Below, in pieces: positions 1 through 64,000 of a stretch of DNA of 64,000 nt. Made by a program: the position numbers and the translations under genes. The notes under the pieces were generated by a model. It did no database searches, was not told the DNA's origin, and saw only the letters and a list, made by a program, of their open reading frames with translations. Each line of letters opens with the position of its first letter. The first letter of the stretch is position 1. The DNA comes from Fervidobacterium gondwanense DSM 13020 (GTDB lineage Bacteria > Thermotogota > Thermotogae > Thermotogales > Fervidobacteriaceae), in assembly GCF_900143265.1 (NCBI RefSeq), contig NZ_FRDJ01000003.1, positions 124,001 through 188,000 on the forward strand, read 5' to 3'.

Positions 1-1
1 A

Positions 2-157
2 CTATTTGACGCACACACTTTTGGGATGTGGGTTGTTGCGGACAATTTGAGAGTCGGTGCGGCGACGAACGCTGTCAGAATATTGAAATTACATTATCAA
101 TTGAATTCGAAGACTACTGAGAATGCGGGAGCTGTCGAACGTGTTGAAAGTATATAA
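2..157 (+). CDS. asd: Aspartate-semialdehyde dehydrogenase, C-terminal end (partial)
   Basis: Only the last 51 codons are in the window; the gene runs off the left edge. The reading frame from base 2 gives a tail with FGMWVVADNLRVGAATNAV, the typical C-terminal block of aspartate-semialdehyde dehydrogenase (the family ends in W-V-x-D-N-x-R-x-G-A-A-x-N). The enzyme reduces aspartyl phosphate to aspartate semialdehyde, the branch-point intermediate for lysine/DAP, threonine and methionine. The stop TAA lies inside the start of the next gene, dapF, and the following genes complete the same pathway, which supports the call. The catalytic cysteine and NADP site lie outside the window. Confidence 0.85.
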   Translation, partial: LFDAHTFGMWVVADNLRVGAATNAVRILKLHYQLNSKTTENAGAVERVESI

Positions 158-878
158 GTACACAGCAACAGGAAATAGTTTTGTGATTGTGGATGCTACA
201 CAAATAAATCTAAACGACTTACAGAAAGAGGAAATAGTACTTGAAGTTGTTGAAGATAGAGACGGTGTTATTTTTGTCGAAAAGGCTGATGAATCATATT
301 TTATGGACTACTTCAACAGAGACGGCAAGCGTGCATCGTTCTGTGGGAACGGTTCAAGAGCTTTTTTGAAGTTTCTGATGGAACACTTTGGTTTAAGTGG
401 GAAGGTATCGATTAGGACGAACGCTGGCTTGTTAGTTGGAAGAGCAGACGCTGAGATATCGGTCCAAATGCCAAAGCCAGTTTTCGAAAAGATGCTCTTG
501 CCAGAAGAACTCGCTGGATTTGAAGGAGCTTTTATAACGGTTGGAGTACCGCACGTTGTTTTGAATGTCGGGGCAGATATATGGGATTTTGACATGGGAA
601 TTGCACAAGAATTAAGACACAAGTTCAACGCAAATGTGAACGTGTTCAATGTTTTAGATAGCAAGTTGTTTGAGGTTAGAACGTTCGAAAGGGGTGTTGA
701 GCGAGAGACTTTATCCTGTGGCTCGGGAACGACTGCAACGGGTTATTTCATCAAGTACTACTTAAACAAGGATACTTTGATACCCGATAAGCTGGTGGCT
801 AAAACAAAGGGAGGAATTTTAACTCTATCATTCGAAAGTGATGGTATCTACTTAGGAGGGGGTGTTGTAAATGAGTAA
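141..878 (+). CDS. dapF: Diaminopimelate epimerase
   Basis: Converts LL-DAP to meso-DAP, the direct precursor of lysine and peptidoglycan cross-links. The two catalytic cysteines sit in the expected motifs, CGNGSR (Cys68) and CGSGTTA (Cys193), and the N-terminus KYTATGNSFVIVD matches the family. An ATG at 123 would add six residues and deepen the overlap with asd. I prefer GTG at 141, because GGGAG at 127-131 lies 9 bases upstream and the protein then begins just before the conserved block; TTG at 144 is also possible. The gene overlaps asd by 17 bases and dapA by 8, so translation is probably coupled through the operon. The 245-residue length is slightly short for DapF. Confidence 0.95.
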   Translation: MLKVYKYTATGNSFVIVDATQINLNDLQKEEIVLEVVEDRDGVIFVEKADESYFMDYFNRDGKRASFCGNGSRAFLKFLMEHFGLSGKVSIRTNAGLLVGRADAEISVQMPKPVFEKMLLPEELAGFEGAFITVGVPHVVLNVGADIWDFDMGIAQELRHKFNANVNVFNVLDSKLFEVRTFERGVERETLSCGSGTTATGYFIKYYLNKDTLIPDKLVAKTKGGILTLSFESDGIYLGGGVVNE

Positions 879-1761
879 GATGTTTGAAGGCGTTGGAACT
901 GCTATAGTAACTCCATTTAAAAACGGTGAAGTTGATTACGAGGCTTACAGAAACTTAGTTAGGTGGCAAGTTGAAAGCGGAGTAAAGGCAATAATCGTTG
1001 CAGGAACCACAGGCGAAGGGGCGACTTTGACTATCGAAGAGAGGGAGCGATTGATTCAGATAACTAAGGAAATCTGCGAAGGTAAAGCACAGGTAATTGT
1101 TGGAACAGGAACGAACGATACGCATAAATCTTTGGAATTATCGCTGAGTGCGGAAAAAAACGGTGCAGATGCGGTACTCATAGTCACTCCGTATTACAAC
1201 AAACCAACTCAAGAAGGACTGTATGCTCACTATAAGTACTTATCCGAAAGAATAACTCTGCCAATAATAATCTACAACGTACCTTCAAGAACTGGAGTAA
1301 ACATCGCACCAGAAACCGTTGCAAGGCTTGCGGCGGAGTGCAGGAATGTAAAGGCAATAAAAGAAGCCAATCTGGATATTACTCAGGCTGATGAGATATA
1401 CAGGCTAACTAAAAACCTTGATTTCTACATATACTCAGGTAACGATGATAGAGCATTCCACATGATATGCGCCGGTGCAAAGGGCGTTATTTCTGTTGCA
1501 TCGAACGTTGTGCCAAAGGAAATGGTTGAAATGGTTGAAGCTTTATTCAGAGGAGAATTACAGAACGCTCTGAATTTGCATGTTAGATTGATTCCACTCT
1601 TCAAAGTCCTGTTCATAGAAACAAACCCGATGCCAGTTAAGGGAGCGCTTCATATCATGGAAAGAATCCAAAACGAATTCAGACTCCCTCTCGTGCCACC
1701 GAAAGAATCAACTATGGAAAAGCTTAGAGCAGCTCTGAGAGAACTGGGAGTGATATCATGA
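871..1761 (+). CDS. dapA: 4-hydroxy-tetrahydrodipicolinate synthase
   Basis: Condenses pyruvate with aspartate semialdehyde, the first committed step to DAP and lysine. The fold is a TIM barrel of 296 residues, the usual length. The pyruvate Schiff-base lysine is Lys164 in AIKEA, the catalytic tyrosine is Tyr135 in IIYNVPSRTG, and the GTTGE motif is at 45-49. The ATG at 871 overlaps the end of dapF by 8 bases and is preceded by GGAGGGGG. Its last bases overlap dapB in an ATGA arrangement, so the three genes are translated in series. Confidence 0.97.
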   Translation: MSKMFEGVGTAIVTPFKNGEVDYEAYRNLVRWQVESGVKAIIVAGTTGEGATLTIEERERLIQITKEICEGKAQVIVGTGTNDTHKSLELSLSAEKNGADAVLIVTPYYNKPTQEGLYAHYKYLSERITLPIIIYNVPSRTGVNIAPETVARLAAECRNVKAIKEANLDITQADEIYRLTKNLDFYIYSGNDDRAFHMICAGAKGVISVASNVVPKEMVEMVEALFRGELQNALNLHVRLIPLFKVLFIETNPMPVKGALHIMERIQNEFRLPLVPPKESTMEKLRAALRELGVIS

Positions 1762-2420
1762 TCGGTCTAAAATACGGCATCGTTGGTTTCCGCGGAAAGA
1801 TGGGAAGGGAGATTTTCGAGTATTTTTCAACGTTTGGCGATGAGTGTGTGCTTAAGAAGGATGTTGATTCATTCGAGCAAACAGACACACCGCAGGTGAT
1901 AATAGACTTTTCCTCTCCAAGCGCTTTGGAAGAGACTGTAAAACTTTGCAGAGAACACAAGATTGCTCTTGTACTTGGGACAACAGCTTTGGAAGAAAGG
2001 CACTTCGAAATGCTAAGAGAATTGGCAAATGAGGTTCCAGTCGTCCAAAGTTACAACTTCTCAACGGGAATAAATATTTTGCGCAAGATTCTTAGAGAAT
2101 ATACTCGCTATTTTTCAGATTGGGATGCTGCTATGGTTGAGATACACCACACCCAGAAGAAAGACGCACCATCTGGAACTGCAAAGATGTTAAGAAACGA
2201 TATGAATAGAGACATTCCAATAAGTTCGTTGAGAATCGGCGGTGTTTTCGGTGAACATACCGTGATTTTCTCGAACGCAGGAGAGGTAGTAGAAATTAAA
2301 CACAGTGCACTATCAAGAAGGGCTTTTTCAATAGGAGTTAGACATGCAGCGCTTTTCACTTTGAAAAAGCAAAAGGGTTTTTATTCGTACGAAGATGTAT
2401 TAAATGAGAATTTACGTTAG
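1758..2420 (+). CDS. dapB: 4-hydroxy-tetrahydrodipicolinate reductase
   Basis: NAD(P)H-dependent reductase acting on the DapA product. The nucleotide-binding motif GFRGKMG is at residues 10-16, and the family signature EIHHTQKKDAPSGTA is at about 128-142, holding the catalytic histidines and lysine. At 220 residues it is shorter than the roughly 270-residue enterobacterial enzyme, as in other Thermotogota. The start ATG overlaps the dapA stop (ATGA at 1758-1761). Confidence 0.95.
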   Translation: MIGLKYGIVGFRGKMGREIFEYFSTFGDECVLKKDVDSFEQTDTPQVIIDFSSPSALEETVKLCREHKIALVLGTTALEERHFEMLRELANEVPVVQSYNFSTGINILRKILREYTRYFSDWDAAMVEIHHTQKKDAPSGTAKMLRNDMNRDIPISSLRIGGVFGEHTVIFSNAGEVVEIKHSALSRRAFSIGVRHAALFTLKKQKGFYSYEDVLNENLR

Positions 2421-2438
2421 TTAATGGGAGGGAAAGCT

Positions 2439-3197
2439 GTGGGTGACTTTCAAGAAATTATCAAGAAAAGCGCCAGAGAACTGACCAGCGAAGAGATTAT
2501 TGAAATTATTGCAAAGAGCAAAAAGAAGACCATAGTGCGAGTCTACATTTCAGGTGAGTTGTCTTCTATCGACTGGGGTAAGTACAATACCAACGGAGAA
2601 TTTGATATCATTTCGGGTGCAGATTTTGGTATTCTAATTGGAGATTTCGAGTCCATTTCAAACGTTCTTAAAGATGAGAAGATAAAGAGTTACAAGATTG
2701 AATACATTGCGAGAAATTCCGCAATTCCGCTTGTTGATATTTCGAAATTCAATGCCCGTATTGAACCAGGTGCTATTATCAGAGAATACGTGGAGATCGG
2801 TGACAAAGCTGTTATCATGATGGGTGCAGTTATCAATCTTGGTGCGACAATAGGCGAAGGCACGATGATTGATATGAATGCTGTCATAGGTGCGAGGGCT
2901 CGAATTGGAAAGTATTGTCATATCGGTGCGGGTGCCGTTGTTGCAGGTGTTGTTGAACCACCGAGCGCATCACCAGTTGTCATAGAAGACCACGTAATGG
3001 TTGGTGCGAATGCTGTTATCCTCGAAGGAGTCAGGGTTGGACACCATTCGGTAGTGGCGGCAGGTGCGGTGGTAGTGAATGATGTAGAACCTTACACAGT
3101 CGTTGCAGGCGTTCCCGCAAGGGTTGTCAAAAAAGTTGATGAAAAGACGGCAAGCAAGACGCAGATATTGGAAAGTTTGAGAGAGCTGAATAAATAA
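2439..3197 (+). CDS. dapH: Tetrahydrodipicolinate N-acetyltransferase
   Basis: Acetylates tetrahydrodipicolinate from acetyl-CoA, marking the N-acetyl variant of the DAP pathway. The C-terminal half is a left-handed beta-helix of hexapeptide repeats (runs such as [20 protein letters not shown]), preceded by the DapH N-terminal domain. An ATG at 2424 is possible, but the run GGGAGGG at 2426-2432 overlaps that codon and lies 6 bases before GTG at 2439, so I take the GTG start (252 residues). It follows dapB by 18 bases in the same operon. A succinyl-type DapD is less likely, because those proteins have a different N-terminal region. Confidence 0.92.
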
Positions 3198-3214
3198 TAT
3201 ATGTACTTTGGCAG

Positions 3215-4459
3215 GTGAGGGCATTGGGCACAAAGACATCGTCAAGTTCAGTGATTAATAGTGTGATAGTACAAAAGTATGGCGGTTCATCGGTTGCGGA
3301 TGTCGATAGAATTAGAAACGTGGCAAACAGAATTGCTAAGAGAGTCAGAGAAGGGCACAAAGTAGTTACCGTTGTTTCTGCCATGGGCAAGACTACTGAT
3401 AACCTCATCAGCATGGCAAAGAGTTTGGTTCCAAAACCAGATGAGCGAGAGTTGGATATGCTTCTGACTACTGGAGAGCAAATATCATGCGCACTTGTTG
3501 CTATGGCACTGAAGGATATTGGGATAAATGCCATCTCGCTTAATGCGTTCCAGATACGCGTCCTTACGACAAGGCACCACACAAATGCAAGGATAATGGA
3601 TATAGACGAAAAAAGGCTCAAGAAATACTTGCAGGAACACGATGTGCTTGTTATCACTGGATTCCAGGGTATAACCGAAGACGAGCACTTAACTACGTTG
3701 GGAAGAGGTGGTTCGGACACTTCAGCTGTGGCGTTGGCAGCAAAACTTGGGTGCGACTGTGAAATTTACAGCGATGTGGCAGGAGTTTATACGTGCGATC
3801 CAAAGCTCTATCCCCAAACTAAGAAACTTAAGTACATTACATACGATGATATGTTAGAACTTGCCGCAACGGGTGCAAAGGTGTTGCACTCAAGGTCAGT
3901 TGAGATAGCTAAGAAATATAACGTAAGGGTATATTGTGGTTCATCATTTTCTGATGAGGAGGGAACTTGGGTGGTAGGAACGTTACCAGAATGGTTAGAA
4001 GAACCTCTTGTTACAGGGGTAAGCTTGGACAGAAATCAAGTTAAGGTATCTATAATGGACCTTCCGAATGATGCAAACATAATTTCGGATATATTCAAAA
4101 GAGTTGCTGAGAAAGGTATCAACGTCGACATGATTTCGCTTGTAAAGAACGGAACATCGACCCACTTATCATTCACCGTCGTTCCAGATAGGGTTGAGAA
4201 GATAAAAGATTTACTCGATGACACACTTTCAGTGTACGGTGCAAAGTACCACTTCTACGGTCAATTCGCCAAAATCACTGTGGTGGGTACAGGTATGCGC
4301 TCGCATTACGGTGTTGCTTCGAAGTTTCTCGAGGTTATTTCAAAAAACGGCATTGAACCTGAGATTATAACAACATCTGAGATAAAGATTTCTGTGTTGG
4401 TTCCTGAAGAGAAGGCGGAGGAACTTATGAAAAACATCTGCGAAGAGTTCGATCTCTGA
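3215..4459 (+). CDS. lysC: Aspartate kinase (lysine-sensitive type)
   Basis: Phosphorylates aspartate, the first step of the aspartate family pathway. The kinase domain starts at VIVQKYGGSSVADV (about residues 17-30), and two ACT domains follow from about residue 270, which fits allosteric control by an end product such as lysine. The length of 414 fits a monofunctional enzyme. The start is uncertain: GTG at 3215 has no Shine-Dalgarno sequence, while TTG at 3224 has GGTGA about 5 bases upstream. The conserved core begins well inside both. It closes the set asd-dapF-dapA-dapB-dapH-lysC. Confidence 0.95.
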   Translation: MRALGTKTSSSSVINSVIVQKYGGSSVADVDRIRNVANRIAKRVREGHKVVTVVSAMGKTTDNLISMAKSLVPKPDERELDMLLTTGEQISCALVAMALKDIGINAISLNAFQIRVLTTRHHTNARIMDIDEKRLKKYLQEHDVLVITGFQGITEDEHLTTLGRGGSDTSAVALAAKLGCDCEIYSDVAGVYTCDPKLYPQTKKLKYITYDDMLELAATGAKVLHSRSVEIAKKYNVRVYCGSSFSDEEGTWVVGTLPEWLEEPLVTGVSLDRNQVKVSIMDLPNDANIISDIFKRVAEKGINVDMISLVKNGTSTHLSFTVVPDRVEKIKDLLDDTLSVYGAKYHFYGQFAKITVVGTGMRSHYGVASKFLEVISKNGIEPEIITTSEIKISVLVPEEKAEELMKNICEEFDL

Positions 4460-4484
4460 TATTCAATGAACAGGAGTTGATAAA

Positions 4485-5618
4485 ATGAGTAATAGCAACT
4501 GCACTTATATCGCTAACACTTACAAGAGATATCCAATATCCATATCCCACGCCAAAGGTATCTACGTCTGGGATACAGCGGGAAATTTGTACATAGACAC
4601 ATTCATGGGGATTGGCGTTCTTCTTTTCGGACATAATCATGATAAGGTTATTGAAGCTATGAAAAACAAGATTGAAAGGTACGTTCACCTATCAAATTTC
4701 TTTCTTGACGAAGATGCTTGTTTCATCGCCGAGCGTTTGGTGAAAGAGGTTGGTGTCAATGGAAAGGTATTTTTTACAAATTCTGGCGCAGAAAGTACCG
4801 AGTGTGCGTTGAAGGTTGTTCGAAAAGTCAGGAAAAACGGAAAAATTGTCTCGTTTGTCAAAAACTTCCACGGAAGAACGCTTCAAGCACTGAGCGTTAC
4901 AGGATTTGATAACATAAGAGCGCAGTTTGTAAACAGCGAAGATGTTGTATTCCTACCCTACGATATTAAAGTAGTAAGAGAATTTTTTGAGAACGAGAAA
5001 TCTATCTCTGCCGTTTTCATTGAGACTGTCCACGGGAGTGGTGGGTTGAATGTTATTCCAGAAGAGATTGTTGATATTATAAACGAATACAAAAACAAAT
5101 TCGGATATATTGTTGTTGCAGACGAAGTACAAAGTGGGCTTGGTAGAACTGGAAAGTTCTACGCTTACAAGCACTTTAATATTAACCCCGATATCGTAAC
5201 GGTTGCAAAGGGTATCGGTGGTGGATTACCTCTTGGAGCCTGCATCATGCTTGGAGACTACTCTAATGTGTTCGAGGTCGGCGAACACGGTTCAACTTTT
5301 GCGCCTAACCCTGTAGCATTAGCAGCAGGGAAGGCAGTTTTGGAGATGATAGTTGATGAAACACTTGATAATGTCAAAAAAATGGGAGAGTTATTCAAAG
5401 AGAAGTTCTCAGAATTTGGTGAAATATACGGAATGGGACTTATGAGAGGTGTGAAAATGAAAGGTGAAGCACTCAAGGTAGAAGAATTCATAGACAATGG
5501 ACTGCTTGTTAATGTTTTGAGCAGTGGTGTAATCAGATTCCTTCTACCACTTAATATAACGGAAGAAGAAATTGAAGAAATCCACGTAAGATTTAGAAAA
5601 ACATTGAATAATTATTGA
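4485..5618 (+). CDS. Class III aminotransferase, probable N-acetyl-LL-DAP/acetylornithine type
   Basis: PLP enzyme of the ArgD family, 377 residues. The PLP lysine is Lys242 in VTVAKGIGGGLPLG, with Asp213 in VADEVQSGLGRTG and the FHGR motif at 128-131. Because it sits 25 bases after lysC in the DAP operon and no arginine gene is near, it most likely transaminates N-acetyl-2-amino-6-oxopimelate to N-acetyl-LL-DAP. That role is inferred from context. The known N-acetyl-DAP aminotransferases of other bacteria are often class I enzymes, so acetylornithine aminotransferase remains the alternative. Its last 7 bases overlap the convergent ecfT gene, and I see no terminator between them. Confidence 0.85.
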   Translation: MSNSNCTYIANTYKRYPISISHAKGIYVWDTAGNLYIDTFMGIGVLLFGHNHDKVIEAMKNKIERYVHLSNFFLDEDACFIAERLVKEVGVNGKVFFTNSGAESTECALKVVRKVRKNGKIVSFVKNFHGRTLQALSVTGFDNIRAQFVNSEDVVFLPYDIKVVREFFENEKSISAVFIETVHGSGGLNVIPEEIVDIINEYKNKFGYIVVADEVQSGLGRTGKFYAYKHFNINPDIVTVAKGIGGGLPLGACIMLGDYSNVFEVGEHGSTFAPNPVALAAGKAVLEMIVDETLDNVKKMGELFKEKFSEFGEIYGMGLMRGVKMKGEALKVEEFIDNGLLVNVLSSGVIRFLLPLNITEEEIEEIHVRFRKTLNNY

Positions 5619-6352
5619 AATCTTAAAACCACTACGCCAAAAAGAACCACCGCATTTAACACCAGATAAAATGTATCATTTTTAGTCCACCCGAGAGTAT
5701 AATAATGATTTCTCTTTCCAATGCCATATTTTCTTGCCTGAAGAGCTAATGATAGCTCTTCAGCTTTTCTCAGAGACGAAACAAGCAACGGAATTATTAT
5801 GCTTGTCATTGCCGAGAGCTTATTCTTCAATCCCTTTTCTGAGTACTTAGCCCCGCGTGAAATTTGAGCTTTTATTATCCTATCAGCCTCATCAAGCAAA
5901 ATAGGTATGAACCTTATAGATATCGCAAGCATCATACCAAAATCTTCCCGCTTCTCTTCACTTACACGAAAGAATTTCAAAATATCGACTATTCCGCGCG
6001 CAGTTAACAACGGTGGGGTTGTGTAGGTGTACATAGAGGCAAAAAGAAAGATAAGGGAAAGCCTCAAAGCGATGTAAAGACTCATCACAAAACCTGAAAC
6101 AAAATATTGTATCACTGCGGCAAAGACTATTAAAAACCACAAACTTCTCAAACTTCTCAAATAAACAACGGGTTTTATCTTAGACATAATCATCAAGATA
6201 ATAAAGAGTGACACTGGTATAATATAACCTATCAAATCCTTGACCAACATGATAGATGTTACTTGTAAAAGAACAACAAACAACTTAGCCCGAGGGTCTA
6301 AGCTATGTATAAGAGAATTCTTAGGAATGTATTTACCAATTGTCAGTTTCAA
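5612..6352 (-). CDS. ecfT: Energy-coupling factor transporter transmembrane protein EcfT
   Basis: Integral membrane scaffold of ECF vitamin/metal importers. It has several hydrophobic segments (about 25-55, 70-110, 140-155, 185-195 and 225-243) and the two cytoplasmic coupling motifs that contact the ATPases: SRGA at 165-168 and ALQARKYG at 203-210. I take TTG at 6352, because GGTGA lies 6 bases upstream; the TTG two codons earlier touches the Shine-Dalgarno sequence. No EcfA ATPase or S-component is in the window, so it must pair with subunits coded elsewhere. It is the last gene of a minus-strand run beginning at 8873. Confidence 0.88.
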   Translation of the reverse strand: MKLTIGKYIPKNSLIHSLDPRAKLFVVLLQVTSIMLVKDLIGYIIPVSLFIILMIMSKIKPVVYLRSLRSLWFLIVFAAVIQYFVSGFVMSLYIALRLSLIFLFASMYTYTTPPLLTARGIVDILKFFRVSEEKREDFGMMLAISIRFIPILLDEADRIIKAQISRGAKYSEKGLKNKLSAMTSIIIPLLVSSLRKAEELSLALQARKYGIGKRNHYYTLGWTKNDTFYLVLNAVVLFGVVVLRFQ

Positions 6353-6370
6353 TATCAATCACCCAAGCTT

Positions 6371-6952
6371 TTATTTGGTCTTTGAAGTGTCTGATGTATC
6401 CTTTCTTGAGTTGATGAACTCAGTATATTCTCTAACTATATTCCCGTAATTCGAGAAAAATTTAACCGTATAAACATTGTACCTATCGCTTCTACCATTG
6501 TAAGCCGAAATTGCACGGACGATGTCCCAGTCAAATATGTACTTCAAACTTAAATAGAAATATCTGTAGGCAATTCTCAACTGCCAATCAGGATGATTCA
6601 ACAAAGACAGATGATTTCGGTTCTCCTGTTTGAACTTCCTGACGTCCTCATAAAAGTTTGCTACGTAGAAAAGAGCGTTTTCATGTAGCTGAAAATACCC
6701 AACCGCTTTTCCGTTGTCGCCTATAGCGTTTATAAACCCGGTCTCGCAAATGCCAAAAGCGAGCATGAACAAAGGATCAACCACTTTTGGAATTTTAAGC
6801 GACTCTTCTTCGAGTGCCTTTGCCATCAACCTGGCATGGTTCTCAGGTACCTTCTGCTTTATCATAAAAGAATACGCAAAGTCGTAGAGCTCACCGGAAA
6901 AGACTAATTGAGCTAACAAAACAAATACCGCAAAAGTTAGGAACCGGCGCAT
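6371..6952 (-). CDS. Secreted lytic-transglycosylase-like protein
   Basis: Small exported protein of 193 residues with a signal peptide (about 1-19, ending VFSG). Glu70 in ICETGFINAIGDNGKAVGYFQL matches the catalytic Glu block of SLT-type transglycosylases, and SAYNGR at about 149-154 resembles the AYNAG motif. It would cleave peptidoglycan glycan strands in the periplasm. I choose ATG at 6952, because GAGGTG lies just upstream; the earlier TTG at 6964 overlaps the stop of the preceding gene. The rest of the domain is divergent, so the exact activity is uncertain. Confidence 0.7.
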   Translation of the reverse strand: MRRFLTFAVFVLLAQLVFSGELYDFAYSFMIKQKVPENHARLMAKALEEESLKIPKVVDPLFMLAFGICETGFINAIGDNGKAVGYFQLHENALFYVANFYEDVRKFKQENRNHLSLLNHPDWQLRIAYRYFYLSLKYIFDWDIVRAISAYNGRSDRYNVYTVKFFSNYGNIVREYTEFINSRKDTSDTSKTK

Positions 6953-6960
6953 GTCACACC

Positions 6961-7719
6961 TCAAAAGAGTATCTCCAGTTCATTCCCTTCGAAACACTTC
7001 AGTTTTTCTCGAGCGATGCCTTTATTGACCGCAATTTCAACATACCCGGTGCTATCTTCGTGTACAAGTAACTCGCCTTCGTCTACATCGGCGTACGTTT
7101 CAACAACCGGAACTTCATACGTTTTCTTTCCGACGTTTATTTTAACAGCGTCCTTCTCCGCAATCCAACTGAATGGAATATTTGTCTCGATATTTCCAAA
7201 ACGGTCAAAATACGCAACTTCTCCGTATGCACCATTTGGTGTAAGGTGAGCTTTTCTGTAAGGCAGTGTAGCGTAGTTAGGCAATCTCGTTCCAAGCTCA
7301 TCGAATATACCTTTCGTTATGTAGGCTGCAGCTGGTGAGAAAATATCCCTGCCGTGGAACGTTCTCGATGTTCCAAAATGGTATTTTTTGTTGACCAAAT
7401 CAACTATCTTTCTTGGAATGTGCCTTTCAAGAACGAGTGTCAAAATCCCATTATCAGGTGCAACGAAATAGTATTTATCTGTTTCAACGGCGATTGCCTT
7501 TCTTGCAGTACCGACGCCAAAATCGACAACGATTAAAAATACCGTTTTTTCCGGAAAGTAATCGACACTTCTATCGAGTATATACATTGCCTCCCGTACG
7601 TTATATGGCGAGATATTGTGTGTTAAGTCAAGTATTTCCGCATCTGTGATTTGTCTCATAACACCCTTACAGATGCCAACATAGTGCGAATTGCCCCAGT
7701 CGGTCATAAATGCTATCAT
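6961..7719 (-). CDS. S-adenosyl-L-methionine hydrolase (DUF62 / SAM hydroxide adenosyltransferase)
   Basis: Member of the family that includes the SAM-dependent chlorinase and fluorinase; most bacterial members hydrolyse SAM to adenosine and methionine. Recognisable blocks are the N-terminal MIAFMTDWGNSHYVG, DFGVGTARKAIAVE, VAPDNGILT and TFHGRDIFSPAAAY. The length of 252 is normal for the hydrolases, and I see nothing pointing to halogenation. The family has a two-domain fold with a trimeric active site. It is cotranscribed with the M20 peptidase upstream and the transglycosylase-like gene and ecfT downstream; family members are often seen near ECF transporter genes. Confidence 0.88.
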   Translation of the reverse strand: MIAFMTDWGNSHYVGICKGVMRQITDAEILDLTHNISPYNVREAMYILDRSVDYFPEKTVFLIVVDFGVGTARKAIAVETDKYYFVAPDNGILTLVLERHIPRKIVDLVNKKYHFGTSRTFHGRDIFSPAAAYITKGIFDELGTRLPNYATLPYRKAHLTPNGAYGEVAYFDRFGNIETNIPFSWIAEKDAVKINVGKKTYEVPVVETYADVDEGELLVHEDSTGYVEIAVNKGIAREKLKCFEGNELEILF

Positions 7720-7772
7720 CTCTGATTCACCTACCCTTTCTGTTTACTCATCCTGCGTACTAAATTATACCA

Positions 7773-8873
7773 TCAAACATTATTACTTAATAACATCAAC
7801 CATTCAACCATGAAATCAACCAAATGTGGAATAACACAATCATCAGGAAGGAATTTCGGATTGTGAAGTCCCCAAACCTCTTCGCTGGTCCTCACACCAG
7901 CCCAGAACATCAGCGAGGGATATTTCATCGTGAAAAAGCCGAAATCTTCACCAGTATATTTCATGCCGCAATCTATGAAAGTTCCATTATTTGAAGCGTA
8001 ATCTTTGAAAAGTTCGAAGAGCTTCTCGTTGTTTATTACTGGCGGATAAAGACTTCCCCTTTCCAAAGTACCACTATACTTTTCTGCAAGAACTTTGAGC
8101 CTTTCGAAGTTTTCGATAACAATTTCCAAAGTTTCTCCTCGGATTGAACCTTCGACTTGTGCATAATCTGCCACGGCATTTCTGACGTTTCCACCGAACA
8201 TCTTTCCAAATCCTGCAAGAACTCTTCTACCTTTCTCATTGTTATCTATCGGATTTTGATAGAATTCAGACGTAAATGCTACAGCATTCTTTATCGCATC
8301 AATTCCCTTTTCTTTTTGTGCGATATGAGCAGAGAGCCCCTTGAACTTCGCAGTTATCTCCATGGCACATGCAAAGAGAGTGCCATTTGTGGAGGCGAAC
8401 TCACCAAGTCTATATTCATCAGTCACATGTAGGGCAGTTGCGTATTTAACCTTGTATCTTTCTCTCATCTCATCTAGTACATACTTTGCCCCACCGATTG
8501 TTTCTTCTGCTGGTTGGTAAATGAATACATAATTGCCTGGGATATCGTCTTCAGTGATCTTCTTGATAACACCGTACATCACCGACATGTGGATATCGTG
8601 CCCGCATGCATGCATTAAACCTTCATTCCTCGAGCAGTATTCCCACCTGGTTTCTTCCTTTATAGGCAATGCATCCATATCTGCTCTATATAGAACAGAA
8701 GGCGCGGTTGGCTCTCTCTGAATCAAGACGGCCAATCCGGTTTTTGCAATGGGGTGAAATTCTACACCGAGTTCTTTAAGCGCTTCCGATAGAATTTTTT
8801 GGGTATTGTACTCATTGAATGCGAGCTCTGGAGACATGTGTAACTCGTGTCTCAGTTCGATGGGCGAGAGCAT
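7773..8873 (-). CDS. M20 family amidohydrolase, probable N-acetyldiaminopimelate deacetylase
   Basis: Zinc-type M20D peptidase fold of 366 residues. Metal-site motifs are RADMDALPI at 63-71, HACGHDIHM at 88-96 and PAEE at 121-124. The family includes N-acetyl-LL-DAP deacetylase, carboxypeptidases and IAA-amino acid hydrolases. The acetylase-type DAP operon lies only 3 kb away and contains no other deacetylase, so this is the best candidate for releasing LL-DAP. The substrate is an inference. A good promoter lies just upstream (8936-8963), making it the first gene of the minus-strand operon. GGGAGAAGG precedes the ATG. Confidence 0.85.
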   Translation of the reverse strand: MLSPIELRHELHMSPELAFNEYNTQKILSEALKELGVEFHPIAKTGLAVLIQREPTAPSVLYRADMDALPIKEETRWEYCSRNEGLMHACGHDIHMSVMYGVIKKITEDDIPGNYVFIYQPAEETIGGAKYVLDEMRERYKVKYATALHVTDEYRLGEFASTNGTLFACAMEITAKFKGLSAHIAQKEKGIDAIKNAVAFTSEFYQNPIDNNEKGRRVLAGFGKMFGGNVRNAVADYAQVEGSIRGETLEIVIENFERLKVLAEKYSGTLERGSLYPPVINNEKLFELFKDYASNNGTFIDCGMKYTGEDFGFFTMKYPSLMFWAGVRTSEEVWGLHNPKFLPDDCVIPHLVDFMVEWLMLLSNNV

Positions 8874-8935
8874 ATACCTTCTCCCTTCAAATTGATTTTG
8901 AACTTAGCTTTAAAAAGAACAATATCTAATTTATT

Positions 8936-8963
8936 ATTATACCAAACCCAAGAAAAAAATCAA
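8936..8963 (-). promoter_or_regulatory. Promoter of the M20 amidohydrolase operon
   Basis: Read on the minus strand: TTGATT, 16-base spacer, then TATAAT at 8941-8936, preceded by TGG, which makes an extended -10 element. It lies about 65 bases before the ATG at 8873 and overlaps the U-run side of the terminator of the preceding gene. Confidence 0.6.
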
Positions 8964-8987
8964 AAAAGTCCACCCTTTCAGGTGGAC
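8961..8987 (-). terminator. Rho-independent terminator of the calcium-binding-repeat gene
   Basis: The minus strand reads a 7-bp stem GTCCACC/GGTGGAC with a 6-base loop followed by TTTTTTGATTTTTTT. It is placed 37 bases after the stop of the gene at 9024-9914. Confidence 0.85.
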
Positions 8988-9023
8988 AAAAGAAGATATG
9001 GTGAGGTTATGCGTATTTCATGA

Positions 9024-9914
9024 TTACACTTTGAAATCAATCTGCCTGACTGTTCCAACATTCCCATCTTCTGAGAGGTATATTCCTGTGCTTTTTTGCA
9101 CTGAATCAGCATAGTCAAACGGTGTACTCACACTGCCAAGAAATATTGCACCAACGTTTAAATCAAGTAAACCTACTACTTGCTCTCTACCGTTTTCGTC
9201 AATCGTCCAAATCTTTATCTTCAAGAACTCCAAATCATCTTCATCGATCCAATTGTCTTTGTCTGTATCAAGTTGCGAAAGTTCTGAGAAACCCTCGTTT
9301 GTAACAGGTCCAAACAACTCTGCTGCGTTGTCAACAACGCCATTTCCGTTCTTGTCGTACACCAACAATCCAACACCTCTGCCCAAGAAGAACTTCTCTC
9401 TTGTACCGTCAAAGTTCAAATCGAGCTCAACAATCTTCTGAGAGCCAGTCTTATCCTTCAAATCAATCGCAAGTGGGTCTACTACTCTACCGGAAGTCTT
9501 TGTATACGAATAGCTCAGCTGGAATAATTTTGTCTGTATGGAAAAATCTATTAACCTTCCATCTTTCGTCTTAACTTGTCCTTTTGCTGAAAAGTTGGAG
9601 TACTGAACATTTAGGTACTCCTCTTCGTTTTCGTATTCGACGATATCCTGCCCGCCTTCTTTTCTGATGCTTATTTCGTACTGCTTATCATCAGGTATGT
9701 ATATCTTCAGCTTCTTGCCTGTGAGTTTTTCGAGCATTATTTTGAGCAGTTTTATCTTTTGCAAATGCTTGTCATCAATTTGCGGCTTCTTTTCGCTAAT
9801 CTCGATTACTACCTTTTCTGGAACGTGGTATTTTCTTATCTTACTTGAGAACTTTGAGTAATTTATCGCAAGGTTTTCAGATGACAACTCGACGTTGTAG
9901 TCATCGATGCGCAT
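9024..9914 (-). CDS. Hypothetical protein with EF-hand-like calcium-binding loops
   Basis: No catalytic domain is recognised. The C-terminal half has two aspartate-rich loops of the calcium-binding type, DKNGNGVVDNAAELFGP and DTDKDNWIDEDD. They resemble the loops of a family found in large secreted or surface proteins of other bacteria, where the phrase D-x-N-G-N-G-x-x-D is followed by x-E-L-F-G. The N-terminal part is lysine- and glutamate-rich with no visible signal peptide. I take ATG at 9914 (GAGG 8 bases upstream) over GTG at 9947. It is a single-gene unit: its own terminator follows at 8961-8987 and the divergent esterase gene lies behind it. Function unknown. Confidence 0.6.
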   Translation of the reverse strand: MRIDDYNVELSSENLAINYSKFSSKIRKYHVPEKVVIEISEKKPQIDDKHLQKIKLLKIMLEKLTGKKLKIYIPDDKQYEISIRKEGGQDIVEYENEEEYLNVQYSNFSAKGQVKTKDGRLIDFSIQTKLFQLSYSYTKTSGRVVDPLAIDLKDKTGSQKIVELDLNFDGTREKFFLGRGVGLLVYDKNGNGVVDNAAELFGPVTNEGFSELSQLDTDKDNWIDEDDLEFLKIKIWTIDENGREQVVGLLDLNVGAIFLGSVSTPFDYADSVQKSTGIYLSEDGNVGTVRQIDFKV

Positions 9915-10041
9915 ATAGTTCGCCTCGCTTTTCAGGTATAATTTCACTTTATTTATCGGCAGAAAAATGAGGAATATTAGTAGAACCTTTTTTGGTCTCT
10001 TAACTGGTAGCAGGAATCAATACTAAAACTTCATTGTAATG

Positions 10042-10050
10042 TGCTATAAT
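10042..10050 (+). promoter_or_regulatory. Extended -10 promoter element upstream of the esterase
   Basis: TGC-TATAAT lies 30 bases before the ATG at 10080. No convincing -35 hexamer is visible 16-18 bases upstream, consistent with an extended -10 promoter. Confidence 0.5.
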
Positions 10051-10079
10051 TGTTCTAGAAAATAGAAGGGGGGAAGGTT

Positions 10080-11240
10080 ATGTTAAAGAAGGTCGTGATA
10101 TTCATCGTGTTCTTGATGTTTCTAAGAAGTGCTCTTGCCTACAAAGTCACATTCATCATCGAAGTGCCAATATACACACCAGACGATGCTGAGATTTATC
10201 TGGCTGGAACGTTCAATAACTGGAATCCAAAAGATGAGAACTACAAGTGCGTTAGAGACGGATTTGTGTACAAGAAGGTTTTGGATTTATCTGGCAAGGT
10301 GGAATTCAAAGTCACTCGCGGTTCTTGGGAGACTGTCGAGAAGGGTGTAAAGGGTGCGGAGATACCTAATAGGGTGTTGGATGTAGATAAAGACATGGAA
10401 GTAAAGATAACTGTTCTGCACTGGAGGGATTTTGTGGAAAAGCAACAAGCAGCGTTGAGAAAGACTTATACTGGAAATATCAAGCTGATTAAGGATTTTT
10501 ATTCTCCTGAACTTGGGAATAAGAGAGATATAATCATCTACTTGCCACCAGATTATGAAATATCAGATAATCGTTATCCGGTTTTGTACATGCACGACGG
10601 GCAAAATATATTCGATGAGTCAACGTCTTTCGCAGGTGTTGAGTGGAAAGCGGACGAAAGTGCTGAAGAATTAATCAAAAACGGTGCAATTAAGCCGATT
10701 ATCATCGTTGGCATATACAACACCGGAGCTGATAGGATTAATGAGTATTCCCCATGGGTTGACTCAAACTACGGTGGAGGCAAAGGAGATTCGTACGCTC
10801 AGTTCATAGTTAATACGCTGAAGCCATACATCGATGTCAATTTCAGAACACTTTCAGACAGAGAAAACACAGCGATACTCGGTTCGTCGATGGGCGGTTT
10901 GATTTCTCTGTACATCGGGATAAAATACAACGGCGTCTTTTCAAAAATTGGAGCGATGAGTCCTTCCATTTGGTTTGCTAATAAAGCATTGATAGAATTT
11001 GTAAAATCTGAGAAAGTAAATTATCCAACGAAGTTCTATGTTGACATGGGAAGTGCAGAAGGGCAGAATCCAGAAGTGCATCTGAACAACGCAAGGGAAC
11101 TTTTCAAGATATTGGATAAGAAAGATAACTCGGAAGTGTTGTACATCGAAGACAGAGGGGGAACACATTCAGAAGGCGCTTGGGCAAGAAGACTTCCTGA
11201 GATGCTCGTGTATTTCTTTGGAACAGAAGAGTCAAATTAA
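10080..11240 (+). CDS. Secreted esterase with N-terminal CBM48/AMPK-like beta-sandwich domain
   Basis: A signal peptide (about 1-20, ending SALA) is followed by a carbohydrate-binding-like beta domain (about 22-115; EIYLAGTFNNWNP is the typical CBM48 block). An alpha/beta-hydrolase of the esterase D / putative esterase family follows (about 130-385). The nucleophile is Ser270 in GSSMGG, and the catalytic His is probably His363 in GGTHSEGAWARRLP. It resembles a Thermotoga maritima esterase that carries an immunoglobulin-like N-terminal domain. It probably cleaves ester groups on polysaccharides or short acyl esters outside the cytoplasm; the natural substrate is unknown. It is followed 34 bases later by another secreted hydrolase. 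Confidence 0.85.
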   Translation: MLKKVVIFIVFLMFLRSALAYKVTFIIEVPIYTPDDAEIYLAGTFNNWNPKDENYKCVRDGFVYKKVLDLSGKVEFKVTRGSWETVEKGVKGAEIPNRVLDVDKDMEVKITVLHWRDFVEKQQAALRKTYTGNIKLIKDFYSPELGNKRDIIIYLPPDYEISDNRYPVLYMHDGQNIFDESTSFAGVEWKADESAEELIKNGAIKPIIIVGIYNTGADRINEYSPWVDSNYGGGKGDSYAQFIVNTLKPYIDVNFRTLSDRENTAILGSSMGGLISLYIGIKYNGVFSKIGAMSPSIWFANKALIEFVKSEKVNYPTKFYVDMGSAEGQNPEVHLNNARELFKILDKKDNSEVLYIEDRGGTHSEGAWARRLPEMLVYFFGTEESN

Positions 11241-11273
11241 ACAGATTAAAGGAATGAAAGGTGGTGGGATAGG

Positions 11274-12266
11274 ATGGGAAAGAAGGGTATTTTGGTAGTT
11301 TTGTTTCTGACACTTGTTGTTAAAATCTTTGGTTGGAGCGGACATGAGGCATATACTTACTTGGTTGTTAAGTCACTTAATTTTAACATGGATAAGCTAA
11401 TAGAGATAAAACCATACACATATAACGAATCTCGGGTTTATAATACGAAGTTTTATTACACCGATGATTTTGCAGGTCAAAGGAAGTTTTTCGACCCGCT
11501 CGGTGATGGAAAGTTTCCATCAGATCCAGCACCTGTTGATGGAAAACTTCCAGTGTGGCAGATTTTGACAATTTATGCGCAATTTCCGGATTTCGGAATG
11601 GATGAAGGACTCAACCTTTCACCACTCCAAGCACTTATAGGCAACAGCCAAGGCGTAAGACACATGAGGTATAAACTCGGAATTATCGAGGCTTTCGAAG
11701 GAGATAAGTCTTTTCTTTATTTTGTTAATATGTCACAGGAAGCGTTTTCAAAAAATGATAGCTACTGGGGGTTGAGGTTCTTATCGTACGCTTTGCACTA
11801 TATGGAAGACTTATTCCAGCCATACCACGAAACACCGGGCAGTTTTTGGGAAGTTTTGATGAGCCTGATGGATAAGAAAACTATGAATTTGCTCAACAAT
11901 GCGCACTACACGTACGACAATTACCTGTTGTACTTGATTTACTATTCAAAACATAGAGATGAGATACGAAATCTGATTGAAAGTACTCCTGCAATAAGAA
12001 TCCCATCAAATAACGAATCACTGATGAATGAGGTGATGATGTACGGATATATAAAATTCCCGCTAGTACATAGTGAGTTGAAAAAAGCATTTGAAGGTAT
12101 CCTTACAGAAAGGATACCAGAAATTGATGATTTCAGACGACTTGAAGAAGAGGGAAAGTTAGAAGGCTTGTACAAGGTGACGAAGGAGATTATAGTAACG
12201 ATGACTGGAACTATCAAGGCTTTTCTGAACGATTATCTTTCACGGTATTTGGAGTATAAAGAATAA
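11274..12266 (+). CDS. Secreted zinc-dependent hydrolase, P1 nuclease / phospholipase C fold
   Basis: A signal peptide of 20 residues ends just before WSGHEAYTYL, so the mature protein would begin with Trp21. In S1/P1 nucleases and zinc phospholipase C the mature N-terminal Trp binds zinc. The other ligands can be matched: His24, Asp106, His130, His175-x3-Asp179-x5-His185 (in ALHYMEDLFQPYHE) and His211-x3-Asp215. The last pair (His/Asp) is the P1-nuclease form; phospholipase C has His/Glu. The protein would hydrolyse nucleic acid or phospholipid in the periplasm or outside; which one cannot be told. It is cotranscribed with the esterase and closed by the terminator at 12338. Confidence 0.75.
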   Translation: MGKKGILVVLFLTLVVKIFGWSGHEAYTYLVVKSLNFNMDKLIEIKPYTYNESRVYNTKFYYTDDFAGQRKFFDPLGDGKFPSDPAPVDGKLPVWQILTIYAQFPDFGMDEGLNLSPLQALIGNSQGVRHMRYKLGIIEAFEGDKSFLYFVNMSQEAFSKNDSYWGLRFLSYALHYMEDLFQPYHETPGSFWEVLMSLMDKKTMNLLNNAHYTYDNYLLYLIYYSKHRDEIRNLIESTPAIRIPSNNESLMNEVMMYGYIKFPLVHSELKKAFEGILTERIPEIDDFRRLEEEGKLEGLYKVTKEIIVTMTGTIKAFLNDYLSRYLEYKE

Positions 12267-12337
12267 ACGTGTTTTATAAATATGTTTCGTCAAACATCCT
12301 TGTGAAAAGCGCAAAATCTTTTGAATTTTTGTCCATG

Positions 12338-12368
12338 CGTGGAGTTTTTCGAACTCCACGTTTTTTTC
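12338..12368 (+). terminator. Rho-independent terminator of the secreted hydrolase pair
   Basis: A 9-bp stem CGTGGAGTT/AACTCCACG with a 5-base loop is followed by TTTTTTT. It lies 72 bases after the stop at 12266. A possible -10 (TATAAT at 12378-12383) for glyA follows at once. Confidence 0.9.
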
Positions 12369-12440
12369 TTGTTGATATATAATCTTATCGTACAAGCGTA
12401 AATTCTTGTAGTTTATTAGCTCAAATTGGGAGGTGTAGCT

Positions 12441-13718
12441 ATGTGGGAAAGCGTTAAGAGGAGCGATCCAGAGATTTATGAGGTTATTTTAAAAGAATGG
12501 GAAAGGCAAGAATATGGGCTTGAGCTAATTGCCTCTGAGAATTTTGTGTCTCCAGCTGTCATGGAGGCTATGGGAAGTGTTTTGACAAACAAGTATGCGG
12601 AGGGTTATCCAAAGAAAAGATACTACGGTGGTTGTGAATGGGTTGATGTTGCAGAGACACTTGCAAGAGAACGCGCAAAGAAGCTTTTCAACGCCAAGTA
12701 TGCTAACGTACAGCCACACTCCGGTTCTCAAGCGAATATGGGAGCATATTTTGCGCTTGCAGAACCTGGTTCTGTTTTGATGGGTATGTCTTTAAGTCAC
12801 GGAGGACACCTTACACACGGTGCAAGTGTTAACTTTTCGGGACAGATATATAAAGTTGTCCAGTACGGAGTGAATCCTCAAACGGAAGTAATTGACTACG
12901 ATGAAGTCAGGAGATTAGCATTAGAGCACAGACCAAAGATAATCGTAGCGGGTGGAAGTGCTTACTCAAGGATTATCGACTTCAAGAGGTTTAGAGAAAT
13001 AGCAGATGAAGTTGGTGCTTACCTCGTTGTCGATATGGCACACTTTGCTGGTTTGGTGGCAGCGGGGTTATATCCAAATCCTCTTGAATACGCACATGTT
13101 GTGACAAGTACGACACATAAGACATTGAGAGGTCCGCGCGGTGGTTTGATTCTTACAAACGACGAAGAAATCTACAAGGCGATAAATAAAGCGATATTCC
13201 CCGGAATACAGGGCGGTCCGCTGATGCACGTTATCGCAGCTAAGGCTGTATGTTTCAAAGAAGCGTTGACTGATGAGTTTAAAGAATATCAAAAACAGAT
13301 AGTAGCAAACGCAAAAGCTCTTGCAAAAGCCCTTGAAAGTAGGGGGTTGAGAATCGTTTCCGGCGGTACCGATACACACTTGATGCTCGTTGACCTTAAC
13401 CCGCTCAACGTAACGGGTAAAGCTGCAGAAACAGCACTCGGATATTGCCATATAACAGTCAATAAGAACACGATTCCAAATGAAACAAGGTCACCATTTG
13501 TGGCGAGTGGAATAAGACTTGGAACACCGGCACTAACAACCAGGGGAATGAAGGAAGAGCAGATGGAAGAAATTGCCGAGCTCATCGTAACAGTGCTTAA
13601 GAACGTTAAGGACGAGGAAGGAAATGTAGACGAAGAAGTTGCGAAGAGAGTTTCCGACCGTGTCATGGAGCTCTGCAAGAAGTTCCCGCTTTATCAAGGC
13701 AAGATAGCTGTCGAATAA
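12441..13718 (+). CDS. glyA: Serine hydroxymethyltransferase
   Basis: PLP enzyme interconverting serine and glycine with transfer of a one-carbon unit to tetrahydrofolate. The PLP lysine is Lys227 in [12 protein letters not shown], with Asp198 and His201 in [10 protein letters not shown], and the N-terminal ELIASENF and YPKKRYYGG blocks are intact. The length of 425 is normal. I take ATG at 12441 because GGGAGGTG lies 5 bases upstream; the upstream TTG at 12426 would overlap that site. No glycine riboswitch is visible in the leader. A DUF1015 gene follows 37 bases downstream, probably in the same transcript. Confidence 0.97.
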
Positions 13719-13755
13719 TTCTTAGATAAATAGATACATACTTGGGGGTGATTGG

Positions 13756-14991
13756 ATGGTAGTTAGACCTTTTAAGGCACTAAGACCTACTAAGGAAATG
13801 GTCAGTAAAATAGCAGCTAAACCGTACGACGTTGTGACAGAAGAGCAAGCACGCGATGTTGCAAAAAACAACCCGTACACATTCTACAAAGTCTCAAGAC
13901 CAGAGATAAATTTCGAATATTCAGCCGATACGCATGACCCAGAAGTGTTGAAAACGGGAAGGCAACATCTGGATTGGCTTATAAAAGAAGGTCACATGTT
14001 CGAAGATGGTGAGCCCTACATCTACATTTATCAACAACATTGGAGAGACCACGTTCAGACTGGAATTTTCGCAACGTTCTCAGTTGATGAATATATAGAG
14101 AACAAGATTAAGAAACACGAACTCACAAGAAAAGATAAAGAAGATGAAAGAGCCTTACACGTCAAAGTAGTAAAGGCTCACACAGGACCTGTATTTTTGA
14201 TGTACAAATCCAGACCAGAAGTTGATTCATTGATAATGAAACACGCGACCGGTGAACCGGAATACGATTTTACAGATGAATCAGGTGTAAGACATATGGT
14301 TTGGGTATTAAGAGATAGAAATGAAATCAATAAGATTGTTGAAGCATTCAAAAGTGTCGATGCGTTCTACATCGCAGATGGACACCACAGGGCTGCTGCC
14401 GCTGTCAGGGCTGCGATAGATTTCAGAAATGAGAATCCGAACTACACAGGCGAAGAGGAATTCAATTATTTCTTAGCGGCACTATTTCCACATAGCCAGC
14501 TTAAAATACTTGACTATAACAGAGTAGTGAAGGATTTGAACGGCATGAGTGAAGAAGAGTTTTTGAAAAAAGTCGGCGAAGTGTTTGAAATTACAAAGGT
14601 TAATGGTACGTACAAACCAGAGAGAAAACACACAGTCGGTATGTACCTATCTGGCAGATGGTACAGACTCGAACCTAAGACTGGAACGTATGATGAAAAC
14701 GATGTCATCGCTTCACTCGACGTTTCCATACTGCAAAACAATCTCTTAGCTCCGATACTTGGTATTGAAAATCCAAGGACCGATAAGAGAATAGATTTCG
14801 TTGGTGGTATTCTTGGCATCGAAGAACTTGTAAGACTCGTAGACAGTGGAAACTTTAAGGTAGCGTTTGCAATGTACCCAACGTCGATAGATGACCTGCT
14901 CAAAGTTTCCGATGAAGGAAAGATAATGCCTCCAAAATCCACATGGTTCGAACCAAAACTGAAGAGTGGTATTGTCGTACATTTAATTTAA
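13756..14991 (+). CDS. DUF1015 family protein
   Basis: Conserved protein of 411 residues matching the DUF1015 family (N-terminal VRPFKALRP and KPYDVV blocks). The most conserved segment is FYIADGHHRAAAA at about 204-216. Its DGHHR core resembles the active-site motif of ParB-fold serine kinases (SerK type), so a small-molecule kinase role is conceivable but unproven. It sits directly downstream of glyA. The serine genes serA and a class V aminotransferase lie 12 kb away, so a part in serine metabolism is plausible. GGGGGTGA precedes the ATG. A terminator shared with disA follows. Confidence 0.75.
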   Translation: MVVRPFKALRPTKEMVSKIAAKPYDVVTEEQARDVAKNNPYTFYKVSRPEINFEYSADTHDPEVLKTGRQHLDWLIKEGHMFEDGEPYIYIYQQHWRDHVQTGIFATFSVDEYIENKIKKHELTRKDKEDERALHVKVVKAHTGPVFLMYKSRPEVDSLIMKHATGEPEYDFTDESGVRHMVWVLRDRNEINKIVEAFKSVDAFYIADGHHRAAAAVRAAIDFRNENPNYTGEEEFNYFLAALFPHSQLKILDYNRVVKDLNGMSEEEFLKKVGEVFEITKVNGTYKPERKHTVGMYLSGRWYRLEPKTGTYDENDVIASLDVSILQNNLLAPILGIENPRTDKRIDFVGGILGIEELVRLVDSGNFKVAFAMYPTSIDDLLKVSDEGKIMPPKSTWFEPKLKSGIVVHLI

Positions 14992-15005
14992 GAGAACGGC
15001 AATTG

Positions 15006-15032
15006 AAAAGGCGCGTCTTACACGCGCCTTTT
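15006..15032. terminator. Bidirectional terminator between the DUF1015 gene and disA
   Basis: An 11-bp stem AAAAGGCGCGT/ACGCGCCTTTT with a 5-base loop gives U-runs on both strands. The last codons and TAA stop of disA lie inside the hairpin. Confidence 0.85.
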
Positions 15033-16088
15033 CTTTATCTCTCTTAGTCTTTTTACAATTGCTTTTGCACGTTTTGAGCCTATGCCGTCCACTTTTTGAA
15101 GCACACTTGCGTTCGTCTTAACCAGTTTATCGATACTGTGGAATGATTTTATGACATTTTGTGAAATGTTCATGGGTATGTGAACTTCGTTCCTTAGAAT
15201 TCTGTAACCTCGGGGACTTACACGTACTTCTGAAAGTTGCTGGATGTTTGGTACATCGTATCCAAGAGCTTTAGAGACGTTCATTATCTTGTGCTCGGAT
15301 TTGGTTATTGCTTCCGTTATCTTTGCCGCTTCTTCCTCTGTTACCTCTTTTTTCGAATAATCCATAACTAAAAGTTTTATGATTTCGTCCAGATCGCTCA
15401 GTACTTCTCTTAATCTGAGCTGAGCCAATTTTCCCTCGTTTCCAAGTTCTATTATGCTTGTTTGAATATTTGCAGAGATCGTGTTGATCTCAACACCTCT
15501 AATCAACAATTCGCATACGAATTCCAACGGTACACGTCCTTCGATCTCAATTTCGTCGAGACGCTCCAAATCCCTGTCAAAAGATTCTCTGAAGCGCTCG
15601 AGTGCGTTTATCGTTTGACCAACTTTTGTCAGGACGAAGTTTATATCCTCGAAAACGTGTTTTCTATCTCTGTAATACAATGTGACAACGTTCCGTCTCT
15701 TGGAAATTGCGACGACCATTTTGCCAAGTTGCTTGGCAACTCTTTCTGCAGTTCGGTGCCGCGTGCCTGTTTCAGATGTTGGAATGCTCGGATCCGGCAC
15801 AAGATGAACGTTTGCTGCCAATATCTTCGTCGCGTTTTCATCCATTACTATTGCTCCATCCATTTTTGATAATTCGTATAGTTTTTCCGGTGTAAATGGA
15901 CAGTCTAGCCTGAAACCTGACTGAAAAACATTGCTGTTTTTCATATCATCTTCATTGATGAAAACAATTAACGCGCCAAGTTGAGCGTGTATTATGTCAT
16001 CGAGCGCTCTTCGCAGTTTTGTACCAGGTGATAATAGCTTTATTTTCTCGAGGATATCCTGAGTTGTTTGTTCGGTATAGTCAGGCAT
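15018..16088 (-). CDS. disA: DNA integrity scanning diadenylate cyclase DisA
   Basis: Makes cyclic di-AMP from two ATP and scans DNA for branched structures. The DAC domain has both signature motifs, DGA at 77-79 and RHR at 110-112 (GTRHRTAERVAK). A central helical region follows, and the C-terminal helix-hairpin-helix (VDGIGSKRAKAIVKRL) binds DNA. The length of 356 is normal. AGGAGG lies upstream of the ATG. It is transcribed alone, divergent from the ROK kinase gene. No radA or clpC neighbour is seen, unlike in Bacillus. Confidence 0.96.
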   Translation of the reverse strand: MPDYTEQTTQDILEKIKLLSPGTKLRRALDDIIHAQLGALIVFINEDDMKNSNVFQSGFRLDCPFTPEKLYELSKMDGAIVMDENATKILAANVHLVPDPSIPTSETGTRHRTAERVAKQLGKMVVAISKRRNVVTLYYRDRKHVFEDINFVLTKVGQTINALERFRESFDRDLERLDEIEIEGRVPLEFVCELLIRGVEINTISANIQTSIIELGNEGKLAQLRLREVLSDLDEIIKLLVMDYSKKEVTEEEAAKITEAITKSEHKIMNVSKALGYDVPNIQQLSEVRVSPRGYRILRNEVHIPMNISQNVIKSFHSIDKLVKTNASVLQKVDGIGSKRAKAIVKRLREIKKRRV

Positions 16089-16180
16089 CTCTACAACTTT
16101 CCTCCTGATAAAGAATTTAGAATTTAAATTGTACTTGTTGCTCTATTTCAAATTCTATTATACAATATATACCGAAAGTG

Positions 16181-16189
16181 TGTTATAAT
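16181..16189 (+). promoter_or_regulatory. Extended -10 element for the ROK kinase operon
   Basis: TGT-TATAAT lies 44 bases before the GTG at 16233. A second TATAAT on the minus strand (16162-16157) probably serves disA, so the two promoters would overlap back to back. Confidence 0.5.
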
Positions 16190-16232
16190 GAATTGAGAAT
16201 TTTTTCTAATTATTACTAAGGAGGAATCGAAA

Positions 16233-17162
16233 GTGTACGTAGTTGGTATAGACTTAGGTGGAACCTTTTTTAAGGTTGGGCTTGTGGATACCGAAAGTGG
16301 TGAGATTCTCCGAAAAGTTGAATGGGAAACTCGAGTAGCGGAAGGTAAGGAAAAAGTAGTTAAAAGAATGGCTCAGGCAGTTTTAGAGGTTAGCAATGGT
16401 GAGGACTATATTGGTGTTGGAATAGGCTCTCCTGGCTCGATTGACCACGATAATGGAATTGTAAGGTTCTCCCCTAATTTCCCTGACTGGATAAATTTCA
16501 ATCTTGGTGGAACTCTCTCAAAGTTGCTAAATAAGCCTGTTTTTGTTGAGAATGATGCAAACGCATTTGTGCTTGGTGAAAAATGGTTTGGAGCAGGTAA
16601 AGGTCATGAACACATAGTAGCCTTGACGTTGGGAACAGGTGTTGGCGGTGGTGTCATTTCACATGGGAAACTCATAACAGGAAAAGATGGAATAGGGACT
16701 GAACTTGGTCACGTTATAGTAGAACCCAACGGACCACAGTGTGGTTGTGGAAATTACGGATGTTTGGAAGCTATTGCCTCGGCAACTGCAATAAGGCGAA
16801 TGGCTCTTGAAGGGCAGAAGAAATTTCCGGAATCCGAGATATTCTCTGCTGAAGAGATAAATGCTAAGGCGGTGTTTGATGCTGCACGTAATGGTGATTT
16901 GCTCGGACAGATGATAGCTGAACGTGTTGTAAATGCTCTTGCAATCGGAGTCGCTAATTTTATACATATATTCAACCCAAGTATAGTAGTTATCGGTGGT
17001 GGTGTTTCCAGGGCAGGAAACATACTTTTTGCCCCACTTCGCGAAAAGGTTCGACACCTTGTTATGCCTTCCTTCAAAGATACGTATACAATAGTTCAAA
17101 GCCCGTTAGTTGAAAATGCTGGAATTCTTGGCGCTGCTTCAATAGTTTTGCAGAATCTGTAA
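16233..17162 (+). CDS. glk: ROK family glucokinase
   Basis: Sugar kinase of 309 residues. The ATP-binding motif VGIDLGGTFFKVGLVD is at the N-terminus, the glucose-binding block FVENDANAF is at about 104-112, and LGTGVGGG is at 133-140. The ROK zinc motif with CGCGNYGCLE (170-179) is intact. It most likely phosphorylates glucose; other ROK kinases act on mannose or N-acetylglucosamine, so the sugar is not certain. AAGGAGG lies before the GTG start. It is the first gene of a long plus-strand run that reaches rluB at 24339. Confidence 0.88.
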   Translation: MYVVGIDLGGTFFKVGLVDTESGEILRKVEWETRVAEGKEKVVKRMAQAVLEVSNGEDYIGVGIGSPGSIDHDNGIVRFSPNFPDWINFNLGGTLSKLLNKPVFVENDANAFVLGEKWFGAGKGHEHIVALTLGTGVGGGVISHGKLITGKDGIGTELGHVIVEPNGPQCGCGNYGCLEAIASATAIRRMALEGQKKFPESEIFSAEEINAKAVFDAARNGDLLGQMIAERVVNALAIGVANFIHIFNPSIVVIGGGVSRAGNILFAPLREKVRHLVMPSFKDTYTIVQSPLVENAGILGAASIVLQNL

Positions 17163-17200
17163 TATGATTTGTAATTTAATCACAGCATGGAGGTGCTACT

Positions 17201-17638
17201 ATGATGAAAAGGTACTTTTTGTATGCAGTTGTTCTTTCACTTGTTGTATTAGCAGTTATCGTTGGTACAGCTGCTGATTCAAAGTCTGGTCCAAAACTTG
17301 GATACATCGATCCAAACAAGGTTCTTCAGAATTACGATAAGTGGATCACGTTTCAAAAACAGATGCAAGACGAGATTGCGAAGTACCAAGCCGAACTTGA
17401 TAAGATAAAGGACCAAAACCAAAAACAACAAAAGTATCTTGAATATCAGCAGACAATCAACAATAAGATCGCTCAAACACAAGCACAAATAGAGGCAGAA
17501 ATACTTAATAAAGTAAAGGAATATGCGGAAGTAATGGGATACGATTTTATCTTCAACAGCACAACTATGGCTTACGGAAGCAGTTCGTACAACATTACAG
17601 ATGCGTTCATAAAATATCTTAAGACTGCAAAGAAATAA
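17201..17638 (+). CDS. OmpH/Skp-like periplasmic chaperone
   Basis: A 145-residue exported protein. The signal peptide (about 1-25) is followed by LGYIDPNKVLQNYDKW, the usual Skp start, then a long glutamine- and lysine-rich coiled coil (about 50-115). The Skp family holds unfolded outer-membrane proteins in the periplasm. In this lineage the client would be proteins of the toga sheath, such as the beta-barrels at 25467 and 37070. GGAGGTG lies before the ATG. Next to it is an LptB-like ATPase, so the two may form an envelope-assembly pair. Confidence 0.8.
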   Translation: MMKRYFLYAVVLSLVVLAVIVGTAADSKSGPKLGYIDPNKVLQNYDKWITFQKQMQDEIAKYQAELDKIKDQNQKQQKYLEYQQTINNKIAQTQAQIEAEILNKVKEYAEVMGYDFIFNSTTMAYGSSSYNITDAFIKYLKTAKK

Positions 17639-17662
17639 GATTGCAATAAACAAAAACACTGT

Positions 17663-18391
17663 ATGGATGAAAGAGTATTCGATCAGATTTCTTGTGAAGG
17701 CATATTCAAAAAGTTTGGTAGAAAAGTAGTGCTTAATAACGTTAATGCTTACGTTAATACTGGAGAAGTTGTAGGCTTGCTCGGTCCAAATGGATCGGGC
17801 AAGACTACATTATTTAACATTATACTCGGTGTTGTTGTTCCAACAAAAGGTAGGGTTTATTTCAACGGACAGAATATAACGAATATGCCCATACACAGAC
17901 GTGCAAGGCTTGGAATTACGTATCTTCAACAAGAGACTTCTGTTTTCAGAGACTTGAAAGTAGAGGACAATGTTAGATTAGTTCTTGAGTTTCAGAAACT
18001 AAGAAGAATAGAAAGAGAAGAGATTGTTAAATCAACTTTGGAAGAATTCGGTATTCAAGATTTGAAAAAGCAGTTTGCATTTTCACTCTCAGGAGGAGAA
18101 AAAAGAAGACTTGAATTGGCAAGGATGATGGCACTAAGCCCTAAATTTGTTCTCTTGGATGAACCTTTCATAGGTATTGACCCGAAAACTGTAAAGGAAA
18201 TTCAGAAGATAGTAATTCAGTTAAAAGAAAAAGGCATAGGGGTTATAATCACCGACCATTCGGTTGATGCGTTAAGGCCTATTGTAGATAGGTTATATGT
18301 GATTCATAAAGGTGAAGTTTTAGCACAAGGACATCCGGAAGATGTTCTGCAAGATACAATGGTGAAGAAAGTCTATCTTGGAGAAGAATGA
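17663..18391 (+). CDS. ABC transporter ATPase, LptB-like
   Basis: A 242-residue ATPase. Walker A is GPNGSGKTT at 41-49, the signature LSGGE at 142-146 and Walker B FVLLDEP at 162-168. Blocks such as GITYLQQETSVFRDLKVEDN and PFIGIDPKTV are those of LptB, the ATPase that drives lipopolysaccharide transport. Thermotogota are not known to make classical LPS, so the cargo may be another envelope lipid or polymer. No permease (LptF/G) is adjacent. The first ATG has no Shine-Dalgarno sequence and is 24 bases after the previous stop, which suggests coupled translation. Confidence 0.82.
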   Translation: MDERVFDQISCEGIFKKFGRKVVLNNVNAYVNTGEVVGLLGPNGSGKTTLFNIILGVVVPTKGRVYFNGQNITNMPIHRRARLGITYLQQETSVFRDLKVEDNVRLVLEFQKLRRIEREEIVKSTLEEFGIQDLKKQFAFSLSGGEKRRLELARMMALSPKFVLLDEPFIGIDPKTVKEIQKIVIQLKEKGIGVIITDHSVDALRPIVDRLYVIHKGEVLAQGHPEDVLQDTMVKKVYLGEE

Positions 18392-18427
18392 GAGAATAAG
18401 ATATAGCGATAGATTCGGAGGAGTATA

Positions 18428-19045
18428 ATGATTTTACTGTTCAAAAAGAAAGGTTTTCTAAGGTTTCTTTCTGCCATAGAAACTGCAAATTTGATAACAC
18501 GAACACTTATTAGGTCAGGATTGAAATTGCAATATTCTGAAGGATTCCACCCGAAGCCGAAGATTTCCTTTTTGGATTCAACGCCAACAGGAGTTATAGA
18601 TTTAGCGCTTTACGTTTCAGTTCAATTGGATGCTGAAAAAACAAGTCATGAAATAAAAAAAGCGCAGATTTTGAAATCAGTGAATGAAGTATCGCCTTTT
18701 GGACTTGAATTGGCAGATGTCTTTGATGTTGAAGTCAATTTAAACCGTGTTGTTGATGAATATGAGTACCTTGTGTTTTCAAAAGAAGAAATTAACTTGA
18801 AAAAGGAATTTAAAAAACATTCTGGAAAAGTTTTTATACCAAGCGAGTTGTTAAGAGATTTTCATATAGTTTTGAGAAATGGAATTTATGTGTTAAAATA
18901 TAGAATTGCGAAGGATAACATATTCAATCCGTACTTGTTAAACGGTGTTTTTTTGGTTACAAGAAAAAGGGCATTTGCTAAAGAATTGGATTTGCATAAC
19001 CTTTTAAATGACTTGGAAGAGAATAGGTGGAGGGACGATTTATGA
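18428..19045 (+). CDS. DUF2344 / radical-SAM-linked protein (TIGR03936 type)
   Basis: A 205-residue protein beginning [46 protein letters not shown], positions 3-48 of the family model as I recall it (only key blocks are cited here: the SEGFHPKPK motif at about 37-45). In other bacteria it is adjacent or fused to a radical SAM protein with a B12-binding domain and precedes ribonuclease G. Here it is alone; the window's rng is 38 kb away. Function unknown, possibly RNA modification. GGAGG lies before the ATG, and its stop overlaps the next start (ATGA). Confidence 0.75.
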
Positions 19046-19404
19046 AAGTACTTGTTGTTGACGATTCAGATGTCCTTAGAAAAATAACGGTTTTTAACCT
19101 TAAAAAAATCGGATTTGACGTGGAAGAAGCAATAGATGGAATAGATGGACTTGAAAAGATGAAAACTTGGCAACCAGATGTTGTAATTTTGGACATAATG
19201 ATGCCAAGAATGGATGGATTTGCTGTCCTCAAAGAGATGAGGAGAGATGAAAACATAAAGAATATTCCTGTCATTGTCTTGACTGCAAAGGGTGGGCAAG
19301 ATGACGAACAAATTGCCTTATCCTTAGGTGCAAAAAAAGTTCTTACAAAACCATTCAGCCCAACTCAGCTCATTGAAGAAGTGAGGAGTTTGGCGAATGA
19401 ATGA
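19042..19404 (+). CDS. CheY-like single-domain response regulator
   Basis: A receiver domain only, 120 residues. The acidic pocket is Asp7/Asp8, the phosphorylation site Asp51 in [13 protein letters not shown], with Thr81 and Lys103 in place. The first GTG at 19027 is rejected because GGAGG at 19029 sits 8 bases before ATG at 19042. The gene overlaps the next one, a PP2C phosphatase, by 8 bases, so the receiver probably controls that phosphatase. No histidine kinase is in the window. Confidence 0.9.
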
Positions 19405-20773
19405 CGAAATTTTTCTGAAACTCTCAAAAGCTGTTACAGATGTTGCACAGCTTGTAGGTTTGGAAATTCTACCCATAAATGATGTAGAAACATTGGTTTT
19501 GGAGTGTACTCGTGTTACAGAATATCTTCAAAAATGGATAATTGATCAAAAATCAAATAACGATGCTCTGCAACAACTAATCGATGCACAGCTCGAAGAA
19601 CTAACGGCAACATACGAGGGACTTTCTGCTCTTTTTGAAATAAATAAGATAATAGCCTCTGTAAACGAGCCTTGGATGATTCTGAGAAATGTCTTAAAAC
19701 TTTTGAAAAATGCTGTGAACTATTCTGCAGGAGTAATTATACTGAATGTCGATGAAAAATCCTATTACGAATACTTTGGACTTTCAGAAGCAGAGGATTA
19801 CATTAAAAGAGTTGCCATTGAACATATCGAAGATGAAAATACCTTTTTTGTTGATTATAACAAAGATTCCGGAGGATTTATTGCCGTTCCTCTTTATGCG
19901 GAGTTTGGTAGATACGGTATATTACTGATCTCTGGATATGGAACTAAGAAGATTTTTACAGCGGGCGACAAGAAAATCACGGAAGCAGTGGCTCAACAAT
20001 TACTTACTTCTATTAATAGATATATAATGCTCCAACGTGAAATAGAAAAGCGAAAGCTCGAAGAGCAGCTTCAAATAGCTCGGAATATACAGCAAGGTCT
20101 ACTACCCAAGTACTTCCCAACGCACGAAAGATTTGATATCAGCGCCCGGAGCGTTCCCGCGATACAGGTTGGTGGGGATTATTACGATGTAATTGAAGCT
20201 GATGATGGATCTTTTGTATGTTGCATTGCGGACGTTTCTGGAAAAGGATTACCTGCAGCGCTTATTATGTCATCTTTTAGAAGCATGTTTAGGCTATCGG
20301 GAAAGATATCTACTGACTTGAAAAAACTGGCGGCTCAATTTGATAAAATGATTCATGAAGATTTTGAAACTGGTAGGTTTATAACGTCTATAATACTAAG
20401 GATAACTTCTGACGGTAACATGGAATACGTCAATGCTGGTCATGATCCGTTATATATACTAAGAGGAAATAGAATAGTAAAGCTTGAATCCACTGGCACT
20501 CCGTTCGGCATTCTTGGAGATGGGTGGTACGATGTTGAAAAGTTCAAACTTGAGTATGGAGATATACTGATTGCGTACACAGATGGAGTTGTGGAAGCCA
20601 GAAATATCTCCGGTGAAGAATATGGCTTTGAAAGGCTGCAAGAAACGATAATGATGAACAGATATTTGAAGGCTTCTGATATAGTAAAAAGGATCATGGA
20701 TTCTGTTTTTGAATTTTCTCATGGTGTACCGCAACATGATGATACAACAATATTGGTTGTCAAATATGAATAA
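19397..20773 (+). CDS. PP2C-type serine phosphatase with sensor domain (RsbU/SpoIIE family)
   Basis: 458 residues. The N-terminal part is helical, with a coiled coil about 55-75; a GAF-like sensory domain covers about 78-210. A signalling helix (212-235) leads to the SpoIIE phosphatase domain (about 240-458). Metal-binding aspartates are in VGGDYYDV (259-265) and IADVSGKG (277-284), and the end [11 protein letters not shown] is typical. Such phosphatases usually dephosphorylate an anti-anti-sigma factor, but no RsbV/RsbW partner is visible nearby. The overlap with the response regulator suggests input by phosphorelay. Confidence 0.88.
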
Positions 20774-20793
20774 AGAGAGTTGGAGGTGTCTGT

Positions 20794-21351
20794 ATGATCG
20801 AAGTAGGAGATCTTGAGAAAGGTATGTACATAAAGTATGAAGGTGACATATACCGCGTGATCGATGTCAACAAGCATTTCAGAGCAAGAGGTTCAGGACT
20901 GATAAGAACAAAGCTTAAAAGCCTTTCTACCGGACTTGTAAGAGACGCAAATTTCGCAAGTGGTGAAAAAGTTGAGGAAGCAGAACTTTCTTTCAGAAAG
21001 GCAGAATACCTTTACAACGATGGAGAGAATTATTACTTCATGGACTTGCAAACTTATGAGCAGTACGCTATTCCTGAGGTAGAGGTTGATGAGGCAAAGA
21101 ATTATCTAATTGAGAACACTCAGGTCGATCTGGTTATGCACGATGAAAAACCAATAGGAATACAACTTCCAACAACGGTTGTTTTAGAAGTGATAGAGAC
21201 AGAACCAAATTTCAAAGGCGATACAGTTTCTGGTGGTGGAAAACCTGCAGTTCTCCAAACAGGTCTAAAGATTAGTGTTCCGTTCTTTATAAACGTTGGT
21301 GATAAAATAAAAGTGGATACAAGAACTGGCGAGTACATTGAAAGGGCATAA
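20794..21351 (+). CDS. efp: Translation elongation factor P
   Basis: Rescues ribosomes stalled at consecutive prolines. The full three-domain protein of 185 residues ends [25 protein letters not shown], a typical domain III tail (blocks cited by key residues). The tip of domain I, which normally carries a modified lysine in KPGKG, reads [10 protein letters not shown], with arginine at the tip (Arg32). I see no gene for a known EF-P modifying enzyme here. GGAGGTG lies before the ATG. The order efp, Asp23 gene, nusB is common in Gram-positive bacteria and Thermotogota. Confidence 0.97.
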
Positions 21352-21401
21352 AGAGGGTAAGGCATGGGAAGAAATCTAAGGATATCGAAAGGAGGGAGAA
21401 G

Positions 21402-21716
21402 ATGGGGAACATAACAGTATCAGATAATGTTATTGCCGAAATTGCGTACAGGTCAATATGCAGTATATATGGTGTAGAACCAGATAATAAAGAGTTCAAG
21501 AAATTTAGAAAAAATATAGACATCGAGAGAACACCTGAGGACAATGTAATCGTTAACATCAAATTGGAAGTTCCGTACGGTGAGAACATTCTTTCTTTCT
21601 CTGAAAATATAATGAAAACTGTCACGGAAAATGTTTCGCAGATGACGGACAAAACAGTTGAAGCGGTTAACGTTGTAGTTACTGGTGTTAGCGATAAAGA
21701 GTTTTCGAAATCCTAA
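21402..21716 (+). CDS. Asp23/Gls24 family protein
   Basis: A 104-residue alkaline-shock-type protein. The start GNITVSDNVIAEIAYRS and later VNIKLEVPYG and AVNVVVTGV match the family. Members are small cytoplasmic proteins, often membrane-tethered in Gram-positives, of unknown biochemical role. A polar, serine/lysine-rich tail ends the protein. GGAGGGAGAAG lies before the ATG, and the gene sits between efp and nusB as in many Firmicutes. Confidence 0.8.
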   Translation: MGNITVSDNVIAEIAYRSICSIYGVEPDNKEFKKFRKNIDIERTPEDNVIVNIKLEVPYGENILSFSENIMKTVTENVSQMTDKTVEAVNVVVTGVSDKEFSKS

Positions 21717-21752
21717 CCGTGAGTAGTGCTGAAATTCAAGGAGTTGAAAAAA

Positions 21753-22178
21753 TTGGTTTCCAAAAGAAGGATACTTCGAGAGTCAGTTTTGAAAGCGCTT
21801 TTTCAACTTGACTTTAGACCTGAAGATTTCGATGAAATATTAAGTGACGCATTAAAATCAGTTAAGGATGGAAATATTAAGAAAGATGCAGAAAGATATC
21901 TCAAAAATATCCATGAACAGAAAACGAAGATTGATGAAATAATTGAAAAGCATCTTTTAAACTGGAGTTTTGATAGAGTATCGCACATTGCAAGAGGTGT
22001 TCTGAGACTTGGCACGTATGAACTGCTATACGAGAATGACATACCAATAGAGGTTACTTTGGACGAAATGGTAGAAATCACGAAAAAGTACGACACAGAT
22101 GAAAGCGCCAAGTTTATCAACGGGGTCTTGGACAGGATAGCAAAAGAAGAAGCACCTAAGGAAAAATTCAAGCTTTAA
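21753..22178 (+). CDS. nusB: Transcription antitermination protein NusB
   Basis: An RNA-binding helical protein that joins NusE (S10) on boxA sequences of rRNA operons. Typical features are the N-terminal RESVLKALFQLDF and the C-terminal YELLYENDIPIEVTLDEMVEITKKY, with FINGVLDRIAK near the end. I take TTG at 21753, as AAGGAG lies 9 bases upstream; GTG at 21726 has no such site and would add nine residues. The resulting 141 residues is normal for NusB. Confidence 0.93.
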   Translation: MVSKRRILRESVLKALFQLDFRPEDFDEILSDALKSVKDGNIKKDAERYLKNIHEQKTKIDEIIEKHLLNWSFDRVSHIARGVLRLGTYELLYENDIPIEVTLDEMVEITKKYDTDESAKFINGVLDRIAKEEAPKEKFKL

Positions 22179-22254
22179 ATTTATCATTCATTTCTCATAT
22201 TGTTTGTTGTTTGTTTGAACAACCGTATCTCAAGGGGATTGCGGGGGGTTCTCT

Positions 22255-22776
22255 TTGAGCTATATCGAGCTGTTGGTTTGTCTAATAATTTCTACCATCA
22301 TATTTATCAGCGCTTTGGATGGATATAGCCATGTGCTCCAGCACATGGCTTATATATTAAATACGAATATAAGAACCTTAAGAGTATTCCATGTTATCAA
22401 CTACATCAGGTTCGATTACCATAGACATGCAACTAAACAACCAAATTCAAAATATTCCAAAACTTTATCTACGTCATCTTTTGCATTTGATGAGAAGGTT
22501 GAAAATCTTAAACGTGTTCTGTACAAATGTGTTGGACCTTTGGAAGGTAAAACCACGATTTACAGAGATACTTACGACATATACACAAAAAGGCTATTAA
22601 ATCGGCGAGTTTATACATTGTATGGTGAGTTTTCTTTAGAATTATCAGCCGATAAAAGATATCTCCTCATAAACAATCCGTACTATGGTGTTGCAAAGAT
22701 ACCAATTTCTCTCCCTGATGTGCAGATTGTTAGCATCATAGTAACTAAGGTGAGAGAAAACAATGAAACAAAATAA
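22255..22776 (+). CDS. Pilin-like membrane-anchored protein
   Basis: 173 residues. The N-terminus SYIELLVCLIISTIIFISAL copies the helix of type IV pilins (TLIELLVVI...), but the usual leader and G/F cleavage site are missing from the frame: the only start in frame is TTG at 22255, directly before Ser-Tyr-Ile-Glu. The run GGGGGG at 22243-22248 lies 6 bases upstream and may serve as Shine-Dalgarno sequence. One base fewer there would give the frame MRGFSLSYIELL, with a leader. The rest is a basic, tyrosine-rich globular part with no recognised domain. Possibly a minor pseudopilin; the motor ATPase pilB is at 59953. Confidence 0.6.
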   Translation: MSYIELLVCLIISTIIFISALDGYSHVLQHMAYILNTNIRTLRVFHVINYIRFDYHRHATKQPNSKYSKTLSTSSFAFDEKVENLKRVLYKCVGPLEGKTTIYRDTYDIYTKRLLNRRVYTLYGEFSLELSADKRYLLINNPYYGVAKIPISLPDVQIVSIIVTKVRENNETK

Positions 22777-22787
22777 GGAGTGGTTGT

Positions 22788-23612
22788 ATGTTCAACTACA
22801 ATGAATTAATGGACGCAAAGAGGACAAGAATAATGGGAATAATAAATGTCACACCTGACTCGTTCTATTCAGGTAGCAGGGTAGATGAGACGAACTTGTT
22901 GATTAGAGTTGAGCAAATGATTAAAGATGGGGTTGAAATAATAGATGTCGGAGGCGAGAGCACAAGACCTGGCGCAGAAGCAGTACCTCTTGAAGAAGAG
23001 ATAAGGCGAACAGTAACGGCTGTAAAGATTATTAGAAAACACTTCGACATACCCATATCTGTGGATACTTATAAATCCGAAGTTGCAAGACTTTCTATCG
23101 AAGAAGGTGCTGATATAATCAACGATATCAGCGCTATGAGATTCGATGAAAAAATGGTGGAAGTCGCGTCACACTACAAATGTCCTGTTGTACTCATGCA
23201 TATGAAAGGCAATCCGAAGACTATGCAAGAGAATCCTGAATACAAAGACGTTGTCGCGGAAATCGTGGAATTTTTCGATGAGCGTATCAGATACGCTAAG
23301 GAACATGGAGTGGACAAACTAATACTTGATCCAGGGATTGGGTTTGGCAAAAAGCTGGAACACAACCTTGAAATACTGAAAAGGATTGAAGAGTTTAGGA
23401 AGCTTAATTATCCGCTACTCATAGGTGCAAGCCGAAAATCGATGATAGGCATGATTCTGAACTTACCGCCAGAAGAAAGATTAAACGGAACGCTTGCGGT
23501 GACAGCCTATTGCGCTATGCATAGTGTTGAAATAGTACGCGTCCATGATGTAAAAGAGAATAAAGAAGTAGTGAAAATCATAGAAGCAATCAAAAGTATT
23601 AAAAACTCGTGA
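22788..23612 (+). CDS. folP: Dihydropteroate synthase
   Basis: Joins p-aminobenzoate to dihydropterin pyrophosphate in folate synthesis. Both family signatures are present: IMGIINVTPDSFYSGSR (15-31) and IDVGGESTRPGA (52-63). DPGIGFGKKLEHN and IGASRKSMIG follow. The length of 274 is normal. AAGGAG lies before the ATG. It is in the plus-strand run behind the pilin-like gene and ahead of rluB; no other folate genes are nearby. Confidence 0.96.
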   Translation: MFNYNELMDAKRTRIMGIINVTPDSFYSGSRVDETNLLIRVEQMIKDGVEIIDVGGESTRPGAEAVPLEEEIRRTVTAVKIIRKHFDIPISVDTYKSEVARLSIEEGADIINDISAMRFDEKMVEVASHYKCPVVLMHMKGNPKTMQENPEYKDVVAEIVEFFDERIRYAKEHGVDKLILDPGIGFGKKLEHNLEILKRIEEFRKLNYPLLIGASRKSMIGMILNLPPEERLNGTLAVTAYCAMHSVEIVRVHDVKENKEVVKIIEAIKSIKNS

Positions 23613-23625
23613 AAGAAGGTTCATC

Positions 23626-24339
23626 ATGAAAAGTATTAAAGAATCAATAAGGTTAGATAAGTACCTATCAAACGCAAAGGTGGGAACAAGAAGCGAGGTA
23701 AAAAAGTACATAAAAGAAGGAAGAGTTACTGTTAATGGTCGTGTAGTAGATGAACCAGAATTTCACGTGTCACCAAATGATGAGATAACAGTAGATGGTG
23801 AATATGTAAATTCTCATAGAAACGTTTATATAATGCTCTTTAAACCATCAGGATTCGTTTCAACGACTTCAGAATATGAACCAAGCGTCCTTAACCTTAT
23901 TGATCATCCATATGTCGATGAACTGCACATAGCCGGAAGACTTGATAAAGACGTCGAAGGTCTTTTGATCCTGACTAACGATGGTGATTTCACACACAGA
24001 TTGATATCTCCGAAAAAACACGTTGAGAAAGAATACTATATATATACGAAGCAGCCTTACAAACTAACGGAAGAAGTTAAAAAAGAATTTGAAAAAGGAT
24101 TAGAAATTGATGGTGAGAAATTTCTGCCAGCAAAGATAGGACAAATCGATGAGAAGACTATTTCAATAACAATTATTGAAGGAAAATACCATCAAATTAA
24201 AAAAATGTGCCAGAAGATTGGAATAGAATGGGAAAGAATCATGAGAGTTCGCATAGGTAGACTCACTCTTGGTGGTCTCAAAAAAGGTGAGTGGAGAGAA
24301 CTTTCAAAGGAAGAGATTGATGAGATTTTTGAGAGATAG
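23626..24339 (+). CDS. Ribosomal large-subunit pseudouridine synthase (RsuA/RluB family)
   Basis: 237 residues. An N-terminal S4 RNA-binding domain (IRLDKYLSNAKVGTRSEVKKYI) is followed by the RsuA-type catalytic domain with Asp in GRLDKDVEGLLILTNDGDF (about 104-122) and the late motif EGKYHQIKKM. The family modifies one uridine in 16S (RsuA) or 23S (RluB/E/F) rRNA; which one cannot be told from sequence alone. It is the last gene of the plus-strand run, followed by a strong terminator. Confidence 0.88.
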   Translation: MKSIKESIRLDKYLSNAKVGTRSEVKKYIKEGRVTVNGRVVDEPEFHVSPNDEITVDGEYVNSHRNVYIMLFKPSGFVSTTSEYEPSVLNLIDHPYVDELHIAGRLDKDVEGLLILTNDGDFTHRLISPKKHVEKEYYIYTKQPYKLTEEVKKEFEKGLEIDGEKFLPAKIGQIDEKTISITIIEGKYHQIKKMCQKIGIEWERIMRVRIGRLTLGGLKKGEWRELSKEEIDEIFER

Positions 24340-24344
24340 AACAT

Positions 24345-24380
24345 AAAAGAGGCGGTGTGATTATCCACACCGCCTCTTTC
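24345..24380. terminator. Bidirectional terminator between rluB-type gene and VWA lipoprotein gene
   Basis: An 11-bp GC-rich stem GAGGCGGTGTG/CACACCGCCTC with a 6-base loop is flanked by AAAA and TTT, and ends both convergent transcripts. Confidence 0.88.
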
Positions 24381-24401
24381 TTTCATTGTCTTAGAAATGC
24401 C

Positions 24402-25454
24402 TTAGTAAGTTGCACCTTCTATTTTCAGATATCTCTTGTCAGTGCTGGTAGTGTAAAAGACCTCAATCGTATGGGTTGCAGCTGGCGAATCGCTTTCGAA
24501 AGAGACTATCCACGAAGATTCGACATACTCGACGATACCTAAATCGTTAAGATTAACGTTTCCTGCACTGTCAGTGTACTTTATCACACCGCCTGTTTTC
24601 TGGCAAAGCTCTCTAACGTCACCTGGGTCTGAAAAGTCAGTAGTGGTGTCGTAGTAATAACCACTTGGCACAAAAGCGCCGTGGATTGTGAAGAAACCTA
24701 CTAATGCTGGGAACATGTCTGCCTTATCAAAATGTGAAAACCCTATGCCGTCAGACTTATAGTGTGCCGGTGCATCGGTTATGACTATCATAACTCTTTG
24801 TGCACTCGGTCTCCATTCAAGAGCTGTTGCAGCGAACATTATTGCATCGTACGGGTTTTCTGCCCAATCGCCACCGTAACCAGCGTACAGTACACCAACG
24901 TAATCTTTCGCATCAGACGGTGAAGATAACCCTAAATATGGAGGATCAACATCGATATCACTTGGCGGGTTAACATAGTCATCGAATGGTATAACACCAA
25001 TTCTTACATCCATGCCGCTTTCTTCAAGATTTGTTGCAAAATCTATTATACTATTTTTAGCCCCGTTTATTGCGTAGCTCATGCTACCTGTCACATCCAA
25101 GATTATTGCTATATCAAGTCTATTTCTAATTGTTGATTCTTTATATAGTACAAATCCTTGTTCTTTGTTATCTTCGAACACCCGGAGAGTGCTAACTGGT
25201 AAATTCTCAACACCTGGTAAGCTTATCCTAATGTTAACCGTATCTGGAACTGCTATCGGTACGAGTGAAGGTGTCTTATCCACTGTACCGAATATATCTG
25301 TCGTTGAATATCCAGATGTTGAAGGTTTTGTCGTGTCCACAGGGTCTTTCGGAATAACTCTTGGAGCAATTGGAATTTCCGAACAGCTATAAACTAATAG
25401 CGCACTAATAATGGCTATTAACGCAAATAACGTGGCTCTTCTGAATTTTCTCAT
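24402..25454 (-). CDS. Lipoprotein with von Willebrand factor A domain
   Basis: The signal peptide ends in a lipobox-like VYSC, with Cys24 as the lipid site. A linker rich in Pro, Thr and Ser follows (about 28-60), then a VWA domain (about 112-330) with the metal site DVTGSMS at 120-126. VWA proteins usually bind other proteins through a metal ion. I take ATG at 25454 (GAGGGG 8 bases upstream) over two earlier in-frame starts. It is cotranscribed with the small envelope protein at 25467-25946. Binding partner unknown. Confidence 0.8.
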   Translation of the reverse strand: MRKFRRATLFALIAIISALLVYSCSEIPIAPRVIPKDPVDTTKPSTSGYSTTDIFGTVDKTPSLVPIAVPDTVNIRISLPGVENLPVSTLRVFEDNKEQGFVLYKESTIRNRLDIAIILDVTGSMSYAINGAKNSIIDFATNLEESGMDVRIGVIPFDDYVNPPSDIDVDPPYLGLSSPSDAKDYVGVLYAGYGGDWAENPYDAIMFAATALEWRPSAQRVMIVITDAPAHYKSDGIGFSHFDKADMFPALVGFFTIHGAFVPSGYYYDTTTDFSDPGDVRELCQKTGGVIKYTDSAGNVNLNDLGIVEYVESSWIVSFESDSPAATHTIEVFYTTSTDKRYLKIEGATY

Positions 25455-25466
25455 ATTCATCACCCC

Positions 25467-25946
25467 TCAAAATCCGATACCGATGCCTGCAGAAACGGCA
25501 AAGATATCCAAGAACTGAAATGAAGTTGTCATTGTACCAAGACCTTCTACAAATAGCACGATTCCTTGACCGAACCTTGCACCAGCTTTAACGTGAAATA
25601 GATCGGGATAAAATGTGAAACCTGAATTAACAACATCATATACAAATATAGGTGCAGCACCTGCGTAAAACAAAGTGTTAAAGAGCGGTATGCCTAGATA
25701 AAGATATGGATCAATCTCTAAGAACTGAATTTCTCCAACTTCTATTTCTTCGATTTCTTGTATGTCTGAAAGTGGGTAATACGCTTCCAACATCAGAGAA
25801 ATCCCACCAGAAAGCGTTCCAATGCGCACTCCGAGGAATGGACGGTTCTTTCCGCCAATTTCTAAACCACCTAATGCAGATATCTCAAAACTGAATGCTA
25901 AGGTTATTGCTAACAAAAGCACTCCTGTTACGACAAACTTCTTCAT
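25467..25946 (-). CDS. Small exported beta-barrel-like envelope protein
   Basis: 159 residues. A signal peptide (about 1-19, ending AFSF) is followed by alternating hydrophobic/glycine-rich strands, and the protein ends ...AGIGIGF. A terminal Phe after an amphipathic strand is the outer-membrane barrel signature. No family is recognised. It starts at an ATG with GGAG upstream and its stop is about 12 bases before the VWA lipoprotein start, so the two probably work together at the outer sheath. Confidence 0.6.
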   Translation of the reverse strand: MKKFVVTGVLLLAITLAFSFEISALGGLEIGGKNRPFLGVRIGTLSGGISLMLEAYYPLSDIQEIEEIEVGEIQFLEIDPYLYLGIPLFNTLFYAGAAPIFVYDVVNSGFTFYPDLFHVKAGARFGQGIVLFVEGLGTMTTSFQFLDIFAVSAGIGIGF

Positions 25947-26169
25947 AAAATCACTCTCCTCTCAGATTTGGAACTTCCACACGAGCAATGTATTCCTTAG
26001 CTCTGCTTATATGAAGTTAAATACTTCAAATGATAACTGGTTCTGTATAGTCAAAATCAGAGCAAAAGTGATGCTTCTTTCCAAGACAGTATTATGACTC
26101 TCGTTTTCAGTAAAACGTTGTATGAATATTTCGCGTAAGTAATGTCAAATCAATGTCCTGAAGATTGCC

Positions 26170-26206
26170 AAAAAAAATACCTCCAGCGATTTCTCGCCGG
26201 AGGTAT
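26170..26206 (-). terminator. Rho-independent terminator of hsp20
   Basis: The minus strand reads an imperfect stem (ATACCTCC plus GCGA against their complements, one mismatch, 4-base loop) followed by TTTTTTTT. It lies 19 bases after the hsp20 stop. The stretch from here to 25947 shows no other feature I can support. Confidence 0.85.
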
Positions 26207-26224
26207 CGTTTGATTTCCTTGCGT

Positions 26225-26653
26225 TTACTCAATTTTTATTTCGACAGTAGGCTTTTCTTCTTTCTTCTTTGGCATCTCGAGTGTTAGAACACCATCTGAA
26301 TATTTTGCTGTGATTCCTTTTGTATCTACATAGTCTGGTATGATGAATGACCTTTCAAACTTACCGAATGACCTTTCAACGATTCTGTAGTTTCTGCCTT
26401 TTTCGTCTCTTTCTGTCTTCTTTTCGCCAGTTATTCTCAGTACACCATCTTCTACTGTAATCTTGAGTTCGTCTTTCTTTACACCAGGAAGTTCGAGTTC
26501 AAGAACTACTTTATCTTCTGTTTCGTATGCATCAACCTTTGGCAGGAATTCAAACTCACTTCTGAATGGTCTCACAAAATCCGAGAAGAGTCTGTCAATC
26601 TCCTTTTGAAGTTCCATGAACGGTTCAAATAAGTCGCTTCTTCTTGCCAACAT
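26225..26653 (-). CDS. Hsp20/alpha-crystallin small heat-shock protein
   Basis: An ATP-independent holdase of 142 residues. The alpha-crystallin domain (about 38-130) includes LELELPGVKKDELKITVEDG and GVLTLEMPKK, and the tail VEIKIE carries the I-x-I-type motif that drives oligomer assembly. The ATG is preceded by GGAGGTGAGAG. The gene stands alone, with a sigma-A type promoter overlapped by a CIRCE operator at 26720-26746, so HrcA repression under normal growth and induction by heat are expected. Confidence 0.95.
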   Translation of the reverse strand: MLARRSDLFEPFMELQKEIDRLFSDFVRPFRSEFEFLPKVDAYETEDKVVLELELPGVKKDELKITVEDGVLRITGEKKTERDEKGRNYRIVERSFGKFERSFIIPDYVDTKGITAKYSDGVLTLEMPKKKEEKPTVEIKIE

Positions 26654-26708
26654 ACTCTCACCTCCACTCCCCTTGGGGTTTTGTTCCTTATTTTCACGTT
26701 CCGACTAT

Positions 26709-26737
26709 ATTATACATAATTAGCACTCATGTGTCAA
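26709..26737 (-). promoter_or_regulatory. Promoter of hsp20
   Basis: The minus strand reads TTGACA (26737-26732), a 17-base spacer, then TATAAT (26714-26709), a consensus sigma-A promoter about 55 bases before the ATG. Confidence 0.88.
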
Positions 26738-26746
26738 GAGTGATAA
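26720..26746. promoter_or_regulatory. CIRCE operator (HrcA binding site)
   Basis: TTAGCACTC-N9-GAGTGATAA, one mismatch from the CIRCE consensus TTAGCACTC-N9-GAGTGCTAA. It covers the -35 box and spacer of the hsp20 promoter, where bound HrcA would block RNA polymerase. Confidence 0.92.
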
Positions 26747-26820
26747 TTATAACCTTGCTATGCTTGTTTATTTTGGACATAGATGTACTGTAAGGTTATA
26801 AATTTTACAGATACTAAAAT

Positions 26821-26850
26821 GTTAATCAGTCTTAATATAAGACTGATAAC
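26821..26850. repeat. Near-perfect inverted repeat between serA and hsp20
   Basis: The arms ATCAGTCTT/AAGACTGAT (9 bp, 5-base loop), extended by GTT/AAC, form a 30-base palindrome. It has no U-run and lies between the serA terminator and the hsp20 promoter. It may be an operator or an RNA hairpin; no function is visible. Confidence 0.6.
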
Positions 26851-26860
26851 GCACCGTGTA

Positions 26861-26891
26861 AAAAATAGCGAAGGGAATAATTCCCTCCGCT
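26861..26891 (-). terminator. Rho-independent terminator of the serine operon
   Basis: The minus strand reads AGCGGAGGGAA-TTA-TTCCCTTCGCT followed by ATTTTTT. The stem is 11 bp with one mismatch. It lies 44 bases after the serA stop. Confidence 0.88.
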
Positions 26892-26934
26892 CGTGCATTT
26901 CTTTAATTGATTTTTAGTTGTGAAATCACTACAT

Positions 26935-27846
26935 TCACTTGGTTATTTCAGCTATCAACCTTTCTACCAACAACATGCCAACTCTTTCTTGGGCTTCGAA
27001 TGTAGAAGCACCTACGTGTGGTGTTGCAACGACATTTGGCAAGGAGAGGAGCTTTTGTCTCAACTCATCTGTTGGTGGCTCTACTTCGAATACGTCAAGA
27101 CCTGCCGCATATACTTTGCCTGTTGTAAGCGCTTCGTATAATGCTGCTTCATCGATTATTCCACCTCTTGCAGCGTTTATTATTATGACACTGTCTTTCA
27201 TCTTTGATATTGTTTCTTTGTTTATCAGATTTTTTGTCTCAGGTGTAAGTGGCACGTGGATTGTTATGTAATCACTTTCTTTAAACAATGTATCAAGGTC
27301 AACTATTTTGACGGGCATATCTGTTTCTTTTACAAACGGATCGTATGCAAGTACTTTCATATCGAACGCGAGTAACCTTTTAGCAACTTCTCTGCCGATG
27401 TTTCCAAAACCGATTATACCGACTGTTCTTCCGAACAACTCATGACCTTCGAGTTCCTTCTTCGTCCACTTTCCATTTTTCAAATCTGCTGTACCTCTTG
27501 CTATGTGTCTAGAACAAGCGATCATCAGTCCGATAGCCAATTCTGCAACCGAAATGCTGTTTGCACCCGGCGTGTTAATTACCTTAATTCCCTTAGCTTC
27601 GGCTGCTTTTACATCTATATTGTCGAGTCCAGTTCCCGCACGACCGATAATCTTCAAATTGCTACCAGCTTCTATTATGTCGGCGGTGACTTTGGTTGCG
27701 CTCCTTACTATGAGAACTTCGATTTCAGGCATTATTTTTATGAGTTCGTCTTTCTCGTAGTGCTGAGATGTGAGATTAACACCCGGAACGTTTGCAAGCT
27801 TTTCAGTTGCCTGTTTGTCAAGAGGGTCGTTTATGTGTATCCTCAT
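26935..27846 (-). CDS. serA: D-3-phosphoglycerate dehydrogenase (short form)
   Basis: NAD-dependent D-2-hydroxyacid dehydrogenase of 303 residues. The NAD motif GFGNIG is at 146-151, with the catalytic set Arg227 (NAARGG), Glu256 and His277 (TPHVGAST). It lacks the C-terminal ACT domain that gives serine feedback in the long forms. With the aminotransferase gene one base upstream it would make serine from 3-phosphoglycerate. Another D-2-hydroxyacid, such as glycerate/hydroxypyruvate, cannot be ruled out. Confidence 0.88.
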   Translation of the reverse strand: MRIHINDPLDKQATEKLANVPGVNLTSQHYEKDELIKIMPEIEVLIVRSATKVTADIIEAGSNLKIIGRAGTGLDNIDVKAAEAKGIKVINTPGANSISVAELAIGLMIACSRHIARGTADLKNGKWTKKELEGHELFGRTVGIIGFGNIGREVAKRLLAFDMKVLAYDPFVKETDMPVKIVDLDTLFKESDYITIHVPLTPETKNLINKETISKMKDSVIIINAARGGIIDEAALYEALTTGKVYAAGLDVFEVEPPTDELRQKLLSLPNVVATPHVGASTFEAQERVGMLLVERLIAEITK

Positions 27847-27847
27847 G

Positions 27848-28990
27848 TTACTTCACCAACCCTTTGAAAAGTACCTCTTCTGCAGCTAAGACTCCTTTTC
27901 CAATTTCGACTTTATATCCCATTTCGTTGAGTGCAAATTCAAGAGCAGTTATACCTGTGATTATGTCAAACGGTGTAAGGTAGCCAAGGTGTGATATTCT
28001 GAATATCTCGTCTTTCATAGGTTCTTGTCCGGCTGCTATCGTAACTCCGTATTTATCGCGCATGAGTTTTGTGAGTTTGCTTGATGGTATTCCTTCTGGA
28101 GAATTGACTGCTGTAAGAACGTTTCCTGGGCGTTCTGAGAAGAATGTCAAGCCAAGAGCTCTAACTGCTGCTCTTGTTGCTTCTCCGTAAAGTGCATGCC
28201 TTGCCCAGACGTTTTCAATTCCTTCTTCTTTGAGCATTTTAACAGCCTTGTTGAGCATGTATATCAAGTTAACTGCTGTTGTCCATGGGTTGTCTGGTGA
28301 GCTTTTCTTATATTTTCTGAGATCGAAATAATATCTATTATTTGTGCATTTTTCCACCTTTGCGTATGCTTTGTCGTTAATAGCGATGAATGCAAGACCT
28401 GGCGGGAGCATCCAACCTTTTTGTGCACCAGAAACAACGACGTCAACGCCCCATTCGTCCATCTTAAGTGGTTCAGCAAGTAAACCACTGACCGCATCTG
28501 TTACGAGGATAACGTCAGTATTCTTTGTCAACTTGGCTATATTTTCGAGATCTATAACAGTACCCGTTGATGTTTCGCTGTATGTTGTGAAAACAACCTT
28601 AGCGTCTGGATTTTCCTTCATTGCCTTTTCTATCATCTCGGGTGTTACAGCTTTACCCCAAGGGAGTTTAATCTCGACAGGAACAATTCCGTAAGCTTTT
28701 GCTATTTCTACCCATCTTTCTCCGAACTTACCAGCACTGACTATGATTGCCTTTTCGCCAGGATTAACAAGGTTTACCATCGCTGTTTCAAGTGCACCTG
28801 TGCCGGATGCTGTTAGAACATAGACAGGATGTTGTGTCTGGAAGACGTATTTTGTCAATTCGAGAGTCTCTTCAAGTATCTTAACGAATTCTGGAGTTCT
28901 GTGGTGGATAGTCTCTTTTGCACCTTCTAAAAGAATCTCTTGAGGAACTGGCGTTGGACCAGGCGATAAAAGTAAAGTTCTTTTTACCAT
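27848..28990 (-). CDS. Class V aminotransferase (serine-pyruvate/phosphoserine type)
   Basis: PLP enzyme of 380 residues. The PLP lysine is Lys191 in [18 protein letters not shown] is at 164-169, and the N-terminal [14 protein letters not shown] block is that of serine-pyruvate/alanine-glyoxylate aminotransferases. As it is translated just before serA with one base between the genes, it probably acts as the phosphoserine or hydroxypyruvate aminotransferase of serine synthesis, a role such enzymes take in archaea and Thermotogota. Classical SerC is a different subgroup. GGAGGG precedes the ATG. Confidence 0.87.
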
Positions 28991-29201
28991 GCTGTTCCCT
29001 CCTTTTTGATATATGTGATGTAATAAAATACACTTACTTCTTTATCTTTGATAAGCCCACAATTATTTTACATCTTTTCTTACTAAATTGACAATATCCT
29101 TAATGATGCAATTTTTTGCGTGCAAGTATTTGCAAGTGCGAAATTTGTCAAAAATCTTCATTATACTATTTTAGCTATCAAATACCATCCAAATGCTTGT
29201 T

Positions 29202-29229
29202 TTGAATTTTGGCATAATGTTGCTAATAT
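29202..29229 (+). promoter_or_regulatory. Possible promoter of the 2-oxoacid fermentation operon
   Basis: TTGAAT, 16-base spacer, TAATAT, 47 bases before the ATG at 29276. The match is weak. The divergent gap 28991-29275 also holds a 10-base-spaced direct repeat TGCAAGT at 29121 and 29131; nothing else in it is supported. Confidence 0.35.
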
Positions 29230-29275
29230 ATAAGTGAAAACACTATTCATAACTTCCAAAAGGAGTGTGAGGCCA

Positions 29276-30513
29276 ATGAACTTAGAAGGTATATTATCCG
29301 ACGTAGGAAGGAACTTGAGATCGTCGCTTATAAGAGAGCTTTTGAAATATGCATCTGTACCCGGTTCCATATCGTTTGGTGGTGGCGTACCTGATCCAAA
29401 TACATTCCCAAGACACGAATTAGCAGAAATTGCGAAAGAGGTTATAGAGAAGGAATATGCATATACGCTCCAATATAACACAACAGAAGGTGATGATCAG
29501 TTAGCCACTCAAATAGTAAAACTCTTGGAAAGAACATACGGTATAACTGGAATCGGAAGAGAGAATTTACTATTTACAACAGGTTCGCAACAAGCACTAG
29601 ATCTTATGGCAAGAGTGCTTCTGGATAAGGATAGTATCTGCTCTTTGTGGAGTTCCCAGTTTATCTAGGTGCAGCAAGTGCCTTCCGAATGACATTCACG
29701 AAGTTTGAGACAATACCTCTTGAAGAAGACGGCATGGACGTGAATTACCTGGAGAAGAAGCTTGACGAACTCAATAAGAATGGACTTATAAACAGAGTAA
29801 AATTCATCTATACCGTCCCCAACTTCCATAATCCCGCCGGAGTGACAATGAGCCTCGAAAAGAGAAAAAGATTGATAGAAATTGCTGAAAAATATGACAT
29901 TTTGATTCTTGAAGATGATCCGTACGGCATGCTCAGATTTGAAGGTGAGCATTTACCTTCGCTTTATAAACTAGCAGGTCCAGATAGGGTTGTTCTTCTG
30001 AATACGTTTAGTAAGATCCTTACTCCAGGCTTAAGAATTGGAATAATAGTTGGCAGAGCAGATATAGTTAGAAAAGCAACACTTGCAAAGCAGGCTGCTG
30101 ATCTCTGTAGTCCAAGCTTGAACCAGCGCATCGCTGCAAGATACCTTGAAAGGTATGATTTGTTTGAGCAACTGAAACCTGGTATAGAGCTTTACAGAAA
30201 GAAAAAAGATGTGATGATAAAAGCACTTGAGGAAAATTTTGCTGACATAAAAGGTGCGAAATGGGTTAACCCACAAGGTGGTTTGTTTATCTGGTTGACG
30301 CTTCCAGAAGGTTTCGACACAATGGAAATGTTTGAGATTGCAAAAGAGAAGAAGATTTATTACATACCAGGTGAAGCATTTACGATAGATGATGGCAAGA
30401 GTTCATCTATGAGACTCTCCTTCTGTCTGCCACCTGAAGAAAAGATTGTTGAGGGTGTTAAGAGGCTCAGAGAGGTTGTTGAAGAGTACGGTAAGAAGAA
30501 GGGGCTGATCTAA
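29276..30513 (+). pseudogene. Class I/II aminotransferase (LysN/2-aminoadipate type), one frameshift
   Basis: The two parts read as a single PLP aminotransferase of about 410 residues. The first part (ATG at 29276, AAAAGGAG upstream) covers the N-terminus to FTTGSQQALDLMARVLLDKDS; the second resumes at FVEFPVYLGAASAF and runs to 30513. The join needs one base added (or two removed) at about 29636-29646, around TGCTCTTTG. The PLP lysine is intact in NTFSKILTPGLRIG. Everything else is conserved, so either the sequence has an error or the gene was lost very recently. The family turns aromatic, branched-chain or aminoadipate amino acids into 2-oxoacids, which is the substrate supply for the rest of this operon. 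Confidence 0.85.
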
Positions 30514-30515
30514 GT

Positions 30516-31589
30516 ATGAAGATTTTGGTTATAAATCCAGGCGCAACGAGTACCAAGATCGCTGTCTTTGAAGACAAAAATAAGGTTATCCAGGAAACAC
30601 TCCAACATTCTGTCGAAGAACTCGATAAATACAAATCTGTAATGGACCAAAAAGATATGAGGGCAAAGGCTATATTAGACTTTCTTTCAAAGAATTCACT
30701 GAAAATCGAAGATCTTGATGCAATAGCGGCACGTGGTGGAATACTGCCACCTGTTGAAGGTGGAACTTACTTAGTCGATGAGAACATGGTTGATTATCTT
30801 GTTAATAGGACAAAAGTCCAACACGCATCGAATTTAGCTGCTGTTATAGGTTACGAACTTGCGAGTGGGGCATCGAAAAACATACCTGTGTACATAACTG
30901 ACCCCGTTAGTGTTGATGAAATGATTCCAGAAGCACGTTTATCAGGAATAAAGGATATAGAAAGAAAAAGCCTTTCACATATTTCAAACATGCGGGCAGT
31001 TGGCATAAGAATTGCAGAAGAATTGGGAAAAAAGTTCAACGAATTGAATATGGTGATTGCCCATCTTGGGAGTGGCATATCAGTTGCACCTTTTGAAAAA
31101 GGTAGAATGATAGATGTCAACAACGCCAATGACGAAGGTCCTTTCAGTGTTGAGAGAACAGGTGAACTGCCAGTTGGTGATGTTGTTAAGCTTGCTTACT
31201 CAGGTGAGTACACCAAAGATCAGATGAAAAGGATGTTTATTGGAAAAGGCGGGCTTGTTGCCTACCTTGGGACAAACGATTTGCGAGAAGCTTTCAGAAT
31301 GGCAGAAAGTGATCCGAAAGCCCTTGAAGTGATTGAAGCAATGGCTTATCAAATTGCACAAGAAATCGGAGCAATGTGTGTATCATTAAAAGGAAAAGTA
31401 GATGCAATCGTCCTTACTGGGGGGATGGCATACAGCGAAAGGTTTGTAGAAATGATAAGGTCATATATATACAAATTCGGCCCTATATTTGTGGTTCCAG
31501 GTGAAATGGAAATGGAAGCGTTGGCTTATGGAGCCCTGCGTGTGCTCATAGGGGAAGAACTACCAAAGGTGTGGAGGGATGAGAGATGA
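30516..31589 (+). CDS. buk: Butyrate kinase (first copy)
   Basis: An acetate/butyrate-kinase fold enzyme of 357 residues that transfers phosphate from butyryl (or branched acyl) phosphate to ADP. Seen are MKILVINPGATSTKIAVFED at the start, ARGGILPPVEGGTY at about 70-83, AHLGSGISVAPFEKG and VLTGGMAYSERF. It begins 3 bases after the aminotransferase stop, and its end overlaps the ptb start (ATGA at 31586-31589). The substrate may be isobutyrate/isovalerate given the neighbours. Confidence 0.92.
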   Translation: MKILVINPGATSTKIAVFEDKNKVIQETLQHSVEELDKYKSVMDQKDMRAKAILDFLSKNSLKIEDLDAIAARGGILPPVEGGTYLVDENMVDYLVNRTKVQHASNLAAVIGYELASGASKNIPVYITDPVSVDEMIPEARLSGIKDIERKSLSHISNMRAVGIRIAEELGKKFNELNMVIAHLGSGISVAPFEKGRMIDVNNANDEGPFSVERTGELPVGDVVKLAYSGEYTKDQMKRMFIGKGGLVAYLGTNDLREAFRMAESDPKALEVIEAMAYQIAQEIGAMCVSLKGKVDAIVLTGGMAYSERFVEMIRSYIYKFGPIFVVPGEMEMEALAYGALRVLIGEELPKVWRDER

Positions 31590-32476
31590 AAAAGCTCTCT
31601 GAACTACTTGATAAGGCAAAAGCCAATGGAAAAAAGGTCGTCGCAGTTGCGGCAGCAGATGACGAAGTAGTACTTAAAGCTGTTGAAATGGCATACAATG
31701 AAGGGATCGTTGACGCTATTTTGTTCGGTAACAAAGAAAAAATAGAAAAAGCTGCCAAAAATGCTAACGTTAATCTATCGAATTTTGAAGTTATAGATTC
31801 CAATGCTCCAGCTGATGATGCTGTTAAAGCTGTTGTTAATGGGAAAGCTCACTTTGTCATGAAAGGAAACATAAAGACTGGAGATTTGATGAAAGCGGTG
31901 TTAAAAGATGAGTACAATCTCAAAACAGGAAGAACGATGTCACTTGTGAGTATATTCGAGACACCACTTTATCACAAGCTCTTGGTTGTTAGTGACGCCG
32001 GGATGACTATCGCACCTGATCTTGAGCAGAAAGTACATTTAATTGAGAACTCAGTGCTTGTTGCAAGGAAGGCTGTTGGCGTTGAAAAACCAAAAGTTGC
32101 AATACTTGGGGCGATAGAAGTAGTGAATCCAAAGATGGAAGCGACAGTTCATGCTGCGTTGCTTTCAAAGATGAACGAGAGAGGACAGATTAAGGGCTGT
32201 ATTGTTGACGGACCATTCGCGTTGGACAATGCCGTTTCTAAAGAAGCCGCCGAACACAAAGGAATCGTAAGCCCTGTTGCTGGGGATGCTGACGTTTTGA
32301 TCATGCCAGATATTGAAGCCGGTAACATCTTCTACAAAGGAATGGTATTCCTTGCAGGTGCGAAGGTTGCATCAGCGATAATAGGTGCTAAGTGCCCCGT
32401 CGCTCTAACTTCTCGAGCAGACAGTGATGAAACAAAGCTATTATCTATTGCTCTTACATGTTTGATGGTTGAGTAG
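31586..32476 (+). CDS. ptb: Phosphate butyryltransferase
   Basis: Swaps CoA for phosphate on butyryl-CoA or branched acyl-CoA, giving the acyl phosphate used by Buk. 296 residues of the phosphotransacetylase family; blocks seen are FVMKGNIKTGDLMKAVL, VSDAGMTIAPDLEQK, VDGPFALDNA and MPDIEAGNIFYKGM. GGAGGG precedes the ATG. It lies between two buk copies. Confidence 0.92.
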   Translation: MKKLSELLDKAKANGKKVVAVAAADDEVVLKAVEMAYNEGIVDAILFGNKEKIEKAAKNANVNLSNFEVIDSNAPADDAVKAVVNGKAHFVMKGNIKTGDLMKAVLKDEYNLKTGRTMSLVSIFETPLYHKLLVVSDAGMTIAPDLEQKVHLIENSVLVARKAVGVEKPKVAILGAIEVVNPKMEATVHAALLSKMNERGQIKGCIVDGPFALDNAVSKEAAEHKGIVSPVAGDADVLIMPDIEAGNIFYKGMVFLAGAKVASAIIGAKCPVALTSRADSDETKLLSIALTCLMVE

Positions 32477-32506
32477 TAACTACTTTATGAAGGTGGTGTG
32501 CATAAA

Positions 32507-33593
<1,087 letters not shown>

Positions 33594-33609
33594 AAAGGAA
33601 GTTAATCTA

Positions 33610-34254
33610 ATGGCGAAAAATTACGCGTTTATAGGATTATTTGGAAGCGGTAAGACAGAAGTTGCAATAAACTGGGCATTAAGATTGAAAGAAGAATACG
33701 ATAAAGTGGCGATCATAGATGGAGATATAATTTCACCTTACTTTAGAACAAGAGACGTTGCCGAAGAACTTGAAGAGATGGGCATAGTACCTGTGTATCC
33801 GAGAGGAGCTTTGAGGAATGCAGACTTGCCGATAATAACCGGTGCAGCTATTGGTTATTTGTCGAATCCAGAGTACAAGACCGTTATGGACGTCGGTGGA
33901 GAAGAGAACGGCGTAGTTGTGCTGGGATACGTAAAGCCATACCTCGGAGACGTCGAAATAAGCATGGTTGTAAACATAGCAAGGCCATTTTCTTCAACAG
34001 TAGATGGAATTATAAGGGCGTACGAACAGCTGAAACGAGTCGCAAGGATTAAGGTAGATTACCTCATTAATAACGCAAATCTGTCTTACGAAACCACACC
34101 AGAACTTATATCGAAAGGCGAAGAAATACTTAGCAAAGTCTCAGAGGTTATAGAAGTTCCTGTCAAATTCACCGTGATACCAGAGTTCGTAAGTGAAAAT
34201 GGTTTCAGGTATCCGATATTCAAAATTAAGCGTTTCATGAAAATGGAGATTTGA
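33610..34254 (+). CDS. P-loop nucleotide-binding protein of the VOR operon (CobQ/MinD-like)
   Basis: 214 residues. Walker A is GLFGSGKT at 9-16, followed by a VAIIDGDIISPYFRTRDV block and MDVGGEENG, typical of CobQ/CobB/MinD/ParA ATPases. It lies between buk2 and the ferredoxin-type subunit of the oxidoreductase. No substrate is known. A role in iron-sulphur loading or assembly of the oxidoreductase is a guess based on position only. It has no membrane segment. Confidence 0.75.
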   Translation: MAKNYAFIGLFGSGKTEVAINWALRLKEEYDKVAIIDGDIISPYFRTRDVAEELEEMGIVPVYPRGALRNADLPIITGAAIGYLSNPEYKTVMDVGGEENGVVVLGYVKPYLGDVEISMVVNIARPFSSTVDGIIRAYEQLKRVARIKVDYLINNANLSYETTPELISKGEEILSKVSEVIEVPVKFTVIPEFVSENGFRYPIFKIKRFMKMEI

Positions 34255-34272
34255 GAAGGAGGATGAGCCTAT

Positions 34273-34503
34273 ATGCCAAAGGTAAAAGGACGCATCGAGA
34301 TCGACCAGGAAAGGTGTAAAGGTTGTGGATTGTGCATAAGTGTATGTCCAATGAAGGTAATAGAATTCAGCGATGGTTTCAACGCTAAGGGATATCATCC
34401 CGCCGAAGCGAAATATGTCGATAAGTGTATAGCCTGCGGTTTTTGCTATAACATGTGTCCAGATGTTTGCATAACGGTCTACAGAGATAAAGAAAGCGCA
34501 TAA
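34273..34503 (+). CDS. vorD: 2-oxoacid:ferredoxin oxidoreductase, delta (2[4Fe-4S]) subunit
   Basis: A 76-residue ferredoxin with two cluster motifs: CKGCGLCISVCP and CIACGFCYNMCP, each C-x2-C-x2-C-x3-CP. It passes electrons from the TPP-bearing subunit to ferredoxin. It stands first in the set delta, alpha, beta, gamma, as in archaeal-type VOR/KOR enzymes. Confidence 0.88.
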   Translation: MPKVKGRIEIDQERCKGCGLCISVCPMKVIEFSDGFNAKGYHPAEAKYVDKCIACGFCYNMCPDVCITVYRDKESA

Positions 34504-34537
34504 GTGAAAATAGCAAAGAATGAGGAGGGAAATAGAA

Positions 34538-35596
34538 ATGGAACGAGTGCTTGTGAAAGGAACAGAAGCGATAGGTGAGGCAGCAATAAGAGCTGGTTGT
34601 AGATTGTTTTTCGGTTATCCAATAACGCCGCAAAACGAATTACCAGAATACATGTCAAAGAGAATGCCAGAAGTGGACGGTACTTTCTTGCAGACAGAAA
34701 GTGAAGTTGCAACGATCAACATGGTTTACGGCGCTGCGTGTACAGGCACAAGGGTGATGACATCGACATCTTCGCCTGGATACAGCCTCATGCAGGAAGG
34801 TGTTTCGTATATGGCTTGTGCTGAGCTTCCAGCTGTTCTTGTGAACGTTGTTAGAGGTGGACCAGGCTTGGGAGATATTCAACCATCACAAGGAGATTAT
34901 TGGCAGGCAACAAAAGGTGGTGGCCACGGAGATTACAAACTTATAGTCCTTGCTCCATCAACAGTTCAAGAAGCGGTTGACCTTACATACCTTGCATTTG
35001 ACCTTGCCGACGAGTACAGGAACCCCGTGCTCATAATTGCCGACGGAGTCATCGGACAGATGATGGAGCCAGTAACATTCCCAGAATTTAGAGATTTGAA
35101 CACTCTTCCAAAGCACGAAGATTGGGCGTTGACAGGTGCTGCTGGAAGAGAAAAGCATATAGTTGTTTCATTTGATATAGATCCATACGTTTTGGAAAAG
35201 ATGAATCTTAAATTGATTGAGAAGTTTAAGACAATCGAAGCCAAAGAAAAACGATGGGAAGAATACAAATTAGAAGACGCAGAAATAGTGATTACCGCTT
35301 TTGGTACCGTTGGTAGGATTGCTAAGAGTGTAGTTGAACAGGCAAGAAGAGAAGGTATAAAAGCTGGCTTACTCAGACCAATTACGCTGTGGCCATTCCC
35401 ATACGAGAGACTCGAAGAAATTGCAAAAGGCAAGAAGTTAATATTCGATGTTGAAATGAACATGGGACAGATGCTCGAAGATGTGAGACTTGCTGTGAAA
35501 GATCACGCACCGATTGAATACTACGGAAGACTTGGTGGAGTAGTTCCTACTCCAGATGAGATACTCCAAGCCCTCAAATCTAAGCTCGGGAGGTAA
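34538..35596 (+). CDS. vorB: 2-oxoacid:ferredoxin oxidoreductase, alpha subunit
   Basis: A pyruvate/2-oxoisovalerate ferredoxin oxidoreductase alpha-chain of about 352 residues. Blocks seen are [46 protein letters not shown] and [13 protein letters not shown]. The upstream ATG at 34520 is rejected because GGAGGG at 34523-34528 lies 9 bases before ATG 34538. It is joined to the beta subunit by a 6-base gap. The exact 2-oxoacid (isovalerate type or 2-oxoglutarate) is not readable, but Ptb/Buk neighbours favour branched-chain acids. Confidence 0.9.
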
Positions 35597-35601
35597 TGAA
35601 T

Positions 35602-36357
35602 ATGGCATTTGAAGTGATATTGAAAAGACCAGAAAGCTTAACTCAAAGAGAATTCACATACTGTCCGGGATGTACACACGGAATTATACACAGACTCATT
35701 GCAGAAGTAATTGATGAATTAGGTATAAGAGAAAAGACTCTGGCAGTTGCACCAATCGGATGTTCAGTTTTTGCATACCAATTTTTCAACACTGATGCAA
35801 CAGTTGCGGCACACGGTAGGGCCCCTGCTGTTGCAACTGGTATGAAAAGAGCAAGACCAGACCTCTACGTCTTTACGTACCAAGGAGATGGTGACTTGGC
35901 AGCAATCGGTACAGCTGAGATAGTTCACGCAGCTAATAGAGGTGAGAAGATTACAACGATATTCGTGAATAATGCTATCTACGGAATGACTGGTGGTCAG
36001 ATGGCACCAACTACGTTACTTGGCATGAAAACAACAACAACTCCATATGGAAGAAGTGCCACAAACGATGGTTACCCACTTCACGTTTCTGAAGTAATTA
36101 AGGAAGCAAGAGGGGTAGCTTTCTTAGCTCGAACAAAGGTAAATACACCTCAAGATGTTCAAAAAACGAAGAAAGCCATAAAGAAAGCGTTCTTAGCACA
36201 AGTCAAAGGTCTTGGGTTTGGCATGGTTGAAGTTCTTTCAACATGTCCGACAAACTGGGGAATCGACCCTGTATCTTCACTCAAGTGGCTTGAAGAACAC
36301 ATGGTACCTGAATATCCTCTTGGAGTATTCGTTGACAAGGTAGGGGATGAAAAATGA
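35602..36357 (+). CDS. vorA: 2-oxoacid:ferredoxin oxidoreductase, beta (TPP) subunit
   Basis: The thiamine-diphosphate subunit of 251 residues. CPGCTH is at 21-26, the TPP motif GDGDLAAIG at 95-103 with [11 protein letters not shown] about 20 residues later. I choose ATG 35602: GGGAGG at 35588-35593 is 8 bases upstream, whereas ATG 35596 is only 2 bases from it and overlaps the alpha stop. Its stop overlaps the gamma start (ATGA). Confidence 0.92.
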
Positions 36358-36902
36358 CAACAAGGATGATATTTGCCGGTTTTGGTGGACAAGGTGTCAT
36401 GTTGATGGGTCAGATAATCTCGTTGGCTGGTATGATTCAAGGCAAGAACGTTACTTGGATGCCATCTTACGGTCCTGAGATGCGCGGTGGAACCGCTAAT
36501 TGTACAGTGGTGATAAGCGATGAGCCAGTTGCATCGCCGGTGACTGACAAAGCCGAAGTTATTGTTGCAATGAACATACCTTCCTTGCTTAAATTTGAAT
36601 CGCACGTTGAGAAAGATGGTTTCTTATTCTTAAACGAATCCGTTATAGACAGAGAAGCACATAGAAATGACATCAGCATTGTAAAAGTTCCATGTAACGA
36701 AATTGCCGATGAGCTCGGAAACTTAAAAGTCGCAAACATGGTTATGCTTGGTGCTGTTGTAGGTGCGACAAATGTCGTTGATGCTGAAAGTATTTTTAAG
36801 GCTCTCGAAAAGAAGTTAAGCGGAGGAAAAGCTTCACTCATAGAAGTAAACAAACAGGCAATTCTAAAAGGAATGGAAATTGCTAAGAATTCTTTTAAAT
36901 GA
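36354..36902 (+). CDS. vorC: 2-oxoacid:ferredoxin oxidoreductase, gamma subunit
   Basis: 182 residues. The start [17 protein letters not shown] and the segment [17 protein letters not shown] are the usual gamma-chain signatures. It completes the four-subunit enzyme and is the last gene of the operon; a strong terminator follows. Confidence 0.92.
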
Positions 36903-36953
36903 TTACTTGCTTATCGTTTCAACTAAGGCGGATGAGATAGATACGGGCATTAT

Positions 36954-36982
36954 GCCGGGGAATATTCCCCGGTATTTTTTTT
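36954..36982 (+). terminator. Rho-independent terminator of the VOR operon
   Basis: The stem CCGGGGAA/TTCCCCGG with a tiny loop is followed by TATTTTTTTT, 52 bases after the gamma stop. Confidence 0.92.
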
Positions 36983-36996
36983 GTTTATACAATTTG

Positions 36997-37005
36997 TGCT
37001 ATAAT
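36997..37005 (+). promoter_or_regulatory. Extended -10 element upstream of the envelope barrel gene
   Basis: TGC-TATAAT lies 64 bases before ATG 37070; no clear -35 box. The same TGC-TATAAT precedes the secreted esterase gene. Confidence 0.5.
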
Positions 37006-37069
37006 CTAGATGTCACATTGAACGAAAATATTTTGTACACAGTCTAATAAGTACAGGAGGTGTTCAAAT

Positions 37070-38233
37070 ATGGGAAAAGTGAAAGTATTCGTACTGATTT
37101 CTATTTTATTTGTAGCTGTTTACGGCTTTTCGGATTTTTACTTGAACGTTGGGACTCTTCAAATAGGTAATGAGAATTACATGGTTTACGAGTTTGGTCC
37201 AGAGTTTACCGTTGGACCTTTAACGCTCGGAATTACCTTGACTACTTATGCTACTGATTTGACAACTGGTAACTTCTATTTTGGTTATCCCGGAGCTCAA
37301 CAACCAAGTACTAACATCGTCGATGGTATTAACATTACAGCCTTAGGTCTTGATCTTGGGAGTTTTTGGTTCAGATACGGAAGGATGAGACCAATTACTT
37401 ATGGCATGGGATTTGTTTTCAATGGATACGTTGTACCTGATATAAGGGTTCTAGATTTAGGAGTTCGATTTGGTGAGACAAACTTGTCGGTTCACATTCC
37501 GTATCAAATCGCCCAGCTTTCGAATTTTACAACTCTTCAATCAGATTCACTCTACACTGGGATGCTAAGTTCAAAACTTTTGATGTTTGATTTGTCAGTA
37601 TTTGGAGGAGTAGAGATTGGGTCTGAATCACCAAGTGCAACACCTTTGCAATACGCTGCAGGTGTGTCGTTAACTAAGGAGATATTTGGTATATCATTAG
37701 GAGCAGAAGCAGATATCCAATATTGGAAAGATGGTACAATTGGTTATGGTGCATTCGCAGGCGCTTATGGAAATTTCGGAGTTCTCCAATTAGTAGCAGG
37801 ACCATATATGACAACTGATGGTTTCTCTCCGTGGCTTATCGGAAGGAATTATAGAACACTTAGATTGAGTAACGATTTTGGACCTGAAACGTACAAGGCT
37901 GAGCTGGGTTACATAGTAAGCCTTGGATTCACTCTCAGTCCTTATGGAAAGGCTTCAGCATCATTAAAAGGGAATTTCGAAGGAAAAATGACACTTTCAG
38001 GAGAAGGTGTAGTCAATATTCCAGCAATTGGCGGTACCAATGGACTCGTACTGTACGGATATCTGTACGATGAGACACCATTCGAAGATGGACAGTTCTT
38101 TGATCCAAATACGCAGGCAAGATTAACAATAGCTTATCCTGTGTTTGGAAGTTTCTACGCCGGAGTTAAATATATTTGGGAAAATCAGGAGTGGAAACAA
38201 ACAGCTTTCGTTGGCGGAAGTGCAAATTTCTAA
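37070..38233 (+). CDS. Outer-envelope beta-barrel protein
   Basis: 387 residues. A signal peptide (about 1-20, ending YGFS) is followed by many short amphipathic beta strands rich in Tyr, Gly and Phe (such as FYLNVGTLQIG and AGVKYIWENQEW), and the protein ends GSANF with a terminal Phe, the barrel-insertion signal. It resembles porin-like proteins of the Thermotogota toga; no specific family is recognised. AGGAGGTG precedes the ATG. It has its own promoter region and is a single gene between the VOR terminator and tRNA-Gly. Confidence 0.7.
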   Translation: MGKVKVFVLISILFVAVYGFSDFYLNVGTLQIGNENYMVYEFGPEFTVGPLTLGITLTTYATDLTTGNFYFGYPGAQQPSTNIVDGINITALGLDLGSFWFRYGRMRPITYGMGFVFNGYVVPDIRVLDLGVRFGETNLSVHIPYQIAQLSNFTTLQSDSLYTGMLSSKLLMFDLSVFGGVEIGSESPSATPLQYAAGVSLTKEIFGISLGAEADIQYWKDGTIGYGAFAGAYGNFGVLQLVAGPYMTTDGFSPWLIGRNYRTLRLSNDFGPETYKAELGYIVSLGFTLSPYGKASASLKGNFEGKMTLSGEGVVNIPAIGGTNGLVLYGYLYDETPFEDGQFFDPNTQARLTIAYPVFGSFYAGVKYIWENQEWKQTAFVGGSANF

Positions 38234-38280
38234 TAAGTTAATTCTCAAATCTAAAGACAGCACGTCTGTGCTCAGGATAC

Positions 38281-38309
38281 TTGAAAACTTTTAACTACTG
38301 TGATATAAT
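38281..38309 (+). promoter_or_regulatory. Promoter of tRNA-Gly (and possibly guaB)
   Basis: TTGAAA, 17-base spacer, TGA-TATAAT: a near-consensus promoter with extended -10, 18 bases before the tRNA. Confidence 0.8.
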
Positions 38310-38326
38310 AAATAATGAAGTCATAG

Positions 38327-40033
<1,707 letters not shown>

Positions 40034-40066
40034 TTTCTATTGAATCATATGAAATTGGAAAAGCAC

Positions 40067-40091
40067 AGGGGAGATATACTCTCCCCTTTTT
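40067..40091. terminator. Terminator after guaB
   Basis: The stem AGGGGAG/CTCCCCT with a 7-base loop is followed by TTTT, between convergent guaB and the small membrane protein gene; it may work in both directions. Confidence 0.85.
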
Positions 40092-40094
40092 CAA

Positions 40095-40406
40095 TTAATT
40101 CCAATCTCTTTTCCTCTTACCAGAAATGATGAACTTTAAACCAATTTCAATTAACCCTGCTGCGATGATAGCTACCACAAATTCCCAGAATCCCATTTTG
40201 ATGTAATCTAGAGATTGTACGACAATTAGTCCACCGAGTATGGCAAGACCTACACCGTTTGGAAAACTTTTTATCATGCTGATAATACCGCCCGCCAGTG
40301 CAATGGCACCGAAAATAAGCCACACTGGGGAAGTAATTGAAAATACAACGCTAAGTAGTATAAAAACACCAGCCGTAACCAAAATAACGCCCCAGAACAC
40401 ATTCAT
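40095..40406 (-). CDS. Small membrane protein (LiaI/DUF5668-like)
   Basis: A 103-residue protein made almost wholly of four hydrophobic segments (starting FWGVILVTAGVFILLSVVF), with a basic tail GKRKRDWN. It looks like the LiaI/LiaF-type transmembrane domains found in envelope-stress operons. It is the last gene of a four-gene minus-strand operon starting with the DUF2089 regulator. Of the possible starts I prefer ATG 40406, with AAGGGG upstream. Role unknown, probably membrane anchor or sensor for the two solenoid proteins. Confidence 0.6.
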   Translation of the reverse strand: MNVFWGVILVTAGVFILLSVVFSITSPVWLIFGAIALAGGIISMIKSFPNGVGLAILGGLIVVQSLDYIKMGFWEFVVAIIAAGLIEIGLKFIISGKRKRDWN

Positions 40407-40414
40407 CACACCCC

Positions 40415-41371
40415 TTACTCTATTTTTTGTATTGGATTTCCAGTCAGTTCTTCGTAATCGAATTCTCTTGCCTTGATGCTTCCAGAATTGCTTATATATT
40501 CTGTAAACAGTTTCTCCGTGTATATTGTACCACTATTTTCAACATCTTCAGCATGCATACTTTCAGATGATATCTTCCCAGAATTCGTGATATTTTCAAT
40601 ATTCAAGTTCCTGGCATCTATTTCTCCGCTATTCTCAATATTCTCACCAACAAACGTCTCTGTCTTGATTAAACCATTGTTTTGAAGTTCTTCAAAATTC
40701 AAAGTTTTGGCGACAATTGTGCCATTACTAACCACATTTTCTGCTGTAATTTCGTCAGAAGTAATCGAACCGCTACTTGAAACCATAAATTCTTCTGTGG
40801 AGATCTTCCGTGCAAAAAGTTTCCCAGTTACGATAAGTGTTTCGCACACTACATCATCTGCATGAAGAACCCCATTCACAACAATTCTGTCCTTCTTGTA
40901 ACGTTCGGTCTTCATCTCTCCATCTATTATTGAATTTTCTCCAAATGTTATGTTCTTTGCAAATTTCTCAACGAATGGAACTTCAAAAGATACTATGTTA
41001 CGTTTACCTCTTATTGTTGGCGTGCCCTCCTCACTCGAAAGTACGAGATTTACATCGCCATCCACTTCTCCACCGCTCCATTTAACCTTTGTCCTTACAG
41101 CGTTAATGTTTCCATGCACCTTGCCAGATATTTCTAATGTACTGTTGACAGTAGATACATTTCCAAATAGCTCTCCTCTTATAAATACTTTGCCATTTGT
41201 CACTGATAAATTCTTCCGAACAACCTCACCTTCCGAAATCACGATTGTACTGTCGATTACTTCCTCAACGTGTTTGACTTCGGATTCGAATATTGCATTA
41301 ATCAATTTTTCCGCATCTTCTGGTGTTATGTCTCCGCTTTCAACTGCCTCTAAAACTTTTCGCAGCTCCAT
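40415..41371 (-). CDS. Beta-solenoid (bactofilin-like) protein with YvlB/SHOCT-like N-terminal motif
   Basis: 318 residues. A short helical N-terminal motif (4-30: VLEAVESGDITPEDAEKLI) is shared with the two neighbouring genes. A repetitive beta-solenoid follows, and at about 199-310 there are seven exact-length 16-residue repeats, such as NSGEIDARNLNIENIT and NSGKISSESMHAEDVE, each starting near N-[SN]-G. This resembles polymer-forming bactofilin (DUF583) folds, though no direct family match is claimed. No signal peptide. ATG 41371 is taken because GGAAGG lies 8 bases upstream. Confidence 0.6.
   Translation of the reverse strand: MELRKVLEAVESGDITPEDAEKLINAIFESEVKHVEEVIDSTIVISEGEVVRKNLSVTNGKVFIRGELFGNVSTVNSTLEISGKVHGNINAVRTKVKWSGGEVDGDVNLVLSSEEGTPTIRGKRNIVSFEVPFVEKFAKNITFGENSIIDGEMKTERYKKDRIVVNGVLHADDVVCETLIVTGKLFARKISTEEFMVSSSGSITSDEITAENVVSNGTIVAKTLNFEELQNNGLIKTETFVGENIENSGEIDARNLNIENITNSGKISSESMHAEDVENSGTIYTEKLFTEYISNSGSIKAREFDYEELTGNPIQKIE
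40442..40777 (-). repeat. Seven 48-base coding repeats (16-residue solenoid units)
   Basis: The seven consecutive 16-residue units at the C-terminus of the solenoid protein follow the pattern [SN]-[SN]-G-x-I-x5-[IFL]-x2-E-x-[IVL]. The units are conserved in pattern rather than DNA sequence, so this is an old duplication rather than a recent slippage array. Confidence 0.75.
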
Positions 41372-41398
41372 AGTTTTCACCTTCCCCTTCTTGAGTCA

Positions 41399-41896
41399 TT
41401 AATCCTCTATCTTAATTCCCGAGAGTAATGGTCTTACAACAACGTTCTTTACTAAACCTATGATGCCACTGACAAAAAAGTTGTTAACTTCACTCACATT
41501 TCCTTCAACAACCGGCTTGACACCTTTATAATTGCAACCGACCATTTGGAGATTACCACCAATACGTCCACCATTCCACGTTACGTTAGTCCCTACTAAT
41601 TCAACATTTTTTGTTACTTCACCTGAAAACACGACTTCTCCAAAAACAACTTGCAAAGAACCGACAAGTTTCCCGTTTATCACTGCTCGACCGTTTACAA
41701 TCTCAATATTTCCTACGTATTCTTCACCTGTGTTTAAAACAAACTCTTTCCCTATAAAACTTTTCGATTTTTTTCTCCGATCAGATTCTTTAGATTGCTT
41801 AATTGCAAGGATAAGTTGCTCGGCGTCTTCAACTGTGATCTCCTTTCTTGCAAGCGCCTCAAGAATCGCCCTGATGTCATTCGGAAGTTCTCCCAT
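41399..41896 (-). CDS. Beta-helix (bactofilin-like) protein with YvlB/SHOCT-like N-terminal motif
   Basis: 165 residues. The N-terminal motif ILEALARKEITVEDAEQLI (about 10-28) is the same module as in the genes on both sides. A basic linker (SDRRKKSKSF) follows, then a short-repeat beta region (about 45-140; for example GNIEIVNGRAVINGKLVGS). A hydrophobic stretch FVSGIIGLVKNVVV near the end may touch the membrane. Shorter paralogue-like partner of the 318-residue protein downstream. GGTGA lies 5 bases before ATG 41896. It overlaps the DUF2089 gene by 20 bases. Confidence 0.6.
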   Translation of the reverse strand: MGELPNDIRAILEALARKEITVEDAEQLILAIKQSKESDRRKKSKSFIGKEFVLNTGEEYVGNIEIVNGRAVINGKLVGSLQVVFGEVVFSGEVTKNVELVGTNVTWNGGRIGGNLQMVGCNYKGVKPVVEGNVSEVNNFFVSGIIGLVKNVVVRPLLSGIKIED

Positions 41897-42278
41897 CTTC
41901 CTCACCCCTTCTCTGCTTTTTTAGAAGAGATATAGCTTCCTCGACAGTTATCTTCTTTTCCTTTAGCAGTTTGAACACATCTCCGGATTCCGACTCTTCC
42001 GAATCCGATTCGATAGGAGTTAGACCCATCTTTTCGAGCACCTTATCAAGCCTGCCTCTCAACGCAAAGTAGCCAATACCGGTGAGCCTCTCCATCTCCT
42101 TTAAGTTTCCCTTTGTTCTTAAAAACATCATTATGAATTTCGTATCCTCTTCATCCAAATATGCGAAAGCTGGGGCATCAAAGTAACCACTAACCGTAAC
42201 TCCATCGTCATCACATCTTAGCTGTATAACTTTCATTGGTTTCCCGCACACTGGACATCTGGGAAGCATATTCGCCAT
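41877..42278 (-). CDS. DUF2089 family zinc-ribbon/HTH regulator
   Basis: 133 residues. A CPVC pair at 8-11 with Cys22 suggests a zinc knuckle. A helix-turn-helix of the sigma-factor type follows (about 47-84: FLRTKGNLKEMERLTGIGYFALRGRLDKVL, cited by extent). The C-terminal KLLKEKKITVEEAISLLKK is the module shared with the two downstream genes. This fits a DNA-binding regulator of its own operon. The start has a perfect GGAGGTGATTGT before ATG, and the promoter at 42297-42325 is near consensus. Confidence 0.75.
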   Translation of the reverse strand: MANMLPRCPVCGKPMKVIQLRCDDDGVTVSGYFDAPAFAYLDEEDTKFIMMFLRTKGNLKEMERLTGIGYFALRGRLDKVLEKMGLTPIESDSEESESGDVFKLLKEKKITVEEAISLLKKQRRGEEDGRTSE

Positions 42279-42296
42279 ACAATCACCTCCAAAATA

Positions 42297-42325
42297 ATTG
42301 TATCACTTATAAAATTTTTTGTCAA
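42297..42325 (-). promoter_or_regulatory. Promoter of the DUF2089/solenoid operon
   Basis: The minus strand reads TTGACA (42325-42320), a 17-base spacer, then TACAAT (42302-42297), about 20 bases before the ATG, so the leader is very short. Confidence 0.82.
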
Positions 42326-42404
42326 ATAATACAAAAATATTGGAACAAACTTTGACAAGAGAGAAGAATCGCATAAATAAGCAGTATGAGAGATTTGAAA
42401 GTAC

Positions 42405-42432
42405 TTGTATTTGGTTAGCTAAATGATAAAAT
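42405..42432 (+). promoter_or_regulatory. Possible promoter of the MFS gene
   Basis: TTGTAT, 16-base spacer, TAAAAT, 45 bases before the ATG at 42478. Confidence 0.45.
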
Positions 42433-42477
42433 ATATTTGACTTTCTTAATTATCTATTTATATTCAGGAGGTAAAAG

Positions 42478-43641
42478 ATGGTCACACTTTTATTAGCATT
42501 TATATATGTTTCATTCATCAGCTTGGGTTTACCTGATTCCATGTTTGGAGCCGCTTGGCCTGTTATTAGAAATGATATGATGTTGCCGGTTTCAACTGCT
42601 GGATTGATTTCGTTAATAAGCACTTTGACTATTGTCTTTTCAACCCTGTTAAATCCATTTATTGTCAGGCGCTTGGGGACTGGAAGACTAATTGTGATAA
42701 GCACGTTGTTTTCTTCTGTTGGGTTATTACTATTCTCTCAATCCAGAACACTCATACATCTTTGCATTGCAACAGCATTCACGGCTTTAGGTGGTGGTAG
42801 CATTGATGTTTCACTAAACAATTTTGTGGCTCTTCACTACAAGCCCAAGCATATGAACTGGCTACACTCTCTATGGGGTGTCGGAACAACATTGGGTGCT
42901 TCTATAATATCTGCTTTTGTTGGTTCTTACGGTGGGTGGAGAAATGGGTACACTGTCGTTTCGATGTTTCAGTTATTGTTATCTTTTATATTTATGCTGA
43001 TGTTACCGGTTTGGAACGTTCATAAGAATAATAATGAGGGTCAGATCGAGCAAAAACGTATCGTACGTTCTCCTCTTTTGGTAAAAAACGCCATTCTCTC
43101 AGTAACAGCTTTTTTTGCATATTGTGCTATCGAAACAACAACAGATGTTTGGGCAAGTTCTTTCTTAGTGAATTTCAAAGGTCTTTCTCCTTCATTTGGA
43201 GCCAGAGGAACTGCGCTTTTCTTCTTTGGAATAACACTTGGAAGAATTCTATCTGGTTTCTTGAGCATGAAAATCAAAAGTATTCCAATGATAAGATTGT
43301 CTTTACTCATGATACTTATAGGGGTGATTATGCTTTTGTCAAAAATGCCCACGGTATTATATCTAATAAGCCTTGGAGTCATTGGTTTTGGTTGTGCACC
43401 AATATTTCCTACAATGATGCATGAAACTCCCAGAAGATTTGGCGTCGAAGTGTCAAATTTCATAGTTAGTTTGCAAATGGCAGGTGGGTATTTGGGAAGT
43501 GCGTTTGGACCATTTTTGTTTGGACTTCTAATTTCTAAGGCAGGGATACAGCTTTTGCCACTTTTTCTTTTAAGCTTGCTTTTAGCATTGGTCTTAATAA
43601 CTGAGAGACTAAATTCGAAGTTAAGACTTCTTCACGAATAA
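42478..43641 (+). CDS. MFS transporter
   Basis: A 387-residue, 12-helix permease of the major facilitator superfamily. There are hydrophobic segments throughout, SISLGLPDS-like start (FISLGLPDSMFGAAWPVI) and a central loop about 180-205. The start LGLPDSMFGAAWP resembles the FHS (fucose/glucose) sugar porter group. Substrate unknown. AGGAGG lies before the ATG. It has a possible own promoter and is the first gene before hfq, which has its own. Confidence 0.82.
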   Translation: MVTLLLAFIYVSFISLGLPDSMFGAAWPVIRNDMMLPVSTAGLISLISTLTIVFSTLLNPFIVRRLGTGRLIVISTLFSSVGLLLFSQSRTLIHLCIATAFTALGGGSIDVSLNNFVALHYKPKHMNWLHSLWGVGTTLGASIISAFVGSYGGWRNGYTVVSMFQLLLSFIFMLMLPVWNVHKNNNEGQIEQKRIVRSPLLVKNAILSVTAFFAYCAIETTTDVWASSFLVNFKGLSPSFGARGTALFFFGITLGRILSGFLSMKIKSIPMIRLSLLMILIGVIMLLSKMPTVLYLISLGVIGFGCAPIFPTMMHETPRRFGVEVSNFIVSLQMAGGYLGSAFGPFLFGLLISKAGIQLLPLFLLSLLLALVLITERLNSKLRLLHE

Positions 43642-43687
43642 GTTGAAGAGCGCTTTTTGAATGAGTTTAAACTTATTAAATCCTGTT

Positions 43688-43715
43688 TTGAATTTTTCAA
43701 ATTCTATGATATAAT
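43688..43715 (+). promoter_or_regulatory. Promoter of hfq
   Basis: TTGAAT, 16-base spacer, TGA-TATAAT (extended -10), about 88 bases before the GTG at 43803. Confidence 0.6.
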
Positions 43716-43802
43716 TTTATCTGTCTTGTATATGTTTGAATTCATATTAACGTTCTTTCGTATCTAATATTCTTTACCATATTATCTATCGGGGGGATAT
43801 TT

Positions 43803-44099
43803 GTGCCAAAGGAAAAGGCAAAGGAAAAGTTCAACCTTCAGGACAGATTTTTGAACATTGTTAGAACAAGGAAGATAGAAGTTAAAGTTTACTTAGTTAA
43901 CGGATTTCAGGCTAAGGGTATTGTTAGATCATTCGATAATTTCACGGTTTTATTGGAGAGTGGTAAACAGCAAACTTTAATTTACAAACATGCCATTAGT
44001 ACGATTTTGCCTTCTGAATACATAATGCTAATGAAGACCGAAGAAGAGGAACAGAAGGAAGAACAAGAGGCTCAGGAAAGCGAAGGCGAACAGATATAA
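43803..44099 (+). CDS. hfq: RNA chaperone Hfq
   Basis: An Sm-fold ring protein that binds small RNAs and poly(A) tails. The Sm1 part (NLQDRFLNIVRTRKIEVKVYLVNGFQAKG) and Sm2 motif YKHAISTI (about 60-67) are intact. A 98-residue length includes an unusually acidic tail, KTEEEEQKEEQEAQESEGEQI in position 78-98, unlike the basic or neutral tails of many Hfq proteins. GGGGGG precedes the GTG. hflX follows, as in many bacteria (miaA is absent here). Confidence 0.95.
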   Translation: MPKEKAKEKFNLQDRFLNIVRTRKIEVKVYLVNGFQAKGIVRSFDNFTVLLESGKQQTLIYKHAISTILPSEYIMLMKTEEEEQKEEQEAQESEGEQI

Positions 44100-44111
44100 T
44101 TCATCTGAATT

Positions 44112-45392
44112 TTGCTTTGTAAGGTTCTTAAGGAGGTTGAAAAAACAATAAAAAGAGTAGTACTGGTTGCTGTATCACCACGCCTTGATGACAAAGCTTT
44201 TGACTCGTTAAACGAGCTTGAAAATCTATGCCAGACAATAGATTTTGAAGTTGTTGAAAAGATAGTCCAGAGAAGAGATAAACCTGATCCGGCAACATAT
44301 TTAGGTTTTGGAAAGTTAGAGAAGTTAAAGGTGTTTTGTAAAGAAAACAATGTAGATGCTTTGGTTTTTAATGACGAAATCTCCCCTATTCAGCAACGCA
44401 ACACTGAAGAATTCTTAGAGCTCGAGGTTCTTGATAGAACGCAAGTAATCTTAGAAATTTTCTCACAGCATGCAACTACGCATGAGGGTAAATTACAGGT
44501 AGAAATGGCAAAATTAACATATGAATTACCTCGACTTAGAGGAAAGGGGTTGTATTTGTCAAACCCTGGAGCCGGTATTGGTACAAGAGGACCAGGTGAA
44601 AAGCTCTTAGAACTTGATAAGAGGAAAATCAAAGAGCGCATTTCGTCACTGAAAAAGGAACTACTAAAAATAAAGAAAGAAAGGGAAAATATCAGAAAGA
44701 CAAGGCTTGAAAGCGGGTATAGACTGGTTTCAATAGTAGGCTACACAAATGCCGGAAAGAGTACCTTGTTAAAGAAATTGTCTGATGAGAAGAGCATCCT
44801 TGTTTCAGAAAAACTATTTTCAACACTCAGTCCGAAAGTTAGAAGAGTGAAATTTCCAAACGGGCGTGCCTATCTTTTTAGCGACACAGTTGGTTTCATA
44901 GACAAGTTACCCCATACCCTAATCGAAGCTTTTCACTCAACCTTAGAGGAAGTCCTGTATGCAGATCTAATATTACTCTTAGTCGATGCTTCGGACGGCT
45001 ATTTTAATGATAAGATAAAAGCTTCGTATAATGTGTTGAGTGAAATAGGCGTTACAGATAAAGAAATAATGCTTGTTTTCAACAAGATTGATATTGTTCC
45101 CGAAAGCAGGTTGGAAATAATTAGATATGAATATCCAAAAGCTATTTTCATTTCTGCAAAAAACGGTATCGGATTAGACGTACTTTATTCACGGATTTCG
45201 GGATATTTTCAGTTTGTCGATTCCCATATTCGACTAAGATTGAGACAGTCAGAATTCGGAAAGGTATTACGCTATGCAGAACTCATAAATTACGATACTC
45301 TGAACGCTAATGGCGAATTCATAGATGTTGATTTAAGCGGGCCGATTGAAGTTTTAGAAAAAATAAAAAGTTCTATAAGTGCAGAAAAGTAA
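44112..45392 (+). CDS. hflX: Ribosome-associated GTPase HflX
   Basis: A 50S-bound GTPase that splits stalled ribosomes under heat stress. The N-terminal HflX domain is followed by a G domain with GYTNAGKST (P-loop), DTVGFIDKLPH and NKID. The start is unclear. TTG at 44112 has no Shine-Dalgarno sequence, while a perfect AAGGAGG at 44130-44136 is inside the frame with no ATG, GTG or TTG in frame close behind it. The only near codon is ATA at 44148, 11 bases downstream. 426 residues from TTG; real protein perhaps 414. Confidence 0.93.
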   Translation: MLCKVLKEVEKTIKRVVLVAVSPRLDDKAFDSLNELENLCQTIDFEVVEKIVQRRDKPDPATYLGFGKLEKLKVFCKENNVDALVFNDEISPIQQRNTEEFLELEVLDRTQVILEIFSQHATTHEGKLQVEMAKLTYELPRLRGKGLYLSNPGAGIGTRGPGEKLLELDKRKIKERISSLKKELLKIKKERENIRKTRLESGYRLVSIVGYTNAGKSTLLKKLSDEKSILVSEKLFSTLSPKVRRVKFPNGRAYLFSDTVGFIDKLPHTLIEAFHSTLEEVLYADLILLLVDASDGYFNDKIKASYNVLSEIGVTDKEIMLVFNKIDIVPESRLEIIRYEYPKAIFISAKNGIGLDVLYSRISGYFQFVDSHIRLRLRQSEFGKVLRYAELINYDTLNANGEFIDVDLSGPIEVLEKIKSSISAEK

Positions 45393-45433
45393 ATCACTTA
45401 GTCTTATTAAATTTTTACAAGGAGAGGTTGACT

Positions 45434-46423
45434 ATGGAAATAAAGCTTGTTCAAAAGCTCATTATTCAATTTATTCTTATTTTATTCCTATCTATTTCGA
45501 CATTTGCTTTGTACAGGGTACCTGTTGATAATTCATATGTTACAGCGACATTCTTAGAGTTCAGATCAACCGGAAAGATTCCGCATTTTCATTCGGGAGT
45601 TGATTTCAGCACATTTTTAAAAGAAGGAATTCCGATATTGGCTGCTGAGGAAGGTTTCTTGAGAAGACTCGAGATTGATGTGGACAATATCTATGGCAAT
45701 ACTGTGGTCCTTGAACATCCAGATGGGTACAGAACACTCTACGCACACCTTGCTAATTTCAACGAAGAATTTGAAAAAATAGCCAATATGTTGAGGGATG
45801 AATTCGGGGATAAACGAATCGTTGTTGAGTTCCTTTCGGAAGATTTCAAAGTTTCGAAAGGGGAAGTTATAGGCTTTTCTGGAAGGACAGGTGAGGCCGC
45901 ACAAGCGCATTGTCATTTTGAAGTCAGAGATAAGGAAGAAAAGGTTATTTTTGATCCGTTGGAGTTTATTGATAAGTCGATGTTAAGACCAGTGCAAATG
46001 GGAATAATACTGAAAAGCTTAATTATTGATGGCCAGGAATTTAATTATACTGAAAATGGAACTTACACGTTCACGGGTCCATATCCAAAGATTGCTGTGG
46101 AAGCATACACAGAATTAGCAAAAAATTTACTTGGTGTTAAAGAGATAAAAGTGTACTTTTCAGAAAAATTGGTGTATCATATAATGCTTGACAGATTATC
46201 AATGGAATTGTGGGAAAAGCCGTACAGTTTGTATGATGAAAAAACTGTAATGAGTGCCCTTACATATCGTGGGTTTTACAAATTGTACTCTGACGAATCA
46301 CTGCCATTTGTAAAAGTCAACGACATGAGTGGATATAACGCTTCTAACTATCAAGTGAAATTGGAAATAAGGGATGAATTTGGCAACTCAAAAGACTTCT
46401 ACTTCAACTTAGTAAGAAGGTGA
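45434..46423 (+). CDS. Secreted M23 family metallopeptidase
   Basis: A peptidoglycan endopeptidase-type protein of about 329 residues. The signal peptide (about 1-26, ending TFAL) is followed by the LytM/M23 domain with HSGVDF (zinc His and Asp) and HCHFEVR (zinc His). The C-terminal part (about 190-329) is of unknown beta-rich type. GGAGAGG lies before ATG 45434; the upstream TTG at 45428 is inside the Shine-Dalgarno sequence. It is in the hfq-hflX-metK run. Confidence 0.85.
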   Translation: MEIKLVQKLIIQFILILFLSISTFALYRVPVDNSYVTATFLEFRSTGKIPHFHSGVDFSTFLKEGIPILAAEEGFLRRLEIDVDNIYGNTVVLEHPDGYRTLYAHLANFNEEFEKIANMLRDEFGDKRIVVEFLSEDFKVSKGEVIGFSGRTGEAAQAHCHFEVRDKEEKVIFDPLEFIDKSMLRPVQMGIILKSLIIDGQEFNYTENGTYTFTGPYPKIAVEAYTELAKNLLGVKEIKVYFSEKLVYHIMLDRLSMELWEKPYSLYDEKTVMSALTYRGFYKLYSDESLPFVKVNDMSGYNASNYQVKLEIRDEFGNSKDFYFNLVRR

Positions 46424-46427
46424 TTCG

Positions 46428-46757
46428 ATGTTTCTGTTTAAGAAACGAGAGAAGAGCGAAGCAGATCTTGAGAGGAACCCGTTCTATAAGGAAGGAAATG
46501 CTCTCGTTGTTTATCTGAAATGCAATCGATGCGGTGAGGTCTTCAGGAGCCATCTTAGAATTGGGTACGATTTTATAATCGATTACGATAATCGTGCAGT
46601 TCCGTTTGTTATAGAGAAAGTCTATGTAGGTTCGAAATGTCCGAATAAGATTGAATTAAAAGCAAAATTCACTGGTTCGTACAAACCAGTGAGTATCGAG
46701 ATAGAAGGTGGAAAGTTTATCTCAAGAGAAACTTATGAAAAGGAGGCCGAGAGATGA
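46428..46757 (+). CDS. Conserved small protein with zinc-ribbon-like cysteines
   Basis: 109 residues, not assigned to a family. A CNRCGEVF pair and a later SKCPNK suggest a metal knuckle. The N-terminus is basic and charged ([17 protein letters not shown]). It is cytoplasmic, with no signal or membrane segment. The gene begins 5 bases after the M23 stop and its stop overlaps the metK start, so it is translated with both. Function unknown. Confidence 0.7.
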
Positions 46758-47944
46758 GAAGATTGTTCACAAGCGAAAGCGTTACGGAAGGTCACCCAGA
46801 CAAGATGGCAGATCAGATCAGCGATGCTATCTTGGATGCGATCATCGCAGAGGATCCAAAAGCTCGTGTTGCCGTTGAAACACTTCTTACAACAGGTGTT
46901 GCAGTAGTAGCGGGAGAGGTAACCACAAAGGCTTACGTTGACGTTCAAGATATTGTTAGGAAAACCGTTCTTGACATTGGTTACACAAGGGCAAAGTACG
47001 GTTTCGATGGTGAAACTTGTGCTGTGCTATCTTCCATCCACAGCCAGTCGCCAGATATAGCACTTGGAGTCGATCAGGCAGCAGAGTACAAGGAAGGTCA
47101 AGCAGCAGAGGACGAGCTTGAAAAAGTAGGTGCTGGAGACCAAGGAATGATGTTTGGATACGCAACGAATGAAACAGAAGAACTGATGCCACTTCCAATA
47201 ATGCTTGCACATAAACTCGCTATGAAGCTTGCTGAGGTAAGGAAGAACGGAACGCTTTCGTTCTTGAGACCAGACGGCAAAACGCAAGTAACCATTGAAT
47301 ATGATGAAAATGATAAACCTGTTAGAGTTGACACAGTATTGATTTCAACTCAGCACGAACCAGATGTAACGATTCCTGAAATAAAGGAAGCGCTTGTCAA
47401 ATACGTTATTGATCCAATCATTCCCGCAGATTTAAGAGATGACAAGATGAGAATCTTTGTTAACCCAACTGGTAGGTTCGTTCTTGGTGGACCATCGGCA
47501 GATACAGGACTAACCGGTAGAAAGATAATTGTTGACACTTACGGCGGTGCGATTCCTCACGGAGGTGGAGCATTCAGCGGTAAGGACCCAACCAAGGTTG
47601 ACAGATCTGCCCATTACTTTGCAAGATACGTTGCAAAAAACGTTGTTGCAGCTGGTTTAGCTGACAGGTTCATGATACAAGTTGCATACGCAATAGGTGT
47701 TGCAAGACCAGTATCTATAATGATCAACACTTTCGGTACAGCAAAAGTCGATGAGGAAAAGCTCCTCAAGGTAGTTACAGAGCTATTTGACTTCAGACCT
47801 GGTGCAATAATTAAGAAACTTAACCTTCTCAGACCTATATACAGAAAGACAGCTGCTTACGGACATTTTGGAAGAAACGATCCAGAGTTCACGTGGGAAA
47901 AGACAGACATGGTTAAAGAATTAAGAGGTGCATTCAACATTTAA
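46754..47944 (+). CDS. metK: S-adenosylmethionine synthetase
   Basis: Makes SAM from methionine and ATP. 396 residues with [21 protein letters not shown] at the N-terminus, [12 protein letters not shown], the [17 protein letters not shown]-loop-like block at about 258-276, and [14 protein letters not shown]. The start is coupled to the upstream gene (ATGA at 46754). No SAM riboswitch is visible upstream. Partners in the window are ahcY and the SAM hydrolase. Confidence 0.97.
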
Positions 47945-48021
47945 CGTTCATCGTTAACCAAGAGAATTAGAGGTTTACAGTCTCGGGATTTTTTGTCAGA
48001 TTCTGGAAAAGTACTAAAAGT

Positions 48022-48037
48022 ACCATCTACGGATGGT
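48022..48037 (+). promoter_or_regulatory. Stable hairpin with UNCG loop in the rpsT leader
   Basis: ACCATC-TACG-GATGGT: a 6-bp stem closed by C-UACG-G, 50 bases before the S20 start. A second small stem (GTAC/GTAC) lies just upstream. A role in S20 control is only a guess. Confidence 0.45.
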
Positions 48038-48087
48038 GAATCGATGAAGAAAGTCAGAAAACTGAAAAACAGGAGGTAGGTTTTGGT

Positions 48088-48375
48088 ATGCCAAACATCA
48101 AGTCTGCAGAGAAGAGAGTCAGAGTTTCTGAAAAAAGAAGAGTTCTTAACAAAGCTTACAAAACAGCTATGAAGAACCGCATTAAGGAAGTTTTGAAAGC
48201 TATAGCAGAGCAGAAACCAGTTGAAGAAGTTCAAAAACTCTTCATCAAGGCACAGAGTACGATTGATAAAGCAGCAAGAAGAGGCGCAATACACAAAAAC
48301 CAAGCGAGCAGGAGGAAGTCAAGATTGGCAGCTAAGGTTAAGGCTTACGTAGCTGCTAAAGAGCAAGGGGTGTAA
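48088..48375 (+). CDS. rpsT: 30S ribosomal protein S20
   Basis: A small basic helical protein (95 residues) that binds the 5' domain of 16S r[23 protein letters not shown] start, [16 protein letters not shown] typical. AGGAGGTAGG precedes the ATG. An 11-residue basic mini-ORF (48044-48079, [11 protein letters not shown]) ends within that Shine-Dalgarno region; it may be chance. Confidence 0.97.
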
Positions 48376-48377
48376 AG

Positions 48378-48785
48378 ATGCCATTCTACTACGTCATGGA
48401 GCTTGATGTAAGTGAGCAAAGGGCGAGTTACACATTGAAAAATGAAGAATTAATGAAACTCGTTTCCGAAAAAGGATGCGAACTTAAATATGATAACGGA
48501 GCGCTTGTATTGAAGTTTCCAGAAAACGAAGATTTGGACGAGGAAGTAATGGTTGCTGTTTTAGAAGTGCTCAGAAATCCTGTCAATGCCAAGGAATATA
48601 TATTTGAAAATGGCGATAAGATTGAAATTTTTTCTGGTCGCTTGGACCCACTTCATCCACTTGGACAGACAAAGGAAGAGATAAAAGAAAGAACTATAGA
48701 AAGCCTTGAAGAAGAGGAAGAAGAAATCAAACCACCATATGAAGAGTTGTTGGACGATATCGAAGAAGAAGTTGAAGAAGAATAA
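48378..48785 (+). CDS. Conserved protein with acidic C-terminal tail
   Basis: 135 residues of unknown family. The N-terminal 95 residues have mixed strands and helices (MPFYYVMELDVSEQRASYTL). The C-terminal 40 are highly acidic (runs of Glu, such as EEEEEEIKPPYEELLDDIEE). AAGGGG precedes the ATG, 2 bases after rpsT. It ends the plus-strand run and is closed by a terminator. Confidence 0.65.
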   Translation: MPFYYVMELDVSEQRASYTLKNEELMKLVSEKGCELKYDNGALVLKFPENEDLDEEVMVAVLEVLRNPVNAKEYIFENGDKIEIFSGRLDPLHPLGQTKEEIKERTIESLEEEEEEIKPPYEELLDDIEEEVEEE

Positions 48786-48807
48786 TAATGACGTATTAAC
48801 AAATAAT

Positions 48808-48847
48808 AACCCCCGACAAAAAATGTCGGGGGTTTGTATTTTTTTTG
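48808..48847. terminator. Bidirectional terminator between the acidic-tail gene and the chemoreceptor gene
   Basis: The stem AACCCCCGACA/TGTCGGGGGTT (11 bp) with an AAAAA loop is followed by TTGTATTTTTTTT on the plus strand. It serves both convergent transcripts. Confidence 0.92.
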
Positions 48848-48856
48848 ATTTGATTG

Positions 48857-50848
48857 TCAGATATTAAATCTCTTCACAAAATCGTTAAGTTGACTCACTG
48901 CGCTTGAGAGTTCATCTGAATAATTCTTAACCTCGTTCACCTGCTCTGCTTGGTTCGCAATCTGTGCTGCCATCTCTTCAACATCATGCTCAACTTCCTG
49001 TATGTTCTTTGTTATCTTATCCATTGCTGCACTTACTTCTTCCGTTGCCCCACTCTGTTCTTCTGCTGTTGCTGCAAGGTCTGTTGTCATCTTTGATACT
49101 TCGTCTATCTTCGAAATCAATAACTTCAAGCTTTCTCCTGCTTCTTTTACCGTCGTAACGTACCCATCAACTTTTTGACTCACACCAGTTGTGACCTTTT
49201 CTACTTTCCTTGCCTGCTCTCCTATCTTGCCGAGTATCTCTGCTATCTTCTTAGTTGCTTGTCTGCTCTCTTCTGCAAGCTTTCTGATTTCATCTGCAAC
49301 CACGGCAAAACCTCTACCAGCTTCTCCTGCCCTCGCTGCTTCTATAGCTGCGTTCAGTGCAAGCAAGTTCGTCTGTTCGGCTATACTCGAAATCGTATCC
49401 ACTATCTCTCCTATCTGGTTCGAGAACTTCGTCAGCTCTACTATCGCTGTCAACGATTCTCCCATTCCATTCCTTATCTCGCTTACAGATACCTCTACTT
49501 CAACCATTCTTTCTGACACCGTACTCACATTCTCTTTCATCACTTCTGCGCTGTGAGAAAGCTTTTCCGAGTACTTTGCGATATTCTGTGCACCTGCCGC
49601 TATCTCTTCCATTCCGCTGTTTGCTTCCTGTGTTGCTGCCGCTATATCTTGTACTTCTAATGTTGTCTTTTGAACTGTTTCTTTCGAAGTCATCGCTGCT
49701 TGTGCTGAGTTGCTCGCAAGGTCGTCCAACATGAATGAAACTGAAGAAACTTGTGCACTCAATTTCATAACTTCGCCTACTGTTTGTTTGAAACTTTCTA
49801 TAAGCAATTTAAACGCATGACCTAATTTGGCGATTTCATCTTTACCAAGCTTGGCCTCGTCAACAGTTGCTGTTAGGTCATTTTCAGCAACTTTTTGAGC
49901 GATTTCAACGACGTGATTTATACGTTTAGTTATTGTGTCTGTAAGGAATATAGCAATTAAAGCTGCGCCAAGTGCGATTATTATACCAGCGAAAACACCA
50001 GACATAATTATTTCATAAGCTGCCTCTGTAATTTCCGAAAATGGAATTATACCTATAGCGGTTAAATTGTAATTTCCAATTCTTTCAAATGCTGCGAATT
50101 TTTTCCCATTAAATGTGTACACTATTGTACCTTTTGTTTTGGATGTGATTTCTTGAGCAAGTATCTTTGTTCCTTCTTCTTCTGATAAATCGAGCTTTCC
50201 AACAAATTCAGCTTTTGGGTGTGCCACTGTTAAAGTACCATAAACTAGAGTAACGTATCCTGTTTTACCAATTTTTATTTTACTTACCATTTTTTGCAAT
50301 TCGTCAATTGGATAAAATCCAACGAGCGCCCCGATAACATTTTCACCGAAATCATAAACAGCAGCAGCAACCATAATATAATTTTTTCCATTGTACTCGT
50401 ATGGCATATAAATTTCTGTCTTTTTCTTTCCTGATAATACTTTTTCAATTATTTCCGATGGTAGTTTCACATTTGCCAAACCATCCTTTGATACAACTCT
50501 CATATCTGGAAGAACTACAAAGACATCGTGGTAACCTTTCTGGTTTAGTGCACTGTAAGCATTCCGTACTCCCCAACCAAGCTGACTGAGCCCAAGTTCA
50601 TCACTCACGTTTGTCATGTAAGGTGATATTGCACCACTAAACGAGTAATCTGCGAGTGGTTTGATTATATCGTTTAAATAATGTACCTCTATATCTTTTT
50701 TCACAGATGATAGAACCAAAGACTGAATTTGTCCAGCTGCATCTCTAACAACAGAGGTTGAGACTAAAACAGAAACAAGCACACTTACAAAAGATGATAA
50801 GATACCTACAAGTACCAAAGATAATATAAGCTTTGTCCGTAAACTCAT
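48857..50848 (-). CDS. Methyl-accepting chemotaxis protein
   Basis: 663 residues. TM1 is about 8-32; a periplasmic dCACHE-like sensor domain covers about 33-278; TM2 is about 281-303. A HAMP domain (about 304-357) leads to the long cytoplasmic coiled coil, whose tip has [20 protein letters not shown]. It starts within the hutH stop (ATGA overlap), so the receptor is translated with histidine ammonia-lyase, and its ligand may be histidine or a related amino acid (inference). The other genes of the chemotaxis system are not in the window. Confidence 0.93.
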
Positions 50849-52326
50849 GAAAGCACCTCCCTAACTATTGTATTTTTTACACGCTCAAAATCATCACCAA
50901 AAAATCTGTCATTACCTGGTTTTACATCAATTATACCATAAAATTTTTCGATTTGTTCAGAACTTTTCAAAGGACGTCTGTAGTATAATGCGGTGCTTCC
51001 AAGCATAGCTTCTATTGATATTAAGCTTACTAAATTTTCGTATACTCTCCTCAATTTTCTTACAGCGTTTGCCCCCATACTCACATGATCTTCTTGATAA
51101 GCGGAAGTGGGTATTGTGTCGGCGCTTGCCGGATGAGAAAGTACTTTGTTTTCATTACATAAAGCTGCGGCGGTATATTGCCATATCATGTAACCACTAT
51201 TTAAGCCTTCTTCACCACCTGCTAAGAATGGTGGTAAACCTTCGTTGACCTTTGGATTAACAATCCTATCTATTCTCCGTTCAATCATGTTTCCCATGGA
51301 AGTAAGTGCAACTGCAAGGTAATCTGCGCATAGTGCAAGAGGCTCACCATGGAAATTCCCACCACTGATAATCTCATCGCCAAATACCAATGGATTATCT
51401 GTTGCTGAGTTTATCTCTCTTTCAACAATCTCCTTAACCCAATTTATTGTATCGTAAACCGCACCGTATACTTGTGGAATTGTTCTGAGAGTGTATGCAT
51501 CCTGCACCTTAGAGCAATTTTTGTGAGCTTCTCGAATTTCACTTCCTTCCAAGAAATCTCTAAGCATTTGGGCAATCTTTATCTGTCCTGGGTGTGGTCT
51601 TGCAAGTTGGATTCTCTCATCGAAAGCAGCAGGCGTACCGTAAAGAACATCAACACTCGATGCAGCAATGAGCGTTGCGATTCTCATAAACTTTTCAAGG
51701 TCTCTAATTATTAAGGCAAGATGTCCAGCCATGAATTGAGTTCCGTTTATAAGGCTCAGTCCTTCCTTTTCCTCAAGCTCAATTGGTGCAAAATCGAATT
51801 CCTTTATACTTCGTATTCCTTCCTTTGTTACTACCTTTCCCTCTCCTATTAATACCATCGCTATATGTGACAGCGGAGCTAAGTCTCCGCTCGCACCTAC
51901 AGAACCCATTTCTGGCACGGCGGGTGCTATTCCTTTGTTCAAAAGTTCGATTAGCTTATCCACAACTAAGGGTCTAATACCACTGTAACCTTTTGCTAAA
52001 GCGTTAGCTCTTATGAGCATCATAGCCCTCACTATATCCTCAGGAAGGTAATTACCTATTCCCGCAGAATGAGAGAGTATTATATTTTTCTGTAAATCTT
52101 TTAATTTTTCTCTGGTGATTCGTACATTTGCCAATGCACCGAAACCAGTATTAACACCATAAACCGGTTTGTTCTCATTAATAACATTATCAATAGCTCT
52201 CCTACTTTTCTCCATTTTTTCATATGCAACTGGCGAAATGGATACTTTGGCATACCTGCGACTGACAAGATGCACGTCTTCAATTGTCAAATGTTCACCA
52301 TCTATTACAACAATTCGCTTGTTCAT
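50845..52326 (-). CDS. hutH: Histidine ammonia-lyase
   Basis: Removes ammonia from histidine, giving urocanate. It is 493 residues with the MIO cofactor triad Ala145-Ser146-Gly147 in [14 protein letters not shown], Tyr56 in VYGVNTGFG, and SHSAG at 85-89, which is the histidine-type (not phenylalanine- or tyrosine-type) pattern. No hutU or hutI is in the window, so the rest of the pathway is elsewhere or absent. Its start overlaps the pduO-type gene by ATGA and its end overlaps the chemoreceptor start. AAGGGG precedes the ATG. Confidence 0.93.
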
Positions 52327-52847
52327 ATTTCGCTGCCCCTTATCTTTGTCAAGTGTTTTCCTTCAACAAACCTTGCCATTATGTAAAGCAAATCAGAAAG
52401 TCTGTTCAGGTATTTTATCAGTTCTACACGCACGGGTTCCTCGTTAGAAAGCCTTACGACAAGCCTTTCCGCACGCCTAGCAACAGTACGACAAACGTCA
52501 AGATAGGCACTCGGTATTGTCTCTCCAGGTATGACAAATGAATCCAACTTTACGTGTTCTTCATAAGAGTGAACGTGTTTTGTTAGTACTTCTATATCTT
52601 CCTCTGAGATCAATCTTATGTATTGCTCACCCTTTGCCAATTCGGCAGCTACTCTAAAAAGGTTTTTTTGTATTTCTTCAACAATTTCTCTTTCATAATC
52701 GGGTAGAAAATGCTTAGAAAGTCCTAAAAAGGAATTGAGTTCGTCAACGGTTCCATATGTCTCTACTCTTAAATTTGCCTTTGATATACGTTCACCATTT
52801 GCAAGGCTCGTTTCCCCTGCATCACCTGTTTTTGTTGTAATTGACAT
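52323..52847 (-). CDS. Cob(I)alamin adenosyltransferase (PduO type)
   Basis: Transfers adenosyl from ATP to cobalamin, giving adenosylcobalamin. 174 residues with TKTGDAGETSLANGERISK at the N-terminus and the RTVARRAERLVV helix near the end, both in the family signature. I take ATG 52847, as GGAGGTGAAATTT sits just before it; the GTG at 52856 is in the Shine-Dalgarno sequence. Joined to hutH by ATGA. Cobalamin need in this organism is not explained by the window. Confidence 0.92.
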   Translation of the reverse strand: MSITTKTGDAGETSLANGERISKANLRVETYGTVDELNSFLGLSKHFLPDYEREIVEEIQKNLFRVAAELAKGEQYIRLISEEDIEVLTKHVHSYEEHVKLDSFVIPGETIPSAYLDVCRTVARRAERLVVRLSNEEPVRVELIKYLNRLSDLLYIMARFVEGKHLTKIRGSEI

Positions 52848-52963
52848 AAATTTCACCTCCGATTGAATTATCCATTCTCAATGAAATTTTATCTTACAAT
52901 TATATTCTTCTCAACGTTCGAAAATAATAAAAAACACAATGTTTAGGTCCTTAACTAACACCA

Positions 52964-53527
52964 TCAATCTATTATTAGTGAATACATAACAGCATTTTCG
53001 TAAGAACCATTAACGTTAAGGTATGACTTCTTTATTCCTTCCTGTTCAAATCCAAACTTATCAAATATCCTCCTCATAGGTATGTTTTTCTCTAAAGTCT
53101 CTGCTTCTATTCTTTTTGCACCTTTGCTTATCGCCCATGCAATAGCTAGCTCGGTTAGCTTTGTGCCAATTCCTTGTCCTCGGTAATTATTCAATATCTC
53201 TAAGCCAAATTCTGCAATGTGCGATGTTTTCTTCTTAGTATCCAGAAACCACACCCAAAGTTGTCCAACAATAATGTTAGAGTTTTTCACATCTTCGACT
53301 ACTACAAAGAGTTTTCTCTCAGCTTGAAGCCATGAGTTGATCCAGCTTCTCATTCCATCTATCGTTATTTCTTCTGGAGATGAAAGTATAGTATCACTTT
53401 CAAGCGCCACATTCTTTCGCATTTCATATGCTTTTTCAATGTCATCTGATGTTACCTGTCTGATCAAGAAATCTCCAAAGTAGGTAGGCAATTCTATCTT
53501 GTTTGTGCTATTAGAAGTGTAAGGCAT
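52964..53527 (-). CDS. GNAT family N-acetyltransferase
   Basis: 187 residues. The acetyl-CoA loop is NNYRGQGIGTKLTELAI (about 113-129), preceded by AEFGLEILNN, and NIPMRRIFDKFGFEQEG later. It is similar to RimJ/RimL- or PatA-like acetyltransferases; substrate unknown. GGAGGGAGGAAT precedes the ATG. It has the terminator of the upstream gene just before it and stands alone. Confidence 0.85.
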   Translation of the reverse strand: MPYTSNSTNKIELPTYFGDFLIRQVTSDDIEKAYEMRKNVALESDTILSSPEEITIDGMRSWINSWLQAERKLFVVVEDVKNSNIIVGQLWVWFLDTKKKTSHIAEFGLEILNNYRGQGIGTKLTELAIAWAISKGAKRIEAETLEKNIPMRRIFDKFGFEQEGIKKSYLNVNGSYENAVMYSLIID

Positions 53528-53565
53528 ATTCCTCCCTCCTCCACTTTCTTCAAATAATTACAAAG

Positions 53566-53592
53566 AACCCCAACGTTGTGAACGTTGGGGTT
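53566..53592 (-). terminator. Terminator of the fts-pilB-rng run
   Basis: The minus strand reads a 12-bp stem AACCCCAACGTT/AACGTTGGGGTT with a 3-base loop followed by CTTTG. The U-run is weak. Confidence 0.6.
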
Positions 53593-53606
53593 TGAATATT
53601 AAAACC

Positions 53607-53867
53607 TCAATCTGCACTTCCTTCGTTAGGCTTAATCATCAGTACTTCTAAATCAACAATGTTTCTAACACTTTCAAGAAGTCTCAAAGCATCAATCACA
53701 GTATCGGCTGGAGCTATGACTTTCAAGAAGTCACCTTCAAAACTTCTAATGTTCATTGTATTGTCCTCGGCTTCAAGAAGATAGTTTAGAATGTGAACAT
53801 CCTCTTTTTTGATCTTCACTAAGATGTCGTATTCCAAGACATCCTTGGCTCTGAGTTGAGTGCTCAT
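53607..53867 (-). CDS. DUF4911 family protein
   Basis: 86 residues. LVKIKKEDVHILNYLLEAEDN and LLESVRNIVDLEVLMIKP match the DUF4911 family, a small protein of unknown function often found near RNase G/E and TGS genes. I take ATG 53867 since GGAGGGG lies before it. Last gene before the terminator. Confidence 0.75.
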   Translation of the reverse strand: MSTQLRAKDVLEYDILVKIKKEDVHILNYLLEAEDNTMNIRSFEGDFLKVIAPADTVIDALRLLESVRNIVDLEVLMIKPNEGSAD

Positions 53868-53901
53868 TTTTCGCCCCTCCACAATATAATATTATTACGA
53901 T

Positions 53902-54390
53902 CTATTTTTCCTCTTTCTCTTCCTTATTTTGAACATTAAGTGGACAAGGTGCAAGCATTTTACGTGGCTGTTTCAAGAAACTCTTGAATTTTTCAACAAC
54001 TTCTTTTCCTTCATCTTCAACTAAGAACCTTGCAAAATCAGAAAATCTTGAAACAGTTCCCGGATCTAAATTAAAGTAAATATTCCAAGCGGCTTCGTCA
54101 GACTGCGTTTGGTCAAGCTGTAAAATTTCACAGAAGAACATCTTCACAGCATTGAAGTGTGCGTTTTCCGAGATTGCAATTCTTTTGCCTTCCGGAGTCA
54201 ACGAAATACCGCCTCGCGTTTCGTAGTAAACTAATCCAAGGTCCGATAGTCTTTCCAAGAATTGTTTGGCGGATGGCATTTTAACTTTCAGAAATGTTGA
54301 GACTTTTTTGAGCCTTGTCCAGCCCATCTGATTAAGTGTTAAATATACAGCCAAAAGGTACTTACGTTCTGTTGCTCCAAGTTTCTCCAT
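53902..54390 (-). CDS. DtxR/MntR-like winged-helix regulator
   Basis: 162 residues. A winged helix (about 5-70: KVSTFLKVKMPSAKQFLERLSDLGLVYYET) is followed by the dimerisation block SENAHFNAVKMFFCEILQLDQTQSDEAAW, which matches DtxR/MntR metal-dependent repressors. No SH3 domain. A Cys-Pro pair near the end is odd. GGTGAAAAGC precedes ATG 54390; the earlier GTG is rejected. Metal unknown; target operon not identified. Confidence 0.75.
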   Translation of the reverse strand: MEKLGATERKYLLAVYLTLNQMGWTRLKKVSTFLKVKMPSAKQFLERLSDLGLVYYETRGGISLTPEGKRIAISENAHFNAVKMFFCEILQLDQTQSDEAAWNIYFNLDPGTVSRFSDFARFLVEDEGKEVVEKFKSFLKQPRKMLAPCPLNVQNKEEKEEK

Positions 54391-54420
54391 GCTTTTCACC
54401 TCTTATATGAGAACTTTTGA

Positions 54421-56103
54421 TTAATATCTAAACGCGCTTCTTCCTATGAACTCTCTTATAATAGATGTTCTTGGTATGTCTTCTATATTTGTAATTGGTA
54501 AGAAATAGTCCAATATCTTGAGCAGTCTGTTAGCCTCTGTTGATTCTGGGGCGTCATCAGGCACAACAGCAAGCAGTGGCTCGGCAAATATCTTCAAAAC
54601 TGCAAGTTCATACACAAGAGCACTGTTGAACATAGCATCAGCATTCTCTTGATACGGGAATATGTTTCTCTCTTCACCCCTTCGGACACTATCCCACATC
54701 CTGAGAGTGGCAAGTGCATCGTGCCCTCGGAATTTACTGTCCCTTACCATTCTTCTTATTAACCTTACGTCAGTTGTGTGTAGTCTGTTTACGTTATCTA
54801 AATTGAGTTGGGCGAGTGCACTGGCGTATATCTTAAATTTCAATTCCTCTGGCACAAGCTCGGTGAGTTTTGGATTAAGTCCGTGAATACCTTCCACTAT
54901 TATGATTTGATCTTTTTCAATCTTCATCTTTGTACCTGATGATTCCCTTTTGCCAAGCACAAAATTGAATTTCGGAATTTCAACTTCTTTTCCGTTGAAC
55001 AAGTCAACCAGATTCTTGTTGAAAAGTTCAACATCAAGAGCTTCGAGAGCTTCAAAATCGTAATTTCCGTTTTCGTCCCTTGGAGTTCGTTCCCTATCGA
55101 CGAAGTAATCATCCAACGATATCGTAACTGGCTTAAAACCGCTTGCCTTGAGTTGTACCATGAGTCTCTTTGAAAAAGTCGTTTTACCACTGGATGATGG
55201 ACCGGCGATCAGTACTAATCTAACGCTCTCACGTTTTTTGATCTCTTCAGAAATCATTGCTATTCGTTTTTCGTGCAACGCTTCCGCCAATATTATCAAG
55301 TCAGTCACTGCGCGTTCGCCTTTTGCAATAACTTCGTTAAGGTCCCCAACACTGTTGATTTCCATTATCTCGAGCCATCTTGAGTACTCTAAGAACACGT
55401 TAGAAAGTTTCGGAAGCGGCTTGAATTCTGGAACAATTACTTTTTCGTTTTCCACTCTTGGCAAGAGCAGAACAAAACCTTGATCGTACTTTACTATTTC
55501 AAACCATTTCAAATATCCAGTGGACGGTGGCATGTATCCGTAAAAATAATCAAAGTGGCCATCTGCTTCGTAAACCTTAACAGTTTTTTTCTTTCTGTAC
55601 TTTAATAGCTTAACTTTGTCTTCCATTCCTGCGGCATCAAAAAGTGTCATAGCCTGACTCTTTTGTAGTTCGTTTTTCTTGAATCTGTAATCTCCTTTAA
55701 CCCATTGGTACATTTCGTCTCTAATGGCCTTGATGTCATCTTCAGATAGGTTAACTGGCGTATTATTGTCACGTATTTCGCAATATATACCGTGACCAAT
55801 AGTGTGGAGAACTTTCAGTGTATAATCTCTAAATACTTTTCTTACGGATGCGTGAAGTATGAATAGTAACCCCCTCTGATAGATCCTCATTCCATCCTGA
55901 CTATCTAAGGTTATGAAAGTCACTTCTCCGGATCTGTTTATGGGTCTAAATAATTCAACTATCGTGTTGTTGATCCTTGCACCTAAAATTATCTTATTAT
56001 GTTCCTTTCCATATTCGTCTGCTATCTCCTCCAAAGTTCCTCCTTGAGGTATCTCATAAACTTTTCCATCAATGTACAGTTTTATCTTCTCTACCATTTT
56101 CAC
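54421..56103 (-). CDS. TGS-domain uridine kinase-like protein
   Basis: 560 residues. An N-terminal TGS domain (about 5-70), a threonyl/alanyl-tRNA-synthetase second-additional-type domain (about 85-200), and a C-terminal uridine kinase/phosphoribulokinase domain with GPSSSGKTT at 301-309 and DDYFVDRERTPRD. It is about 2.5 times the length of Udk. The true substrate is not settled; homologues occur in Thermotoga. GGAGGG lies 7 bases before the GTG. Confidence 0.85.
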   Translation of the reverse strand: MKMVEKIKLYIDGKVYEIPQGGTLEEIADEYGKEHNKIILGARINNTIVELFRPINRSGEVTFITLDSQDGMRIYQRGLLFILHASVRKVFRDYTLKVLHTIGHGIYCEIRDNNTPVNLSEDDIKAIRDEMYQWVKGDYRFKKNELQKSQAMTLFDAAGMEDKVKLLKYRKKKTVKVYEADGHFDYFYGYMPPSTGYLKWFEIVKYDQGFVLLLPRVENEKVIVPEFKPLPKLSNVFLEYSRWLEIMEINSVGDLNEVIAKGERAVTDLIILAEALHEKRIAMISEEIKKRESVRLVLIAGPSSSGKTTFSKRLMVQLKASGFKPVTISLDDYFVDRERTPRDENGNYDFEALEALDVELFNKNLVDLFNGKEVEIPKFNFVLGKRESSGTKMKIEKDQIIIVEGIHGLNPKLTELVPEELKFKIYASALAQLNLDNVNRLHTTDVRLIRRMVRDSKFRGHDALATLRMWDSVRRGEERNIFPYQENADAMFNSALVYELAVLKIFAEPLLAVVPDDAPESTEANRLLKILDYFLPITNIEDIPRTSIIREFIGRSAFRY

Positions 56104-56138
56104 AACAACGCCCTCCCTATCTGCTCAATTTCACAGTC

Positions 56139-57521
56139 TTACTTTTTCCAAGATAATTCATAACTGTTCGGGTCATGATACATAAAATGAAGATGAACGT
56201 TTAATTTTGAAATCTGTCTCAACTCTTCCTTGTTTATAAGTTCCTTAAAGTATGGATGCAGTTTTATAATTGCTTGCGAGACATCCGCGGGTTTGTGCGT
56301 CAGCTCGTACATAAGTTTTTCTATAACGAATTGCGGGTTAATCACCCGTCCACTTCCGCTACAAACAGGACAAGATACTGTAAATCTTTCGTCTAAAGAC
56401 TTTGTCGTTCTCTTTCTTGTCATCTCCAGTAAACCAAGTTGCGTAAATCCATAAATTTCTACCCTGTTTCTGTCTTTCATAACTTCTGCCTTCATTGCTT
56501 GCAATATTTTGTTCTTACTGGCTTCAGTTTTCATGTCTATAAAATCAACTATTATCATTCCTCCAAGATTTCTCAATCTAAGGATCCGAGCTATTTCTTT
56601 TACGGCCTCCAAATTTGTTATTTCTGACAGTTGTTCATGGTCATCAGTACTTGTGTAATGTCCAGAGTTCACATCAATAACGACCATCGCTTCAGTTTTG
56701 TCAACAACAATTTCACCACCTGATGGAAGAGGTATCGACCTGTTAAGAACTCTCTTCAGTTCTTTGTTAACTCCATATTCTTCAAACACATCAGTTTCTA
56801 CTACTTTTACTCGAATGTTCTTTGAATAGCTTCTGACAAGCTCTCTTAACTCTGCGCTGTTAGCGATAACTTCTTCAACCCCAGCCTTTAGAAACTCTCT
56901 AAACACGAAAGAGTCCGTATCTAAGTCCTTGTACAACAATTTTACCTTTTTAGAGCGTTTAAAATCATCAACGATTTTAAGCCATGTAGAATAGAGAATC
57001 TCAACCTCGCCCCAAATATATTCTTCTGAAACTTCGCTTGATGCAGTCCTCAGGATCACTCCACATTCGAATTTATCTCTTATCTCATGTCCGAGCTTTT
57101 TAAGTCTTACTCTGTCTTCCTCTTGGTGTATTTTTCTCGAAATACCTACACTGTGAGAAAACGGCATCAATACGACATACCGTCCAGGTAATCCTATGTT
57201 AGTTGTTACCTGTGGTCCCTTTTTTGTACCACTCTCTTTCTTTACTTGAACCAAAACTTTTTGACCTTCTTGCAATTTCTTTAAACCAAAAAAGTTTAGA
57301 TACTCATCCCTTATATCCTTTATTCTCAAGAAACCGTTTTCATCGTTGGTCAATTTTACAAAAGCAGCTTCAAGCGCAGGTACAAATTTTTCGATTTTCC
57401 CAACAAATATATTCCCAGCCACGCTTTCATCTTCGTCTGGGAAGTATATTTCGGTTAGCCTTCCGTTTTCCAAAAGCGCTGCTTGCAGCGTATCATTTTT
57501 CTTGTTAAGTAATAAAAGCAC
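56139..57521 (-). CDS. rng: Ribonuclease G/E family endoribonuclease
   Basis: 460 residues. An S1 domain region (about 35-115) is followed by the catalytic site Asp283 (VIDVNSG) and Asp326 (IIVDFIDM), and the zinc-link CPVCSGSG at 384-391. Matures rRNA ends and starts mRNA decay. The short C-terminus lacks the RNase E scaffold, so RNase G is likelier. GAGGTG lies 6 bases before the GTG start. Confidence 0.92.
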   Translation of the reverse strand: MLLLLNKKNDTLQAALLENGRLTEIYFPDEDESVAGNIFVGKIEKFVPALEAAFVKLTNDENGFLRIKDIRDEYLNFFGLKKLQEGQKVLVQVKKESGTKKGPQVTTNIGLPGRYVVLMPFSHSVGISRKIHQEEDRVRLKKLGHEIRDKFECGVILRTASSEVSEEYIWGEVEILYSTWLKIVDDFKRSKKVKLLYKDLDTDSFVFREFLKAGVEEVIANSAELRELVRSYSKNIRVKVVETDVFEEYGVNKELKRVLNRSIPLPSGGEIVVDKTEAMVVIDVNSGHYTSTDDHEQLSEITNLEAVKEIARILRLRNLGGMIIVDFIDMKTEASKNKILQAMKAEVMKDRNRVEIYGFTQLGLLEMTRKRTTKSLDERFTVSCPVCSGSGRVINPQFVIEKLMYELTHKPADVSQAIIKLHPYFKELINKEELRQISKLNVHLHFMYHDPNSYELSWKK

Positions 57522-57543
57522 AACTTACACCTCTATTCACGCC

Positions 57544-58755
57544 TTAAAACTTATTTAAGTACTCGTCTTGCTCGTGTGTTAAGGTGTCGATTCCAATACC
57601 CATGGACTCGAGTTTTAGCTGAGCTACCTTTTTGTCAAGTTCTTCAGGATATTCGTAGACTCTGTTTTCTAATCTCTCGAAATTCCTTGAAAGATATATC
57701 AACGAAAGCGCCTGCAGGGCAAACGAAATATCCATAATCTCCACAGGATGCCCGTCTGCAGCTGCTAAATTTACCAACCTACCTTGTCCAATAACAAAGA
57801 TATCTTTTCCATCTATTTTATAGCATGTCACATTCTTCCTTATTTCATACTTTTCTTCAGCAATCCTTTCGATGATTTCCATTGGAATCTCGACGTTGAA
57901 ATGTCCCGCATTGGCAAGAACAACTCCGTCTTTAAGATTTCTTATAACATCAGCATTTAGAATGTTGCATACACCGGTAGCGGTTATAATAAAGTCAGCT
58001 TTTGGTGCGAGGTTTTCTATCCTTCCAACTTCAAACCCGTCCATGATAGCTTCCACAGCTTTAATTGGATCAACCTCACTAACCATCACTTTTGCACCGA
58101 GTCCATGTGCGCGCATCGCAATGCCACGCCCACACCAGCCGTAACCAGCTACAAGTACGTTTTTACCGGCGATTAGCAAGTTTGTGTTTCTCATTATAGA
58201 ATCTAACGTTGATTGACCAGTCCCATACCTATTATCGAACATGAATTTCATCTTTGCATTGTTTACTGCGATAACAGGGATTCTTAATTTACCATTTTTC
58301 TCGAGGTTTTTCAACCTTCTCACACCTGTTGTCGTTTCCTCTGATACTCCTTTCAATCTTTCAAGTACCTCAGTTCTTTCTGTGTGAGCTAAAACTGTCA
58401 GGTCTGCACCGTCATCAAGTATTAGGTCCGGCTTGTAATCGAGTATTTTGTGCAAAAAAGAGAAATATTCCTTCTCGCTTTCTGTTCTTTTTGCGTGAAC
58501 TGATATTCCAAAGTCTTTGAGAGCCTCTGCCACATCGTCTTGAGTGGAAAGTGGATTACATCCGGTGACTATAACATCAGCACCGAGCTTTTTCAAAGTT
58601 ATTGCCAGATATGCAGTTTTTGCTTCTAAGTGAATAGACATTCCTATTTTCAAACCCGTCAATGTATTTCCCATGCTCTGGATATGATTGAGCAATTTCA
58701 TATGCTTAGAAACCCATTCAATTTTCTGATGACCTGAATGTTTTAAATCACTCAC
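57544..58755 (-). CDS. ahcY: Adenosylhomocysteinase
   Basis: Hydrolyses S-adenosylhomocysteine to adenosine and homocysteine with a bound NAD. 403 residues, shorter than eukaryotic forms, as in other Thermotogota. The NAD loop is GYGWCGRG, with EVDPIKAVEAIMDGF and IFVIGQGRLVNLAAADGHP. GGAGGG precedes the GTG. It completes the SAM cycle with metK. Confidence 0.95.
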   Translation of the reverse strand: MSDLKHSGHQKIEWVSKHMKLLNHIQSMGNTLTGLKIGMSIHLEAKTAYLAITLKKLGADVIVTGCNPLSTQDDVAEALKDFGISVHAKRTESEKEYFSFLHKILDYKPDLILDDGADLTVLAHTERTEVLERLKGVSEETTTGVRRLKNLEKNGKLRIPVIAVNNAKMKFMFDNRYGTGQSTLDSIMRNTNLLIAGKNVLVAGYGWCGRGIAMRAHGLGAKVMVSEVDPIKAVEAIMDGFEVGRIENLAPKADFIITATGVCNILNADVIRNLKDGVVLANAGHFNVEIPMEIIERIAEEKYEIRKNVTCYKIDGKDIFVIGQGRLVNLAAADGHPVEIMDISFALQALSLIYLSRNFERLENRVYEYPEELDKKVAQLKLESMGIGIDTLTHEQDEYLNKF

Positions 58756-58782
58756 GTTTATCCCTCCACACTGTTTATAGAT

Positions 58783-59949
58783 TTACTTGCCAACAGCGAC
58801 TGCTATCTTCTTTTCGAGCTTTGCGTTTTCAGCTTTGAAAGTAATTATCAGATTATAAACACCCGGTTTTGTAAAAGAAAGTCTTTCCAACTTTCCAATT
58901 AAAGTCTTCCCAAAAGGAAAAGCGTACAAACGCCGATTTCTAAGCTCAAAATTGTAACCAATCTCGGGGATACTGAACTGTACACTATCATATTTGATAA
59001 AGCGTTCTCTGTTTATTTTGTTTATCAGAAAGACTTGAATATCAGCAGATTTATTGATTACTACAGATTCTAAGGTTTCTATGCTGAAGTCCAAATCCTT
59101 TGGATTTCTTTCATAATCCTTAACTGTTGGGACAAGTATCTTTACCTCCTTTATACTACCGTCATCAAAATAAACTTGGGCAGACAACTCTGCATTTCCC
59201 AAGTCCAGTACTTTAAATCTTCTCTCGAATTGAAACGTTGCGAACTGGCCAGGATGTATTCTTACCATCTCGCTCAGGTTCTGCGTCATTTTGTCATCTT
59301 TATAAGTCCAAACGATTCTTTCCAATTTCAATTCCTGGGTTTTAGCTGTTCTGTTTACAATTATCAGTGAAGGTTGAATTTCTTCTCCAACAAGATAGAA
59401 CTGCTGAGTTAAAATTCCGTAGAAAATTTCTTCGGTGTAGTTGAAAGAGCGCTTTATTTCAACTGGCTTACCGTTTATCTTGCATCTTGCGTATACATAG
59501 TATGTTCCATTCTCCAAGTTTGATACGGAAACTTGGTCTTCGAGGTTGAAAAGTAAACGCTTGCCAAGTGCAGGTGCTACTCCTTCCACTGCGCTCTGGT
59601 AATTAAAATCATAGATTGTTCTCTTATCATTTGAAAGTTGGAAATAAAATTCGCTAACTACAAAATTTTTGTCTGTTCTCTTAGTATTGACAACGTATAC
59701 TCTTGCACCCACTTTCTCGGGTGCGCTGTATTCCAGTTTGTTTAATTCAATCGTCAACTGTAAAGAATCAGCTATGTTCGAATAAAGTCTTGGGGAAATG
59801 TTGCGTACAAAAAACAGGAAAACGAATACCATAAGTACTATAAATATATTGAGGAAGAGAAACTTGAAACTTCTCTTCCTCATATTTCCGTATGTCTGGC
59901 TTATCTCTTTTTCTTTTTCCTCTCTATACTTTCTTGGATCGAAAGTCAA
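58783..59949 (-). CDS. Membrane-anchored protein of unknown function
   Basis: 388 residues. One N-terminal membrane helix (about 30-48: FLFLNIFIVLMVFVFLFFV) is followed by a long beta-rich region of repeated Ig-like strands (about 65-380). The N-terminal charged tail is cytoplasmic, so the rest is outside the membrane. The TTG start has GGAGG upstream and lies 4 bases after the pilB stop, so it probably belongs to the pilus or division function of the operon. Family not recognised. Confidence 0.65.
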   Translation of the reverse strand: MTFDPRKYREEKEKEISQTYGNMRKRSFKFLFLNIFIVLMVFVFLFFVRNISPRLYSNIADSLQLTIELNKLEYSAPEKVGARVYVVNTKRTDKNFVVSEFYFQLSNDKRTIYDFNYQSAVEGVAPALGKRLLFNLEDQVSVSNLENGTYYVYARCKINGKPVEIKRSFNYTEEIFYGILTQQFYLVGEEIQPSLIIVNRTAKTQELKLERIVWTYKDDKMTQNLSEMVRIHPGQFATFQFERRFKVLDLGNAELSAQVYFDDGSIKEVKILVPTVKDYERNPKDLDFSIETLESVVINKSADIQVFLINKINRERFIKYDSVQFSIPEIGYNFELRNRRLYAFPFGKTLIGKLERLSFTKPGVYNLIITFKAENAKLEKKIAVAVGK

Positions 59950-59952
59950 TGC

Positions 59953-61638
59953 TTATTCCTCCTCACCAATCATGGAGAGCACTTCTTGAATAGTTGTTTC
60001 ACCGCTGAGAACCTTGTATAGACCATCTTGGAACATGCTAAGCATGCCGCCTCGTCTAGCAGCAGCGTCCAGTTCCATAGTAGATGCTTCTTTCTGAATG
60101 AATCTTCGGATTTCGTCGTTCACTATAAGAACTTCTGCGACAGCTGTACGTCCCTTGTATCCAGTGTTATTACATGATTGGCAGCCTTCACCTACAAATT
60201 GAATTGGTGGGAGATCAGGGAATAGCTTTGCAGCGATTTCTCTATATTTTTCAGGCAGTTCTCTCTGAACTTTACACTTACTGCACACTCTTCGAACCAA
60301 TCTCTGACCCATGACTCCAATCAACGACGCTGAAATCAACGACGGTTCGATACCCATATTCACCAACCTATCAATGGCACCAGCAGCTGTGTTTGTGTGC
60401 AGTGTTGAAAGTACCAAGTGACCCGTTAATGAAGCTTCTACAGCCAACTGGGCAGTTTCCTTATCCCTTATCTCTCCAACCATTATTATATCTGGGTCCT
60501 GCCTAAGAAATGCTCTCAGATACTTAGCAAAGGTCAGACCTATTTCAGCATTCACTTGACATTGTGTTATACCATCAACGGTGTATTCGACAGGATCTTC
60601 TGCGGTAACGATATTCACATCTTCCGAGTTAAGCGAATTTATAATTGCAACCAATGTTGTGGATTTACCACTTCCTGTTGGTCCGGTGACTAATATTATT
60701 CCATAAGGATGTTCAATCAACCTTTGGATTCTTTCAAAGTTGTATGGAGAATATCCAAGGTCTTCCAATTTTTTCTTGGAAGACGAGACCTTCAAAATTC
60801 TCATGACTACCTTTTCTCCATGAACTGATGGCATCGTTGAGACCCGCAGATCGTATTGCTCTTCATCTTTTTTTACAAAAAATTTCCCATCTTGAGGAAG
60901 CCTTTTTTCAACAATATCGAGACCGGATAAGATTTTAATCCTTGATACAACTGCTGCATGCATGTTTCTCGGATACTCAGTAATTTTTCTTAGGACACCG
61001 TCAACGCGGTATCGAACGACTACGTTCCTTCTTTGCGGTTCTATATGTATATCGCTTGCATCGAGCTCAATTGCATGGTTGACTATATTTGAAACCAACT
61101 TCACAATTGGTGTTTCTTCCTGTTCGGTGGCTTCCTTTTCCTCAGCTTGTTCCTGTTGTAGGGCTTCCTGCTGGGTTATGATTTCACCTAATTCCTCAGC
61201 TATAACACCTGAAGACATCCCATGTAAAATCCCATTATATAATGTATCAAAAACTGTTGGGGGCATAAGGCAAAAGTCCGCATCTTTTCCAAGTCTGAAT
61301 TTTATTCTGCGCTTGATTACTGGTATATCGTAGACATTAGATATTCCGAGCAGTACTTTACCTTGCTTCTCTTCTATGGGTATTACCTTAAGCTCGGTCA
61401 TCAAGTCTTTCGGAAAGCTTTTCAGGAAGTCCTCATTTGGTTTGATTTCACCAAGACATGCTTGAATTTCGTACTGTTCTGCAAGAGCTTTGACTATATC
61501 GTCCCATGTGCAGTAACCCATTTGTATGAGAACTTCGCCAAGCGGTTTGCGAAGTTCTTTTTGTAAGTTCAATGCATTTTCTAATTCTGATGGTTTTACA
61601 ATACCTTTCTCTAACAAAACGTCACCAAGTTTCTTAAT
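59953..61638 (-). CDS. pilB: Type IV pilus/type II secretion ATPase PilB/GspE
   Basis: A hexameric motor ATPase of about 560 residues. Two MshEN-type repeats (LGDVLLEKGIV and LGEVLIQMGYC) are followed by the ATPase domain, with Walker A GPTGSGKST (312-320 from the TTG) and a four-cysteine zinc motif (CSKC...CQSC). TTG 61617 would cut into the first repeat. GGAG at 61648-61645 sits 6 bases before ATT 61638, which keeps it whole. There is no ATG, GTG or TTG before 61617 in frame, so initiation at ATT is my best guess; GGTGA before TTG 61617 is the alternative. Confidence 0.9.
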   Translation of the reverse strand: MKKLGDVLLEKGIVKPSELENALNLQKELRKPLGEVLIQMGYCTWDDIVKALAEQYEIQACLGEIKPNEDFLKSFPKDLMTELKVIPIEEKQGKVLLGISNVYDIPVIKRRIKFRLGKDADFCLMPPTVFDTLYNGILHGMSSGVIAEELGEIITQQEALQQEQAEEKEATEQEETPIVKLVSNIVNHAIELDASDIHIEPQRRNVVVRYRVDGVLRKITEYPRNMHAAVVSRIKILSGLDIVEKRLPQDGKFFVKKDEEQYDLRVSTMPSVHGEKVVMRILKVSSSKKKLEDLGYSPYNFERIQRLIEHPYGIILVTGPTGSGKSTTLVAIINSLNSEDVNIVTAEDPVEYTVDGITQCQVNAEIGLTFAKYLRAFLRQDPDIIMVGEIRDKETAQLAVEASLTGHLVLSTLHTNTAAGAIDRLVNMGIEPSLISASLIGVMGQRLVRRVCSKCKVQRELPEKYREIAAKLFPDLPPIQFVGEGCQSCNNTGYKGRTAVAEVLIVNDEIRRFIQKEASTMELDAAARRGGMLSMFQDGLYKVLSGETTIQEVLSMIGEEE

Positions 61639-61691
61639 CTTCTTCTCCAGATCTATCCCCCCGTTGGCACCAAAACAATCTTCACACTAAT

Positions 61692-62756
61692 TTATTCGTT
61701 ACCTCTTCCTTTGTATTCAAGTCCGAATTTATAAATTGCCGGGATATCTTCCTCTGATTTTCCAAATTTCTCTTCAACATCGAATCGAGTTGCAATAACG
61801 GTTACTCTCATTTCGTCATCTGAAAGTTCGTCGTCGATAACCATTCCAAATTTCATGTCAGCATCTTCACTGCATGTTTGTTTTACTATCATCGCCGCCT
61901 CCTGCATTTCCTGTAATGTTGCGTTGCGTGGAGCAGAGATGTTGAGTATTATAGACCTTGCGTTTTCTATTGGGTAATCGAGGAATTTACTATCAAGTGC
62001 TCTTCGTGCTGCGTCAAAGACGCGCTTTTCACCTTTTCCAACACCGATTCCAAGCATAGCGTTTCCTGCATTCCTCATTACAGATTCAACATCGGCAAAG
62101 TCAAGGTTTATGTAACCACGCTTCATGATAAGGTCAGATATCCCTCTGACACCTTGGTGGAGTATCTCATCGGCTGTAGCAAATGCGTCAACAATTGTTG
62201 TTGATGGAGACAGCTGTTCAAGAAGCTTGTTATTGCTGATTTTTATAAGTGTATCAACTTTACCTGTTATTTTCTTAACACCTTCAAGTGCTACATTCCA
62301 GCGTGGTGTTCCTTCGAAAAAGAAAGGCATTGTGATGATTGCAACAGTAAGTATACCAAGATTCTTTGCAATTTCAGCTATAACTGGAGCTGCACCTGTT
62401 CCCGTACCTCCTCCAAATCCTGCGGTAATGAATAGCATATCAGTACCATGGAGTATTTCTTCTAGCTTTTTTCTATCTTCCAAAGCGGCTTCTTCGCCAA
62501 CCTTTGGATTTCCACCAGCACCAAGTCCTTTTGTTAACTTCTCACCAATCTGCACAGTCACATCCGCTTTGCTCACATCGAGGACTTGCGCGTCGGTATT
62601 TACAGCGATCAGTGTAACTCCCTTCAATCCCATCTCTGCCATTCTGTTGATCGCATTGCAACCTGCACCGCCAACACCTATCACTTTTAGCACAGGAACT
62701 CCTGGTAGTCTGTCAATTTCTCTTTGCTTGCTTTCCTTTTCTATCATAAATGGCAT
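61692..62756 (-). CDS. ftsZ: Cell division GTPase FtsZ
   Basis: The tubulin-like ring protein, 354 residues. The N-terminal VGVGGAGCNAINRM and the GTP loop GGGTGTG at 115-121 are intact, the T7 loop is NLDFADVESVMRNAG, and the C-terminal DIPAIYKFG is the conserved tail that binds FtsA. The linker is short. AAGGAGGG precedes the ATG. It follows ftsA. Confidence 0.97.
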   Translation of the reverse strand: MPFMIEKESKQREIDRLPGVPVLKVIGVGGAGCNAINRMAEMGLKGVTLIAVNTDAQVLDVSKADVTVQIGEKLTKGLGAGGNPKVGEEAALEDRKKLEEILHGTDMLFITAGFGGGTGTGAAPVIAEIAKNLGILTVAIITMPFFFEGTPRWNVALEGVKKITGKVDTLIKISNNKLLEQLSPSTTIVDAFATADEILHQGVRGISDLIMKRGYINLDFADVESVMRNAGNAMLGIGVGKGEKRVFDAARRALDSKFLDYPIENARSIILNISAPRNATLQEMQEAAMIVKQTCSEDADMKFGMVIDDELSDDEMRVTVIATRFDVEEKFGKSEEDIPAIYKFGLEYKGRGNE

Positions 62757-62774
62757 ATTATTCCCTCCTTATTT

Positions 62775-64000
62775 TCATCCAAATATCTTTCCGAACGTTT
62801 CCGAAAGTTTCTTGAAAAAACCACCTGAAGGTTTTTTTCGAGATCGCTCACCGATCATAGGGGTGTACATATTCTGCTCTTTTTGATAAACAATTATGTT
62901 TCCGAAAGTTGGTGCGTAAAGAGGTGTGAACACATTTATTTCATTACCTTCGCATTTGAAATTCTCACTCTCTGAGATTGTTCCTATTCTCACGGGACAC
63001 TTGAAAATCTCGCTTGCAAGAGTCTCTACGCGTTGCAGCATAGCACCACCACCTGTTAGGACTATACCACCAGGTATACCGACACTTCCAAATTCTGGAT
63101 ATTTCACCGTGTAATCTTTGTAGAGTTTTTTGACACGCATGAAAATTTCTCTGAGCCTTGCATATATGATTCTGGATAGAAATTCTTTATCTGTCTTCTG
63201 AATTGTCCTGCCATCGAGTCCTCTATACTCTATAGGTGTTGGCTCAACATCCATATACACTGCTACGCCGTAAGTTCTTAAAAGTCTTTCGGCTTCTTGA
63301 ACAGATGTTTTTAAAACAACAGCTATGTCCTTCAGAACATTCTTCATCGCAATGTCGATCCTCTGTAATTCAAAAGGTGTATTTGCATAGTACAAAGTTA
63401 TAGTCGTTGTATTGTATCCAAGATCAACATGCATTACACCTCTATCCTTTTCAACACTTGACAATACTGCTTCAGCATTTGATACGAAAGATATGTAGTA
63501 CTCAGCCTCCCCCGTTATATCCTTCGTGGCATATTCAACAACATTTCTGTACCTTTCAGAGCCCATAACAACAGTATAAATTGCGTCAATCTTTTTAGCC
63601 TTCATTCCCACCGGATTGACAACTATTTTTGTGTCATCGAGTATGTACCTCTTCACAAACAAATGAAGAGAATTCTTCTCGTTCGTTGGAAAGAGATCAG
63701 CGAGCAAGTTATCGGTTAATTTTGCTACGTGTTCTTCCGTGACATAACTATCTTCTTTTTCCGTTAAAAGAAGTTCTTCAGTGATCTCTGTCAGCGTGAA
63801 ATCTCCACAACTTGAAGAAACCAAAACATCTCCCCTCAAGTCTCTACCAACTTGCTCTTCCAAGTCTTGGATAATCTGTGTCATAGATTCATTTAGTGCG
63901 ACTACATCTTTAATCTCTCCATTTTCAATACCACGTGTTTTAACGTTAGAAAATGCAATGACATTTCCATACCCCTCACTGAAATCAACAACGATCCCCT
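62775..64000 (-). CDS. ftsA: Cell division protein FtsA, N-terminus off the window
   Basis: An actin-fold membrane tether for FtsZ. The frame is open to the window edge at 64000, where it reads GIVVDFSEGYGNVIAF; the first residues lie outside. The nucleotide-binding blocks VDLGYNTTTIT and IVLTGGGAMLQ are visible, and the end FFKKLSETFGKIFG is an amphipathic membrane-targeting helix. The ftsZ start follows 18 bases after the stop. Confidence 0.94.
   Translation of the reverse strand, partial: GIVVDFSEGYGNVIAFSNVKTRGIENGEIKDVVALNESMTQIIQDLEEQVGRDLRGDVLVSSSCGDFTLTEITEELLLTEKEDSYVTEEHVAKLTDNLLADLFPTNEKNSLHLFVKRYILDDTKIVVNPVGMKAKKIDAIYTVVMGSERYRNVVEYATKDITGEAEYYISFVSNAEAVLSSVEKDRGVMHVDLGYNTTTITLYYANTPFELQRIDIAMKNVLKDIAVVLKTSVQEAERLLRTYGVAVYMDVEPTPIEYRGLDGRTIQKTDKEFLSRIIYARLREIFMRVKKLYKDYTVKYPEFGSVGIPGGIVLTGGGAMLQRVETLASEIFKCPVRIGTISESENFKCEGNEINVFTPLYAPTFGNIIVYQKEQNMYTPMIGERSRKKPSGGFFKKLSETFGKIFG

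Follow-up and report, generated by a model that had tools for sequence, protein, structure and literature searches.

The closest described counterpart of the locus studied here is a four-gene context reported by Ravi et al. 2024 (mSystems, PMC11237479), which comprises DUF2089 (Zn ribbon, HTH and SHOCT-like domains), Toastrack, and LiaI-LiaF-TM or PspC proteins. In the proposal of these authors, SHOCT-like domains serve as membrane anchors and Toastrack builds signalling complexes beneath the membrane (PMC11237479). The operon found in the window (the whole 64,000-nucleotide stretch of Fervidobacterium gondwanense DNA that was analysed) is like this context in its DUF2089 regulator, LiaF-TM protein, SHOCT-like partners and the same operon position. 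It differs in having SHOCT-like proteins with bactofilin-like solenoids in place of Toastrack (DUF4097), together with a changed recognition helix and zinc ligand, a triple operator and an MFS member of the regulon. The original prediction, which knew of no described system with this make-up, is contradicted by the DUF2089/Toastrack/LiaI-LiaF-TM context. The general system had already been predicted (PMC11237479), and what is new is the solenoid swap, the defined operator and the predicted exporter target.

The operon also resembles yvlABCD of B. subtilis and enterococcal LiaXYZ, envelope-stress operons in which a beta-solenoid protein acts beside a small PspC-type membrane protein. We take CAB15517.1 to be YvlB, and LiaX to be a YvlB homologue. 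A SHOCT-like N-terminus has been reported for CAB15517.1 (PMC11237479). YvlB and LiaX have Toastrack, whereas the Fervidobacterium operon has bactofilin-like solenoids. The yvl operon belongs to the sigma-W/AbrB regulon (PMC3498285) and liaXYZ is under LiaFSR control (PMC11601895), neither being controlled by DUF2089. In the LiaXYZ model, the response is held back by the regulated protein LiaX, and PspC-type LiaY has its role at the membrane (PMC11601895); any likeness of mechanism would be a functional analogy only.

With bactofilins (BacE/BacF, Thermus 6RIA), the solenoid proteins share a beta-solenoid signature, with PF04519 profile matches in 13/15 P3-type proteins. Unlike bactofilins, the two proteins concerned (P2 and P3) carry a SHOCT-like module and are encoded in an operon with a regulator, P3 being extended by a second long solenoid; their polymerisation is putative. 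As in leaderless bacteriocin clusters (enterocin DD14, bawcin), a DUF2089 gene lies beside genes for export and membrane proteins; the DUF2089 proteins of those clusters, however, are short (89-98 aa), with putative roles and no solenoid reported there. Compared with the classical PSP/Lia systems (PspA/LiaH), no PspA-family protein was found among the four operon proteins. A literature search found no paper naming both bactofilin and SHOCT.

Gene organization of the operon

The original prediction had read this region as a four-gene cassette behind a near-consensus promoter. An ORF check found all of the genes where it had placed them, co-directional on the minus strand with operon spacing, and the promoter scored 11/12. 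The features are as follows.

41877..42278, minus strand: P1, DUF2089 regulator, 133 aa; zinc ribbon CxxC...CxxD, HTH and C-terminal SHOCT-like module
41399..41896, minus strand: P2, SHOCT-like module and short bactofilin-like beta-solenoid; from alignment of relatives, AF2 (AlphaFold2) and a weak PF22746 match
40415..41371, minus strand: P3, SHOCT-like module and two-part bactofilin-like beta-solenoid; from PF04519, PF22746, relatives and AF2
40095..40409, minus strand: P4, four-TM LiaF-TM protein; from PF22570
42297..42325, minus strand: promoter TTGACA-N17-TACAAT
40067..40087, no strand assigned: possible bidirectional terminator between P4 and a convergent guaB-like gene; 8-pair stem, then a T-run

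Because the reading frames of P1 and P2 overlap and the gaps are short (~27 bp for P2-P3 and 5 bp for P3-P4), the four genes were taken as one operon. Conservation among relatives indicated internal ATG codons as the likely starts of P2 (ATG 41896; ORF open from GTG 41905) and P3 (ATG 41371; ORF open from GTG 41380). NCBIfam and PADLOC searches of the operon proteins gave no useful match. In the window's genome the operon has a common intergenic region with a divergent MFS_1 gene (42478-43641), in place of which several Fervidobacterium relatives have an HflX-like gene upstream.

A shared SHOCT-like module and bactofilin-like solenoids

Pfam searches with P1 matched PF22747 (6e-11), PF09862 (6e-18) and PF22746 (8e-5), giving a zinc ribbon, an HTH and a SHOCT-like part in that order; the last scored 22.5 bits, under the 27-bit cut-off. 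P1 is the only predicted DNA-binding protein of the operon.

The short motif noticed earlier in three consecutive genes proved to be one module, Pfam SHOCT-like_DUF2089-C (PF22746), which lies at the C-terminus of P1 and at the N-termini of P3 (4e-5) and, weakly, P2 (0.03). Across the whole 2.1-Mb genome, PF22746 had three matches better than E=0.2, all of them in P1-P3, and 15/15 P3-type relatives carry the module. The AF2 models of P2 (pLDDT 77.5; helices 6-16 and 22-37, strands after) and P3 (pLDDT 85.4) both show a pair of short helices ahead of a beta-solenoid, in agreement with the similar helices and the two solenoid proteins that had been predicted. A module common to P1, P2 and P3 suggests that the regulator and the solenoids assemble together or at one membrane site.

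The supposed likeness to bactofilins was supported by profile searches. P3 matched Bactofilin (PF04519) with 8e-6 and 26.4 bits, just under the 27.9 cut-off, and 13 of the 15 P3-type relatives matched it (best E 3e-9), with Toastrack absent among the families that these 15 matched. P2 had no PF04519 match, and 3/10 P2-type relatives did. Foldseek searches with both models returned generic beta-solenoids only, none at E<0.001 (P2 against the Thermus bactofilin 6RIA reached only E=0.8), so the structural assignment ends at beta-solenoid. A direct PDB sequence search with P3 gave no match, and PHROGs gave a single weak match to P3 (0.008), from a family of unknown function.

These matches, and the membrane assemblies and filaments formed by BacE and BacF of B. 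subtilis (PMC4627819), would also fit a cytoskeletal or shape module, in which bactofilin-like polymers give the cell envelope its organisation and DUF2089 does no more than set their dose. We consider this improbable: the solenoids occupy the operon position of Toastrack, an exporter gene has the operator as well, the loci read showed no cell-shape gene, and the solenoids differ much in length and number.

P4 matched LiaF-TM (PF22570) with 9.6e-7 and 30 bits, above the cut-off of 27, which upholds the predicted LiaI-like membrane protein and its link to envelope and Lia systems. All six genomes inspected for it keep this gene downstream of the P3 gene. At loci of other genera (L082-L085, L090, L091, L093), MFS exporters or ABC ATPase-permease pairs occupy the place of the LiaF-TM gene, 3' of the solenoid gene.

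Apparent replacement of Toastrack in two families

We compared 101 Thermotogota genomes, 33 from families f1 (which includes Fervidobacterium) and f3 (presumably Thermotogaceae) and 68 from other families. P3-like proteins were found in 33 genomes, namely 33/33 of f1/f3 and 0/68 of the others. Toastrack (PF13349) was found in 67 genomes, 66/68 outside f1/f3 and 1/33 inside, and in the sole f1/f3 exception (G030) it is housed in a second DUF2089 operon (L089). No window protein matched Toastrack (DUF4097), and PF13349 is absent from the window's whole genome. In the f1/f3 loci read, DUF2089 adjoins a solenoid gene, the conserved co-occurrence that the original prediction had called for; outside f1/f3, DUF2089 is followed by Toastrack-type and multi-TM proteins (at L062, Toastrack PF13349 at 7e-23). 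Judged by this gene content, f1 and f3 have proteins with a SHOCT-like module and bactofilin-like solenoids where the other families have Toastrack. Fisher tests of the distribution were extreme, but the genomes are not independent, and one or few replacement events would suffice.

Predicted operator boxes at the operon promoter

Three near-palindromes ~21 bp apart, with a consensus of about CAAAATATTTTG, extend over the promoter. All three were read from the sequence, and their layout is conserved.

42331..42342, minus strand: operator box 1, CAATATTTTTGT
42310..42321, minus strand: operator box 2, CAAAAAATTTTA, overlapping the -35 hexamer
42289..42300, minus strand: operator box 3, CAATTATTTTGG, overlapping the -10 hexamer and start region

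The boxes are common to the upstream regions of 19 f1/f3 DUF2089 genes, at -15, +5 and +26 from the -35 hexamer. Best-fit spacings were 20-22 bp, with A/T runs blurring the register by about 1 bp; the two halves of each near-palindrome differ in their degree of conservation, and the final base of the third box was G in 27/27 promoters fitted. The operator promoters had layout scores of 20-24 of 24, whereas none of the 128 remaining promoter-like sites at these loci exceeded 18; the median over all promoter-like sites was 14. DUF2089 promoters of other families scored <=26 of 36, against 29-34 for operator promoters. In 11 whole f3 genomes a strict box pattern matched at the DUF2089 operon only (reversed control, 0 or 1 matches); background matches are common in the A/T-richer f1 genera g2 and g4, so the claim of uniqueness is limited to f3. 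The window's own boxes are imperfect, and a strict search (21-bp spacing, <=2 mismatches) failed to recover them, as did the promoter-anchored pattern for the window's own promoter. An 8-bp inverted repeat in this promoter (TTGTCAAA/TTTGACAA) was rejected as an operator because it is not conserved.

Operator boxes lying over a sigma-70 promoter indicate repression, and the covering of a near-consensus promoter suggests the same here. Given their A/T-rich composition, and with DUF2089 binding predicted from sequence, the boxes could instead have a structural part in the promoter, as UP-like or curved DNA, or be bound by a regulator other than DUF2089. This we regard as very improbable, since the boxes occur at one place per genome in f3, are absent at other promoter-like sites of the same loci, accompany an MFS gene when it is unlinked, and coincide in lineage with a change of the recognition helix.

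A predicted exporter gene under the same operator

Extra operator-pattern matches in Fervidobacterium relatives sit 5' of an unlinked MFS gene. The ortholog in the window's genome (G000:C2:182550-183776) has 73% identity, and an operator-pattern match at G000:C2:182474-182522, found prior to the gene, lies 28 bp before the matched MFS region. The array before this gene was also found in the other Fervidobacterium genomes and in both genomes of genus g5, where it is more degenerate; in G058, one of two MFS copies has the array and the other lacks it. In genera g2, g4, g7 and g10, the best homologue of the exporter lies directly downstream, within the DUF2089 operon. The array thus stays with genes that are no longer in the operon. 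No other observation speaks so strongly for a shared regulator, and a conserved candidate DNA switch links the operon to a predicted export pump gene in Fervidobacterium. The adjacent divergent MFS (42478-43641) was rejected as this exporter, as it matched MFS_1 only, without an MFS_3 match, and the ortholog lies elsewhere.

Seven other f1 genomes have a similar box promoter before a gene for a 3-TM protein. This gene (L133-L136, L158-L164) encodes 72 aa, is flanked in several instances by ligA and an RNase R-like gene, and has TTTGCA or similar in place of TTGACA. Small 3-TM proteins also occur inside DUF2089 operons of other families. Between the regulon MFS and its upstream neighbour in Fervidobacterium (L139 about 1380-1400, L141, L145, L146), an element of about TTCG-N5-CGAA lies beside TTATACCACAA and could serve the neighbouring promoter as an operator of its own.

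An MFS exporter inside the operon or under its operator also raises the reading of an efflux-resistance cassette, which would sense a membrane-active compound (peptide, drug) and induce an MFS or ABC exporter, the solenoids and the 4-TM protein being protective or accessory and not signalling. It gains from the ABC ATPase-permease pairs that come next in other genera, and from DUF2089 proteins that occur together with ABC exporters in leaderless bacteriocin clusters. Of the Toastrack-type operons read in other Thermotogota, however, most have no adjoining exporter, and the reading overlaps with an envelope-stress module; we consider it unlikely.

Changes in the DUF2089 regulator

All 18 operator-type regulators (f1/f3 operons) have GYF[AT]LRG in the presumed recognition helix, where the DUF2089 proteins of other Thermotogota families have a SYPTA(K/R) or SYPTAxxRL-like helix. 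The second zinc knuckle of f1/f3 DUF2089 proteins is CxxD or CxxH (in L091 the motif was not located), against CxxC elsewhere in Thermotogota. By these alignments, the predicted recognition helix and fourth zinc ligand are altered in the same lineages as the operator and the solenoid swap. A change of helix and operator in the same lineages fits the DUF2089 protein as the binder of the boxes, short of proof, and it is as such that we infer its role. Since f1 and f3 may be sister families, the helix, operator and solenoid changes may each go back to a single event, which makes their coincidence weak evidence of causation. The CxxC...CxxD/H zinc ribbon of these families (window 42170-42260 in P1) may have an altered metal site or redox sensitivity. 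A literature search found no experimental study of any DUF2089 regulator.

Proposed mechanism

We favour, with a probability of about 0.58, a module of the DUF2089/LiaF-TM kind that regulates itself, responds to envelope stress and controls an exporter, with bactofilin-like solenoids in place of Toastrack. The operon, the domains, the operator with its copy at the exporter, the lineage swap and the co-varying recognition helix were all read from sequence comparison. The DUF2089 protein probably binds the three near-palindromes as dimers ~21 bp (two helical turns) apart; binding over its own promoter would repress the operon, and the same repression would act at the promoter of the MFS exporter gene elsewhere in the genome. 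Assembly of P1, P2 and P3 with each other or at the membrane probably runs through presumed docking of their SHOCT-like modules, with P4 as the likely membrane anchor or sensor. A putative envelope-stress signal would alter this assembly and free the promoter, so that the scaffold proteins and the exporter rise; the solenoids may polymerise.

A more specific version is that a bactofilin-like submembrane polymer, in the former role of Toastrack, is the scaffold that holds or releases the transcription factor through the SHOCT-like module; the repressor and the exporter regulon would then be gated directly by a cytoskeletal assembly. This is tentative, and we think it rather doubtful. The original interpretation stood in its module, co-occurrence, LiaF link and bactofilin likeness; it did not stand on the novelty of the system, and it had overlooked the operator, the likely internal starts of P2 and P3, the exporter regulon and the replacement of Toastrack. 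The predicted operator, the two predicted target operons and the natural swap from Toastrack to a bactofilin-like domain make the proposed function of the DUF2089 family directly testable with few constructs. The same holds for the notion that solenoids of the Toastrack and bactofilin types can stand in for each other as membrane-signalling scaffolds.

DUF2089 regulators in other loci

DUF2089 relatives were present in 98/101 sampled Thermotogota genomes. Such regulators thus occur in nearly all of the sample, and also in other phyla; the one studied here has a predicted operator and two predicted target operons. A second DUF2089 type in Thermotogota (L060, L061, L067) has a 3-TM protein upstream, then DUF2089, then a SHOCT-like protein of 123-125 aa; L060 and L061 adjoin a protein of 862 aa whose N-terminus resembles valyl-tRNA synthetase. 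On a Niallia taxi plasmid (L156, 3989-4753), a DUF2089 gene is followed by one whose 129-aa product has a SHOCT-like motif at its N-terminus, EISRVLTMLEDGKLDKEKAAELI, so the pairing of DUF2089 with a SHOCT-like protein occurs in Bacillota too.
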